DNA from: Polytrichum commune
Taxonomy: Eukaryota; Streptophyta; Polytrichopsida; Polytrichales; Polytrichaceae
Length of the DNA stretch: 64,000 nucleotides
Direction: 5' to 3'
Assembly (NCBI GenBank): GCA_950295325.1
Contig: OX485808.1
Span: 8,250,501 to 8,314,500 of the forward strand
The position numbers were made by a program, and so were the translations under genes. Shown here piece after piece: positions 1-64,000 of this stretch (its first letter is position 1; each line of letters begins with the position of its first letter). A model generated the notes under the pieces. That model searched no databases, had not been told where the DNA came from, and was given only the letters and a program-made list of their open reading frames with translations.

Positions 1-608
1 CAGAAAGAACAAAAACCAAAACACAAAAAAACAAAATGCGGTGAATGCTGGAATGGAGGAAGCGATAATGAGCGAAGAGCGACAATGCGAAGGATTCCCT
101 CGGCGACTCCGGGAACCTTGGCGACGCCCTAATTCCGTGCCAGTGGGATCCCGTGTTCCACGCACAATGTCACCACGGGGACAGGGTCTACATAACGCGG
201 GATTAGGATCCAGCGAGGTTCGCTTGCCCGTGCCGGTGGGATGCTAGGCCTGGACCATGTCTGATTAGGCTCGGCGCAGGTATGGTGTCCCGTTCTGGAG
301 GTCCGGTGCCTCCCCATGCGTCCCGTGCCCGTGAGTTCCGCCCTGACCAGAGGTGAGACCGGCCGAAGCTACGACTGCATAGGCTCGGAAGAGGCTTGGA
401 ACAGGTTTGTTGTCAGGTTCGGGTACGGGGCTTTCAAATCTCCTTAATGACTTTGAAGGTACCCGCCATTTTGGAAGGGGCAGCTGAAGTGCACAACATT
501 AAAGACCTTGCATTCATTGGGTGCGGTTTCTATTTTAGCTCTTAAATGCTCAATAAGTATGCTCACTTGTTTGAAATGACACAATTTTTGTGCTTTTCTT
601 GGTGCCCC
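1..608. other. Gene-free left edge with a GC-rich block
   Basis: The first ~430 bases are clearly richer in G and C than the DNA that follows, and they contain short open frames on both strands. None resembles a known protein or keeps codon structure over a useful length. It could be an old repeat, or the edge of a gene lying left of the window. Bases 430-608 are ordinary AT-rich DNA. Confidence 0.5.
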
Positions 609-611
609 TAA

Positions 612-1011
612 GGACAAGCCCAGTGGTCCTTGGATCCGCATCTACATCTGCACTTTTTCATCCGAGATGCAGATGCAGATCGAGGAATGTGGCCCAGTGG
701 TCCCCCTAAACTGTAAATTCGGATGAAAACGTAAGCAGGAATTGACGCCCTCCCTGCATAACGTCGACTTGTGTAGGGAGTCTGCTATTTGAATAAGACG
801 CCCATCATTAAGGGTGTTTGTTAGATAAGACAAGCCAGTTGCCGACTTCGTAGTGCCTGGCTTCCGGTACATGGGTAGTTTAGGGTAAATTAATCTGGTG
901 GGATGCATGCATGACTGGCCGACTTACCTGCATCTGCTTCTGCATCCCGGGTGGAGCCCACTTTCCGTTCCCGGATGCAGATGCAGGTGCAGGAAGTCAC
1001 TGGGCTTGCTC
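612..1011. mobile_element. Harbinger-type MITE with TAA duplication
   Basis: The ends are inverted: GGACAAGCCCAGTG at the left and the complement of GAGCAAGCCCAGTG at the right. They are followed inward by GATGCAGATGCAG-type subterminal repeats on both arms. The direct TAA at 609-611 and 1012-1014 fits the TWA target duplications of the PIF/Harbinger superfamily. No transposase is inside. The sequence at 1270-1293 looks like the same site without the insertion, which supports these borders. Confidence 0.75.
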
Positions 1012-1012
1012 T

Positions 1013-1536
1013 AAAGGCCCAACTCCAAATCTCTAATTGTCTAATCACATTCATCCTAATACAATGTTTTATTAACTTAGTAGTTTAATAAATCCAAACG
1101 TTTGGCCAATTTTGGACTAAATTGTTGTTGCACATCCGCTTTAAAATCTCTACTATGATGTCAAATGTCTACACACATTATGTCCATATTTTTTAATGTA
1201 CAATCACCTACATAATGGCTACATGTTGAGTACAAATAACACGACTTGAAGCACGAGTGTTCACGATAATTTCTTGGTGCCCCTAAAGGCCCAACCCCAA
1301 ATCTCTAATCGTCCAATCACATTCATCCTAATACAATGTTTTATTAACTTAGTAGTTTAATAAATCCACACATATGGTCAATTTTGGACTACATTGTTGT
1401 TGCACATCCGTTTTAAAATCTCTACTATGATGTCAAGTGTCTGCACACATTATGTCCACAGTCTTTAATGTACAATCCCCTACATAACAACTACATGTTG
1501 AGGTCAAATAACATGACTTGAAGCACAAGTGTTCAC
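1013..1536. repeat. Direct tandem duplication, ~273-bp period
   Basis: The stretch from 1013 is repeated from 1286 with scattered substitutions. Both units contain AATACAATGTTTTATTAAC and the same order of landmarks down to GTTCAC. There is no coding content. The start of unit 2 preserves the apparent empty site of the element at 612-1011. Confidence 0.85.
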
Positions 1537-3233
1537 ATTTTCAAAAATTGCTTGTTTATTTCCAAACATGTCAAAAGTCTATAACTACACAAATGCCAAT
1601 TTTAATAAAGAAACGATATAACTCTAATGATGGACATGACTTGACTACGTGGATGACATGTTTGTAAAGTTAGGATGGTTCACCAAAAGAATAAAAATAA
1701 AATCAGCCATCCGCATGTCCCGATTCAAAATATTGTAATGTAACTACATAAATTGGTATGGACGGACAAAGGTGGTGGTTTGAACATAAACGTCGTTCTT
1801 GACTTTTAGGGCTTTACTTATGACTAGGTTTGAGTGGATAGTATCCATTTGCATCTCATGATAGTAGATACCCACCAAGTAACATTCAAATACACCTTGC
1901 AACCCTTTCACCCCCACCCCTAAGTGTAAGGATACTTCGATATATGAAGGTGACACCTGCTAAACACAATGTTGGGTTCATTTCACTTAGAAATTGTTCA
2001 AAGTTTGCTAAGGATGTGCTATGTGCATCCGTGCCCTTTGGAAAAGGGACTCTTTGCTCTCATGTTTTTTCATGGTCAATAGAGTTATCCGTAAAGTCCC
2101 TCAAAGTGGGATAAAACCATGGGTTTGATATTTCTTTGGGAAACTTTCTATCATAAACTCTTTAACTCATAGACATTTATAAAACAAATGTAGAATAACC
2201 ACAATTTAACAAATTTGACTACATTTATATTCTAGAGGGTCACAAGATTTATTCATTACAAGTCTTCTAGCATAGACCTAGTGTTCGATTCAATGACATT
2301 GTGGTGCACATTGATTGTATGACAATTTCTTTTCATTCAATAAAAGCACTAGTCTTGCATATTTGTATGTTCCCATCACGCAGGTTCTCAATGTGTAATT
2401 GTCGTTGGTAAACAATGTTTATGGTGCAAAAACCCATGTATATTCAAAGCATGCATGCGTGGCTTGGGTTGTTCTCATCATTGTGTTTCGTGTGTGTTCC
2501 CAATGAGTTCCCCACTATCTTCATATTAGTCCCAAAATTGTCTTAAAGTCCCAAAATGTTTAATATAGTGTTTGTGTATTAAAGGCTAGTATGAAAGTTG
2601 GGGGAAACCATTGAGACCTCCAATTTCCACCTCTCAAACTTTGAGAGAATTTTAGGATTTTAAATATGGTATGCGCATGGGACCCGTTATCTTGAATCTC
2701 ATAACAGCCTATGCAAGGCTAGCTCGGTGCACCCATCCTGATAGGACAAGCTAAAAAGTTGGTATGAATAGCCCGCACTTCTCTTTGTGTATGGTAATTC
2801 AAGCATTGACAAAAACTCGAGTGACTTTGTGTTAATTCTCAAGAGCTCATGCTTTGGGACTAAACCCTTGGTTTCATTTGCTTTACTTTACAAATAACTC
2901 TAACATATTTGAATGATGTTTGAAACTTCACAATACAAGCATATAAGTAATGACCATTTTCAACCACATTCATATCACTAACCAATGTGCATTTGTTCTA
3001 TGGCCCTTGGAAATATAACCATGGATGCACAAACCTTGCACAAGGCAAAATCAAATTTAGATTGAGCTCCTAGCATCCCATTGTTATGTACCTAAGGTCC
3101 ACAATTGCTTAGTAATGTAATGCATAACATTATTCACATGCATGGTTGTGTTCCACTCTAAAATTAACATCTGACATGGGCCTCCACTATCTTACCTTCG
3201 TGGGAAGAAACTTAAAAAATAAGAAAAAATTGA
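1537..3233. other. No gene recognised
   Basis: This is AT-rich, apparently unique DNA. Short open frames (for example 1744-1956 minus) show no known family or convincing start context. No terminal repeats or tandem structure were found. Confidence 0.5.
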
Positions 3234-3372
3234 TGCTAGTACGAATAGTGAATAGTGCCACTATGAATAGTATGAATAGTGTAAATACCACTAGTATTTT
3301 TAGTGATGGCGTTGCTATGAATAATGTTGGGGTGAATAGTGTTCTCGTGAATAATGCCCATAACATGATTCC
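3234..3372 (+). repeat. Degenerate GAATAGT-rich short repeat
   Basis: The motif TGAATAGT and close variants (GAATAATG, GTGAATAG) recur about nine times at irregular 8-20 base spacing. The open frame across it (3146-3394) is Asn/Ser/Val-rich only because of the repeat and is not taken as a gene. Confidence 0.6.
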
Positions 3373-3649
3373 AAGTGTCAACCTAAATGTATAAATAATA
3401 AACATATGTTCGTATCTTGTTCGCAAGGCCCACATAAAATATTTAACATATTCCAAGGTCATGGAATTGACCCACATGGCTGAATAATGTAATGTGACTT
3501 CCAAACATGACCATCAAGGCCAATATATTTGTAATGTGCGTCTAACTTATAACAAGCAATTAGTGACACGTCACTATTTCAAGTCGATTGACAACAAACT
3601 TTAAAAAGGAAATAGTGGAGGAATTATCATGGCCCTAGTCAACTACTTA

Positions 3650-3950
3650 GGGCCGTTTTACACTAGGAGTCAAGGCCGTGAAATCTTGGGGCCAACTTAA
3701 CCAATATTTGAGTTCTTTTGAAGCTCGAGCCGGCCTCAAGAAGTGTACTCGTTGGCCCCCCAATCCACGAGGGTTCCTTTTGTGCCTTGGGGGCCATCTC
3801 AAGGCCAACATTTTATAGATTAAAACATTCAGTTAATTGTTGGCCTTGACTCCTAGTCTAAAGCTCTTTGGGTTGGCCTTGAGCTTTCAACCAATAGGAT
3901 CGCGAGATTTCCCTCTGCCCTTGGCCTCAACTCCTAGTGTAAAGTGGGCC
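3650..3950. mobile_element. 301-bp MITE with TTA duplication
   Basis: Both ends read inward as GGGCCGTTTTACAC and GGCCCACTTTACAC, followed by TAGGAGT and a GGCC-rich subterminal zone. Direct TTA occurs at 3647-3649 and 3951-3953. The size, ends and 3-bp duplication fit a Tourist/Harbinger-type non-autonomous element. It has no coding capacity. Confidence 0.8.
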
Positions 3951-4033
3951 TTATTCTCTATTTGAGGCATCAAAACACCCATAATGGGAGTTGTGAAGGC
4001 ATGGCCTCTGTTTAAGTAAATGGTGATGACATT

Positions 4034-4201
4034 TTATTTATTTATTTTTGGAACACGGGAAGCGCTTGAGCACCTGGTTAGTTTTCCGTCGAGTAGAGAA
4101 CCGATTTCACAGCCAGGAATTGAACTACCAACCACGCCGGTCGGTTTGGGTACCTCTCCACTGTTATCCAATAGTTTAGGGTCATCTCAAACCGAATGAT
4201 T
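4034..4201 (-). mobile_element. Candidate tRNA-derived SINE
   Basis: Read on the minus strand, a possible A box (TGGATAACAGTGG, 4170-4158) is followed by AGTTCAATTCC (4126-4116), which matches the pol III B-box consensus at 10 of 11 positions. The element ends in AAAAATAAATAAATAAA. The 8-mer ATGACATT flanks it at 4026-4033 and 4202-4209, consistent with a retroposition duplication. The head is too diverged to name the parent tRNA. Confidence 0.6.
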
Positions 4202-6187
4202 ATGACATTCACTCCAGGCATACAAACCTTGGGCAATTGGTTTGTGTGTCAGTAGAACATTATCTCGTGTCACTAGAAAAATTGTAAATCTATCACATTG
4301 ATCATAAGAATTGAAATTCCTTTTCCATCACATAGAACCGTTGCCTAGGACTCAATATGTTGGTAGTGATTCTACAACTTAATTTACATGTGATGTTAGA
4401 GGTTAAAAAATGGTATACAACTCTCATATGTCAAGGCTTTGGCCATAAGAAATTAAAGCCCTTGTTGCCATGACAACTATAGCTTGCGTGAACTTCTTAC
4501 CAATTCAAACCATATACGGTAAACATGGCTTATTCAACACATAGCCTTTTTTCAAACACATGCTTTTGGGTGCAAATTGGTTTAAGATGAACACTTATGG
4601 TTTGTCCTAGGGATTAACATGACGGCTCATTGGTTGGGCTAGCCAAAAGAAATAATGCTCAACACCCACTCCATTTACTACTTTAGGCATGCCTATATAA
4701 ATGCTTAAGAAGATCATTGTTATGCTATTGAAAAATTCATCATAAATTATGATTTAGTGACCTTAACTGCGTTCTTGTGGCATTGGTTTCGTACGAGGTT
4801 TGCTAATTCACAAGGTGTTTCTAATCTATCTATCTATCTATCTATCTATATAACACATCTAAAGAGGCCAAACCTCATGGAAATGGTCATAATAGTTTTG
4901 TCTACCTTGATAACTAATTGTTCCAAAATTTTAGTTTTGAGGTAATATTGCATATGATCATCATACCTCTCATTCATCAAGTGAAACTTTTTCCCAAGTT
5001 AAGATCACACATGTATGATGATAAACTTCACTACATTGAGAACGGTAAGCAATGTGGATAGGAGTAGAGTGTGATTTTCCATGGGCAACCCTATATTGTG
5101 GCCCACATTTTACTTTATCACGAATGAAATAGTATCGTACAACCTTGGTTACATCGGTCATGCCCCTGTGATATACCCACCTCCTTCCCATAGGTTGTTA
5201 GAAAGCCTTCAAATACACACCATTGTTGTGTCTAATAGAAATATTGAAACCTATAACATGGGCCTTTGATGGCAAGTACTAGAGATTGGTAGTACAAAAC
5301 AATGTGTGCCCACAATATTCTTCCCAATCTTATCACTATGGAATTAAGTTTAATAATATGCCCAACATTATTTACTAATTTAAAACTTAGTGCTCATGAT
5401 TTTGTTTTTCTAAACATCAACTTTTCATTAGTAAATTGCAATTAAAGCATGGCCCAAACTTCTAAGAACACGTGAGGGACACCTATGCACTTTGAGGTTA
5501 TGTAACAAATACGTCCCTGGAAAATGCCTTAGTTGAGATCCTTGCCGTTGTTGGGTAAATTAGATGTCATTAGGAGGTATATGTTGATGCCGGTTGGGTT
5601 ATCAATGTGGATGAAGACTTCTTGGATTGGCCAACTACTCTAGGTCTAACTGTTAACACGATTTATGCAACCACACAAAGTAGAAAAGTAAAACGCAGTG
5701 GATGAGTGATGGCAGGAACGGAGGAGATCAGGGGAGGAGGGTTACATCGGTCAAATCCGACGGTCGAGAAAGCACATGCAACGTGGCCTCACTAGAAGCC
5801 AGAAGCTGCTTTCATCGCCCATAGACTTCTTCTCAATAAAAAAAACACCTCACATTAACTTCGTATACATTTTGCATCCCCACTTCATTTATGAAAAGTC
5901 AACTAAAATGACAATCTTTATGATTCCTCAATTGTTAAATGAACAAGATGGTTCCATATCTAATCCAAGATCAAAATAGGGCCACTTACAATGATCACTT
6001 AAAAAGAAGAAGAAACACCCTCACTTTAACCTCCTATTGCATCTCAAAAGTGTTTCTAAAAATTTCAAACGACAATGAGCTTGATTAGCAATTTACTATC
6101 ACGTGGAGACAATTTTCGATATGATCAACCAACAACAAAATTTATTGTTTTGTGGAGTTGGAATCATCCACAGTATATAGGGCACCG
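4202..6187. other. No gene recognised
   Basis: This is AT-rich DNA with a CTAT microsatellite near 4825. Open frames up to ~73 codons (4970-5191 minus, 5776-5979 plus) have no recognisable domains. Nothing else is supported. Confidence 0.5.
4825..4850. repeat. (TCTA)n microsatellite
   Basis: About six uninterrupted TCTA units. Confidence 0.95.
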
Positions 6188-6189
6188 TA

Positions 6190-6851
6190 CCTAAGGGTTA
6201 GTTCACATGGGGTCCCAAGTCCCAAGTCCCACACATGTTAGCAATTCCCAACATGGAGGTAGAGTCCCAACTTTTGAGCCTCAAGAAACCATTAGAATAC
6301 GGTTCATTATCATCGAAGTCGGGATCTTGACTATTTTATGCAAAAGTATTAATGGGACTTGTGTTTAAAGTTGGGTCTATAGCTTGCTACTCGACCCAAC
6401 TCTCAGCACAAGTCTCAAGCCTCACATCCTTAAAAGGTGTTGCCACGTAAGCATCCATGTCATACTTGGGACTTGGGACCCGTGTGAACGACGCTAAATA
6501 TGATATGTAGTGTCATATGGCATTTTATGTCACTAGGTTTACTTTTCGGATGACACTTCTTATGAATAAGTGAACAAATATTGTCCTAGATGATGGATGA
6601 GTTCATTCCATTGGCCAAAGCCCAACCTTTCTTTTGCCAACAACTTGTGATGAAATATTGTCACAAATGATTGAGATTTGGATGAAAATTTATTTGATAA
6701 GTGACAGTAATTGCAACACTATAATTCCATGATCCCCCCAAAAGTTCACCATGAATGAAAAATTATGTTGGTGACACTATACCACGGTCCATAATTAGTC
6801 ATGAGCAAGACAATTAATTAGAATTGGTGACACTAAATATTGTATTCAGTG
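6190..6851. mobile_element. TA-flanked CACTA-end MITE, interrupted by another MITE
   Basis: The right end reads inward as CACTGAATACAATATTTAGTG and is followed by TA (6852-6853). The left end survives as TA then CCTAA (6188-6194) and resumes at 6495 with TAAATATGATATGTAGTG. The interior is related, in inverse order, to the element at 36949-37341. The 300-bp MITE at 6195-6494 sits inside the left terminal repeat. It is non-coding. Confidence 0.65.
6195..6494. mobile_element. 300-bp MITE nested in a TA-type MITE, TAA duplication
   Basis: The ends read inward as GTTCACATGGGGTCCC and GTTCACACGGGTCCC with CCAAGTCCCAAG behind. Direct TAA lies at 6192-6194 and 6495-6497. The same family occurs at 35344-36092 and as a half copy at 6854-6992. 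This points to a Harbinger-type MITE family. Confidence 0.75.
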
Positions 6852-6853
6852 TA

Positions 6854-6992
6854 GTAAGTCCCAACTTCCATGCTCTCAACGGTTGAGATTACACTCATTA
6901 GCCATATCTGTTTCCTGGACTTCAAAAATCAATTTCATTTCATTGACCTCGAGTGACTTGGGACTGGACTTGAGACATGTGTGAACAAATCC
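6854..6992 (-). mobile_element. Half copy of the GGTCCCAAGTC MITE family
   Basis: On the minus strand it runs from GTTCACACATG through AAGTCCAGTCCCAAGTC to GAGAGCATGGAAGTTGGGACTTACTAC. This parallels the left part of the element at 35344. The other end is missing. Confidence 0.5.
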
Positions 6993-6995
6993 TAA

Positions 6996-7539
6996 GGGGT
7001 TGTTTACACCAAGACCATGAAGTCGTCCCAAGGCCCTGTTAAATCCGTGATTGGTTGTTAAACTCGTCCCGGAACCACTCCGGTTTACATCAAGAGAAAA
7101 AATGTGAAAGTGACCATGGAGTTTGAGGTCCTCAAAAGATATAGTTCAAGGCCTACATTATCCAGTGACATGGTCCAATGGGTTTTGCAGTGGAAGAGGC
7201 AAAAGAGGTGCTCTAGTAGAAAAAGGCAGGGGCCCATGACAAAGAAATGATGTTATAATAAAATTTTCAATGAAATGTTTTTTGGGGAAGAGAAGATGGC
7301 GAAAAGAGAAGACAAAAGAATGATCAAACTTGAACTTTTTTCAAAATTGCCCTTTTCGGGCATATATTTAAAAAGCAATTAGCACATTCATTGTTTGGTG
7401 CATGATCATTCCTCTTGGTCCACATTCGGTTTACACCTAGTGAGGGGCCCAAAGGCTTTGTAAACTAAATTTTTAAGAAATCGGAAAATGGAAGTCCAAT
7501 TTCATTGTCTGACTTCATGGTCCATGTTGTTAAGCGCCC
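6996..7539. mobile_element. Deletion derivative of the window's Harbinger element
   Basis: The left end GGGGTTGTTTACACC...CATGAAGTCGTCCC and the right part (GGTTTACACCTAGTGAGGGG, then TGACTTCATGGTCCAT) match the ends of the element at 43830-47475. The internal phrases GGTCCAATGGGTTTTGCAG and TTTTCGGGCATATATTTAAA are shared too, but both genes are gone. The right terminus is eroded, so the border is approximate. Confidence 0.75.
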
Positions 7540-7554
7540 TGAGTTATGATACAA

Positions 7555-8577
7555 CCTAAACTCCGTAATATCGACCCCCATAATGTCACTCACTCTCTAA
7601 TATCCTGAAACCCTAGGGAACGGATGTTCGTAGTTCAAATCTCACTCCTTATTGTCACATTTCTCTCCCTTATATCACGAATTTTGTCATTGATGCAAAC
7701 CAATAAAGAAGTCAACCCGCACCCACGTATTGCGCCATGTGTCAATATGTGGAGTGTCACCTTCTTATTCTTCTTCTTCATCTTATGCCACTTGTTGAAT
7801 GTTGGTGCATGCATATGCCACATCACATGGGAAGGCCAAGTGGAGTGGACCACGCCACACCATTAAAATGTTGCACTTTGTGTTATTCCATAGTGTCACA
7901 TGCCACAACTAATTCTATAGTATCATGCATCCATGTTAACACTACAAAACTCCGTAATATCACGTGCACTTTGGTTGCCACGGGTGTGATACTACGGAGT
8001 TTTTTTAGAATTTGATATTCCCCTCCCAAAATATGGGACCGGTCAGATGGTTATCTAAAATGAAAAGTATTGAAACAGGGTAGGCTTCATCTGCATGGTG
8101 TGCAGAGTGAGTGTCGTAGGACCACTTGTCACAAAACACATGTGCTCGTACATATGCCTTGTCAGCGTCCTTTACTGTGTCCTTGGAAAGGAAAGGAGTA
8201 CAATGATTTAATAAGAGCCACTCTAACCTCCCTAATATCACACCCATGGCAACCAAAGTGCACGTGATATTAAGGACATCTGTAGTGTTAACATGGATGC
8301 GTGATAATAGATAATTAGTGTAACATGTGACATCGTGGAATCAACACAAAGTCAACTTTGCAGTAATGACAACAATTATAATGACGACAACGTGATGCGT
8401 GCGAGCTTGTGGTTTGAATCCTTTGGATGGTTTACTTTAATGTCAGAGCATGTGATATATGGGAAGGGAATGTGACATCAAGGAGGGAGATTTACACTAA
8501 GCACATTTCTTCTATGGGGTTTCGGGATATAGGAGAGGGCGCGACATCGCAGAGGGTGATGGTACAGAGGTTAGATT
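7555..8577. mobile_element. Long-inverted-repeat (foldback) element
   Basis: The two halves are inverted copies of one another. 7920-7978 (with TTAACACTACA and CACGTGCACTTTGGTTGCCA) pairs with 8239-8305. 7640-7680 (CTCACTCCTTATTGTCACAT) pairs with 8460-8500. The ATCC(T/C)GAAACCC area near 7600 pairs with ~8520. Phrases such as TAATATCAC recur every ~50-60 bases. No coding region is recognised. Long subterminal inverted repeats suggest a MULE- or foldback-type element, but no target duplication was identified. Confidence 0.6.
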
Positions 8578-8579
8578 GC

Positions 8580-8887
8580 GTCATGGATGATTGAAATTTG
8601 GAAGAAAGCCATGCCACATACCGAAACAAAGCTCAATAAACTTTGCATCCTAACAACATATATGTAATGAAAGATTGTCATGGATGATTGAAATTTGGAT
8701 GAAAAAAACACTTTGTAATTGCAACATTTTAAATTTGTAATGCACAAAGCTTTTAAAAAAAAAAAAATTTTACAAGGAGTGGCAAATGATGTTAGGTTTA
8801 CATTTAGTGTTAGTGTCACTACACAACCGGTTTATAATTCGTATAGCAAGATGAATAGAGTCGATGACACTAAATGCGACGTTGGTG
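8580..8887. mobile_element. Partial TA-type MITE
   Basis: TCATGGATGATTGAAATTTG occurs twice (8580, 8679), and the block shares internal phrases with the elements at 6190 and 36949. The right end GACACTAAATGCGACGTTGGTG is followed by TA. The left terminus is not clear. An A-tract at 8755-8767 lies inside. Confidence 0.5.
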
Positions 8888-9072
8888 TAGTAACTTGTGT
8901 TGTAAATCAATATACATAATATTTTGTTTTTAATCTCTAGGGCTACAGGTGAAATGCGAGGTTCTCTCTTCCGCAATTGCTTAAATTGGGGCCCAAATCG
9001 AGGCAGCAATTTGGGGTGGCATGCGGTGGAGACACGTCAAATTCTAATTGTAATGACTCAATAGTTATCTTA

Positions 9073-9344
9073 GAGCATCCTCAGTCGGTCTAGGTAAAGC
9101 TCACTGCAAACCAAGACCTATCTTGCTTAAAATTGCTCAAAATTTAGAGGGAGTGCACCAAATCTTGCTTTAAAATGGAAAGATCCTCCCACACTCCCTC
9201 CAAATTTTTGACATTTAGAGGGAGTGTGGGAGGATCTGTCCATTTTAAGCAAGATTTGGTGCACTCCCTCTAAATTTTGAGCAATTTTAAGCAAGATAGG
9301 TCTTGGTTTGCAGTGAGCTTTACCTAGACCGACTGAGGATGCTC
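9073..9344. mobile_element. Near-perfect 270-bp foldback MITE
   Basis: Left arm and right arm are almost exact inverted copies (~125 bases each) around a ~20-base centre. The ends read GAGCATCCTCAGTCGGTC inward from both sides. Arms this similar suggest recent insertion or recent arm homogenisation. A transcript would form one long hairpin. Flanks are TTA on the left and TTG on the right, so a Harbinger duplication is possible but not proven. Confidence 0.85.
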
Positions 9345-9539
9345 TTGAACAAAGTTTGTTAGAGTTGCTCCACTTCATGCGCTTTTGGGGATCAAGTCCA
9401 CGTTCCGAAATTCACAAGATGTGATTCTTTCAATTGCAACTCTTGGGGATCAAGTTCAAATCATCATTTACTACATCATCTTTCGCACAAAAATCCGCAT
9501 GAAATTTGTTATGTTTACCTCACGGCTCTATATATCTTG

Positions 9540-9979
9540 CGCTATAGAATAGATGCAACGTGTTGATCCAACAGTAATCAAGACAGAGGATCCAATCACG
9601 TCAAGCTACTACTTCTTCGATCGATTCGAGCTCGACACTTGGTGATGTTGAATTTGTCTCAAAAAATTCTTGGAAATTTTGAAAACCATTCTTTGAATAT
9701 TCCCCATCAATCTAAAATGTTCTGTCAAAACCCAACAAGGTATTAGCTGACGAGACTGAAATTCTTGCATGGAGATTCATGGTGCGATTTCTCATCTTAT
9801 ATGTTCGATTTGGATTTAAGTTTTGGGTCAATGATTCTAGGATAAAAAGAGCCAGCCAACCCCTAGGTAATGTACGTGTGGTCATTGGGACTTGGGAGTA
9901 CTTGTGCTATATATTTAGTATATGCAAGTGTGATCCGAGCTCGATTCAAGACAGAAGACCCAATCACGTCAAACTATGC
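9540..9979 (+). repeat. Short direct duplication, ~365-bp offset
   Basis: A block near 9540-9612 (GCTATA...GATCC..., AATCACGTCAAGCTACT) recurs with changes at 9905-9979 (AATCACGTCAAACTATG). It has no coding sense. Confidence 0.5.
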
Positions 9980-10803
9980 CGTTTATGGTATCTAGTGTCA
10001 CCTACACTATTTGTAAAGGGCCTAACCTAGATGCCTAGAAACCTCAAAGTGTCGCATCCACTATTGGCTAATATGATATTATTCGTCAACACAAGTAACT
10101 TCTTCAAGTGAAAGTTTATTTACATTGTGGCATTCAACATAGCACGTTAGGATACTCGAGACATTAATTAGTTTTGTTGTTTTGTATGCAAGGGGAAGAT
10201 GCTGTTGAGCATACTAATGGCAAGTGTCATGTGTTCATTTTAGTATGCAAGAGAAAGATATTCTTCAAGAGCACACTAATGCAAGTGTCATTTGTGTATA
10301 ATTTAGTCAACTTGTGGACCATTGCGTGACATTAGCATACACCTCATAACATTGTTGAACATACAAGATACTGGTAATCCTCCCTACTATCACACCTGTG
10401 GCAAACCAAAGTGCACGTGATATTAAGGAGGTATGTAGTGGTGACATGGATGCATGATAATAGAAAATCAATGTCAAAACTGATGATATATGGGAAGGAA
10501 ATGTGACAACAAGGAGGGAGATTTAAACTTAGCACATCCATTCCCTAGGATTTCGGGATATAAGAGAGGGCGCAACTTGTTAGCAAAATCAATAATAATA
10601 AATCAAATATTCTCCATCAATCTAGAAATGTTTCGTAAAACCCCACCAAGGTACTAACTTCCGAAACTCAAATCCCTGCATGGAGATTCATGATGTAAAG
10701 TTCTCATCTTATGTGTTGGATTTGGATTTAAGTTCTAGGATGCAAAGAGTGGGGCAAATAATGTGTGTAAGTGTTTCAGATGAGGCTCACATGGGGACTT
10801 GGG
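9695..10803 (+). repeat. Direct repeat pair 9695-9896 / 10605-10803
   Basis: Two ~200-bp copies share CCATCAATCTA, TGCATGGAGATTCATG, TTGGATTTAAGTT and GGGACTTGGG in the same order, 910 bp apart. A half copy of the foldback element (10378) lies between them. The second copy ends ~240 bp before the HSP70 TATA box, so duplication reached the promoter-distal region. Confidence 0.75.
10378..10572 (+). mobile_element. Right-half copy of the 7555-8577 foldback family
   Basis: CAAAGTGCACGTGATATTAAGGA, split here by small changes, is followed by TAGTG, TGACATGGATGCATGATAAT, GATATATGGGAAGG and CAAGGAGGGAGATTTA in the same order as at 8240-8530. Only one arm is present. Confidence 0.65.
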
Positions 10804-10959
10804 GAATATGGATGAGATATGGAAATGGAATAACATTATATTGCATGCTTCAATGCTCATCCAGTCCCAGCCACTTGGCACATTGGAACTGTGCTGCACA
10901 AAAACAACTGAATTTGGCCAAGTGTTAGCAAGCGCCTGGGATCGCAATGAGAGGGGCTC

Positions 10960-11134
10960 GAAGGTTCCAGACTCCACTTGTTGGAAATCGGGGAAGGCTC
11001 GCGGGAATACACTAGACGATTCCAGAATACACAGGACGATTCCAGAAGGTTCTGGAACGAACAAGAGCTCTCTCGAGGCTTCGAGGCTTTCACTGAGTTG
11101 CGTTTTCTCTAGCTTCGAGAAAGACAGCTTCTGG
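10960..11134 (+). promoter_or_regulatory. Heat-shock element cluster of HSP70
   Basis: A perfect four-unit alternating element, TTCCAGAAGGTTCTGGAA, lies at 11040-11057. Extra matches are GAAGGTTCCAGA at 10960-10971, TTCCAGAA at 11020-11027, and TTCGAGAA at 11114-11121 followed by TTCTGGA at 11129. Inverted GAA units at 5-bp steps are the known binding pattern for heat-shock factor trimers. The nearest is ~50 bp from the TATA box, which argues for heat-inducible expression. Confidence 0.9.
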
Positions 11135-11171
11135 ATTGCGGTACTGCCATCTAGTTTGTTCTAAAGCCTCT

Positions 11172-11177
11172 TATATA
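11172..11177 (+). promoter_or_regulatory. TATA box of HSP70
   Basis: TATATA, in the context CTCTTATATAGCC, lies ~248 bp before the ATG. Transcription would be expected to start near 11200-11210. From there to 11419 there is no upstream ATG, so the inferred ~215-nt leader can be scanned without interference. Confidence 0.75.
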
Positions 11178-11419
11178 GCCACTACTCTGTGAAGCTTTGG
11201 CCATCAGAAAAGTTTTTCCACAGCTGAAAGATTTTGTTGTATAGAGTGACGCGGCGATTTTCATTCTGCGAGATTGTGTGTATCAAGGGGAGGGTGTAGA
11301 GTGTCTGAGCGCCAGTTACTTTGGTTGATTGAGCGTGACTTGATCGAGATTGAAGTTGTTGCGAATTAGGTGGAAGAATTTGTTGGGTTGACAGAAGGAC
11401 TGAGGGTTGTTTTGAGGAC

Positions 11420-13363
11420 ATGGCGGGGAAGGGCGAAGGTCCTGCGATTGGTATCGATCTTGGTACCACGTACAGCTGCGTAGCAGTGTGGCAACATGAT
11501 CGAGTGGAGATCATCGCCAATGACCAGGGCAACCGGACGACGCCCTCGTATGTCGCGTTCACGGATACGGAGCGTCTCATTGGCGATGCGGCGAAAAATC
11601 AAGTGGCGATGAACCCCGAGAACACCGTGTTCGATGCGAAGAGGTTGATTGGGCGACGGTTCGACGATCCGTCGGTGCAGAGTGACATGAAGCTCTGGCC
11701 TTTCAAGGTGATTCCGGGACCAGCCAACAAGCCACTGATCGTGGTGAACTACAAAGGCGAGCAGAAGCAATTTGCGGCTGAGGAGATTTCGTCGATGGTG
11801 TTGGTTAAGATGAGGGAGACAGCGGAAGCTTTCTTAGGGAGGTCAGTGAAGAACGCTGTGGTTACTGTTCCTGCCTACTTTAATGACTCCCAAAGGCAAG
11901 CGACGAAGGATGCTGGTGTCATCGCAGGATTGAACGTTCTACGTATCATCAACGAGCCTACTGCTGCGGCGATCGCCTACGGGTTAGACAAGAAGAGTAC
12001 GGAGAAGAACATATTGATCTTCGACCTTGGTGGTGGGACATTTGATGTTTCATTACTCACAATTGAGGAGGGAATTTTCGAGGTGAAGGCGACGGCGGGA
12101 GACACACATCTTGGTGGAGAGGATTTCGACAATAGGCTAGTAAACCACTTCGTCCAAGAGTTTAAGAGGAAAACTAGGAAGGATATCACTGGAAATGCCC
12201 GAGCTCTTCGCCGTCTACGCACAGCCGCTGAGAGAGCGAAGAGGACATTGTCAGCAACAGCGCAAACTACCATAGAGATTGACTCTTTGTACGAAGGTGT
12301 TGATTTCTATTCCACAATCACTAGAGCGAGACTGGAGGAGCTGTGCATGGATTTGTTTAGGAAGTGCATGGAGCCAGTCGAGAAATGTCTTAGGGATGCA
12401 AAGATGGACAAGAGCCAAGTTCACGAAGTCGTACTTGTTGGAGGTTCCACACGAATTCCGAAAGTGCAGAGTCTCCTTCAAGATTTCTTCAACGGCAAGG
12501 AGCTCTGCAAGAGTATCAATCCCGATGAGGCAGTTGCTTATGGAGCAGCGGTGCAAGCTGCCATCCTCAGTGGTGAAGGTAACCAGAGGGTTCAAGATCT
12601 TTTGCTTCTGGATGTTACTCCGCTCAGTCTTGGTCTCGAAACAGCTGGAGGGGTTATGACGACATTGATTCCCAGGAACACGACTATTCCCACGAAGAAG
12701 GAGCAGGTGTTCTCAACTTACGCAGATAACCAGCCTGGTGTGCTCATCCAAGTTTACGAAGGAGAGAGAGCCAGAACACGTGATAACAACCTTCTAGGGA
12801 AATTCGAGCTATCCGGTATTCCACCGGCACCAAGGGGTGTACCGCAGGTCAACGTCTGTTTCGACATTGATGCCAATGGCATCTTGAATGTCTCGGCGGA
12901 AGACAAAACTGCGGGTGTAAAGAATAAGATCACCATCACCAACGACAAAGGAAGACTAAGCAAGGACGACATTGAGAAGATGGTGCAAGATGCGGAGAAG
13001 TACAAGAGTGAAGATGAAGAGGTGAAGAGAAAGGTGGACGCGAAGAACTCTCTCGAGAATTATGCCTACAACATGCGCAACACGATCCGGGATGACAAGA
13101 TAGCTGGACAGTTGAACAGCGACGATAAGTCGACAATTGAGAAGGCGGTTGATGCTGCCATCACATGGTTGGATAACAACCAATTAGCCGAGGTGGATGA
13201 ATTTGAGGACAAGCAGAAAGAATTGGAGGGCGTTTGCAACCCCATCATTTCTCGCATGTACCAGGGAGGCGCAGGAAGTGCAGGGCCCTCACCTGGCGCT
13301 GGCTATGGCGCATCAGCTGACAACTCCGGCGGCAAAGGACCGACGATCGAGGAGGTCGATTAG
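11420..13363 (+). CDS. HSP70: Cytosolic heat-shock protein 70, intronless
   Basis: An ATP-driven chaperone of the cytosol and nucleus, 647 residues, the usual family length. The ATPase domain is ~1-385, with the three family signatures: GIDLGTTYS at 11-19, [10 protein letters not shown] at 201-210 and [14 protein letters not shown] at 337-350. Nucleotide-site residues Asp13, Lys74, Asp202, Thr207 and Asp209 are in place by alignment with known Hsc70. The linker VQDLLLLDV (391-399) precedes the substrate domain and helical lid. The Gly/Ser-rich tail ends in EEVD, the docking motif for TPR co-chaperones and the mark of a cytosolic isoform. The start ATGGCGG has a good plant context. The lack of an intron plus upstream heat-shock elements fits the heat-inducible class, since plant constitutive HSC70 genes commonly have one intron. 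Two oddities: Ala270 where plant forms commonly have Cys (RTACERAKR), and a short KKSTEKN loop at 191-197. Confidence 0.98.
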
Positions 13364-14322
13364 ATGAATAGAGTAGATCGATGTGGTACTTATGCGTGTG
13401 CTTTGTAAATTTTGGAATGGAGTCACTTTTCTTAATAGCGGCACGAAAGTATATTAGTGACCTCGAGCTGGATGCAGCCTCAGATCTGAGGCTGCTCGAC
13501 AAGAGTATGTACAGCAGCGGTATTACAGCCTAGCTCTAGCACAGTAGAAGAATTGTTTGAACAACCCATTTGAGGTTGATAGCAATGTACTTCTGACAAT
13601 TATTGTTGCAGTGAAGTTCATTTTACTACCGTATGATATTTGCCGTTTCTTAAAACTCTCATCCTTGTGTTCCATTCTTCCTTGAATTTTCTTACACTAG
13701 CAGTCTGTTAGAAGGTGCCAGTTGCAGCTACTGCAATTTTGCTAGCATACTTGGTGTATCTTTGCATTGGAGTGTTTACATGGCTCTGTAATCTAAGCTT
13801 TCTCCTTACTACTTGTGTGCAGCAGTAACCTCAGTATCAATATTCGAAAAAAAGTTATCGAATTGCTCCCTTCTTTACCGGCAACTAGCCACTGCTTGAT
13901 TCTTTCTAGTAGTTACAGATCAAATTTTAACTTTGTCTAACTCCTAATGACTTCTCTCACCTTCTTAAGGTGAGGAAAACTCCCATCATACGACACTTCA
14001 TGTTTTAGGTTACTCATCTGCTGTGATTCTCTTCGCACTGAATTCGTCACCTTGTTACCTATCCGGATCGATGAGAAGACCATCTTCTCCTTTCATCAAG
14101 CATTGATTCAAAATTGTCTAGTGTGGTTCCCATCGATAGGAATTGGCCTAGTAAATGAAACACTGGACTCACCATTTTCAGGCTCGTATAGTCTGTTCCA
14201 CGTTGCCAATCTCAAGCATCACCAGTGCATCACTGAAGTTCGTGCAATCTTGAAATGAAACAGCTGCTCTTCACTCTCAAGTTACTGCCAAATCTAGTTC
14301 ACATTAACTAACGACAAGAAGC
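13364..14322. other. HSP70 3' flank, no further gene
   Basis: The proximal part should be the HSP70 3' untranslated region. A palindrome lies at 13474-13495. No classical AATAAA was found near the stop, though plant signals are loose. The rest shows no gene. Confidence 0.5.
13474..13495 (+). promoter_or_regulatory. Perfect 22-bp palindrome in HSP70 3' flank
   Basis: GCAGCCTCAGA is followed directly by its exact complement, 110 bp after the stop codon. In RNA it could form a tight stem or pair between two transcripts. A role in 3' processing or stability is only a guess. Confidence 0.6.
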
Positions 14323-14324
14323 TA

Positions 14325-14749
14325 CACTGATCATCCATTTAGTGAGGGTGGCTCATAGTGCGTGTGGAAAATTAGTGAAGGTGATGCTAAATTTCTTCAT
14401 ACTATGAAATTAGTGCCACCAGAAGATCTAGTGTTTCGAGAGTCCAAAGTGCCAGAAACTCTCAATGCAAGCTCTCTTTTGTTTCGTAGTGTTACGAGAT
14501 GCCTCAAGAGTGGGTGGCGCTAATGGAAAAGAAGCAAGGCTCTTCGAGCTCACCAAATTAAATTGTGCACTCTACAAACACCTTAGAGCATGCACTAATT
14601 TTCTTGAAATGTATGGTAATTGAGGCCGCATGTATTCATGAAATTAGTATCACTCAGGAAAAATTGTAGTCCTCGTCAATTTTGAAATTTGGCCAAACAG
14701 TGCATGCTTCGGGAATTCGTATCGCAGGCACTGAGTGGGATAATCGATG
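14325..14749. mobile_element. TA-flanked MITE, CACTGAT ends
   Basis: TA then CACTGATCATCCATTTAGTG opens the element. The right end reads inward CATCGATTATCCCACTCAGTG and is followed by TA. The interior phrases GTGCGTGTGGAAAATTAGTG and AGAAGATCTAG are shared with 41704-42090. It is non-coding. Confidence 0.65.
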
Positions 14750-14931
14750 TAGTTCCAACCAAACACGTTCATCATCTCTGTTCGGCCACTCCATGGCCTC
14801 TCTCTTGGATTCTGCGCCTTCGTTTTAATACTCGGAATTCTTCAAACTGCAATGAACTCCAAAAATTGAGTGAACAGCATGTGCCGCTCATCCATTCGTA
14901 GGTTGGTTTGCCCAATCCATTGAACATAAGT

Positions 14932-15143
14932 CAGTGTCTGGGCATAATTGGTCGAGATCCGAGTGTGTCCGAGTCCAACCGGTTGCATGTTGTGATCTTT
15001 TGGTCTTTCTATATTCATTTGAGGTATATTCTGTAGATTCCTCTAAAACGATCTGCAATTTTCCTGAAGTCTTGAACTTCAACCGATTGTTTCTCAAACT
15101 CAACCGGTTCATCTGCAACTGGCAGTCGGTTCTCCCCATTCAT
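14932..15143 (-). repeat. AACCGGTT repeat, copy 1
   Basis: A full-length minus-oriented member of the ~220-bp family: GGGCATAATTGG, CCAACCGGTTGCATGTTG, GAGGTATATTCTGTAGATTCC, CTCAACCGGTTCATCTG and CTCCCC in order. It has no coding content. Confidence 0.8.
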
Positions 15144-15486
15144 TGATGTAAGTATGCTTGTCTGCTATGGTGTTTAGTTGAATTGAATTCAAGTTCGTAG
15201 CAGCTTTTGTATACCTGAAATCCCTTTGTGGTTAAGGTACATAGTCCTAAAATAGACACATTTTGCTCCGCACCCACTTCTCTTTGGACATTAAACACGT
15301 GAATGATTAGCAAGTACAAGACGATTAGCAGCTCCAAATTTACTACTACAGTGAAGAACCTCTCTATCTTCTTAAGTGATCATATAGCTCCAGCCAAATA
15401 TAGGTTAGGTATCCAATTAAGATAAGGTATCAAATTGGGTCCACTTCCCTTATTAGATGTACTATCATCTTCAAGTGTTTGCTCCA
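15144..15486. other. Spacer between two AACCGGTT repeats
   Basis: No gene is recognised. The flanking repeat copies are in opposite orientation, so 14932-15708 as a whole is a large inverted arrangement. Confidence 0.5.
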
Positions 15487-15708
15487 ATGATCGGGGAGAA
15501 CCGGCAGTTAGTTACAAATGAACCGGTTGAGTTTGAGAAATAACCGGATGAAGTTCGAGACTGCAGAAAAATTACCAATCATTTTAGAGGAATTTATAAA
15601 ATATACTCCAATTTAATCAAGGAAAACCGGAGGATGTCAACATGTAACCGGTTGGACTTGCAAACACTCGGATGTCAACCGATTATGCCCAAAAATCTCT
15701 CCGATCAC
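15487..15708 (+). repeat. AACCGGTT repeat, copy 2
   Basis: The best-preserved member. TGATCGGGGAGA opens it and TCTCTCCGATCA closes it, so the unit has ~12-bp inverted ends. Inside are GAACCGGTTGAG, ATAACCGGATGAAG and GTAACCGGTTGGAC. Inverted ends and a 220-bp size suggest a MITE, but no target duplication was identified. Confidence 0.85.
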
Positions 15709-18700
15709 TGGTTTGCTCGTGTGTTTGTTGTTTAGGTCATTCTTTCAACTACGCTATACCTATAATTATATGATTTAGTGGGGTCATGCTATTCAATGAG
15801 CAATGACCTACTTTATTGTCAGACACATCATTCCTCTAGTAGTGTGTTGTCGTTAAGGAAGAAGCATCCAATTCCGTGAGTGAAACAAATTCTTACCTTG
15901 TTTTTTGGTTCTTTTATGGACAACCATCTCAATAATCAGTTATCAACCCCTATACAAAACTCTTTTAGCTTTGTTGGAATTTGTGAAGTGTGAAGGATGT
16001 GTGAATGGAAGACTTCATTAGTAGTCATTGCATTACTCACAATCTTAATTTAGACAAGTTAATGTGGAGTTTGATATTTTCATGATGTGGTTTCCTAATA
16101 TTTGATTTAAGTGGTTGCAACCTTAATGTATGTGGGCTAGTGCACAATGAGTGGTTGAAATAATAAAACAAACTTAAATTATAGCTTCCTTGAGCACCCA
16201 ACTTGTGCAAAACCAACATATATTATACATAGTCATACAATCGATATTAGCAAAATGTATCAAACTTTATACAACACCATATTAGGTCTTGATCAATTGT
16301 ATGCATATGTAAACTCAACATTATTGCAGCTACTATATTGGAAGATGCAAAGTGACAATGTTAAGCACAAGTGATTGTGATGCCTAGGGGATGCACTATA
16401 TGCTATGCTTGTTAATCACGTACATTCAACTCCTAATTACATGGGGGCTATTTGTAAATTGTTGGGGTTTAGGATAGCCCTATGTTTACCAAAAATTTGA
16501 AAGTTTTGACTATGAGACTACCTAACCATTGCTTATAAAAACATAGTGTGACCTAATTATATGCACCCTATGTTCATTTGAAATGACAAAAAAAACCCCA
16601 CAAATGACAAGATCCAAATTTGAATTAAGCAATGAACAATAAGGTGGAAAATTTTTCAATCAAAATTGCGCATACACAACTGATATGCTCACCAACAAAA
16701 GAGACATTGGACACAATACAATATGAAACTTTATATGAAATTGCGTGTACATAACATTGAATACAAAACTGCATGTGTATAATATTGCATACAAAATTGC
16801 AAGTATATAAGACTGCATTACCAAGCAATTACAAGGGGTTCATGGTTTTAAGGCCCCATAGTGATCCTTTGTTTCAACTTCTTAAAACCCATGAGTTAGG
16901 GTGCAAAAAATCTCACATGTGCACAAAACATGTGCTTTTGAGATCAAAGAAAGATTTCAAAGCAACTCAACCATCCATCCACACTATGAAAACATCACCA
17001 TGAAAGATTGAATCAAAAGTTGCACATCTGCATAACCCCAAAGAACACAATGCATTAGTGCCCACAATTTCAATGTAGAAATCCAAAAGCAAACATTATG
17101 CATAACTTGATGGAAGGTTTGGGGCTTATTTATACCTTAAATGCGATGTGTTGGAGTCACCCACAACTAGAAGAGTTGGACTTGAAACCCCAATCCAACG
17201 TCTCATTCTCCTCTAGTCCATATTAGAGGGTGGTGTATGTAAGAACTCCACCTCCACCACCTTTCCAAACCACTCTAGCTCATCGGCCTCATCTTCCAAA
17301 GTCCAGAATGCAATCTTCGCCATTTTGCAAGTTCCCTAAAGACCCCCACTTCAACCCGAACATAGGATGACTAGGCAACAACAAAAACTCATGAGCAACA
17401 ACACTAAATTCACCACTACAACCTTTGACACCAAGAGTGAGTGACACAATAAAACACATAAACAATAGCAGTAAACCAACCATTGTAGCCCTAAACCAAA
17501 ACTAAGTGATAGTACTAAAAACATGCAAACACCAACATTGAACCAAGTGTTGCAACCCTAAAAACCAAGACTTAATGACATCAATAATTTAGAGAGAAGA
17601 ATGCGAAGATCATAGGAGATCGCACAAAAATTTCACAGTTGCACTCCTCCTTTGAAAACAATAGAAAAATGAGCTTCAAAGACAAAGCAAACCTCCAAAC
17701 CCTACCGCAATGGACAAGACAACCATTTCATTAGCATAACTTGCCTTGTGGATCACATCCAAAGCTTTCCATCCAAAAAGTCATGCCATGAGCTCAAAAG
17801 CCAAAACATGCCCACAAAGTCTCCATAAACATTTTGGGGGGAATGAAATTTAATAATTTTTTAATAAGAAAAACTCCTATGCTTGTAGATTGTGTTAACT
17901 TAGATTAAAATCTAGTATAAACTATTGATTTTTCCCATACCCATCCTTAATTTATAATTGAAAACTATACACTTTGTAGGGGTATTTTACTTCCAATATA
18001 TTTCATTAAAATACCCATATTCATCAATATATCCCTTCTTTTGATCGCATGTGGCCAACCAAAACTTGGAGAGTGCATCCCCTGAGTTGTGATGACTCGT
18101 GGAGGGAACCCCTTTTGTACATAAGACTTAGTTGGGGCCACATGGCTAATTCTAAAGGACATTCATTTGCATAGTCACACGTAACTACATGTGCAACCAT
18201 CTACAAAACCGACTCTAGCGTACAAGATGGGTCAAACCGATTCTATCAAACCAATTTGGGTCAAATGAGTTTTGTGACTTTGAACATTTCTATGTAAATT
18301 AGAGTTGCTCTAATTCATGTGATCACAATGACATTGTGCTTGTAACATATTTGCCATTTTCAAACAATGCTTTGATCATCTATCCAAGTTAGATGAGAGA
18401 TTGTAGTGCTCAAAGTGTCTATTTATAGGTGCTCCTACCTCATTGTTTATTGTTGCGGGCCACATGATTTGTTGTGAATGGACATTAATGTGGGTTAATA
18501 CTTCATAGGGGGGATGCTACTATGTGAGCAATGAGCGGTAATTGATGACATGTGAGCATTGAGTGAAATAAACAACATAAATATAGGGGCATTGGATCTT
18601 ATAAATGTGGAATTGCAAGACAGTTTGGGACTACACATGAAAAATAATGAGCCCAAATTCTCATTACTAAGAGGATTTTTAGATTAGGGAAAAACCTTTC

Positions 18701-19400
18701 ATATGAACAATGAGCCAATGAGTAGTGAGGGAGGTAAAATACATGGAAATACACCCATTAGTATCCTATACCCATGATGTATTGGCATGAAGAATGGCAT
18801 GAAGAATACCAAGTTTATTCAATAATATGCAAACAAAGAGCAATTGGCCTAGTGAAAAGTCTTACTCTACTTTGGATATTGACAAACAGGAGATTGACTC
18901 GAGGGTCTATAATCAAACTGGAATATTGTTGTCAGACTCAAAATTTAAGAAAATGGAAGGATATTAGCAAATTTAGGTTAATGCAATGAAATGATGGATG
19001 CAATTCACAAGAAACAACCTTAAGTTTATTGACATAAATGGAAGTAGAATAGGAGTATGCTCACATAGAACTATGTCCACTAATCTTGATTGTTTAAGTC
19101 AACATCAAGACATTTTCATATTAAACCAAAAGAAACACATATAAATGATGTACTCTATGTAGAACCATGCGAAACTACTTGTATCGTGTTCCATTCCCTC
19201 CTACTCCTAAGAGTCACTTTCCGCTCCATTACGCTCCTTTGCCTGATCATTTACGAATTTGGCTATTGGGCAGTTTAGACCTACGGCATTTCGGGTTCAT
19301 TAATGGTTCATAAGGGCACCCATTCAACCATCTCAAGGCAACCCATTAGGAGATGTTAGTATGCTCAAATGGCTATGGGAGGAATGCAATGATGAGGGGG
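15709..19400. other. No gene recognised
   Basis: A long quiet AT-rich stretch. Open frames reach only ~76 codons (16773-17003 plus, 17289-17483 minus) and show no known domain. The only structure seen is the small tandem repeat at 16738-16824. Confidence 0.5.
16738..16824. repeat. Three ~29-bp tandem units
   Basis: AAATTGCGTGTACATAACAT, AACTGCATGTGTATAATATT and AATTGCAAGTATATAAGACT begin successive diverged units. Confidence 0.6.
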
Positions 19401-19408
19401 AGTCACAA

Positions 19409-19865
19409 AAAACCCCAAAGGCACTTGAAGGGGCTAGAATATGGAAAAATCAATCAACCAAAGAAATCTGTAAATTTGGAAATTGTCGTCTTGGCATTGA
19501 GACAACAATTTCCAAAATTTTAAATTTGTTAAGGGTTTTTCCCACAGTCCAGCCTTTTCAACAACCCTTCAAAAATTAAATATTTTTGGACAGAGGGGGT
19601 TGGTCATCAACCTTAACCCCCCCCCCCCCTTTCCCCCTTCCACACGACAAGAGGTTTGTATTTGGCATTTCGGAGTCCATTGAAATTTTGAAAGGGCTTG
19701 AATGTGGAGAAAAAAAAATCCAAATTTCTATAAATTGTCAGCTTGGCAGTAAGATACCAATTTCCAAAATTTTAGATTCTTTATTTTTGGTAGATTATCC
19801 ACATTCTAGACCCTTCAAGGGCTCTTCAAAAATTTAAATGTTTTGGATGGAGGCATTGATCATCA
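19409..19865. repeat. Two diverged ~265-bp direct repeats
   Basis: GAAGGGGCTAGAATATGG...CAATTTCCAAAATTTTA...CCCTTCAAAAATTAAAT...GGTCATCAAC recurs as GAAAGGGCTTGAATGTGG...CAATTTCCAAAATTTTAG...CTCTTCAAAAATTTAAAT...GATCATCAAC. A run of 13 C (19617-19629) sits at the junction. Confidence 0.75.
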
Positions 19866-19869
19866 ACAT

Positions 19870-20730
19870 GAGTTCCATATTGGATTGTAAACGACCCTTT
19901 TGTTGATGAGGTACTCATTCACAAAAACTATTGGAACCCAACAATCAACAACAAAACATTGCTAGGGCCCTGATGAACTTTGGGAGTTGGTTTTTTTTCC
20001 CATTAACATATATTATTAGGGTCACATTTTGGATTGGAAATGACCCTCTTGTTGACATGGTATCCATTTACAAAAACAAAAAATGAACCCCCAAGGTTAG
20101 CCATTGTTTACAAAACACTCTTAAGGCCCTCAAGAACCATTTTGTCCATTTCCTAAAGAGAGTTTTTTCCCATCAAAATGAAAAATTTGGGGTTCACCTT
20201 TTTATTGAAAATGACCCTCTTGTTGATGAGATACCCAATACAAACAAAGTGGACCCAATAGTCAACAACAAAACATTGTTAAGGCCATGAAGAACCGTTA
20301 TGTGCCTTCCAAATTGTACTTTTTCCGTTGAAAAAAAGGTTCAAGGATTCCACTTTGGATTGTAAATGACCCTCTTGTAGACAAGATACCCATTTACCCA
20401 AAAAAAAAATTGGACCCTCAATTATCAACAACAAAACACTATTAAGGCCCTAAAGAACCATTATGTGCTTTCCAAATTGAGTTTTTCCTTTGTAAAAAAA
20501 GGTTTAGGGATTCTACTTTGGATTGGAAATGACCCTCTAGTTGAAGAGATACTCATTTACCCAAAAAAAATTGGATCTCCAATAGTCAACAACAAAACAT
20601 GGTAAGGCCCTAGAGAACCATTATGTGCTTCCCAAATTGAGTTTTTCCCATTTAATTTTTGTAGGGATTCCACTTTGGATTGGATGTGACGAGATATCCA
20701 TTTACAAAGAGCATTGGACCTCCAATATAT
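19870..20730. repeat. ~160-bp satellite-like tandem array
   Basis: TGGATTG(T/G)AAATGACCCTC anchors recur at about 19881, 20030, 20211, 20356, 20519 and 20676 (spacing 145-181). Each unit also carries GATACCCATTTAC, TCAACAACAAAACA, AAGGCCCT and GAACCATTATGTGC. That makes about five and a half diverged units. It is non-coding. Confidence 0.9.
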
Positions 20731-23700
20731 CAGCAAAAACCTTGAGAAAGCTTAGGGAAGTGTTGCTACATTTTCAACACACAAACCTTTCTAACATTAG
20801 ATTTACACAAAACAATGTAGTGTGTTGGAACATGATACCATGCTATTCTGCATTGGTGCTTGTATTTTAGTGCGGCCACAAAAGAAGCCTTCCATAATCT
20901 TTCAAAATAGTTAAGATTTTGGCCTTCTATCATAAACAATGAATTGATCACATGCTCTTGGTAGGTTCTTACTAAGGACAATCAATATGTGTTGTGGTAT
21001 AAATATGCGTTAAGAGGGTATTTATTTGGGGGACATTATGTGCATGATCTTGATTTGAATGCACCCAAGTGTATACATAACATTATTTTTTGTTTATTTC
21101 ATTGATCATGTTGTTATTTAGATAGTATAAGAGACGTGAATTCATAGCACACTCTAGTGGATGCAATATGACTAATAACTTGTTATTCCGGAACATATGT
21201 GCTTGCATCTAACAACCCAACATAACATAGACAAAGAACATACACTATAATCTAATAGCTAAGGTTGCTATTGAAATTTGACTTACAAAGTCAACATATG
21301 AGAGGGGTAGTGTTTCACCTAGTGTTGTAGAAATCAATAAGGTGCTATGAATTTTCGGGGAGGAGGTAAGTACTATTCGGACACCACAAATTTAATAACA
21401 TGAATGTATAGCAAGGGAATTTTAGAGGCATTGATGTACATAATATATCTAGGGGGGGTGTATTATTTACTATAAGTTGTTGTTGTCTACAAATATAATG
21501 GCTATTGAGGTTTTTAAAGTAGATGTAGATGTACAAATCTCAATCCTAAAGTTTAGAGAAAATTTTGACAATATTTGTGTTCATTGTATGACTTAAACGA
21601 ACATTAGTTGGTATATCTAGATGCTATCATTTCCTACCCTCGATGTAAGTTGTTGCATGGTCAAATTATTATGAGCTACATCATATGGATGAAAAAACCT
21701 TCAAAATCTTTCTCAAATCTAAAAGTGAAAGTGGATTTGAGGTATTATATTTGCAAGCAAACCTTGGGATAAGATATTTGATCTAGAAGATGTTGGTTTC
21801 CAACTCCATAAACATGAGGGTATTATCACTATGTCAAATGTTTGAATATAATTTAGATATCCCTTAATTATGTTCTCATATCTAAGTTTTATCCAATTCA
21901 AACACCCATCCCACCATTCATAACTCTAAGACAATTCGACATGATCCAAATCCACATATTGCAAAGCATAAGAACAAATGGGAAAGTATATCACTTACAA
22001 CGTATACCACGGTGGGGAAAAAATGCCAATGGATTATACTACAAACACATTTGTATCATGTATTCATGTATCTATCCAAGGTTGACTACATGATGGCAAC
22101 TACCTTCATGTATGCGGCCGTATCTTTAAACTACAACAAGGTCATGTGCCTCATATCCGCATCATATAGGGATACAACTACTGTCAAGCACTAATAATCA
22201 ATAATGTATAATCAAGATGTGATGTTAATACATTGTTGACGTATAGATTTTGTGAAATTTCAAAATTTGTAGGTAATTGTAGCTTTTTTTGAGGCCCACT
22301 TCAAGCTACACTAATATACTAAGCTTCTTTTTCCTATATATACAAATGCTAGGTTGATTATGGTGATAGATCCCTTGACAAGATGTAGAGCATGAATTCC
22401 ATGGTTTTAGGGTTCATTTCTCGAATGTCAAACGTCCCCTTGCGTTCCCTTTATAGCTGAACTATTTGAATTTTATGGAATATACTCTTAAAGTAGACGT
22501 AGATTTCGTGTTATTGCTCACTACTCACATGTTACTCCTTGTTGCTCACCACTCACATACTAGCTTCCCTCAAACTTTAGGTAGTATCTTCTAGCAGTCT
22601 AGGCATTGTACTTGAAAATATTTGTTTTTATTTAACAAGTCACATCAATATTTTTTTCACATAGTCCTACAACCGTTGAGTGAATAATTGCACCTTCGAT
22701 CAAAAAAGTTATAAAAAAAGTTGTACGGAAATTGACAAGGGAGTATGGTAGCAAAACAAATGCGGCATTATAATTGTGATTTCATATTAATCACATTCAT
22801 GGTGTACCGGTGGTTCTAGTGAGGGTGTCTAGATTCGATCTTTTGAGAGTCATGGGGGGGCTCGTACTAAGCTTGGCCAATGAGAGCTTGAACATCATGA
22901 ATGTTTGGAGTTTGATACTTGGATTTGGCAAGCCTTCATCCAAAGCTCAAACTACCAAAGAAGGGTGTTTGCTTCACCACCTAGAGTGTTGAAAGGCAAA
23001 CTCCGTATGAGATTTAAATGACTATCTACTAGTGTGAGTATGTGCAATGTGGGAGTATATTCCGAAATATATGCTTGTGGTGAATTAGATAGTATCCTAC
23101 AACATGTAAAGCTTGACCAATTCTCAAGCTCTCATGAATAGGTACCATTAATAGTACAATTGTCGTCAAAAGTTCGAGCAAGTTTAAGAGTGGCCATGCT
23201 CGAATAAGATATCATGGAGCGATTGGCACCAAACAAAGGATATATGTTGACAAGTCAAAGAATGCTTGAAAGCCCGTTGCTTGGGGTCCACGTAATTCTT
23301 GATCTCTTCAAAATCCTAACCAACCTTCATAGGGAACTTAGGATTTTGTATGAAAACTTGTTAGATATGAATGAGAGCTTGTCATAGACGTCGCACATAA
23401 GATCCATGAACTCGCCATCAAAGCTCATAAGTCTAGTATAGACTTTAAGCTCTCAAGTTGAAATCTTTACTGTAAAGTTGTCACTAGTGAACAAGCATGC
23501 GTAAGACCCTCCCCATCAATGAGAAGGCTCCATTCTTCAAGCTCTCCACCTCTTTGAAGGGGCAGTACATAGGGGCTCAATTTGTGAAGATGAGCTTTGT
23601 GGATGGTAATTGTTGTAGAATTAATTGTATTCAATTACCATTTCATAACGAAATTCTCGTCAATAGATTGGTAGCTAGGTTGAGACTTACGAGCTTATAG

Positions 23701-25660
23701 AAGGAGCACCAAACCCTAAGCTAAACAGAGGTTGGCCTTTGCACCGCCACTTCCGAAACAAATATGGGGTGGGGTAATCCTAGAAGGAAAATCGATTCCT
23801 CTTCCCCATTTCTACACTTTAGATCTACACTACTTATCAAACTCTCTAGATTCCCCCTCTAGATCTAAAAGACTTATCAAACTTGAATCTTGAACCGTTC
23901 AAGGTACACAAAATGTTTTACACATGAGGACACTCTAAAAAGTTGAATTCATACATTATCACTTTCAAATTTGGAATATGTCGGAACATTTGCTAATACT
24001 ATGTTATGCATATCACGAATGCTTAAGATTTTATTATTATCCACTTCATGTGTCAAGTTTTTTGTTCCAATCCTAAAATTACATCTTACAAAACGAACCT
24101 CCCAATTTTGAGTGCGGAATGGATGTACTTTATTGATTTACATAATACATTTCAATAAGAAAGATAAAGATTTGACTTTGAAAAAAAAGAAAAAAAAGAA
24201 GTAAACCCTCGCATATGTATTTGGGCATGAAGTGATACCCCTACATAGGATTGTTGTGCAAACTTCCCCCCCCCCCCCCCCCCCTGAAAAACACACACAC
24301 ACACACACACACACAACCCACACAACCCATAAAGGAGTACTTAAATATCATTGGATGCAACACTATCTTACATCCTTCATCATGCCAATTGTGTGAAACA
24401 CTTACATCTTTAAGCTATGAGGATATATATTAAACATGAGATTGATTAGGCTCGTCATTAGATATCACAATGCTCAATGTGAGGACTTTCATAAATTCAA
24501 ATAATATACAAACGACATTGTAATACTTCCCTATTTGCTTTGAATGAGTTTATTACTTGATTATTGAGGAATTCATCATTCACATTGTGTTGCTTTTGGA
24601 TGAATTTTTACCCAAGATTATTTAGACCTGCTTCCATCAGGAAATATTCCTTAAATTAAACTTTTGAATTTTAAAAAATTGCCACACTTTATCGGAGAAT
24701 CATTGCTTCTTTTTGGAATTCAATGTTGATGAAATTGAGATGCTTTTATCTTGTTTTTTTTTTTATCATGTTCACACAAAAGTGGGTCTTGTTTGAGGTT
24801 TATTAACACAATCACTCTTCTTCACACACCCAAGAAGTCTATTTTGGTTTGACTAAGATCTTCTCCTATATTTTGTTCAAATAAGTGGTTCAATTTGCTT
24901 CACATTGCTTGTGCAAAATACATGTTTGAAATTACAAATTTGAGGGATGTTTGCCTACATTCTTATAACTGATATTTAAGGAAAACTAGATTAAGTCCAA
25001 GTCCATAATCATAACATATTGAACTCTATCATGAAGTCATGCTATAGATTTGTATGGAAAAATCCTTCGATAGAATATGTAGAGGTGATTATAATAATAT
25101 AATATAATATAAATATTTTTTGATTGTATTTTCACTTTTCAACATAGACAACATTTACATAGATTTAACATGAAGCATAGATGTTTTATTTTTCCATCAT
25201 TAATAGCATAATGTTCAAGTAGTCACTAAGGATTCCACATATCTCACATAAAATTCTAGTACATCATATGTGTATTGGCGGATCCACCGATAGAATCGAA
25301 GCCACCGATAGAATCGAAGCCACCAAAATGTGTCAAGTAACCCACTTAGTGCATTTGACAAATGATGTGCGGCAAAATCACATATTCAAGCTCTCAACTC
25401 TAGTGTAAAGTGGGCATGAAGATGGGTCTATAGTGAGCACTTAACAAGCACTAGAATCTTCACTTCAGATATTGAATGAGATATTCTTATGAGCTCCAAA
25501 ACTTGCAAGGCAAATGGCCATGGACACGATTTACATTCGCTAATCGTTTCGCACTAATAGGAATACGATTGTGTATTCCACATTCTACGAGATGTTGGCG
25601 TAAAGAGAAACGTATCCAAACAACACATGTGTAACTTACCCTTCCTCACTACACACCCGA
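20731..25660. other. No gene recognised
   Basis: AT-rich DNA with scattered open frames of at most ~80 codons. Parts near 21.9-22.2 kb and 22.8-23.7 kb have slightly longer frames that could be decayed coding sequence, but nothing was recognised. Low-complexity runs occur at 24266-24315. Confidence 0.45.
24266..24315. repeat. Poly-C followed by (CA)n
   Basis: Nineteen C, then TGAAAA, then about twelve CA units. Confidence 0.95.
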
Positions 25661-26145
25661 GGGCCACTTCACACACGAGCCAAGAGCCATGCCCACGAAA
25701 TTGTGAGAGCCCAAAAGAACGTGTCCAAAGGTTGTCCCAACACACCTCCACAATCATGTAGTATGGTCACGAATCTTCAAGTGTAGTGTGAAGTCACATG
25801 TGACCGGACCCTCAACCAAATGCTATTTTCAATGAATTTCTATTCACGTGGATCCTCAGACATGATAAAACATAATGAACCAACAGTTGTGAACGTTCCA
25901 ACAGTTTGTGTTATGCCTACCTCCAAGAGGCGGTTGTTGAAAACAATCCAAGTGACCATGAAACATGATCCATTCGGTGCCACGTAGGAATCCATGTAGA
26001 CTTCACATCCATCGTGCATTCACATACTCCGTTGGTCCCTCAAGCACAGTGTGAAGCGAACTCGGACCGGCTCCGCCTTTCCCACCACCGAAAGTGCCCG
26101 AAGTGTACTGGTCACGGGCTCTCAGCCTTGTGTGTGAAGTGGCCC
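25661..26145. mobile_element. Candidate MITE with GGGCCACTTCACAC ends
   Basis: GGGCCACTTCACACACGAG at the left is mirrored by the complement of GGGCCACTTCACACACAAGG at the right, followed by TTA. The left flank reads CGA, so the duplication is not confirmed. The interior is GC-rich at the right end. The 85-codon frame there (26014-26271) is not considered real. Confidence 0.5.
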
Positions 26146-26167
26146 TTACCTTACCTTACCTTACCTT
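26145..26167. repeat. (CTTAC)n short tandem repeat
   Basis: About four CTTAC units directly at the end of the preceding element, possibly grown from its TTA flank. Confidence 0.9.
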
Positions 26168-26247
26168 CTGTGGCTGCTCACATGGAAGAGGTGACACAAG
26201 CGTTCTCGTACCATGTTAGTGGCCGTCAGCGGGAGGGGGCGGGGCCA

Positions 26248-26476
26248 GGGCTTGGGGAGAACCGGCGGTGAGGTACAGATGAACCGGTTGAGTTCGAGAA
26301 ATAACCAACCGGTTGAAGTTGAAGGCTACATGAAAATTTCCGATCATTTTAGAGGAATCTATACAAGAATATACCTCAATGAATAAAGTGAAAACGGGAA
26401 GATGTCAACATGTAACCGGTTGGATTTAGAATGAATAGGATGTTGGCCGACTATGCCCAAAAAGTTCCCGGGCACT
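26248..26476 (+). repeat. AACCGGTT repeat, copy 3
   Basis: A full-length copy with three intact AACCGGTT palindromes: GAACCGGTTGAG, CCAACCGGTTGAAG and GTAACCGGTTGG. Its ends are GGGGAGAACCGG and AAAAGTTCCCGGGCAC. Confidence 0.85.
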
Positions 26477-26520
26477 GGGCCGGGCCAGGCTATGGCGTGC
26501 GGCCGAGGGGGTCGTTCTTA

Positions 26521-27034
26521 GGGCCGCTTTACACCTAGAGGCCGGGCCAATTTCCCTTGAGGCTGATTGCACAAAATTTCAGCCTTTTTTGGGTTGGAGG
26601 CCGGCCTCTACTACACATTATAATAAGATTATACCGGGGGCCAATTTTCCCATATGTAAAGGCCCTCGGGCCAAAAAGCCAAGCTGATTCAAAAAAATTA
26701 GCCTAATCCAACGGATGTAGCATAATCTAAGATAGAGCCTTTAGATTCCACATAATCCAATGGATCTAGTTCACTTTAAAAAATTATACTTTATTTAAGA
26801 AGATTTTTTAAGTGGAATATGACATTGGCCTTCCATTTTGGGTGCACCCAATTCAACGAGCTCGGGCCGTGTCATAACATACATTTTTTAATTTAAAAAA
26901 TCATACCACCAAATCGGCCCGGCCTCTAGATGTAAAGGGGTTGGGGCCGATTTGAGCCTTTTGACCAATCACAAATGAGGATTTCAAGCCTCTTACACAA
27001 CGAATTGGCCCGGCCTCTAAGTGTAAAGCGGCCC
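26521..27034. mobile_element. 514-bp MITE with TTA duplication
   Basis: The ends read inward as GGGCCGCTTTACACCTAGAG and GGGCCGCTTTACACTTAGAG, both continuing GCCGGGCCAAT. Direct TTA lies at 26518-26520 and 27035-27037. This is a well-preserved Harbinger/Tourist-type non-autonomous element. Its end resembles that of 3650-3950 (GGGCCGTTTTACAC), so the two may be distant relatives. Confidence 0.9.
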
Positions 27035-27235
27035 TTAATGGGGAGGGTGGGTTTTGAAGCAAGCAAGTTTGTCAGTCATCAGCAGCAGCAGCAGGCAGTG
27101 AAGTGAGGTGAGGTGAGGGCCGGGGAGGCCGTGGAGGGAGGGAGGGGGCGCATGGAACACGCTGCTTGGGGAAGCTCAGTACTCATGTGTCCTTGCCCAC
27201 TTTTTGCATCCCATGCACACGGGTACATGAGGTCA

Positions 27236-27253
27236 CCCCCCCCCCCCCCCCCC
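27236..27253. repeat. Poly-C run
   Basis: Eighteen C, then GCCC. Confidence 0.95.
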
Positions 27254-27287
27254 GCCCTTCCTTCTCAAATGAATGACCGGGAGCCGG

Positions 27288-27519
27288 TGATCGGGGAGAT
27301 TTTTGGGCATACTAATCGGTTGAGATTCTAGTGTTTGCAACTCCAATTGGTTACATGTTCAAATCCTTTGGGTTTCTTTTACTAAATTGGGGTATATTTT
27401 TTTACAAATTCTTGTACACTGGATCATAATTTTTTTTTTCTGTTGTCTTGAACTTTAACCGGTTATTTCTCAAACTCAACTGGTTCATCTGTAACTAATT
27501 GTTGGTTCTCCCCGATCAT
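27288..27519 (-). repeat. AACCGGTT repeat, copy 4 (tandem unit 1)
   Basis: Opens with GATCGGGGAGATTTTTGGGC and closes with GGTTCTCCCCGATCA. It is the first of three head-to-tail copies with ~243-bp spacing. Confidence 0.85.
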
Positions 27520-27531
27520 AGCTGGGAGCAG

Positions 27532-27760
27532 TGATCGGGGAGATTTTTGGGCATAATCGGTGTTATGAGATCCTAGTGTTTGCAAATCCAACTAGTTACG
27601 TGTTGACATCCTTCGGGTTTCCTTTATTAAGTTGGGGTATATTCTATAAATTCCTCTAAACTGGATCGGAAATTTTCATGTACTCTTGATGAACTTCAAT
27701 CGGTTATTTCTCAAACTCAACCGGTTCATCTGTAAGTAACTGCCAGTTGTCCCCGATCAT
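27532..27760 (-). repeat. AACCGGTT repeat, copy 5 (tandem unit 2)
   Basis: Starts 244 bp after unit 1 in the same orientation. The spacer ATAGCTGGGAGCAG/ATAGCCGGGAGAAG is shared between units. Confidence 0.85.
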
Positions 27761-27771
27761 AGCCGGGAGAA

Positions 27772-28430
27772 GTGATCAAGGAGATCTTTGAGCATAATTA
27801 GTTGAGATCCTAGTGTTTGCAAGTCCATTGACCCCCTAATTAACACCATACAAAAAAATGGGTGGAAGACCAACCTCCTAATATATTACCATCACTGCCG
27901 GAGTAAGAGGGGGCCGTACACGAACACTCCATTGATAAGCTTACCAATCTAAAAATCCCAAAACCAACCATTAAAACCCCCATGAGGAGTATCCACTAGA
28001 ACGCCATCAAATATCTCACACATTTGGTCCTAAACAAAAGAAAACTCGAAAATAAATAAACGCCTACCCCCCCCCCCTCTCAAGTAAATTGGGAAGGTAC
28101 GTACTACACCTGAGCCCACCTCCTAAGACACATAACACCTTATGTTGCATCACGGAATACCATGATAACATCATGCTAACATGCTAACATGCTCACATTC
28201 ATGCCGGTACCTAGCTACGGGCGTTACTTTTTCTTTTTCTTTCTTTTGCAAGTCCAACCGGTTACATGTTGACATCCTTCGGGTTTCCTATATTAATTTG
28301 AGGTACATTCCATAAATTCCTCTAAAGTGATCGGTAATCCTCCTAAAGTCTTGATGAACTTCAACCGGTTATTTCCCAAACTCAAACCAGTTTGAACATC
28401 TGTAACTAACTGCCGGTTCTCCCCGATTGT
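27772..28430 (-). repeat. AACCGGTT repeat, copy 6 (tandem unit 3), interrupted
   Basis: Left part 27772-27827 and right part 28257-28430 make one copy when the insertion at 27828-28244 is removed. Confidence 0.8.
27828..28244 (+). mobile_element. 417-bp retroposed insertion with 12-bp duplication
   Basis: TTTGCAAGTCCA is present on both sides (27816-27827 and 28245-28256), and the flanks join into a normal AACCGGTT repeat. The insert ends in a T/C-rich tail (TTTTTCTTTTTCTTTCTT). A 12-bp duplication plus a simple tail fits target-primed retroposition, as for SINEs with T-rich tails. No pol III boxes were recognised, so the parent is unknown. Confidence 0.7.
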
Positions 28431-29013
28431 TGACCGGGAGAGCCAAGTGCTTGCTTAGTTACATAATAACCGGTTGAAGTTCGAGAGAATACAATAGCGC
28501 GGTGGTTGAAGTTCACGGCTTTGGGAAAATTACCCATCTCGTTTTAGAGGAGCCTATGGAATATATAGCCCAATTTAGGGCTAGTTTACACTATGGACCA
28601 TGCATGAAGTTGGACCAGGGCTTTGCAAGGCAGTTGATTGGCTGTTGAAGTTCTCCCGGGACAACTTCGGTTTACACTAAGGAAAATATGGCAGAGGGAC
28701 CATGGAGGTCGGAGGTCCCCAAAATATAGTTTTTAAGGCCTAATAAATGTATTGACATGGTCCAACGGGTTTTGCGGTGAGAGGGGCAAGAGAGGTGGTC
28801 TGGTAGGAAAGGCAAAGGCCCATTTCAATAGTTATTTAATGAATCTACATTTTGTGTACCTTAATTATACCATAGCCCATGAGACATATTAGCACTACCT
28901 TGCCCTACCCCTTAAACCGGCTCACACGTGTTTCACCAAACAACGTGGGACATCTAGAACTCAAGAATTCAAGTGCAGATTTTTGTTTTGGTCTACCAAA
29001 TGCAATGTTTGGA

Positions 29014-29088
29014 ATTTTGGGGCTTGTAATATACCGTTGGAAAGGTCTTGAAAACACCTTTCCAACGGTATATTACACACCCCAAAAT
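29014..29088. repeat. 33-bp-stem hairpin
   Basis: ATTTTGGGGCTTGTAATATA... pairs with its complement across a 9-base loop, with two mismatches at GCTTG/CACAC. The stem extends with gaps to ~28970-29130. It lies inside the Harbinger derivative. Confidence 0.8.
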
Positions 29089-29159
29089 GTTTAAAAATGC
29101 TGTTGAAAAACAAAAACAAAAAATCTGTAGTGGTTTAGTGACTGTAGATCAGGGTAGTC

Positions 29160-29290
29160 GAAAGAAGTGGAATGGGAAATCTTCTAGCACTAATTATTAA
29201 ATAATTGAAAATTAGTGTTGAGCAAGGTAGTATGGTAACAACATTAAATATAATCAAATACTAAATATCCTACTTAGTGTAGTGACAACA
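29160..29290 (-). mobile_element. Fragment of TA-type MITE
   Basis: The minus strand starts CACTAAGTAGGATATTTAGT and runs TTGATTATATTTAATGTTGT then TGCTCAACACTAATTTTC, the same order as at 60565. TA follows the end. Confidence 0.65.
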
Positions 29291-29763
29291 CAAGGTACAT
29301 GTCACATGTAAATTACATTGAGCATGTACAAATTAAATTGCTCATTTTTTTTTGTAAAAATTGTTGTGAGAAGATTTGCAAGCCACATTTTTGACACATT
29401 TAACAAGAAGTGAAGACAAGTGAAGCCCAAGAGAAGATAAGGAATGATCAAACTTAATTTTTTTCAAAATTTCCCTTTTTGGGCATGTATTAAAAAAATC
29501 AGCACCTTCACTTTTTGGTGTGTGGTCATTCTTCTTGGTCCACATTCGGTTTACACCTAGTGAGGGGCCCAAGGCTCTCAAAACTATTTTTTTATGAAGT
29601 CGGACCATGTACTCGGACCATTGATAAAGGCCATCTTCCATGGTCCGACTTCATGGTCCATAGTGTAAACCGGCCCTTAGTAAAGCAAAAACCGAAAGAT
29701 CGCAACATGTAAACGGGGTGGACTTGGAAACACTAGGATCTCGAGCGGTTATGCCCAAAACTC

Positions 29764-30863
29764 TCAACGTTGAAGGCCAAAGCATATATATATATAGAGA
29801 GAGGATAGGAAAGGAGAAAACCTCGGATCTTGATGACTGGCTTGAAGCACTTGTACATGTTCCCACATCAAGTTTGAAATTTGAATGGAGCTCTCCAAAA
29901 GTACCTGGTGAGTTATTGTGGTCCTTGGTCTCGGGATCGTGTTTAGTTGATGTTTAACCTCATTGGGATGTCACTAATAAAGGTACGTATAGAAAACTAT
30001 GTGAGATCAACGATAGCTTTGGTTTCATTCATGAGAACCAAGCGTTACAAATTGTGTAGAAGTATGGTACCATAGGAATAGTTAAACATAATGTTTAAGT
30101 GGAATAGAATTTTAAAATCGTATAAATGCCGCGTGGTACCCTCAAAATGGTCCAAAGTGTAACATTTAAATGTACTTAAAATATGGCGTATGAGGCGAGG
30201 AGAATTTTCTACACTAGGATCCGATGTGATGATGGCAAGTGGAACCAAGTTTTTTAGCCATTTTCGACATACTTTGTTTCTATAAAGAGCAAGATCTTTA
30301 TAAGACTAGGGTTCAACCCTCCTACGATGTCTTGATGATTAACATGAATGAAAAATTTAACTCATATGCAAAGTATAGGGTCTATGTGAATTCTTGATAA
30401 ATGCATGTATTCTTTCTAATACCCCTATTTACAATATCTACAAGAATGCTTTCTTATTTATAAATAGGGAAGTAAAATTGTTTCATAGGTAAATACCCAC
30501 ACCCCCCAAAAAAATAATTCAATACCCTTCGATTGTAGGTGTGTATCAACTTCAATGTGACCTCCCCGGGACATCATCATGGTTCACTTAGGGTGTGGTT
30601 GGGGTTCATGCACGCCTTTAACCACAACTACAACTATTTTTCATTTGAGTAACACACAAGGTGTGTGTGTGCAAGGTGCGGATGTAGTTAATAAGTGAAT
30701 TTGACCATAATTTTCATCTCCCATATTGGTGCAATCCATGGATTTGAGACAATAATTTACATTATAGGTAGTGTAAAGATTGTTTAAGAGTGAGTGATTT
30801 TTTTCTACAAACGTATTGCTACGATTTGGTATGTGCAATTTTCTCATGGTGCCATATAGTAAC
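29764..30863. other. No gene recognised
   Basis: AT-rich DNA with a short (TA)n(GA)n run near 29785-29806. No domains or element ends were seen. Confidence 0.5.
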
Positions 30864-30865
30864 TA

Positions 30866-31281
30866 CACTAAATATACCAATTAGTGAGGGTGGAACTGAT
30901 TCAAGTCACACGCACATTCTAGCCAAATCTCAAAGTTACCGAGGGGTAAAGTTGCTACTGAGTTACACTACGATAAATTCTATGTTCATTTACCATGTAT
31001 TTCAAGAAAATTAGTGTGAGCTTGTGATTAGTGTGCACCACATCCTTGTCAATGAATAGTGCCAAGTGCCGGTACATTTGGTGGTCAGTGCCAATTGCCA
31101 ATACTTTAGTGAATAGTTCCAAGTGCCGGCACTTTCATGCCAAGTGTTGGTACTTTAAGTATACAGTGCCAATTGCCAAGATGAACAATGCTTCCTAGTT
31201 CTAGATCTAAGATCTTTTGGTGACACTAATTCATAACGTAAAGATTTTTAGTATCACCTTCACTAATTGGTATATTTATTG
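30866..31281. mobile_element. TA-flanked MITE, CACTAAATATACC ends
   Basis: CACTAAATATACCAATTAGT at the left mirrors CAATAAATATACCAATTAGT at the right, with TA on both outer sides (30864-30865, 31282-31283). It carries a local AGTGCC-type array (31050-31180). It is non-coding. Confidence 0.8.
31050..31180. repeat. Degenerate GTGCCAAGTGCCGGTAC array
   Basis: AGTGCCAAGTGCCGGTACAT, AGTGCCAATTGCCAATACTT, AGTTCCAAGTGCCGGCACTT and AGTGCCAATTGCCAAG follow one another at ~20-50 base steps inside the MITE. Confidence 0.65.
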
Positions 31282-31283
31282 TA

Positions 31284-32092
31284 CTAACCACAAACAAAAT
31301 AAGACCAAAGGAAGCAAACTTACAACCATCACAAGTATTACCGCCCTCAACTACTCCTTTAAATAGGAGTTGATGAAGTACGAGTAGTTGTAATTGTGAT
31401 TACCATCAATGGACATACTCTCAATTAATAACCCTCAAAAGTGGAGCCAAAGAAAGTACAAGACAATTGTCAACCGCCGTAGTTTGTGGTTGTGTGTAAA
31501 CGCCCCTATAGATACTCTTTAATTTATGATTGATTTAGAAACATTGCATCAAATATATCTTACCAAAAAGTAGGAGATACTTCGAGGATCATTGTTTACA
31601 CGAGATTGCACATGGTCAATGGATTTTCTTAATATTGTTCATGTGGCGGTCTTTAACTCATATTACTACCCTATGAAATCCAAACCCACTTAGTCAAGAT
31701 CCACTAAGTGGAATGAATTTATGACATGTGAAACCTCATAGTAGATTATCATCAGTTTGGTGAGGTGTCGTCACATGATTTGTTAAAATGTTGATTAGCA
31801 TCAGGCCATGCTCATGACCTAATTGGACAATGCAAATCCCTTGCCATCGAATGTTAAAATTTCCTTGGCCGCTAATCAAACATTTTTCAAAAATATTCTT
31901 AGGGAGAAGATGATTCGTTTCCATATGTAACTTTTGACCTTTAATTCATGCCATTTCAGATATATTGGTTTTACAAAACGAAAGTTTATGTGAAACATGG
32001 GGTCATATATGATCCCACATGAGTTAACATAGGTAACAAATAATATGACCCTTTATAGTCATCCAACATTGAGCTAGGTATTTGGAGACTAC
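31284..32092. other. No gene recognised
   Basis: Nothing beyond short random open frames. Confidence 0.5.
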
Positions 32093-32095
32093 GAA

Positions 32096-32312
32096 CGAGG
32101 AGAATCGACGCGCTAGTTAGAAATGAATTGGTCTAGTTTGAAAAATAACCGGTTGAAATTCAAGACTTCAAGAAAATTACCGGCCATTTTCATAAAACTA
32201 GAGAATATGCATAAAATCAATAAACAAAAGCCGAAAGATGTCAACTTATGACCAGTTGGACTTGGAAACACTAGAATCTCAACCAATTATGCCCAAAAAC
32301 CTTCCCAAATAC
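32096..32312 (+). repeat. AACCGGTT repeat, copy 8
   Basis: A diverged but full-length copy: CGCTAGTTAGAAATGAATTGG, ATAACCGGTTGAAATTC and GAATCTCAACCAATTATGCC in order. Most of the palindromes are mutated. Confidence 0.75.
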
Positions 32313-35300
32313 AAATTTGAATTGAGGTTAGGGTGGCCTCAGTGTGTATGTTTGACAAATTTCATTTGACGTTCAACTTCAAATCCAAAGTGTCATGTAA
32401 TGTTTTCAAAAACAAAAATGAATGTCAATTGGCATCTACATCTTCTTCTAAAATATCACCTCAATGTCACATGCCTAGCATTACGTGTCATTCCAATTTC
32501 CAAAGTGTCAATTGATGTGTGATTTTTCCCCTTCACAAGTCACACTACATGTCAAAATCATGAATTATGCGAGTCAATTGACGTGCAGTTTATTTTTTGT
32601 GCAAGTTTTAGCGTGTCAAATGTCAAAAACTTGCAAAAAAAATGGTCCAAAATACACAGTGGGTGGCCTAGCTTGCTCTATAATTGTAGGCTACACTCCA
32701 CCTACATTATAAATAGCACTTATTATTAAGTGTCAGCCACAATAGGCATTTGTCATTGACACACGTACATTTATTGCAATGCATTGATTATGTAACAACC
32801 ATAAAACTGGCATGGCCAGACACATAACTTACATATATAATGTTGAGATCACGAAAAATCATCAACTCCATTCTGATTGACCTAGAATGAATGGCACACC
32901 AATACTCCACCAACTAAACCAAGCCAACATCTAATGAATGAGGCAACATGAATGTGTGTTGTAGTAAGCAAAATCATCTCCAAATAACTACATATCACAA
33001 TGTAAGGCTCACCTTGTCATTATACTCAATAATAGAAACCAAATTATAGGTAGAATAACAATTCTACAAATCGGGGATCATATCTTTAGTGCCGTTTTGC
33101 TATAATTCGTCATATTTATGATGTTTGTATTTTAACATGGTGTGCCAATGTGGCTTTAGAAATGGCAAGACATTGAGGTCTCAATGTCTCATTTCATGTT
33201 AGTATGGTATCGGTTTTTATAATTATTTTTATTGTTATTTTAATATCATTCAGGTATCTATAACGAGGAATTCACATTTTTTTGATACAAGTAGGGTATG
33301 GATGTTTGATGATAGTATGTATAACAATCATCTAGGTCTATACAAGCTCTCTAGCAACTTGGGCATAAAATAATTGAAATTTCAAAGGCGCATAAATTTG
33401 TGGGAAATTAATCTCGTTGATTTTCTCCAAAAATTTTCAAAGAGTGCCTAAAATCACAATAATGCAAGTGGCATTCACTGGAATCCAACAAAGTAGCGTC
33501 AAATTAAAGAAACATTTGTTGCCGAGCAAAACCTTGACATACAAGTAAAAAACAAACTTTAGGGTAAGGAATGTTGGTTAAGGGTAGTGTTTAGGTTAAT
33601 CGTAGCCGCCATAGATGATATAAGGAAAACCATCCATGAATTATAGAAATGACTTGGATGGATGTCTAACTTAATCTAAATTACATTTTGAATATGTCCA
33701 ATTTTAGGGTATTGTTTTCTAGGTTGCCTAACTTACTTTTGCACTTCAGTTAATTATCAGGCGGAAAGGTGCCCAAGCTACTAGAGAACTACGGTATACC
33801 ATGTACGAATTTTCACACCTAGGCAAATTCGCCCTCGTATCAATATGGTTTAGAATGGTATACGAAGATTGTCTCACCTTGGCATACTCACCAACTATCA
33901 ATAATGGATTGGCAGTACAATTTTGATACCCACAAGTAGGTTCTTTGATACCATTATTGACGTTGGTTATTGATACCATTCATTCACCTATATACCAAAC
34001 CAACACTAGTCTTGGCGTCAACCAAGTTATAAAACGAAATTGATAATCAAAAAATTATACCACCTTGTTGTGCTTTTGTTTGGCATTGATTATCTACATT
34101 AATATGTGTCAATACAACTCCAATGGTCAACGCATATGTAGAAGACCAAAAAGAAAAGGGATTTCTAGTTTGTTGTATGATTACAGAGGATACTCTAACC
34201 TGGTCACACCTCTTTCAATGCTAGAAAATGATTTATTCATAAGACTTCATGCTAAATATTGATCTCTAAGTGTACATTGTTTTATTATATTAGCACGAAA
34301 TCTATAGTATTGATCCAAATTTTGGGATAACAATACTAGGTTTAGAGTAACAGATGGTATTGTACCAGTGGTGCTAGATTCTACCAATTTAGTCTTGACG
34401 CCTTTCCATCTAATACTCCACAAGCTCCACCGCTACTTTGGAGCGGGAATATGATGGAGCGTGGTTGACCAAATCTTGGAGAGCAGATAGTTGGGGTTGA
34501 AGACCCCATTTGGATTTAGATCAAATAGATCATGTTACTCAACACTGTGAGATGGGAGAGGCATGATTCGAACCTACAATTTATCGTTAAATTACATAAT
34601 GGTACATCTTTGGCCAACAATGGACATGCCCTAAGTACCATGATTAGCATAGTTGACTAAGCTCAACCTAGACAAAATTATTTGCTTGTATTTGTAGGGA
34701 GGCCATGGCTAAATGTTTTGTTCCTTTCACCGAATTTCCCATTTAGAACAAACATGTCTACCATATGTTTGTAATCGATTCATTTTGATTGGGTCTCACT
34801 AGACTAATTTGAGGTCTCTGATGCTAATCCTTGCGTCAAACGAGTTAAAGAAAGTGAATTCATTATTATAACATAATTTATCATGCTTTCATCTCATGTT
34901 AAGTTGTCGAGGTGCATGTCAAAAAACACAAGATGTTTGAAGTATATGTACCCATAACCAACACTATGTACCACGATCGTATATTTGAAGCATGCCTTAT
35001 ACTTGCCTAAGTTGGCGTTGGCCCAAAGGAAAAGACTTTCTTGGCCAAGTAAAAGTTCGATACTAGCAAAAGTAGACAAGAGAGGTGAATTTAAGGCTTG
35101 CACCTCCACCCATATAGTCATGTGATCCGTAGCCACAATTGGTATATCTATTGCCGTTGATCTTATGATTGGTAAGGCATCATATTAAAATTTGAAAAAC
35201 TCAAGATATGTATACCGAAACTAACATTGAACCTAAAACCAACAATATGTACCACAAGCGTAGATTTGGAGACAGGCTCACGATGACAAGGCAAAGTTTG

Positions 35301-35340
35301 GTGCTCACGGGGGTGGATAATGAGAAATAAGTGCTTGTAG
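32313..35340. other. No gene recognised
   Basis: AT-rich, apparently unique DNA. A possible pol III B box at 34566-34576 (minus) is the only local feature. Confidence 0.5.
34500..34612 (-). mobile_element. Possible tRNA-derived SINE remnant
   Basis: On the minus strand TAGGTTCGAATCATGCCTCTCC contains an exact GGTTCGAATC core like a tRNA T-arm. No matching A box or acceptor stem was found upstream, so this is a weak call; it may be chance or a decayed SINE. Confidence 0.3.
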
Positions 35341-35343
35341 TAA

Positions 35344-36092
35344 GGGCCGGTTCGCGTGGGGTCCCAAGTCTTAGTTTACTTGTTGTGTCAATTTGTGCAA
35401 TCTCAAGCGTGGAGAGCATGAAAGTTGGCACTTACTACTTCACACGGGTCTCCATTCCTAAGTCCCAACTATGATGTGGATGCCTTTTGGAGGCACAGGG
35501 AGGTCACTCCATTGTCAAGTTGAAAACCACGTGCGAACAAAAAAAATCTACTTTTTCTAAGTTGCATCAACAAAATGGGTCAAACTTTTATCAAAAAAAA
35601 ATTCATGAGTACATATACATGGTATCTATTACATAGTAAAAATTGATAACCAGAATTGATAATTTGTTTTTTCTAGAAAACATACCGTTTCTAACTAGAA
35701 TGACGCAAAATTGATTTAAAACATTACTAGAAAAAATGGAGATGACTAAAAATTTCAAAAAAATATACAAAAGATATTATCAATGGATATGTATAAATAG
35801 AAAAAATAACATAATTTTTAAAATTATCTATGGCATATAATATAGGGGTAACAAACTTTGTTCGCACGTGGTTTTCAACTTGACAATGGAGTGACCTCCC
35901 CATGTTTGGAGGTGAGTCTCGAGATTTTTGTTGAGAGTTGGGTCAAGCAAAAAAATTGCAAGAATTTCCCAAGAATTTTTGCATTCAAAAATCAAGACCC
36001 CATAAAACCCATGTTTTAATGGTGGAGGCTCAAAATTTGGGACCTCGCCTCTATATTGGGACTCAAGACTCGGAACCCATGTGAATTGGCCC
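35344..36092. mobile_element. GGTCCCAAGTC-family MITE with nested element
   Basis: GGGCCGGTTCGCGTGGGGTC at the left mirrors GGGCCAATTCACATGGGTTC at the right. The flanks are TAA and TTA, one base from a perfect TWA duplication. Related to 6195-6494. About half of its length is the insert at 35498-35900. Confidence 0.7.
35498..35900. mobile_element. Nested MITE with >40-bp inverted ends
   Basis: GGGAGGTCACTCCATTGTCA and the following ~24 bases (to GTGCGAACAAA) are mirrored almost perfectly at the right end. The interior is A/T-rich with no coding sequence. The target duplication is unclear (CA or none). Confidence 0.8.
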
Positions 36093-36104
36093 TTAAGTAG
36101 TGTC

Positions 36105-36794
36105 TGATGAGATGTTTGGACATAATTGGTCGAGATCCTAGTGTTTCCAAGACCAACCATTTGAAGGTTCACATCTTTTGGTTTTTCTTTATACAATTAA
36201 AGAATATATTGTGAATTCCTCTAAATGGATCCGTAATTTTCTTGAAGTCTTGAACTTCAACCAATTATTTTTGAAAATCAACTGGTTTGTTTGTAACTAC
36301 ACTATTTTGTCTAATTAGTGTGGGCTACCATTCGGAGTTACCCATTGCTATAATTTTTTTACCGAGAGCATCATTTTTTACCCAAATAACATAAGTATAT
36401 GGTTTTGTCTAATTAGTGTGGGTCACATTAATTCCAATTACCCACACTATTTTTTATAACTTGAAGTGACCCATCGTACTTTCCAATATGAAAACCAGTG
36501 TGGGCTTTTTTTGTTTGCATATTTGGATGAAAGATCTAAATTTCATCCAATTGTATTTTGCAACTATCCTCGATCCACATGAATTCCCCACACTAAGTTC
36601 CAACCCACATGAAATCCCCACCCACACTAATCAAACAAAACAGTGTAGTTGGTATGCACACCAAAGAATATGATATAACTTAGTTGGTAAAAAAAAATGG
36701 TAATGTCGGTAAAACGTTATAGCAACACGTAACTCCAAACGGTAACCCACACTAGTTAGACAAAATAGTGTAGCGGTTGATTCTCGCTATTCAT
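36105..36794 (-). repeat. AACCGGTT repeat, copy 9, split by TA-type MITE
   Basis: 36105-36299 runs normally to TTTGTAACTA. The rest (GCGGTTGATTCTCGC) follows the inserted element at 36773. Confidence 0.7.
36300..36770. mobile_element. TA-flanked MITE, CACTATTTTGTCTAA ends
   Basis: The ends are inverted over ~58 bp: CACTATTTTGTCTAATTAGT at the left, CACTATTTTGTCTAACTAGT at the right, both continuing GTGGG.TACC.TT.GGAGTTAC. TA lies at 36298-36299 and 36771-36772. Direct copies of TTTTGTCTAATTAGTGTGGG also occur inside (from ~36400). It is non-coding. Confidence 0.85.
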
Positions 36795-36948
36795 GGGGCC
36801 CGAGACTTCCTTTACACGTGAGTTTAAGTGCCACTTGCCAGGTGCTGTGCCAATAGGCACGCACATATGTTGGTGACTAGCTTGAATGTGAGGCAATGGA
36901 AGCTATGGGTAGGCTTGTAGAATAGGACACCATGCTAAGTTATCCGTA

Positions 36949-37341
36949 CACTAAATAGGATATTTAGTGTCACCAATTCTAGTAATTGCCTTGCTCCATA
37001 CTATTTGTAAATCGCGGTATAGTGTCACCAACACTAAATGTTAACCCAACATTATTTGTCACTCCTTGTAAAAAAAAAAAAAAATCTTGGGGGGGGGGGG
37101 GTTATAGATTTATAGTGTTGGAATTACTGTCACTTACAAAGTGATTTTTCATCCAAATTTCAATCATCGATGACAATATTTCATCACAAGTTGTTGACAA
37201 GAGAAGGTAGGGTTTCGGCCAATGGGTGAACTCGTCCATCATCCGCGACAGTATTTGTTCACTTATTCATAAGAAGTGTCATTTGAAAAAGTTACCATAG
37301 TGACATAAAATACCATGTGACACTAAATGTCATATTTAGTG
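36949..37341. mobile_element. TA-flanked MITE, CACTAAATAGG ends
   Basis: CACTAAATAGGATATTTAGT at the left mirrors CACTAAATATGACATTTAGT at the right, both followed by GTCAC. TA flanks both ends. Related to the elements at 6190 and 8580. It includes an A-tract and G-tract near 37070-37101. Confidence 0.85.
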
Positions 37342-37371
37342 TAGTTACCTCTCGGTTTGCCTGCATGTGTC

Positions 37372-37505
37372 TAGGAGAATTTTGGGCTTAATCGGTTGTG
37401 ATCCTAGAGCTCCAAGTCCAACTGGTTACATTTGACATCTTTCAAAGTTTTGTTTATTAGTTCTAGGTATATTATCTAAACTCCTCTTAAAACAATCGGT
37501 AACCC
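37372..37505 (-). repeat. AACCGGTT repeat, copy 10, truncated
   Basis: AGGAGAATTTTGGGCTTAAT, CCAACTGGTTACATTTGACA and AGGTATATTATCTAAACTCC match the first ~130 bases of the family; the rest is lost. Confidence 0.7.
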
Positions 37506-37707
37506 ATGTCACTAAGGCGTTGTGAATGGAGGGTGTGTGGTCGTGGGCATACCACATCCAAGCCATCCATTCACAGAGCCCCATCCTACAGTGTACGAAA
37601 CTGCTCAGGCATCCCAAAAGAAAAGAAAAAACGTCTAACGGATTAAAAACTTGGCGGATGAAAAATCGTTTGCAAGATGAAAGGGTTGATTGTTCATCCC
37701 ATCACAC

Positions 37708-37839
37708 GAGAGCATTTATGTGGGATTTGAAGGTTCCCATAGGGTTCCCTAAGGTCCCCAGAGTGGAACACCATTGGGAACTTAAAGAACCCTCTGCGAA
37801 TCCTCCGGGAACCTTCACAAATCCCACACAAATGCTCTC
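37708..37839. mobile_element. 132-bp foldback MITE
   Basis: GAGAGCATTTATGTGGGATT at the left mirrors GAGAGCATTTGTGTGGGATT at the right, then AAGGTTCCC on both arms. The ends resemble the GAGCAT end of 9073-9344. No clear duplication was found. Confidence 0.75.
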
Positions 37840-37841
37840 AT

Positions 37842-38590
37842 ACAACCGGTTAAATTTCATTTCATTTCATTTCAAGGTTGGTCATCAAAAGGGACTTGGA
37901 GTTGATGGCGAGCACCCTTGGTTCTACCTTTCAGAAGGACGAGGCATGCGTACGAAACCCACCCACCCCCCCCCCCCCCCGGCGCCCATGTTGGCATCCT
38001 CTCCTCCGCAAGTCCTCCTAATGAAACACGTAGTTTGAAATCTTTCATGCAAGATTCGCCAGTGGACGGAGGTGGAGATCTCATCCAACGTGAAGTTTTC
38101 CAAGCTCTACCTGAGGGGCAGAGAAGCCAACAGCCGGGGCAACATACGAACGCCTTCAAATACGTCAGATCGCAATCGACGGCCGAGATCTCTCCCCCCC
38201 CCCGACCACACGGGAGGACGGGCCGGCCGTTCACAATGCCAAAGGTGACGCGGATCGGCAACGAACGAACGAGTGAGTGAGTTATTTCTTTCCAGAAGCC
38301 CAATGGGTTCAATGTGGAAGTAGCTAGCGGCCGGGGTTGTCCTTATTTCTTCCTTGGTGCCAGTGGAGCCTATATAGCTAGTTCCCCCAAATCTACTTTG
38401 ACAGGGTCACGCTTTCCAAGTGTCCCATGCGGAGCCCATGACACTGTAACCAATCACACAGCCTCCACCGGCACACCTAACCTACAAACACGCTTGCTAA
38501 AAATGCCACTTCAAACACGGAGGGAGTGTGTGTGTGTGAGTATGTATACTTTACTATTATTGTCAGACTGTTGTTGAAGGCAATCTAGCT
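37842..38590. other. GC-rich block without a recognised gene
   Basis: Composition rises here, and open frames of 107-170 codons exist on both strands (37526-38038, 37918-38280, 37872-38312). They cross poly-C runs and a foldback element and show no domain. They are probably compositional. An exon of an unseen gene cannot be excluded. Confidence 0.4.
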
Positions 38591-38591
38591 A

Positions 38592-39306
38592 CAGTCCACC
38601 CTCTATAAATGTTACACCTATAAGTGTTAACCCTCTCTAAATGTTAACTTTCTTCTACTCCCCACATATTGCACACTATAAATGTTAAACGTGTTAAATG
38701 TTAACAAAATGGTACTCCCTTCTTTGTAAATTTGACTCTATAAATGTTAACGAATGAAATACAACCATAATATGGATGATAAAAACTACACATCCAATTA
38801 CATTCCTCTCTCTCTCACCATGCGTTAGGGATGTATGGGATGTTTTAGGCTCTATTGGTGGGACTTCTAATGTCGCAGATGATGATTGTCAGGGAGAGGA
38901 GTGTGAGATGGAACCCATTCCATCTTATAGTGACTTGCAATCTAGTTTTGGTACCATTAGAAGGTACATGGAATCACGTTCATGTGATGTGTCCAAGTAT
39001 GTGGGTTTGTTGGTGCAGATTGAGAAATATTTGCAAGTTGTGGATGCAGATGAATCTCACCAAAGAACCATTGATTCATACTTCACCCGTGATTTGTAAA
39101 CTTGATATTAAATAAAGTTTTGATTGGGTTTGCAATTTTATGAATGGTATTCTCTCACAAGGACTCTTCACAATTGCTTATATTTATAAATGTTAAGATT
39201 TGTATATTGTTCAAAAAAGTAATTTTATAATTGTTAATTGTTAACACCTCTATAAATGTTAACTTTGATACACTCCCTAGGGTTAACATTTATAGAGGGT
39301 AGACTG
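38592..39306 (+). mobile_element. pogo/Tigger-like deletion derivative with TA duplication
   Basis: CAGTCCACCCTCTATAAATG at the left mirrors CAGTCTACCCTCTATAAATG at the right. TA lies at 38590-38591 and 39307-39308. CAGT ends with TCTATAAAT and a TA duplication are typical of plant pogo-like elements such as Emigrant and Lemi. TATAAATGTTAA repeats subterminally on both arms. A remnant of a transposase C-terminus is inside. Confidence 0.85.
38776..39099 (+). pseudogene. pogo-like transposase C-terminal remnant
   Basis: The 107-codon frame ends in HQRTIDSYFTRDL, which resembles the QxTIxxYF-type ending of Tigger/pogo transposases. An acidic stretch (DDDCQGEECE) and a helical segment (TIRRYMESRS...LVQIEKYL) precede it. 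DDE and DNA-binding domains are absent, so it cannot act alone. The real exon may begin after GCGTTAG near 38828. The position, orientation and element ends around it support the call; the sequence alone is weak. Confidence 0.5.
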
Positions 39307-39308
39307 TA

Positions 39309-40289
39309 GCTAGTCACACGGATATGCGCACTCATCACACTACTGTAGTTTAATCCACATTCCACACGGTTACATTTTGAATGTTTGTCACCACGGTGAC
39401 AAATTACAAGGAGCGTCGTCGTTGTTGTTTTTTTACTGTGGTTGCCGTACAGATCAATCGATGGAGTTATGAGGTTTTGTGGTTTGATTTTGACTCGAGC
39501 GTATTTTGTGCATGGGTAAGAAGAGGCGACCTGTTTGCCAATGCAACCTCATCGCACATATCGGTGTAGGTGTTTTTGTTTAGTGATTGAAAGAGGATTC
39601 CAACGTACTGAAGTAGGTCGTATTGGAGTTCCGTATGCAAAAGTTATGAGGGTTCAAACTTCTGGTAAGCTTGATGTTAAGGTGGTAGATGTTCTCATGA
39701 ACCATTACGTGTGTGTTGTGCAAGAGTTTGGTGTGTTGGGTTTTAGCATGCACTATCTTAGGTCCAATTGGTTTACCATATTACCCTACTTTTGCTAAAG
39801 AAGTGAGATTCAAAGAAAATTGGTTTTTTTTTTTTTTTTTTCCCATTTTCCTTTTCTTTTGGAAAACCGGACAAAAATCTGTTACATATTTCTCAGGCTT
39901 GCAAGTTTTTGAATCAATCATAACACTCTTTAACTTGACGAACATGTTCATTTCCCAAAGAACCAAGAAAGGTAGATATTGGGATCTTCACAACTTCCAA
40001 TTTGTGAGAACCATTGAGTATGACCCTTAGAATGTTATGGCAACTCCGAATTGCAGCAGATCTAGTGAAGTTCTTGCATTTTGGGTCTCCATGAAGAGCC
40101 CCATCAAACATGCCAAGGCCCCATCAAATTCTCGCACTTATTTACTTATGCACACAAAAACTAAGATTCAAGTAAGCACACGTTTAATTTTTTATGAAAG
40201 AAACTGGATCAAATGATATAACATGTTTTTGCATACTCGCAATTCATTTTTAATGTGTGCATTTCAATATGTAACTCCAATTCAAACAA
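39309..40289. other. No gene assigned; one 87-codon frame
   Basis: The frame at 39535-39798 (+) has fair composition and a Cys-rich start, but no known family. A T-tract (39826-39842) follows. It could be an exon fragment or chance. Confidence 0.35.
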
Positions 40290-40292
40290 TTA

Positions 40293-40709
40293 GGGCATGT
40301 TTACACCGTTGACAAAGGGATGTTAGGAAGAATGATTTAGGGTTTCTCATGGTCATGGCCCCTAGTCCCAAGCCACGCAGAGGAGAAATGCACATCACTT
40401 TGCAAGCCATAAAATTTAGCAAGAGGGGGCAAAGAAAAGGAAAGAAAAGCAAGGGAGTTGTGTCATGACAAAAGACTTGGAGTAATTCTCCACCACGTGG
40501 TGCAGGTTTGCACTTATCATTACACCAATGTAAAAGAGACGTCATCATGGAGAAGGTTGCACTCTTATTTGTGTGGACAAAACGGCCTTCCATTTCTCAA
40601 GCATTCGAGTGTTGAGATGGCTTGCATGTTTAGGAGTCATTTTCTTTTTTCTTTTCTCTAGAAACAATTGAAGTGGATTTATCAAACCAAGAGGAAACCA
40701 AGCCACCCC
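40293..40709. mobile_element. Possible MITE with TTA flanks
   Basis: GGGCATGTTTACACCGTTGA at the left, with TTA on both sides (40290-40292, 40710-40712). The right end (GGGGTGGCTTGG inward) matches only weakly. A similar left end, GGGCATGTTTACACTAGTGA, occurs at 50099. Confidence 0.35.
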
Positions 40710-40712
40710 TTA

Positions 40713-41299
40713 ATCCAGATCATGAGAAATAAATGTGTCAAGGTTGGTGGTGCAAGGAGGGTGGGGGGAGGGGTTAATGTTTAGAGAAGTCGCATGTACA
40801 AAGCACCTCACCATCGCAACAAAAATTGACCTGGTTCTTTTGAGCTCCTAAAATCGGCGTGTTTAATAATTTGGTTTCTCTGTTGACATGGATGGTTTCG
40901 TTCCAAGCTCTATGAATGATTTGAGAGACATTCGTCTACTTTGAGGAGATGATAATTCTACATCTCAATCTAACTCACACAAATGATGAGTCACCTTCCT
41001 ACTTACAGTGAAAAATTATCCATATGTCAATTCAAGTGCACCTGCAAGTGGCACTTCCTCCCCATGGTGTTAACACATGCCCAAATGAACTGACGACGAA
41101 TAGGAGATTCTAGTGCTCCCAATTTTCAAATTCCATCTCATATTGGGAGCCCTATCATTCAATTGTGAAGAAGGCTTTTGGCCCACAAACTTGCAACATA
41201 CATATACTTCAAACACTTCAATGAATCCCCCATGCTTAAGAAGAAAATGCAACCCCTTGTACTAGATACCCACGAGCCACAAACATTGAAATATATGTA
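40713..41299. other. No gene recognised
   Basis: AT-rich DNA without element ends or domains. Confidence 0.5.
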
Positions 41300-41389
41300 C
41301 AATATGCCCTCTATTAGTGTTAACAGTTATAATTTAGGGCAAATATAAACCCCCAATTATAAATGTGAATATTTATGGAGGGGAGACTG
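41300..41389. mobile_element. 90-bp pogo-type mini-element
   Basis: The whole stretch is an imperfect palindrome. The right end reads inward CAGTCTCCCCTCCATAAATA and the left CAATATGCCCTCTATTAGTG, both continuing to TTATAATT. It matches the CAGTCTACCCTCTATAAATG end of the element at 38592. The left flank is TA and the right is TC. Confidence 0.6.
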
Positions 41390-41501
41390 TCTCTTACTAC
41401 TTTATCTAGTATCCAGTCAGCAGGGTCGAATATCGGGAATGTAATCTTGGGGTTGTATTGTATTTTTCTAGTTATTGTGGGGTACTAATAAGTTATCTCC
41501 A

Positions 41502-42113
41502 GTGTTCAGGATGATTTGTGGGCATAATCGGTCAAGATCCTAGTGTTTCCAAATCCAACTGGTTACATGTTGTGATTCTTTCAGTTTTTCTTGATGAATT
41601 TGAAGTAAATTCCATAGATTTTTTCAAAATAACATGTGCTTTTCCTTGAAGTCTAGCACTTCGACCGGTTACTTCTCAAATTCAACCAGTTCATCTGTAA
41701 CTACATTGATTGTCCCATTTAGTGAGGGCTAGCTAGTAGTGCGTGTGGAAAATTAGTGCCACAAGAAGATCTAGGGTTTCGGGAGCTCAAAGTGTTTTTG
41801 CCGTTGTTTTTGTCAGATTTCAATGAGTAGCAACGCTACCAAACCATTCTACAATGCCTCAAGTCGTTGTTGCTACTGCACCATCGAGAAGGATTCTAAA
41901 AGTTGCAACCTCGAGTTTCAAAGCACCTTAGAATACACATTAGTCTTCTTGAAATGTATGGTGAATGAGCACATATTCATAAATTTAGTATCACTTGGTG
42001 AACATTTGAGCCCTCACTAATTTTGAGAAGTGACAAAATGGTGTGTGTTTAAGGAATTAGTACCACACGCACTAAATGGGATCATCAGTATAGTGGGGAG
42101 TTCTCCCCGTTCA
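41502..42113 (-). repeat. AACCGGTT repeat, copy 11, split by TA-type MITE
   Basis: 41502-41703 (GGGCATAATCGG, TTCGACCGGTTACTTC, CATCTGTAACTA) continues after the insert as GTGGGGAGTTCTCCCCG at 42093. Confidence 0.75.
41704..42090. mobile_element. TA-flanked MITE, CATTGAT/TACTGAT ends
   Basis: CATTGATTGTCCCATTTAGT at the left mirrors TACTGATGATCCCATTTAGT at the right, with TA on both sides. It shares GTGCGTGTGGAAAATTAGTG and AGAAGATCTAGGGTTTCG with 14325-14749. Confidence 0.75.
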
Positions 42114-42299
42114 TTGGTTACCTTAACTCCATGTTCAATGTTGACCATGTGACCATGCCAATCTATTTGCCTCGATACATGCCAAGGTATAACTTCACGA
42201 GTAAGTTAGTAATGGAAACAAAATTACTTTCCAAGGGTTGTGGTAACACATAACATTATTAAGCAATGTGCCTCTGTTTTCTGTACGCCTTGAGATCAC

Positions 42300-42384
42300 A
42301 CCCATGGGATGCCCCAACATAATGCAAGGAGACTAAGATCAAGTCTAAATTTGCACTAGGTTGGGGCATCCCATGGTTATATTC
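42300..42384. mobile_element. ~80-bp foldback
   Basis: CCATGGGATGCCCCAAC at 42303-42319 is mirrored by GTTGGGGCATCCCATGG at 42363-42379, and the pairing continues inward imperfectly. It is either a very short MITE or a remnant. Confidence 0.65.
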
Positions 42385-42655
42385 TTAGGGCCCACGTGAA
42401 CATAGCTTAATATTGCTATGCGATGATCATACACGTGTGTTACATTTTTTTATATGAACCTTGAACATGATGGGAGTTGCTTTGGAACTACCAAATAGCC
42501 TGCCAATTTTAAATGACGATGAATACCATTAAAACAGTTTTTAATACGTGCCGCTCCTTTCCAATATGTGCACCCATATGTTTAGCGTGGGTTGCAATAA
42601 TTTCCACACACAAAGGTTCCAAGTCTCATATGATATATTTGAATGGTAAATTTGC

Positions 42656-42992
42656 GCCCCTGGGCTAGATCACATCTTCATTCGGCTGGGCCCCGCCCAT
42701 CCCACGTTTCCTTCACTGTCCGGTCTTCCTGCCCACACATGCATGGGAACTCTTCCTTGTTGGGAGCCAATGTCACAATACCCGGTCAAAATTGCAAATA
42801 TTCAAGTTGACATCACTTTCATTACTCCCGAGTTAGTTGATGAAGTTCCTTCACATGCCAAAAGAGCTTAATGGCTTAAGTGACGTATTGTCACATTAGT
42901 TCCCATGCATAAGTAGGTAGGAAGACCAGGCAGTGAAGGAGGCATGGGAGGGGCAGAGCCTAGCTAAATCAAGATGTGATTGAGCCCAGGGC
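42656..42992. mobile_element. 337-bp foldback with ~110-bp arms
   Basis: GCCCCTGGGCTAGATCACAT at the left pairs with GCCCTGGGCTCAATCACATC at the right. Both arms continue through GGTCTTCCT and ATGCATGGGAACT. It is non-coding, with no clear target duplication. Confidence 0.75.
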
Positions 42993-43826
42993 ACAGATCA
43001 ACACCCTAACATGCTATTCATAGTGTGTAACTTATCACATCATTGTTGTTGTAGTTCAACATTTATTAAGAAAGACTTGTAGTGGATCCATAAACGTTGA
43101 AGGGGCCACATAATAGTGTGCTTCTTAGGGATGGTTATTATCTCGAATGATGGTGAGCACCGGGGTCGATCCCCGTAGAAAGGTCCCATAGAAGGTCGAG
43201 GCATCTATAACCAATCAAACAAGAGAGTTTTGCATTTGTTAGGAGGAGTAATAGCCGGGGGTTGTTTTTCTTGCGGATAGAAACAAATTCCAAGGAGGAT
43301 GCTTATTTTAAATAGAAAATCATGAATATGGAAATTGTTACAAATTTTGAAGCGGTGAAGTTTAGGGGAACACACAATCACACAATCAATTTATGGGTTA
43401 ATCCATAACCGCTCATCTAAATGCTACTTCTTGGCTGCGACAATTGTCAAACTTCTTATGAGGGCATTCAATCACAAGCCACCACCACATAAACCTTAAC
43501 TCTGTTTGTTGAACAACATAGATCTCATTCATGTCGGCATCACAAGTATCCTAGTGAGTAGTTAAATGGACCTAGTCGGCTATGGATGCCCCGACCTTAG
43601 TTGGTTGAAGGTGAGAAAAGTTGCCCGCACAAAGCACCTCACTAGCACACCTTATTTTTATCAAGCTCCGTGTCACGAGCATGTTGTTTCTTTGCATCTT
43701 TTTTTAACTCGATTTATTGAATGATTTGGTCATTATATGCCATACTCACGTGGCTACACCAACACCAACACCAACACCGACACCGACACCTATGCACGCC
43801 TCCTAATCCAATGACTATAACACATC
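42993..43826. other. No gene recognised; possible retroelement relic
   Basis: GAGCACCGGGGTCGATCCCC at 43163-43182 resembles a motif seen near some plant LTR retrotransposons, but no LTR, primer site or frame supports it. A degenerate ACACC(A/G) repeat lies at ~43756-43791. Confidence 0.3.
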
Positions 43827-44275
43827 TTAGGGGCGGTTTACACTATGGACCATGAAGTCGTCCCACGGCCGTTTAAGCGATGTGATTGGACGTTGAAGTC
43901 GTCCCGGGACGACTTGGGTTTACACCAAGGAAAAAATGGCAGAGTGACCACGGAGGTTGAGGTCCACAAATTTTGTATTTTAAGCCTACTATATCCACTG
44001 GCATGGTCCAACGGGTTTTCCGTTGGGAGGGGCAAAAGAGGTGGTCCTGGAAAAACAGTCAGGGGCCCATGGCAGAAAAATGCCAAAATAAAATTTTTAA
44101 TAAATTTTTATTGTCCGCTGCAGGTTACTGTTAAAACGGATTAACGGTTTAATTTCAGGGCACAATGAAAAGGCCGTTATATGAAGGATTTGTCATTTCT
44201 CTTTCTTGCAACATAGTGATAGAGTGATAGATTTTTTTTCGCAGATTTTTTTCGCAAAATTTTTTTTCCGCAGAA

Positions 44276-45745
44276 ATGGAAGGATACTTTGTTGATGAGG
44301 AAGCACGTAGAGAGTCACAAGGAGAGTGGTCACAAAATTCAAAGTGGATGCAACGAGTGTCAAATCAAAATTTCAGAGAGAATCAAAATTCGATTTCACG
44401 AATGTTGCAAGGTCCGAATGTGCTCCCCAACACTTTTAGTGTATTTCATCCTCCTCCACTTCTGAACATGACAAATTACAGACAAGGAGGACAGTTAGAT
44501 AGTCATCATGTTATAGAAGAAATGTTTGAAGAAAAAGAAGAAACCGAGGGAGCAGCAAAGAGCCAACTAGCAGGAAGAAAGAGGGGGCGTGTTACAAAAG
44601 AATCAACAAAGAAGATGAAGAAAGGCGACAAGAGGAATACAATCGAAATTGGCGAATCGGAAGAAGAAGAAGAAGAAATTAGCAGAATCAAATGGAAGGA
44701 TTTTGAAGTGCATCACCTGATAGCAATTCGCGGGGAGATGGAGGAAGAATTCACAAAAACAGCAAACAAGCAAGGTAATATGTTTTTCAAATTTTTTTGT
44801 AATTTGATTTTTGGTAAAAGGTAAATGTGGTAAAAGGTAGATGTGGTAAATGTGGTAAAAAGTAAATGTGGTAAAAGGTAAATATGGTAAAAGGTAAAAG
44901 ATAAAAGGTAAACGTATGATGTTGGCCGTATGATGGGCCCATAGAGGCCGAGGCCTTAGCCTTAGCCTTAGCCTTAGCCTTAGCCGTAAGCCCCTATGCC
45001 CCCCCTCCCCCCATAGTCGGGCGGGAGCTGCCGCGGGGGCTTCGAGTTTTGTTACTGTATTTAGTAAAAGTTTGTCAAGGTCGGGAATGGAACCCGCGTC
45101 TCCTCTACCCTAAACCTCTATCCTTACCACTACGTTACACTCCCTACTTCGATACCAATGACGTCGCTTATGTCCTTATACTACACTTCAACTATGCTGA
45201 ATTTTTTTTTTCAGGGTCAATTTCAACATCTTTTAGCTTCTGGTTTGGAGTTTTTAATGTGTTTTCCTGTTGCTACTGTAGGTACCAACTCTTGGCTCAA
45301 ATTGCATATTCGAATGGTCGCTGCAATCAAAGGTTTCAACCGTTCCTGGTTATCGTGCAAAAAAAAATACAAAACCATCTTAAGTGAATACAGAACTGAC
45401 AAGAGAGCAAATGAAATTTCAGGCAGTGATAGAAAACAAGAATGCAAGTGGTTTACAGAGATGGATCAATGGTATGGTAGTAGGGCCAGTGTTCACAATG
45501 AAATTCCTGCTAGTGCTACAGAATCTTGGGCAGAAGATAATATTCCTTCTACCCCTACACCGTCTCAGACAACAACTTCTGCACCGCCAACACAAGAGAA
45601 GAAAAAGAAGACACAAGAGAAGATTGAAAATCTTCTAGAACAGGTTGTAGGAAATTCAGGGGCACTTCTTGCTTCATTCCAAGAATCTACTGCTATCCTC
45701 AAGAATATGGATAAGAATTTTGCAGCTCTTATAGCTAAATTCTAG
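44276..45745 (+). CDS. Harbinger Myb/trihelix-like protein, two exons
   Basis: Exon 1 is 44276-44774 and exon 2 is 45282-45745, with intron GTAATATG...TACTGTAG. Splicing gives 320 codons in frame (phase 1). In Harbinger elements the second protein binds DNA and helps bring the transposase to the nucleus and the ends. Exon 1 carries a basic stretch (AGRKRGRVTKESTKKMKK), an acidic run, then WKDFEVHHLIAIRGEMEEEF. Exon 2 opens GTNSWLKLHIRMVAAIKGFN and continues RSWLSCKKKYKTIL, together a Trp-containing trihelix-like fold across the splice. The C-terminus has a Pro/Thr linker and a helical LLEQVVGNSGALLASFQES tail. The alternative acceptor at 45213 breaks this domain, so 45281 is preferred. The intron holds a tRNA-like sequence and GTGGTAAA repeats. 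Confidence 0.8.
44812..44990. repeat. GTGGTAAAAG(T) and GCCTTA tandem runs in the Myb intron
   Basis: GGTAAAAGGTAAATGTGGTA-type units fill 44812-44910. GCCTTA repeats about five times at 44950-44983. Confidence 0.85.
45072..45146 (-). mobile_element. tRNA-like sequence or SINE head in the Myb intron
   Basis: On the minus strand, TAACGTAGTGGTAAGG fits a pol III A box/D-arm. GGGTTCCATTCCCGACC ~45 bases later fits a B box/T-arm with a closed CGGG/CCCG stem. No paired acceptor stem is visible, so an active tRNA gene is unlikely. It may be a SINE or tRNA relic captured by the transposon. Confidence 0.5.
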
Positions 45746-45801
45746 ATTTAATCACTATCACTATCAGTTTCCATAATACTAGATTTCTGCCGTAGTTTGT
45801 A

Positions 45802-47142
45802 TTACCACAAACTTTCTGCCAATGTTTCGTGCATCGTTGTAGCTTCCCGCAGAAGGTCATTAGCCTTCTCATTTTCTCTCAATAAAAATAAATTTGTCTC
45901 TTCATCATTTTCTTCATCTGCAATTGGCATATCTTCCCTAGCTAATATCCTTCTTCGCACTTCCGCAATTCCAGCTCTTTCTCCTCGTAATTCACTGCCT
46001 TCTCCTACTTCACCCTCGCTAATTCTTCTAGATAATTTATTTTCTGCTTCAATAATCCAATCTTCTTCTATACCTTCGTTATTGACAATGCATATATTGT
46101 GCAATACTATACAAGTTGCTACAATATCAGGCATATTCCTCAAAGGTACCTCAGATCATTTCATTATCAATCTCCATCTGCCCTTCAAAATCCCGAACGC
46201 CCTTTCTACGCACATCCTCGTCGAAGATTGTATGAAATTCCAATTTCCCTCTTTCCCGGATAACGCTGTTTTTCCACCCTTAAATGGACAATACATCCAA
46301 GGTCGTACCGGATATGCCGCATCTCCTATCAACTTGTAAGGCTGGAATTTACCCTCAATACAAGCTCGTCCAATTTTTGTCACTTGAAATACTGCCCAAT
46401 CGTGAAGACTCCCTGCCCACCCAAACTCATAATCCCAAAACATGCAATCAGGTCCAACAATTCCCTGTAAAATCGCTGAATGAAATGACTTCCTACAGTA
46501 ATAATCTTCTCCCCCGAGTATAGGAGTTAAAACAGGAATATGTGATCCATCTATCGCACCTATAATGTAAGGTATTCCGTGCAACTTTTCGAACTTTGAA
46601 GCTAAAACCCTAAACTGTGATTCACTTGGAGTTTGCACGAAAATTGGTTGAAGATGCTTTCTTACGGCTCTGCAAAATTCTCTCACTATTATAGATATTG
46701 TGCTTTTATGTACTCCATACAAATCACCTATTGTTTGCAATCCATCACCACTACCCAACCGATGCAATGACATCGCTATCCTCTCTTGCACCGGTACCGA
46801 AACCCTAAAACGAGTATCCTCTTTCTTCAAATAAGGACCCAACCTCTCATACAAGAACCTAAATGTCGTATATGTCACTCGCGTTCGCTTTCTAAATTCT
46901 TTCTCCGTCCACGAACCTAATAGCAACCGGTCCACAAAACCTAACATCCTCTCTTGACTCCATATGTTCCTCTCTTTACGTCCAATGCTTTCGTAAACCA
47001 CGCTCAAAATTGCAAATTTTTCCCATTCTCCTTGCAAAATCAGTGTTTGAATGCCTACAACATTCTTCACAAGCATGTACAAAAATATGTACAATCCTAG
47101 TAGCACAACTAGCTTCCTCCTCCTCTCTTCCATTTCGACCAT
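45802..47142 (-). pseudogene. Harbinger DDE transposase with one in-frame TGA
   Basis: The frame runs from ATG at 47142 to a stop at 45802, 446 codons, broken only by TGA at 46156-46158 (codon 329). Residues ~120-160 form a helix-turn-helix (IGDLYGVHKSTIS). The nuclease domain shows GAIDGSHIP (Asp198), SLHDWAVF (Asp248), LIGDAAYPVRPW (Asp274) and VERAFGILKGRW (Glu313), all hallmarks of PIF/Harbinger. After the TGA the same frame continues with NMPDIVATCIVLHNICI, the usual next block of the family, so the stop is secondary; CGA to TGA is the simplest origin. If translated up to the stop, the product keeps every acidic motif but loses the C-terminal helices. A hydrophobic stretch at 11-30 is unusual. 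Promoter elements were not recognised. Confidence 0.9.
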
Positions 47143-47478
47143 ACTTGCTGAATTTTAAGACGAAAAGAAGAAAAACCTAAGTGAGAAGATAAGTGAAGGC
47201 ATGTGTAGACAAGTGAAGTCAACAAAATGGTCAAACTTTGTTTTTTACTAAAACTGCCCTTTTTGGGCTTTATATTAAAAAAATCAGCACATCCACTCCT
47301 TGCCGCATGGTCATTCCTCTTGGTCCACATTCGGTTTACACCTAGTGAGGGGCCCAACGGCTTTGTAAATCAATTTTTTAATAACTCGGACCATGAAATG
47401 TAGACCATGAACTCGTACCAAGGAATAAGGCATCTTCCGTGGGACGAGTTCATGGTCTATGGTGTAAACCGCCCCTTA

Positions 47479-50400
47479 AATCGTCCGATTGTATGTGGCG
47501 CAAAGCGGGGTCGGATGTGAGTAAGAAAGGCAATTTTAGGCGAATTTGGGGTTGGTTTTGGATTAAAATGGGATGGATTTGGGCAAGCATTGGAACATAG
47601 CTAAGGGTGGTGTAGTTGACTATTCTCCCGTATTGTAAGCAAACATTATAAGGGCTCAAATCATTGATTGGGTGGATTGCTAGTTTTAGTGCAGGGGTGG
47701 TCTCAACATAAGGTGAGACGGTTTAGAGACAATATGGGTTGATTTGGGCGAAAAAAAGGGGTGGTGTCGGGCAAGTGTTGGGATGGTTTTGAGAGCCGTT
47801 TGTGGGGGGGGGGGGAATGGGTCTAGGGAGGGATTCAAGGAACTAGAGGTGAGTATCTTCAAAATAATATATTATATTCATAGAATGTACGAATGTTTTT
47901 TATTTTTGTTTCTATCATGTCTAAGCCAGTTATGCATAATATTGATCCAAATGGACTCCAAAAATAGGTTGTATCGCATAAAGTGTTGGTTTAAGCATCC
48001 TCTACCTCGTATGACAAGTCATGAACCGCTTTTAAAAGCATGTCATGAAAACATGGCACACCGATTTTAACCCCCCACTTCATCATTTAGTGTAGTAGTT
48101 GTCAAACACTAATATTGAGTTGCTATGCTATCATTCTAACGACAAAAAGAAACCAACCTACACCTAGCACATCAAACATGTCAAAGAGTGTCAAAGAGTG
48201 ACCCTCACATATATGGATAAACGATTATTAACCACTATGCATAACAGTTAATAATCCATTAAAAGTTATACGAAAAGTGGGATGATTAATATAATGTGAT
48301 CATGTATAGTGTTATGATCCAATTGTCAAAAACAATCAAATGGATTATTAACGGTTCTCTCTACAATTGAATTTTTTAATTTGTGCTAAAAAATAATAAA
48401 ATTACCCATTTGATAGTTTCCTCCCAAAAAAAGGTCCGACAACTTTGAGGTGGGTGCAGCCGGAATACGGTACACACTTGAGGTGGAGTTTGTTACAAAA
48501 TGGTGCGCCAATGAGGTGCTTTGTATGAGCAATTTTTCTCACCTTCTATGGGGGTTGATCCCATGCATTCTAGAAACCAGGCTGGTAAGTACCCTAGGGG
48601 ATGGACTCTTCATTGGAAACCTAGATGGACGTGTGTGGGTCACTATGGAATTAAACCCCTTGTATACGAGAAGTCTATAGAGAAAAACAAAATGTATAAG
48701 TAGTAATGGCATGTCAGAAAATGAGCTCATATATTATATTAAGCTTTTCAATTTAATATCATAAATGCTTGCACTACATATACAAATTGAGTATATTATG
48801 AATTAAATATGCCTTTATTACATGTAAAATACATGTTCGCTCGTTAATTTGAACATTTCATTCATCCACAACGTGTAACTTAATTATTGCATGAAACAAA
48901 CAAAGAGAAGAGCATTAAAACTTAGCCAGATTTTGGAGAGCAAATCTCAAGGGAGCCCATGACCACTCCAAGATCCTCTAGCTTGTTCTAGAAACTAAAT
49001 GCAAATCCTAAGAAGAATGGACAAGGGAGTCATTGAGGACTATATATTACCATAGGACAACAATGAATGAAAATGTGAATTGGATGAAACTAACACATTT
49101 TTTTGACAATTTTTTCTCCAAACCTTAGGGCCTCTTTTGTACATCTACCTTTACTTCAAAACTCTTAATAGCAATTTTAGACGTACACACTAGAGAAAAT
49201 TAATACCTCTCCCTTATGTATATTTCAGACACTAATGCCTCGTGTAATATCCCTTCTTACACTCGCGCCAATTTGTATGTCGTATAAGGAGTCCACCTCC
49301 TGGGATAAATACATCATGTTAAACCCTCATGATAACGGGCGGGAGGGGATATTATTGTAAATGAGTGTACCTCTCATTCATCCAACAAATGTGCCTTGAA
49401 AGAGTATATAGTCCAAAGTTTGCTTCCTAGAGAGATGATGTCACCAACCTCTAGTGTTGGTGTGAACGAGGAATGCTTCACCTTGATCATAATCGTGAGC
49501 TCATATGTGAACCCAAAATGATTCACTCACCATGGCTATGGGACGTTCACTTGCTTATATTCATTAGAAATTTAATGAAATTTTGAACTCCTCTATCAAT
49601 ACATAGACATACATTTAATATGAATTAACCATAAACTTACAAGGGACATGAATTTAACTTGAATGGGTGAGTTTCAAGAGATACGCTTGTATGCAACAAT
49701 TCTCACAATATTTTATGCACTTTTGGGGTTGGTGTGTGATACAAATAGGTTATGATTGCGGTTGATGGTTGGTTGGCAATGGACAAATAACCACACTAGC
49801 TCCTTATGGAAATGTAAACCAATCGATCATATCACATGATTAAATTTCTCAAATTATGTACAAGGCTCTCTCATGTACCTCTTACTTGTCAAACAAAAAC
49901 ACCTTGAATTATCACAACGTGCATATGAGACCCAAGCAACTCATTTTGCATCAATGAGTACTCTTACAAATATATGCATGATGATTTTCATTGACACAAG
50001 ACGAGTTGCCTTGTAATGTACTAAGTTTGGAGATTACCTTCTTTAGCTAATTTGACCCCTTAAATTAATATTTAAGACCCCAAACTAGATAATGAGGGCA
50101 TGTTTACACTAGTGACTACTGGCCAATGACCATGACCACCATTTTTAAAAATTCTTCCATTGGTGGAGATATGAGTGATGGTCCCACTCCATTTTACACA
50201 AGGTCATCAAAAACAAAGTGACCATGCTAGAGAATGGATGAAAATTTGATATGGCAGTGACATGAAATCCTACATATGAATCTAGGAATGGACAATGTTT
50301 GGTGATGACCCGGATTTTGCGGCACAAGAACCGGAGTAGGTTATCTTTGTCATTAATGAAGGTGACATTTGACAATACAATCATCTTCACAAATATTATT

Positions 50401-51317
50401 TTTAATGTCTAGTTTTAGTTAAACTCAATTTTTGAAATTTTGATATTGCTTTATAAAATTTTATCGTATTCAATTATAAAAGCACTATGTCCCAGTCTCA
50501 ATCCACTTCACAATATGTCCCATGATCAAGGCCCAACCAAGGCCTTTAAAAAAGTGATGTGGACTTCTCTTCATGAATGATTTTGAACCACCGACCATGA
50601 CCGTGAGAAATCCTAAATCAGTTTTTGTTCACAACCCTTGATCGTGTGCATAAAACAACCCCAAGACACACTCGAGATAACATAACATTACTATGCAATT
50701 ACGTGATGGTGTCTCTCCAAAGAAGGAGGCTATGTTTAAAAAAAATATGATAATTTACAACCGCTTGTTCGAAAAGTTCATAGTACACATCCTAAGTGCT
50801 CGTCATCAACAAGGTATCCCACAATCAAAGGAGAAGTATGCTCATGGACATGCACCCATTTCCGATGTGAAATCTTCTCTCTACTTGGCAGGGAAAAAAC
50901 TAGGTAGATAGGTAAGAAGTCAAGAACCCACCCATTGCAAAGTAGACAGTAAACCCCATCCTACACCAAGAAGATTCTTGAACAGGGAAAAACCAACATA
51001 CTCAAATTCACATCGAATTGCATGACGTTGATTATTTTTGTATTTTATTTGTGATGGATCATGCGAGTGGCTGGCATGGATAAGTTAGGGTTTAAGTTGT
51101 TGGTGTACGATCGACCCCCCACGGCCCCTTACGGAAGGGTCATTGAATGCAATCCAATCAATCATATCAAGCACTTATAGTCCATGGTATTTTGTTCGCT
51201 TTTTCCTGCCAAACGGTAATTCGAAGCGGCCCTTGACGAATCGCCATGCTTGCCCGAGGCGCCGCCCAGCCTCCTCGTGCGCCTGTGCAGGCACCAACTC
51301 CTCTTTAAGCTTTAGCT
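47479..51317. other. No gene recognised
   Basis: Quiet AT-rich DNA with frames below ~110 codons and no domains. A weak MITE candidate lies at 50099-50637. Confidence 0.5.
50099..50637. mobile_element. Weak MITE candidate
   Basis: The left end GGGCATGTTTACACTAGTGA resembles 40293. The right end reads inward GGGTTGTGAACAAAAACTGA and shares CATGGTC phrases with the left arm. The flanks (TGA left, TTG right) do not give a clear duplication. Confidence 0.3.
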
Positions 51318-52530
51318 TTATCTTTGTGTACTTGGTTCACATTGGTCTACTTCTATAAGGAGCCCCGGTCGGGTGCCAAGTTATTTGTATTGTACGGTGC
51401 GTGAAAAGAGCAAAAACAACATGATCGGTGTTTTCACAACCAACGTGAAAACAACAAGCTCAACCCCACTACACTAAATAGGATATTTAGTGTTTGATTA
51501 CATTTCATGTTGTTAGCACCTTACCCTGCTCAACACTAATTTTCCATTCCTTGACAATTAGTGTTAGAAGATGTACCATAAGATATGCCGGAATTCTCCT
51601 TTCATTGATGTTATCATATTTATCTTTGTCTACTTGGTTCACATTGGTCTACTTCTATAAGGAACCCCGGTCGGGTGTCAAGTTATTTGTATTGTACGGT
51701 GCGTGAAAAGAGCAAAAACAACATGATCGGTGTTTTCACAACCGACGTGAAAACAACAAGCTCAACCCCACTACACTAAATAGGATATTTAGTGTTTGAT
51801 TATATTTAATGTTGTTAGCACCCTACCCTGCTCAACACTAATTTTCAATTCCTTGATAATTAGTGTTAGAGGATATACCATAAGATATGCCGGAATTCTC
51901 CTTTTATCGTTGTTATCATATTTATCATTGTTTATTTGGTTCACATTGGTCTACTTCTTTAAGGAACCCCGGTCGGGTGTCAAGTTATTTGTATTGTACG
52001 GTGTGTGAAAAGAGCAAAAACAACATCGGTGTTTTCACAACCGACGTGAAAACAACAAGCTCAACCCCACTACACTAAATAGGATATTTAGTGTTTGATT
52101 ACATTTAATGTTGTTAGCACCCTACCGTGCTCAACACTAATTTTCCATTCCTTGACAATTAGTGTTAGAAGATATACCATAATATATGCTGGAATTCTCC
52201 TTTTATCGATGTTATCATATTTATCTTTGTCTACTTGGTTCACATTGGTCTACTTCTATAAGGAACCCCGGTCGGGTGCCAAGTTATTTGTATTGTACGG
52301 TGCGTGAAAAGAGCACAAACAACGTCGGTGTTTTCACAACCGACGTGAAAACAACACGCTCAACCCTACTACACTAAATAGGATATTTAGTGTTTGATTA
52401 CATTTAATGTTGTTAGCACCCTACCATGCTCAACACTAATTTTCAATTCCTTGACAATTAGTGTTAGAAGATGTACCATAAGATATGCTAGAATTCTCCT
52501 TTTATCGATGTTATCATATTTTTCATATCC
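51318..52530. repeat. ~300-bp tandem array, four units
   Basis: ACCCCGGTCGGGTG anchors (first unit GCCCCGG) lie near 51363, 51665, 51967 and 52266 (period 302, 302, 299). Each unit joins ~150 bp of flank to the left part of a TA-type MITE (CACTAAATAGGATATTTAGT). The repeated ~70-codon frames (51494, 51796, 52095) arise from the repeat, and no protein is claimed. Confidence 0.9.
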
Positions 52531-52688
52531 TTACTAACACTAAATTCAAACATGTAACTTCCACATATTACCATAGTTGACGTTTAGTGTTTGAGTTTAC
52601 ATCTGATGTTACTTGCTTTCAGAGGGTATTGACATTTAGTGTATGCGTTCGTATTTAGGGTATCAAACACTAGACATCCTATTTAGTG
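52372..52688. mobile_element. Complete TA-type MITE at the end of the array
   Basis: CACTAAATAGGATATTTAGT at the left mirrors CACTAAATAGGATGTCTAGT at the right, with TA outside both ends. Only this last unit has the right half (from ATTTTTCATATCC on), so the array grew from its left half. Confidence 0.85.
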
Positions 52689-52690
52689 TA

Positions 52691-53205
52691 GCATGTGTGG
52701 GTGCTATTCGGTCCGTTTATCACGATCTCCAATTTTTGCCGATTATCTTCACATAAATGAAACTTATTTAACACTATCAAATCTATAATGAAAGATCGAC
52801 AAAAACATGATTGAGAATTGGGCATGCCCTAGTTTAATTAGGATTACGGGAAGTGCATGTTTGTAGATTCCTTCGATGAAGTCCTCCTAGTTGTGTTCGT
52901 TGTTGAGTGTGGAGTACTTGATAAAATATGACGATGTAGTTTAATGTCTTTTAAACATGTGTGTTTATGGTGTTTGTTTTTTGATCCTTGCCTTACTTCA
53001 CACCAAATGAGACACATGTGATTGATTTGGACAAAGAGCCAAATATAACACCCATGTAAAAAAAAGATAATGCCCGTATTTTCATACCGGCGTGACTTCG
53101 AGCCTGTTGGCCTTATACTGATCACGGTATTCCATGACGCAGTATATGGTTTTATGCCTCCTTTGGGGAGGTGGGCTCTGATGGGTCACTAGTAGTCCGT
53201 TTTTG
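52691..53205. other. Spacer and probable LINE 3' tail
   Basis: No gene. The part near 53090-53205 may be the 3' untranslated region of the adjoining minus-strand retroelement; no clear poly-A tail is visible. Confidence 0.4.
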
Positions 53206-54456
53206 TTAGGGTGGAGGGACAGGTGTTTGTTTATTGTTTAGTTTTCGTTTGTTTAGTACTAGGTAGGTGAGGTATTTAACGGCGTTTTGGTGAATGTCCT
53301 TCATGAGTTTTTTGATGTTTGATTTTGGAATTTTGAGTTCTGTGAGTTTCTTAATGGAGTGTTCGTGTATGGCTCCTCGTACTCCTGCTATAATTGTTAT
53401 GATGGGGTTGGTTTTCCAACCATTATTCTGGATAGTGTTATTTAGTGGGTCGTATTTGGCGTGTTTTTGTGTGATGGCTTGTTCGGGGAATCTATCGTGG
53501 CAATATGTGAATTCAATGAATTGTACTGTGTGACTGGGTGATGGTGATATAGGCAGAGTTATATGATTTGGGGCTCCGATCATGCATAGGATGTCCGGTT
53601 TAAGTTTAGCTTGGCAATGGCATGGCTTTTGGTGGCATGTGCATTGTAGTAGCCAATCGGGTATTGTTTGTTCTTGTGGTCAGTTGTTGAGATGGCATGC
53701 ATTGACCATGGTAAGGAACCTTGTGTTTTTATTGGCTTGTAGCGTCTGGGTGATAAGATGTACGGCTTTGTTATGTCTTGCGATTCTAAGCCCTTTTAAG
53801 TATGGGTGTTTGCATGTAGATAGTAAATGGGGCCACGTGTCTCGTTCGTTCTTATGGCATAGTGTACAATTGGGATTTTGGTGTGTCATGGGCCAAAATA
53901 TATTTTTCATGTGGTTGCCCATATATTGGGCATATCTAAATTTTAGTGTTTGGGTGATTTGGGTATTTGGTATTTTGTAATTGTGCCAAAAATGGTTAGA
54001 GAGTTTCTGGTTTATTTGGGTGTTTGATAGCCATTTGTCTACGAATGGCAATTTATTTTTGGCAAAGGTTGTTACTTGGTTTCCATGTTCTTTTGTTATG
54101 AATGTGCGTAGGTTGCGGATGGCTCCGTCGTGTGTGGCTATTGGGCAACTGGCTAGCCAATATGGGGTCGGACGAGCTATGTGAATGTGTGGGGTTCATT
54201 TTGGTTTTTCTTTGGTTGTCCCCTCATTTGCTAGTTCATCGGCTAATTCGTTTCCGGTGATGCCTGAGTGTGTTGGGACTTTATGTATGTGGATTTTGTG
54301 TGGGGTAACACCCATGTACCTTAGTCCTATCTTGCTCAAAAGTTGTCCTTTGATATAGTATGGTGTATATTGTTTTCCTTTTCGAAAAGTGAGTTCGGGG
54401 GTAGGGTTGGGAGAGGGAGAGACAAAGAAAGAAAAAGAGAAGGGGTAGGTTGTCAT
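53206..54456 (-). pseudogene. Truncated non-LTR retrotransposon: RNase H, CCHC knuckle, endonuclease-like domain
   Basis: One minus-strand frame of 417 codons is interrupted by only two TGA codons (54196-54198, 53680-53682). First comes the end of an RNase H domain, HKVPTHSGITGNELADELAN. Next is CTLC-x9-H-x4-C (about 53868-53812) followed by RHNKAVHLI, the CCHC knuckle known in retroelements that use a restriction-like endonuclease. Last is KPDILCMIGAP ... VQFIEFTYCHD ... KHAKYDPL ... NGWKTNPIITIIAGVRGA, which fits a PD-(D/E)XK nuclease core and the C-terminal pattern of that class. Reverse transcriptase is absent: the copy is cut off upstream near 54420, and the first residues are probably flank. 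Both stops being TGA suggests decay by C-to-T change. Which clade it belongs to is open. Confidence 0.8.
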
Positions 54457-54589
54457 TGTGACATCTACGTTAAACCCTTAAAAGGTCGGCATAACATTAC
54501 ACAACTTCTTGGCTGTGATTTTGTGGGACCATATATCACACGAGCATATTTCTCCTTTGATTTTGGGATTCCAATTGTGGGGATGTGGA

Positions 54590-55320
54590 ATAGGATTTGG
54601 ATAAAACAAAAACCAAGGGAAACACTCGGGGAAGACTCAAAAGGTTATTTTTCATGTCATTAAGGTGTCTCAAATAAATTTAATTAGGACAAACATAAAT
54701 TTGTCTCATATTATTTAGGATTTAGATTGACAATTCATTCATTTATATAAGCAAAAAAGTGTGAGAAACCTCTTGACCTCAATACATGCATTTGTGATTG
54801 TCACACACCTTGCATTAGATACCAATTAGCAATTGGCAATGAGTTCTTTAATTGGATCTTATGTGGTGCGCAAGCACATGCACAACCATCGACAATAGTC
54901 TTGCATAAAGTATCCTCATTTCAATCTCTTTATCAAAGAAAAGGGCACTTTGGTGTAGTCAATTGTCTCATATTAATTAATCATTTATCATGTAACTTGA
55001 AATGACAATACAATTCTCAATCATGGTTATAATGTTCTTTGCTTAATTTATCTTAGTGTGAATTCGTTGTCAAGGTAGATGGTGTTGTGGCCTTGCACCC
55101 ACACATGTTCCAAGCATCATCACAATCTACACACACCACCAAATTAAAAGACCATGAACTTTTCCTTGGTTTTTCTATTAGTAATTATGCAACACATACT
55201 ATAAATTTTTTCCTTAATTTAATATTTCCACTCATCAAATGTACCATTCATTTCCTAGGATCTAGATTGTCTACTTTTAGAGGCAACTGTCCATTCAAGT
55301 TAAATAAAACTCATTAATCG
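54590..55320. repeat. Long diverged repeat, copy a
   Basis: The ordered phrases GACAATTCATTCATTTATA, ACATGCATTTGTGATTGTCA, ATTGGCAATG, GTGGTGCGCAAGCACATGCA, CCATCGACAATAGTCTTGC and AAGGGCACTTTGG recur at 55465 and 62625. The parent may be a retroelement; no domain was seen. Confidence 0.7.
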
Positions 55321-55439
55321 GGAAGAATAGCATAAACTTTTAATCACATGTATCAAAGTTTCACACCTTAGCCCTTGGGCAATTAGCCAACTCCAAGTAC
55401 CCATATTGTTCTTTCTATAGGTTTAGGTTTAGCACTACA

Positions 55440-56010
55440 AGCATGAGTCATGTAGTTTAGATTTTGGATAGATAAAAACCCATGGAAACAAACATGGAAG
55501 ATTTAACGGTGATTCATGTATCTTCTAGGTGTTTCAAATAAGTTATCAACATAATTTTAGGTTTGTTTCGAGTGGTTTGGGATTTAGGTTGACAATTCAT
55601 TCACTTATACAAACAAAAGGTATGGGAAATATCTTGATTTCAGTACATGCATTTGTGACTATCACACAATCCACTCTATTTACCCAGTCAATATTTTGGC
55701 AATGGGTACATTTTAAATGGACCTTGTGTGATGCTCAATCAAAGGCATAGCCATCGACAATTGTCTTGCTTGAAGTATCCCATTTAATCACTTTACCAAA
55801 GCCAAGGGCGCTTTAAAATAATCACTTGTCTCATATTAAATTATTGATTTTAATGTAACATGAAATGGCAGTAGAGTTCTCAATTAATGGTGACACTAAC
55901 CTTTTATTAATCCCTTTAATGTGAAGCAAGTGTAAGGCTATGGTTTGTTTTTTGATGTCCATTCACTCCGTCCACAAATATTCCAAGCATCACTATAATC
56001 TCACACACCA
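55440..56010. repeat. Long diverged repeat, copy b
   Basis: Same order as copy a, ~870 bp further on: GACAATTCATTCACTTATAC, ACATGCATTTGTGACTATCA, TTGGCAATGGGTA, CCATCGACAATTGTCTTGCT, AAGCCAAGGGCGCTT and CATATTAAATTATTGATT. Confidence 0.7.
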
Positions 56011-58496
56011 TCAAAGTTGGAAGACCGTAGATTTCTTTTGAGGTCTTCCCCTTCTTCTTCGTGGATTTCGACTATCATTTTTTTTCTTATTTTAATGCTT
56101 TACCTTGACAAATATACCATTCCATTCCACTCAGTCAACTTATCTTCTCATGTCAAATAACTATATAGAAATTGTTTCACCTTGACAACCCATGGCCTTT
56201 CCCCTCTTGACCTTTCACACTAATCTTTTCAAAGGTTGCAGGATTCCACCAAGTCTTCTTCTTTTGGTTGAGACTATGGTTTGTTCAAATTCAACTTCCA
56301 GCTTTGGAGATTTCATGCATATACTCAATTAGAATCTCTACATACTACATCGACAACTTCACATCCTGAACAAATTTACTTTGGGGTCGGTTTCTACTTA
56401 TTTGTTTGAATGTCATAGTCTTCCCAAGGTTTACTGAGGAGTAACACAAACTACTGAGCAACTTTTGCTCATTAGTTCACAAGGAGGAATCCAATTTCTA
56501 TCCTCACTCAATCATTCCATGGTCCTATTCAATCCTATCTACTTGATTCAATTTTCCAACATATTGACATTCCTTTCTACACATATATATCTTTCAACTT
56601 CATGATCATCCTTAGTCACGATTCATGATTAGCTCTTAATCCCTTACAATATTGATGAGAAATTTGCCTTGACAGTCTAGCCACTCATAATGAATATGTT
56701 TTCAATCCGTTTCTCGCTTAGTAGAATTGCATGATTTGAATGTATAAGTGGTTTCCACCACTACTACACCAACTTTGTGTCAAAGGTAATCCTCAAAATT
56801 GAGAGAATAAAACATGCTATAGTTCAAAGAGACACACTTTCCTTCTCCTCTCAATCACTAAGAATAAAAAAATAAAATTACGGTACACACTCTAGACTAT
56901 GGTCATACAACTTAATATCTCAAATGTATCGATCTAGATTCAAAGTTCAAGGTCACAACCAAAAACTAATGATTGAATGGACTATGGACAAAGGAACCTC
57001 TCCCCATTCACTGTACAAGATCTCAAAATCTTCACAATATGGGATCAACCTATTTGCAAAGGAGCAATCTTTGATCCTACATTAATGTAATCAAATCTCC
57101 AAGACTATTGCCAAACAAAAAACTCAAAAGTTTGAGATGATGATCATAAAGATACTCTACCTCTCTTGAAGAACATAACCTCCTTATTCATAATAGTGCA
57201 TGTGCTAATCTTTGGGGCTACACCTCCAATCAAATCATAGTCCCTTCAAATCTTCTTTGTTTCCAATCTCCTTGATTATGGTCTTCCTTCTCACATGTCA
57301 ATTAAATATCTTGCTCTAATTGAGTTTTATTTTTATTTTTATTTTTTGCCTATCTTCCCTAAATTTACCAAAAAAATCACTCTACAATTCATAAGCAACT
57401 GACCAATGTCATTGGAAACTTATCCTATGTAACTGGAAAACTTACAAATCTAGCACAGTGATAGATATGCATTGTTATGTCATTTTCATGGGATGATTGC
57501 ATAGGATGTGTATGTTAGCAATGAGCCCACCATGTGGATGCTTAGAATATTGAAGATTGATCCCAGCCTGGCACACTTGTACTAAATATTTATATAATCG
57601 TGAAACATGTTTGGCACTTAGAATTTTTTTATAATAATGAGACTTTTTTTCTTGAATTTTAATCATTTTGGCTTATTCACCAATAATTAAATGTGAATAA
57701 GCATTGTCATGCAAATGACCATTTTGATTCAAAAAAATAAGATTGGGTAGAAAACCATACCCCAATTTAAGTGGCGTGAAGTATTGTGGAGTATAATGTC
57801 CACGATGGATGTGGGATATTTAAAACTTAAATGACATCTCAATAGTCCTTCTAATGTATATATGTGCATAATTCATGTAGAAATGCTTCAAACCTCAAAT
57901 AAAATTTTAATAGGTAAAAATTAGATTGATATCCAAGTTTCTCTTAGCTTGACAAATCCAAAGAAGTGAAGCTCAATTACACAATTGAGCTCAAAAAAAC
58001 CGTTCATAAGATATTGTCCTCCTTGCACCTCCTACACGTCTTGAAAAATCTTGTTGAAATGTGTATGTGTATGTGTATAAAAATTCTAAATGACTATTTT
58101 TTTTGTGAGAGGTGGCACATTGTTTGATTCCTCAACTTTTCTTAGCTGAGAAATAAAGTCATGATGCATGTGCAATTGAGTTCTACATACTCTTGTAATT
58201 ACCATGTTAACCCAAATTCTTCGGGGACGAGTTAGAATAAAGTTTTGAAAAACCTCGATCCACATTACTCTTCCAATGCATTGAGGAGTTTCATCCCCCC
58301 CTCACCCCCTTCCTCCCCAATGCATCAAAGCATGGGAATTTATTGGAGTGTTTCAAGGGACATGCATGGTTTGGATATTCATGGGCAAAAACCATGTTCA
58401 CAATTGGCCAAAGTGAGATGGGTTCTTGAAAACGAGAGCACTAGAATCTCCTAATAGTCGTTAGTTCATTTTGCCATGTGATTCGTCACACATAAC
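56011..58496. other. No gene recognised
   Basis: AT-rich DNA; possibly more decayed parts of the long repeat (AGACTATGG-like words near 56268 and 56901). No domains. Confidence 0.45.
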
Positions 58497-58651
58497 ATTA
58501 TTAAGATCCATAACAATGTTATGTGGGACTAACAATATTTCATGGAATATTCCTTGATATTCCTTACATTCATGTTGAATGTAGGGAATAGCAAGGAATA
58601 TTCTGTGAAATATTGTCACTCCCACAGAACATTGTTATGAATTTGAATAAT
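58497..58651. repeat. ~76-bp-stem foldback
   Basis: ATTATTAAGATCCATAACAA...GGAATATTCCTTG...TTACATTCA is mirrored by TGAATGTAGGGAATAGCAAG...CAGAACATTGTTATG...AATAAT around a short centre at ~58574. Either a MITE or a hairpin RNA source. Confidence 0.75.
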
Positions 58652-60540
58652 GGCATGCAAAGAGGAAGTACCACTTGTAGGTGAGCTTCAACCAATACGT
58701 GGATAACTTTTTGTTGCAAGTAGCATAAATGACTCCCAAGCATGTTACCTAGTCATCTAAACACTTAATTGCTTTAGATATCAAAGGCGGTTGTGTGCAC
58801 ATGTATGAAAGATCAACCTTCTTCAGGAAGACTTGTGCTTTGAAATAGTCCGATCACAAGTGTGCACTTGAAGCATATGGTGGAGGAATACTGCACTTTT
58901 GTCATGACATAGTATTCATTCTTTTTGTCTTTTTCTCCTTTTGTGATATCTCTTTTAGCATCCAAGAGGGGAGTAGACACTAAGTCAGGTGACCGTTATA
59001 TGGTCATTCTTTTATATTAGACATCTATATGTAAGTAGTACTTGACAAGGCTTGTAGTAAAAACTGAACACAAAATAGACATGTGTTGTGATAAGAATTG
59101 ACCACTACAAGGATCACTTGGTCTTAGCTTTTGGTTCTCTTGCACTACATGGTTTTTGTAATTTACTATTGTAGTAGATTTCCAATCCGTATTTAAAAAT
59201 TTCAAAACCGCACAGTGGAAGAGAACCGATAGTAAGACCACTTATTCTCGTAGTGGACTTTGTGCTTTGAACATAGACACCATTCCAGGTTCATTAACCA
59301 ACACGATTGGGAGGGCATTTGTGATCGAGTAAAGAGAAAGGTAACCTTCACTTTGACCTCTTCAAAAGTTTACATCTCCATTCCATTTTTGAAACTTGAA
59401 ATGACAATTTTTGCGACTCACAATTGTTACTTGGATGAGACAACTTATTTTCTAGACAATCCAACAACTGTAAGTGTTTGTGGAGAAGGAAAGTGCCCAC
59501 AAAAGGGCCTCCACATACCTTAGTGCTATGAAACGATTTTTGAAAAGGGACTCAACAAACATGAGAAAAAAATGTGATTCATTTGTTGGTGACTAGAGAT
59601 CAAAACCGAGAGTATTCATGTAGGGTGTTATTTAATATCACATATTGGAAAAATTCTTGGATTACATTTCTCTCCTTCATTGCCAATTAACTACCAATGT
59701 CAATAACCATATGCCAAAATAGATGTAAATACCTCACATATATAGGTCTCAACACAAGAAAATTATATAACATACAAATGCTAGTACTTGACCCCCCCCC
59801 CCCCTCCACACACACACACATAGACACCCGATACTAGCAATTCATTTTTGAACAGAGCTCACCTACCGCAATGTAAACACTTGGTTAGCTTGTGGAATGG
59901 ACCTTAACTTGTACCAAAAAGACTCTTGAGCAAAGAAATAGGGAATTATTGTATACTGTGAACATACCTCTCATCCATCCAACATAAAACTTGACCCCCT
60001 GTAAGGTTGTTGCCAATTCATCTTTAAGAGCCTCAACACAACTAATTCAGAGCCTTCAGAACTACTTTTAGTGTCAAATCACCTAACCAAAATAACCTTT
60101 GGGATGCATACTATTTTTAGGTCGTTTGTGTTGAACGATTGAGAAGTTTGTTCATATACCATAAGTCCCTCTCTCCCTTGAACTAGACATGGCCAACATG
60201 CTCAATTTCACATCGGTCGTCAGTAATGCCGATGTTTTGTTTTCTTTTCTTTATTTTCTAATGTCAATCACCAAGTGCCACTTGCCTTGTGAGGCTTGAG
60301 TGTTAAAGCATCCACAGCCTTGTCTAGGATCTAGGGCTTAGGTAGATCTTCAAAAGCAGGAAACAAAACAAACTTTCTATCATTAGTACATGTGGCTCGA
60401 GCATAGTGATGATCACAACAACCCAAGTTCACAAATTCCACTTTTGTGTTTGATTCGTCTCCGAGGACTATTGATTTCTCATGTTTGCTAAAGTCATGAC
60501 AACAATTTACTTTCAATGTTTTTTGGCAGGCTCACATCAA
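58652..60540. other. No gene recognised
   Basis: AT-rich DNA. A poly-C/CA run lies near 59791-59820. Open frames up to 87 codons have no domain. Confidence 0.5.
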
Positions 60541-61112
60541 TGAACGGGGAGAATCCAACCACTACACTAAATAGGATATATAGTGTTTGATTATATTTAA
60601 TGTTGTAACTACCCTACTCTGCTCAACACTAATTTTCATTTTTTTTGACAATTAGTGTTAGAAGATATGCTAGAAGATATCTTCTTCTTCTTCTTCTTCT
60701 TCTTCTGTTTTCCAAATTTTCAATTTTCAATTTTATCCCCCCCCCCCCCGCCTCCATATCCTTACTAACACTAAATTCAAACATGTAACCTTCACATATT
60801 ATCATAGTTGATATTTAGTGTTTGAGTTTACATTTAATGTTACTTACTTTCATAGGGTTATTGATGTTTAGTGTATGTATTCGTATTTAGTGTATCAAAC
60901 ACTAAGTACCCTATTTAATATAGTTATCATTGAATTGGTTGAGTTTGAGAGACAACTGGCTAAAGTTCGAGACTTCAGGAAAATTACCCATCATTTTAAA
61001 AGAAGTCTATGGAATATACCTCACTTTAATAATGAAAACCGAAAGATCACAACACATAACTGGTTGGAATAAAAAAATACATGAGGATTTTGACTGAATA
61101 TGTCTGTAGATA
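60541..61112 (+). repeat. AACCGGTT repeat, copy 12, split by TA-type MITE
   Basis: TGAACGGGGAGAATCC lies before the insert. TAGTTATCATTGAATTGGTT, AAAGTTCGAGACTTCAGG and CATAACTGGTTGG lie after it. It is diverged and has lost its last bases. Confidence 0.7.
60565..60920. mobile_element. Complete TA-type MITE
   Basis: CACTAAATAGGATATATAGT at the left mirrors TATTAAATAGGGTACTTAGT at the right, with TA on both sides. It is the full-length partner of the half elements in the 51.3-52.5 kb array. A (CTT)n run (~60680-60705) and a C-tract (~60738-60749) lie inside. Confidence 0.85.
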
Positions 61113-62620
61113 GGTTTTCGGATTGGATTCCGATTAACAAGACCACATATGGAAGTTCAAATAAGTGTCAGATTGAATTATGAGTGTCATTATTAGGTTG
61201 ATTTATAAGTCGTAATGACTTAGGAAAGAAATTGGGGTACCAAACCTAGGCGAGATTTTGTTTGATGTCAATTTCCGGAAATTAAAAGATTAAGGAGGGG
61301 ATTATTAGGGTCACTAAGTGCAATACATGCAATTGCGCAGTCTCTCCCTTATAGCCAACCATAGTCGAGTAGTCACAACTCGCTATACAATGGATTTTCA
61401 ATGCATGGAGTCTCGGCTCATCAATAGTCTTTTTGAGTAGCCAATATCCACATGTAATTAGGGTCAAGGGCGCCCCAATATGAACGATATTCTCTCCTAA
61501 ATTTAATTAATGATTTTAATGGGTCATGAAATTTTGTAGTAACGACCTTGCAAGTCACGGCATTCCTTTGTTTCGTTTAAATTTAATGAGGCAGTGGGAC
61601 CATTGTCCTTACCTAACAGATTGAAGAGCGTCCTCTTGTAAGTGTCTAGTGACTATAGGCCATCACAAGTTAGCATAGTCATACAAGACATCTTTTAACC
61701 CATTGTCATCTTTAATGGAAATCAATTAAATATTATATGGTGTTCTCAATTTAAATTTCTCTTATCTTTACTCCGGGTGAAAAAATAACAATTTAATTAA
61801 CACAATGTAGCAAAATAATATTATTAACTACAGAAGTCTAGTGTCAAGTTAAAAGGTCCTATGTCTTGTCTATGGGGTACTAAGCTTATTGTGACCAAGT
61901 TATCCAAGTCTCAATGTAAGTCCATTGAAGTGTGCCAGAGGCCATAATCTAGTAAAAACTATTAATTTCCAAGTGATACTCAAATGCAATCTTGCACATC
62001 TTATGTTGTATGATGGCTCTTGGGGTGACTTCCCATTGTTATGGGATAACTCCGCCTGTTAACTTTCTTCAAGGACTCAATTTACTGCCCCCTAATACTT
62101 GATGCTTCGTCTTCCTTAGGATATCGTCTGGCTCTTGGCTTATGGTCCTCCTCGAAACCATGAGCATGAGACCAATTCACATGATAATAATCCTTACTGA
62201 GATCATTCCATACTCTTTAAATTGCTTCTTACACTTTCTAATTCGGAAGAGTCTTACTTTCTGGATTTTCTCTCATAGACAATCATCTTGACCAAAAGTA
62301 ACTATAACAATGTTTTTCCTCTCATCGAGGGCTACATTTTACAGATACATTCACACTTATGGATGTGACACTTTGTTATTGTGATTGAATTGTGTAAATT
62401 GAACACAACATAGTTTTACCCTTGAGGGTTTCCAATGAACGATGATATGATTTGAGTTTCATGTCTACGGTCTCCGATTATATTTCCTAATCACTAGAAG
62501 ATGAAGAATATGGCCTCTTCACAAGACACAACTCAACACTTGCAATTAACCATATCAAGACTATCGTCTCCACCTTTCCCATACTATTTAACAGAGATAC
62601 CCAAAAACTTGGCAACTTGT
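61113..62620. other. No gene recognised
   Basis: AT-rich DNA with no domain or element ends. Confidence 0.5.
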
Positions 62621-62624
62621 AGTT

Positions 62625-64000
62625 AGCTTTTTGGATTAGAAACAAACCCAGGGAACAATTCAGGGAAGACTTAAAAGGTGATTATTATATCATCTAGGTG
62701 TCTTAGACAAGGTTTTGTTAGGGAAAACACAAGGGTACAACACTTCATTTCAACTTTGGTATGACAATTAATTTACGGGCAAGGGATAAAAACATCTAAA
62801 AGATCACTCCATTCCAGTACATGCAAAAGTGACAGTCTCTCACCTCACTTTAAATTCCCTGGCAATTGTCTGGCAGTGGATTCTTTTTATTAGGACCGAG
62901 TGCGGTGCGCAAGCATAGGCACAGCCATCGACTATAGTCTTTACAAGAGTAACATCATCGAGTCTTATTTATCAAAGCCAAGGGCACTTTGATCTTTGCT
63001 ATAGTCTTTAGTTCCACATTAGCATAATTCACATCTGGTTATGGTCTTTAATGGATTCTTAACTCATTATGAATCACAAATACAACAAGGCCATAGACTG
63101 GAATTACATAAATTCAATTATTACCAAGTTATGGTTCCAAAAAGGTTAGAGTTACCATCCTCTAGAATGGTAAACGTTCAGCCAGCGACTGTTTTGTCCT
63201 TTCGGCTTCCCTCCAGAGCAGCTGTTCAAGGCTATAGTCTTTTCACTAGGACCATTCATCTCCCAGCATGACTATTGCCTTCCTAAGATATTGAGTTCCA
63301 TTATGATTAAGATCACAAACACCAGCTTCAGTGCTTGGCAGATTCGTGGAATTCATTCCAGTCTCATGTTAGTCCTTGTCCTCCATTCCTCTTTTGATCT
63401 CACATTCTTACTTCAGCATCATTAAGCTCTCAGATTTACATTCAATTACACGCTGGCAATCATCTCTCAGAGTTCCTCTTGCTTGCCAAGACTATAGCCT
63501 TGCCTTAATGGGGATTTCTCCTATCTCCCAGGGAAATTCCCTACTCAGTCACAAAGACTATAGTCTTCACTCAAGATGATTGAGTATGAATTCTCATCAT
63601 CTCTTCCCACAGGAGGTTAATTATCCAAGCCATGGCCTAGAACTATTATTAGGGATGATATCAACAATTAAATACAGACAATTGCCTGGCCGTGTTCAAT
63701 TCCTTCAAATCATTGTGTAATGATAAACTAGGAATATAGCCTGATCATGTAATTGATTCACCTCATCATATTATTTCAATGAATCTTACAATCAATTACA
63801 CATAATGCCCATGGCCATAGACTATAGTTATTGTAGCACAGTTAACGTATTTTCTACTTCAGTAATCCCTTCACTTGCAATCCCATCAAAGTGTATTGAC
63901 ACACAATCTCAGACTATAGTCCTGACACTCACTTAGAATTAGTCTTCCATCCCAATATCAAGACTATTGCCCAAGCTTGCAAATAATATTCAATAGACAC
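62625..64000. repeat. Long diverged repeat, copy c, with GACTATAGTC words
   Basis: 62625-63060 follows copies a and b (GGGAAGACTTAAAAGGTGAT, GTGCGGTGCGCAAGCATAGG, CCATCGACTATAGTC, AAGCCAAGGGCACTTTG). From there to the edge the near-palindrome GACTATAGTC or one-base variants recur about nine times. No protein was recognised, and the unit runs off the window. Confidence 0.6.

Follow-up and report, generated by a model that had tools for sequence, protein, structure and literature searches.

The genome of the moss Polytrichum commune very probably contains a family of dual-endonuclease non-LTR retrotransposons of the Dualen/RandI type, abundant and recently mobile. The stretch of DNA analysed here, 64,000 nucleotides of contig OX485808.1 and called the window below, holds a dead, 5'-truncated copy of this LINE. 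In longer copies the APE endonuclease, RNase H and a short-repeat, non-poly(A) tail that mark Dualen/RandI elements were all found, and the restriction-like endonuclease (RLE) was recognised at the level of motifs.

The window copy was 74-81% identical in DNA to four longer copies, and the homology was confined to positions 54306-53058. Both ends of the homology fall at a perfect 13-bp repeat, TACATGGGTGTTA, which argues for a single insertion of a 5'-truncated retrotransposon of about 1.25 kb. The repeat occurs only twice in the whole window, both times abutting the insertion; random stretches of 100 nt and 20 nt drawn from window DNA had a 13-mer in common in 0.1% of 2,000 trials. The features of the insertion, together with a second fragment of the same family, are as follows.

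53059-54305, minus strand: dual-endonuclease LINE copy, decayed and 5'-truncated, that retains the C-terminal part of ORF2, the 3' UTR and the tail, by homology to longer copies
54306-54318, minus strand: 5'-side target-site duplication TACATGGGTGTTA, 13 bp, exact repeat of 53046-53058
53046-53058, minus strand: 3'-side target-site duplication TACATGGGTGTTA, 13 bp, exact repeat of 54306-54318
54220-54306, minus strand: C-terminal end of RNase H (HSGITGNELADELA), by Pfam PF00075
54196-54198, minus strand: in-frame TGA (decay)
53812-53868, minus strand: CCHC knuckle C-T-L-C-x9-H-x4-C, four ligands invariant in 9 of 9 aligned copies
53452-53778, minus strand: putative RLE core, motif residues invariant in 9 of 9 copies, containing the TGA at 53682-53680
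53778-53770, 53598-53593, 53514-53512 and 53466-53452, minus strand: putative RLE motifs RHN, PD, E of IEFTY and K..KY, respectively
53680-53682, minus strand: in-frame TGA (decay), with R at the matching place in locus L007
53068-53178, minus strand: structured 3' UTR (hairpins closed off by a basal stem, and a terminal hairpin), by alignment of 29 sequences
53059-53067, minus strand: remnant of a pyrimidine-rich 3' tail, (CTTTT)n in relatives
27829-28243, plus strand: another 3' fragment from this family, shorter and frameshifted, with the RLE end, 3' UTR and CTTTT tail, by blastn and tblastn with four longer copies

The first-pass annotation of positions 53206-54456 had read RNase H residues, CTLC-x9-H-x4-C, RHN and the series KPD...IEFTY...KYDPL in one frame, and all of these are present there on the minus strand. 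Its frame of 417 codons does carry the motif residues in a single phase; the frame is not open, being interrupted by the two TGA codons, and its first ~50 codons lie in 54306-54456, which is flanking DNA outside the insertion. RNase H was recovered by PF00075 at 27.1 bits (cut-off 25.8), as a stub covering profile positions 110-139 of 141, so that the C-terminal end of the domain is all that the window retains. The plus-strand frame of the same stretch contains 24 stops and is non-coding.

Other genes were noticed in passing. The window holds an uninterrupted HSP70 reading frame at 11354-13363 on the plus strand (Pfam, 876 bits). Within 45068-47154 there is a DDE_Tnp_4 transposase ORF on the minus strand (74 bits) and a Myb/SANT-like ORF on the plus strand (23.5 bits, cut-off 27), which are perhaps a PIF/Harbinger-like transposon pair. 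Elsewhere in the genome, a large cluster of at least 14 light-harvesting genes with equal scores occupies both strands of about 95 kb (C5:1751760-1846160).

The genome searched comprised 407.8 Mb in 64 contigs. In line with a moss host, the best PDB matches of one of its light-harvesting proteins were, after a 620-residue record (9vfj), 8htu and 7xqp, and those of PsaB, encoded on the contig bearing psaA/psaB, were 6l35, 8htu and 7ksq (1701-1702 bits, against 1665 for the next); apart from 9vfj, these are presumably photosystems of the moss Physcomitrium patens. With the window's middle 171 codons as query, 150 of 3802 first-look candidates were scored, and all 150 matched at 74-100% identity with E <=1e-84. 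At least 150 genomic matches of this quality place the window frame far beyond chance. In nine 10-kb samples taken at round coordinates the family occupied 2,974 of 90,000 bases (3.3%), an estimate with great scatter between samples, five of the nine having none. Longer copies, which the first-pass annotation had proposed to seek, were recovered at lengths of about 11.9-14.6 kb. They belong to two lineages whose reverse transcriptases (RTs) are 60-63% identical to each other. The c lineage includes c1, c5 and c4c, which are near-identical, together with c4a, c4b and c7, and the g lineage includes g1, g4 and g1b. Copies c1, c5 and c4c, located on C1, C5 and C4, share 98.6-99.4% identity across about 11.9 kb, and the second-lineage copies g4 and g1b are 99.7% identical over 13.3 kb; such identity between long copies indicates recent activity. 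Each of the two ORFs of c1 is interrupted by a stop, and c5 and c7 are frameshifted. Copy c4a has a stop in ORF1 and, in its RT, a gap that keeps the frame (351 of 400 codons could be aligned); c4b has an ORF2 start lost in frame. Both ORF frames are open in g4, which measures about 14.6 kb from duplication to tail, and most other longer copies have a stop, frameshift or deletion. Four more loci gave no match at the place expected for further full-length siblings, and these are perhaps truncated, diverged or shifted.

The longer copies consist of a giant ORF1, an overlap ATGNNTAG, and an ORF2 in which a 2A-like motif, APE, RT, a weak chromodomain-like stretch, a PCIF1-derived domain, RNase H, CCHC and RLE follow one another. 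In the six longer ORF2s that were aligned, the APE motifs, RT, RNase H, CCHC and RLE-like domain share one reading frame, with single open frames of up to 2924 codons. ORF1 has 1294 amino acids from its ATG in c5 and about 1800 codons in g4, and the parts of it that were scanned gave no Pfam domain above cut-off. Counted from its ATG, ORF2 has 2900 codons in g4; that of c1 would reach about 2600 if read through its stop. In ATGNNTAG the ATG of ORF2 overlaps the stop of ORF1; it was present in seven of eight copies examined (c4c left out) and missing in g1, and the overlap suggests that ORF2 is translated by stop/restart. The motif D-x-x-x-NPGP, which we take to be a 2A signal with E as the canonical residue, was found in 9 of 9 copies, representing six independent sequences. 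The E occurs in three of the six, as GDIELNPGP (c4a) and GDIETNPGP (c4b and g1), and the others have K, Q or H.

RT and APE domains, for which the first-pass annotation had proposed to look upstream, were both found there in the longer copies. RVT_1 (PF00078) scored above the Pfam cut-off in all six ORF2s. Exo_endo_phos or Exo_endo_phos_2 did so in five, and g4 had no APE-family match at E<=1; the APE residues TWN, QET, GDFNRD, IDG and SDH are invariant in the alignment of all six, g4 included. A profile of five element RTs was compared with the PDB, where three chains named R2 scored 113-133 bits, two further chains, presumably Bombyx R2, scored 76-80, and LINE-1 chains scored 78-81, i.e., Bombyx R2 was no better than LINE-1. 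In a tree of 19 RT sequences the elements formed a clade (100/100) on a long separate branch, and this clade joined the three R2 sequences against LINE-1 (8c8j) and ten L1-like RTs from the same genome (98.4/100). Since the tree is unrooted and its references lack Dualen, HERO, NeSL and I, and since the moss RTs were labelled L1-like by eye, it supports "not L1, nearer R2" and nothing further. The placement in a LINE tree which the first-pass annotation had in view thus set the RT apart from the L1-like ones and nearer to R2. The ten sampled moss L1-like RTs are 19-25% identical to the dual-endonuclease RT. By eye they represent at least two kinds of L1-like LINE in the same genome (L067-L076), some in long open frames.

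PF00075 was above cut-off in all six long ORF2s (47-61 bits), and the RNase H residues D, E, D, H and D are kept. The retained H sets this domain apart from the archaeal-like type, which bears R. Full-length copies of a standard R2-like or L1/I-like layout devoid of RNase H, which would have spoken against the first-pass annotation, were not found, as each of the six aligned copies combines RT and RNase H with APE motifs, the CCHC and an RLE-like domain. This combination supports its suggestion, namely kinship with Dualen/RandI or else a lineage of its own in which these modules are mixed.

In nine C-terminal sequences, with identities down to 41%, C-x2-C-x9-H-x4-C, R..RHN, PD, the E of IEFTY and K..KY are invariant, with a spacing of PD-x26-E. 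We take RHN, PD, E and K..KY to be RLE motifs, assigned after R2. A CCHC-RLE profile run against 177635 PDB sequences at E<=10 retrieved 8gh6 and 8ibw only, both of them presumably Bombyx R2, with an E of 0.57 that is not significant alone. The two were aligned at residues 940-979, the CCHC/RHN junction, which is the expected place. No Pfam model matched the RLE in the window copy or in the six long ORF2s. AlphaFold2, given the window's C-terminal 330 codons as a single sequence, returned a pLDDT of 32 and the model was set aside; as it was too poor to use, we infer the PD-(D/E)XK fold from the conserved motifs and the colinearity with R2. Viral contigs scanned with the CCHC-RLE alignment gave 61 pattern matches, none of which was confirmed. 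For five pairs within lineages, dN/dS was 0.16-0.23 in APE and 0.08-0.14 in CCHC+RLE, and between lineages (c7-g4) it was 0.33 and 0.27, respectively, all rough ratios because synonymous distances are near saturation (RT was undefined in two pairs). Judged by these values, both nuclease domains are under constraint.

Between RT and RNase H there are two inserts, a chromodomain-like stretch (YLCQW...W) followed by the PCIF1-derived domain. The PCIF1 model PF12237 (cut-off 31.1) scored 47.0 bits in g1 and 41.6 in g4, and stayed below cut-off in the c lineage (25.5-27.7, 4 of 4). In the genome, PF12237 was above cut-off at all 150 places scored, the best 150 of 698 candidates, few of which were read. 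In a PDB search at E<=1, PCIF1 was the only match to the stretch from g1 (6irv, E 3.5e-4; 6irx, 2.9e-3). The catalytic motif of PCIF1 is NPPF, and it is missing here, the corresponding columns reading HPPN in g1, HPHN in g4 and FPTD in the c lineage. The segment of chromodomain-like and PCIF1-like sequence had a dN/dS of 0.13-0.21 within lineages. Homology to PCIF1, replacement of NPPF and this constraint together point to a PCIF1 derivative that is kept and probably non-catalytic. For the stretch before it, either scan matched a chromodomain in a single copy out of four (E 0.12 in one scan, 0.011 in the other), which makes for a weak identification. In the accessible passages of open-licence PMC papers, supplements being outside the scope of the search, no report of PCIF1 within a LINE was found; such a domain kept in a LINE would be an unusual captured module.

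The 3' UTR was aligned for 29 sequences, of which two lie in the window, nine came from loci read earlier and 18 from a further set of 20 3' ends. L048 and L058 had no match to the search pattern, and from the 31 pattern matches L001 (the window copy again) and an antisense match in L046 were left out. A common fold was obtained, in which a basal stem surrounds hairpins and is accompanied by a terminal hairpin. Compensatory double changes occurred in 12 of 32 pairs (8.3 in shuffles, 7 of 500 as high) and in 70 cells (24.4 +/- 5.3 in shuffles, 0 of 500 as high); 95.9% of cells were paired, as against 89.7% in shuffled and 31-38% in slid alignments. Neither lineage has a poly(A) tail: the 3' end carries (CTTTT)n in c-lineage copies and (CTAT)n in g-lineage copies, and the terminal hairpin of the g lineage looks similar to that of the c lineage.

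Target duplications were found in eight of nine copies examined: 13 bp in the window, 11 in c1, 12 in c5, 9-12 in c4c, 13 in c4a, 14 in c7, 14 in g4 and 11 in g1b, with none found for c4b. The one in c1 is ambiguous, because its flank is tandemly repeated and also gives longer matches, of 14 nt. A site-specific target was considered and set aside. In the copies read, inspection by eye showed no kinship among the flanks past the tail, and insertion therefore seems to be dispersed. Short microhomology between tail and target was seen by eye at four of six junctions (c4c, c4a, c7 and g4; not c1 and c5).

Several 5' ends had features of their own. The copies at L011/L005 (C1:44780133), L025/L013 (C5:33403302) and L026/L016 (C4:36104678), 98.6-99.4% identical, start 1-2 bases from the ORF1 ATG, and each has a differing leader of 16-60 nt between duplication and ATG. 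The last 36 nt of one leader match a dispersed repeat; in another, which matches nowhere else in the genome, an inverted copy of its own target duplication can be made out by eye. Template jumping may have taken place at the 5' junctions, or filler DNA may have been added there, and the RNA may be nearly leaderless; splicing or a host leader exon was also considered as the cause of the differing leaders. At the 5' junction of g1b (L040/L024), a short filler between the 11-bp duplication and the truncated element repeats, by eye, the neighbouring target. An Rfam search at E<=1 of the 5' ends of six loci yielded no ribozyme, and sub-threshold matches to miRNA models in L066 only. These lie upstream of g4 (L066:1310-1563), with below-gathering scores for several models on both strands. 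The region upstream of g4 is partly similar to window 25655-26146 and is perhaps a small dispersed inverted-repeat transposon.

A life cycle may be proposed from these features. A long RNA would be translated into ORF1 and then, through stop/restart at AUGNNUAG, into ORF2, whose 2A-like motif may separate a leader at the N terminus from the enzymatic portion. The RT would recognise the folded 3' UTR and the CTTTT or CTAT repeat, a nuclease would nick a dispersed target, and target-primed reverse transcription would then yield the cDNA, RNase H clearing away the RNA template. Target duplications of 9-14 bp and the 5' truncation of some copies would be the outcome. We infer the nuclease activities and their division of labour from the conserved domains. 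APE would make the first nick, and the CCHC/RLE module would bind DNA and help in the second cleavage; this seems to us the most likely order, with belief and doubt about evenly balanced. Dispersed sites and short duplications favour APE for the first nick, and they do not reveal which nuclease cuts.

APE elements give dispersed insertions with short duplications, and the intact APE motif residues and dispersed-looking insertions of the moss copies would therefore suit an ordinary APE-type LINE with RNase H, in which the CCHC and C-terminal domain form a nucleic-acid-binding tail and the likeness to RLE is incidental or inactive. The lack of a Pfam match for the RLE and the R2 match at E 0.57 only would agree with this. 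Such a tail would hardly be expected to keep CCHC, RHN, PD-x26-E and K..KY in invariant order down to 41% identity, or a dN/dS of 0.08-0.14 in CCHC+RLE; moreover, both PDB matches are presumably R2, at the matching place, and the RT goes with R2 and not L1 in the tree. We consider this explanation improbable. That an R2-like tail became joined to an I-like element by chance neighbourhood or assembly chimera could be imagined from the window copy alone, where an RNase H stub stands beside CCHC/RLE. The same order is repeated in one frame at six loci of two lineages, with single open frames of up to 2924 codons and at least 150 genomic matches to the C-terminal part, which makes this idea scarcely credible.

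Within the dual-endonuclease reading the labour might be reversed, the RLE making the priming nick as in R2 and APE being a relic or serving second-strand cleavage. The grouping of the RT with R2 speaks for such an arrangement, and the tail/target microhomology at four of six junctions fits annealing-assisted priming. It is opposed by the constraint which acts on APE likewise, and by the absence of a common target sequence by eye, unlike what the accessible passages of PMC4640811 give for most RLE clades. We regard the reversal as possible, on the doubtful side.

Returning to the dual-endonuclease element with APE as the likelier first cutter, we see several points of comparison with known systems. 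On one view of LINE evolution, dual-endonuclease elements are the intermediate in the replacement of RLE by APE. PCIF1 itself is presumably the cap m6Am methyltransferase (CAPAM). A tentative proposal, which we would sooner question than assert, is that dual-endonuclease LINEs of land plants have grown to 12-14.6 kb by capture of host modules, namely the chromodomain-like stretch and a PCIF1-derived adaptor that would bind RNA, cap or polymerase tail and lacks the catalytic motif, with the 2A-like motif and stop/restart splitting the products and both nucleases needed, one per strand. A young, abundant moss family would extend dual-endonuclease LINEs to land plants, and its near-identical copies and two diverged lineages open the way to asking which strand each nuclease cuts and what keeps both under selection.

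To our knowledge, R2 has neither APE nor RNase H and is site-specific, and we know of no RLE in L1 or I. The moss element is like the R2 clade in having CCHC and then RHN..PD..E..K after the RT, and R2 chains gave the best PDB scores for its RT; it differs in the presence of APE and in flanks that are unrelated by eye, and thus does not match an RLE-only, site-specific layout. Algal Dualen, in the 2005 description, is said to carry a cysteine protease as an accessory. None was found at E<=1 in the six ORF2 frames and the ORF1 parts scanned (the first part of the g4 ORF1 and some ORF2 starts left out), where a diverged one could escape. With plant L1, which has RNase H of archaeal type, and with I-group APE LINEs the moss element has APE, RT and RNase H in common; the archaeal-like RNase H of plant L1 has R where the moss element has H (PMC4640811, in part). 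Utopia of oomycetes likewise combines RLE with RNase H, and according to the same passages its RNase H is of archaeal type, lies upstream of the RT and goes with a U2 gene target (PMC4640811), whereas that of the moss element is of the H type and lies downstream, and the insertions look dispersed.

In the accessible passages of the literature, the combination of APE and RLE in one LINE marks Dualen/RandI (PMC3636483, PMC4640811), for which RNase H is also reported (PMC4640811), and the position of Dualen is read as evidence for APE replacing RLE in LINE evolution (PMC4640811). The 3' repeats of RandI are given there as (ATT)n and (CTATTT)n, and those of an algal SINE with a RandI-type tail as (CTTT)n (PMC3747384). 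As to hosts, the excerpted text of a 2015 survey places Dualen/RandI in green algae only (PMC4438587), that of a 2025 paper has Dualen in cryptophytes except Guillardia (PMC12747079), and a study treating three Chlamydomonas species together with relatives records it in all of them (PMC8226300, in part). The available parts of open-licence PMC papers, searched with supplements outside the scope, yielded no Dualen/RandI in mosses or land plants. The moss element is like Dualen/RandI in its APE and RLE-type nuclease, its RNase H and its short non-poly(A) 3' repeats. It differs in its moss host and, as read from the moss copies alone, in its length of 11.9-14.6 kb, giant ORF1, 2A-like motif, and PCIF1-derived and chromodomain-like inserts. 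Its working principle would thus be that of Dualen/RandI, whilst the host group, the size and, judged on the moss side only, the PCIF1-derived insert appear new or unusual.
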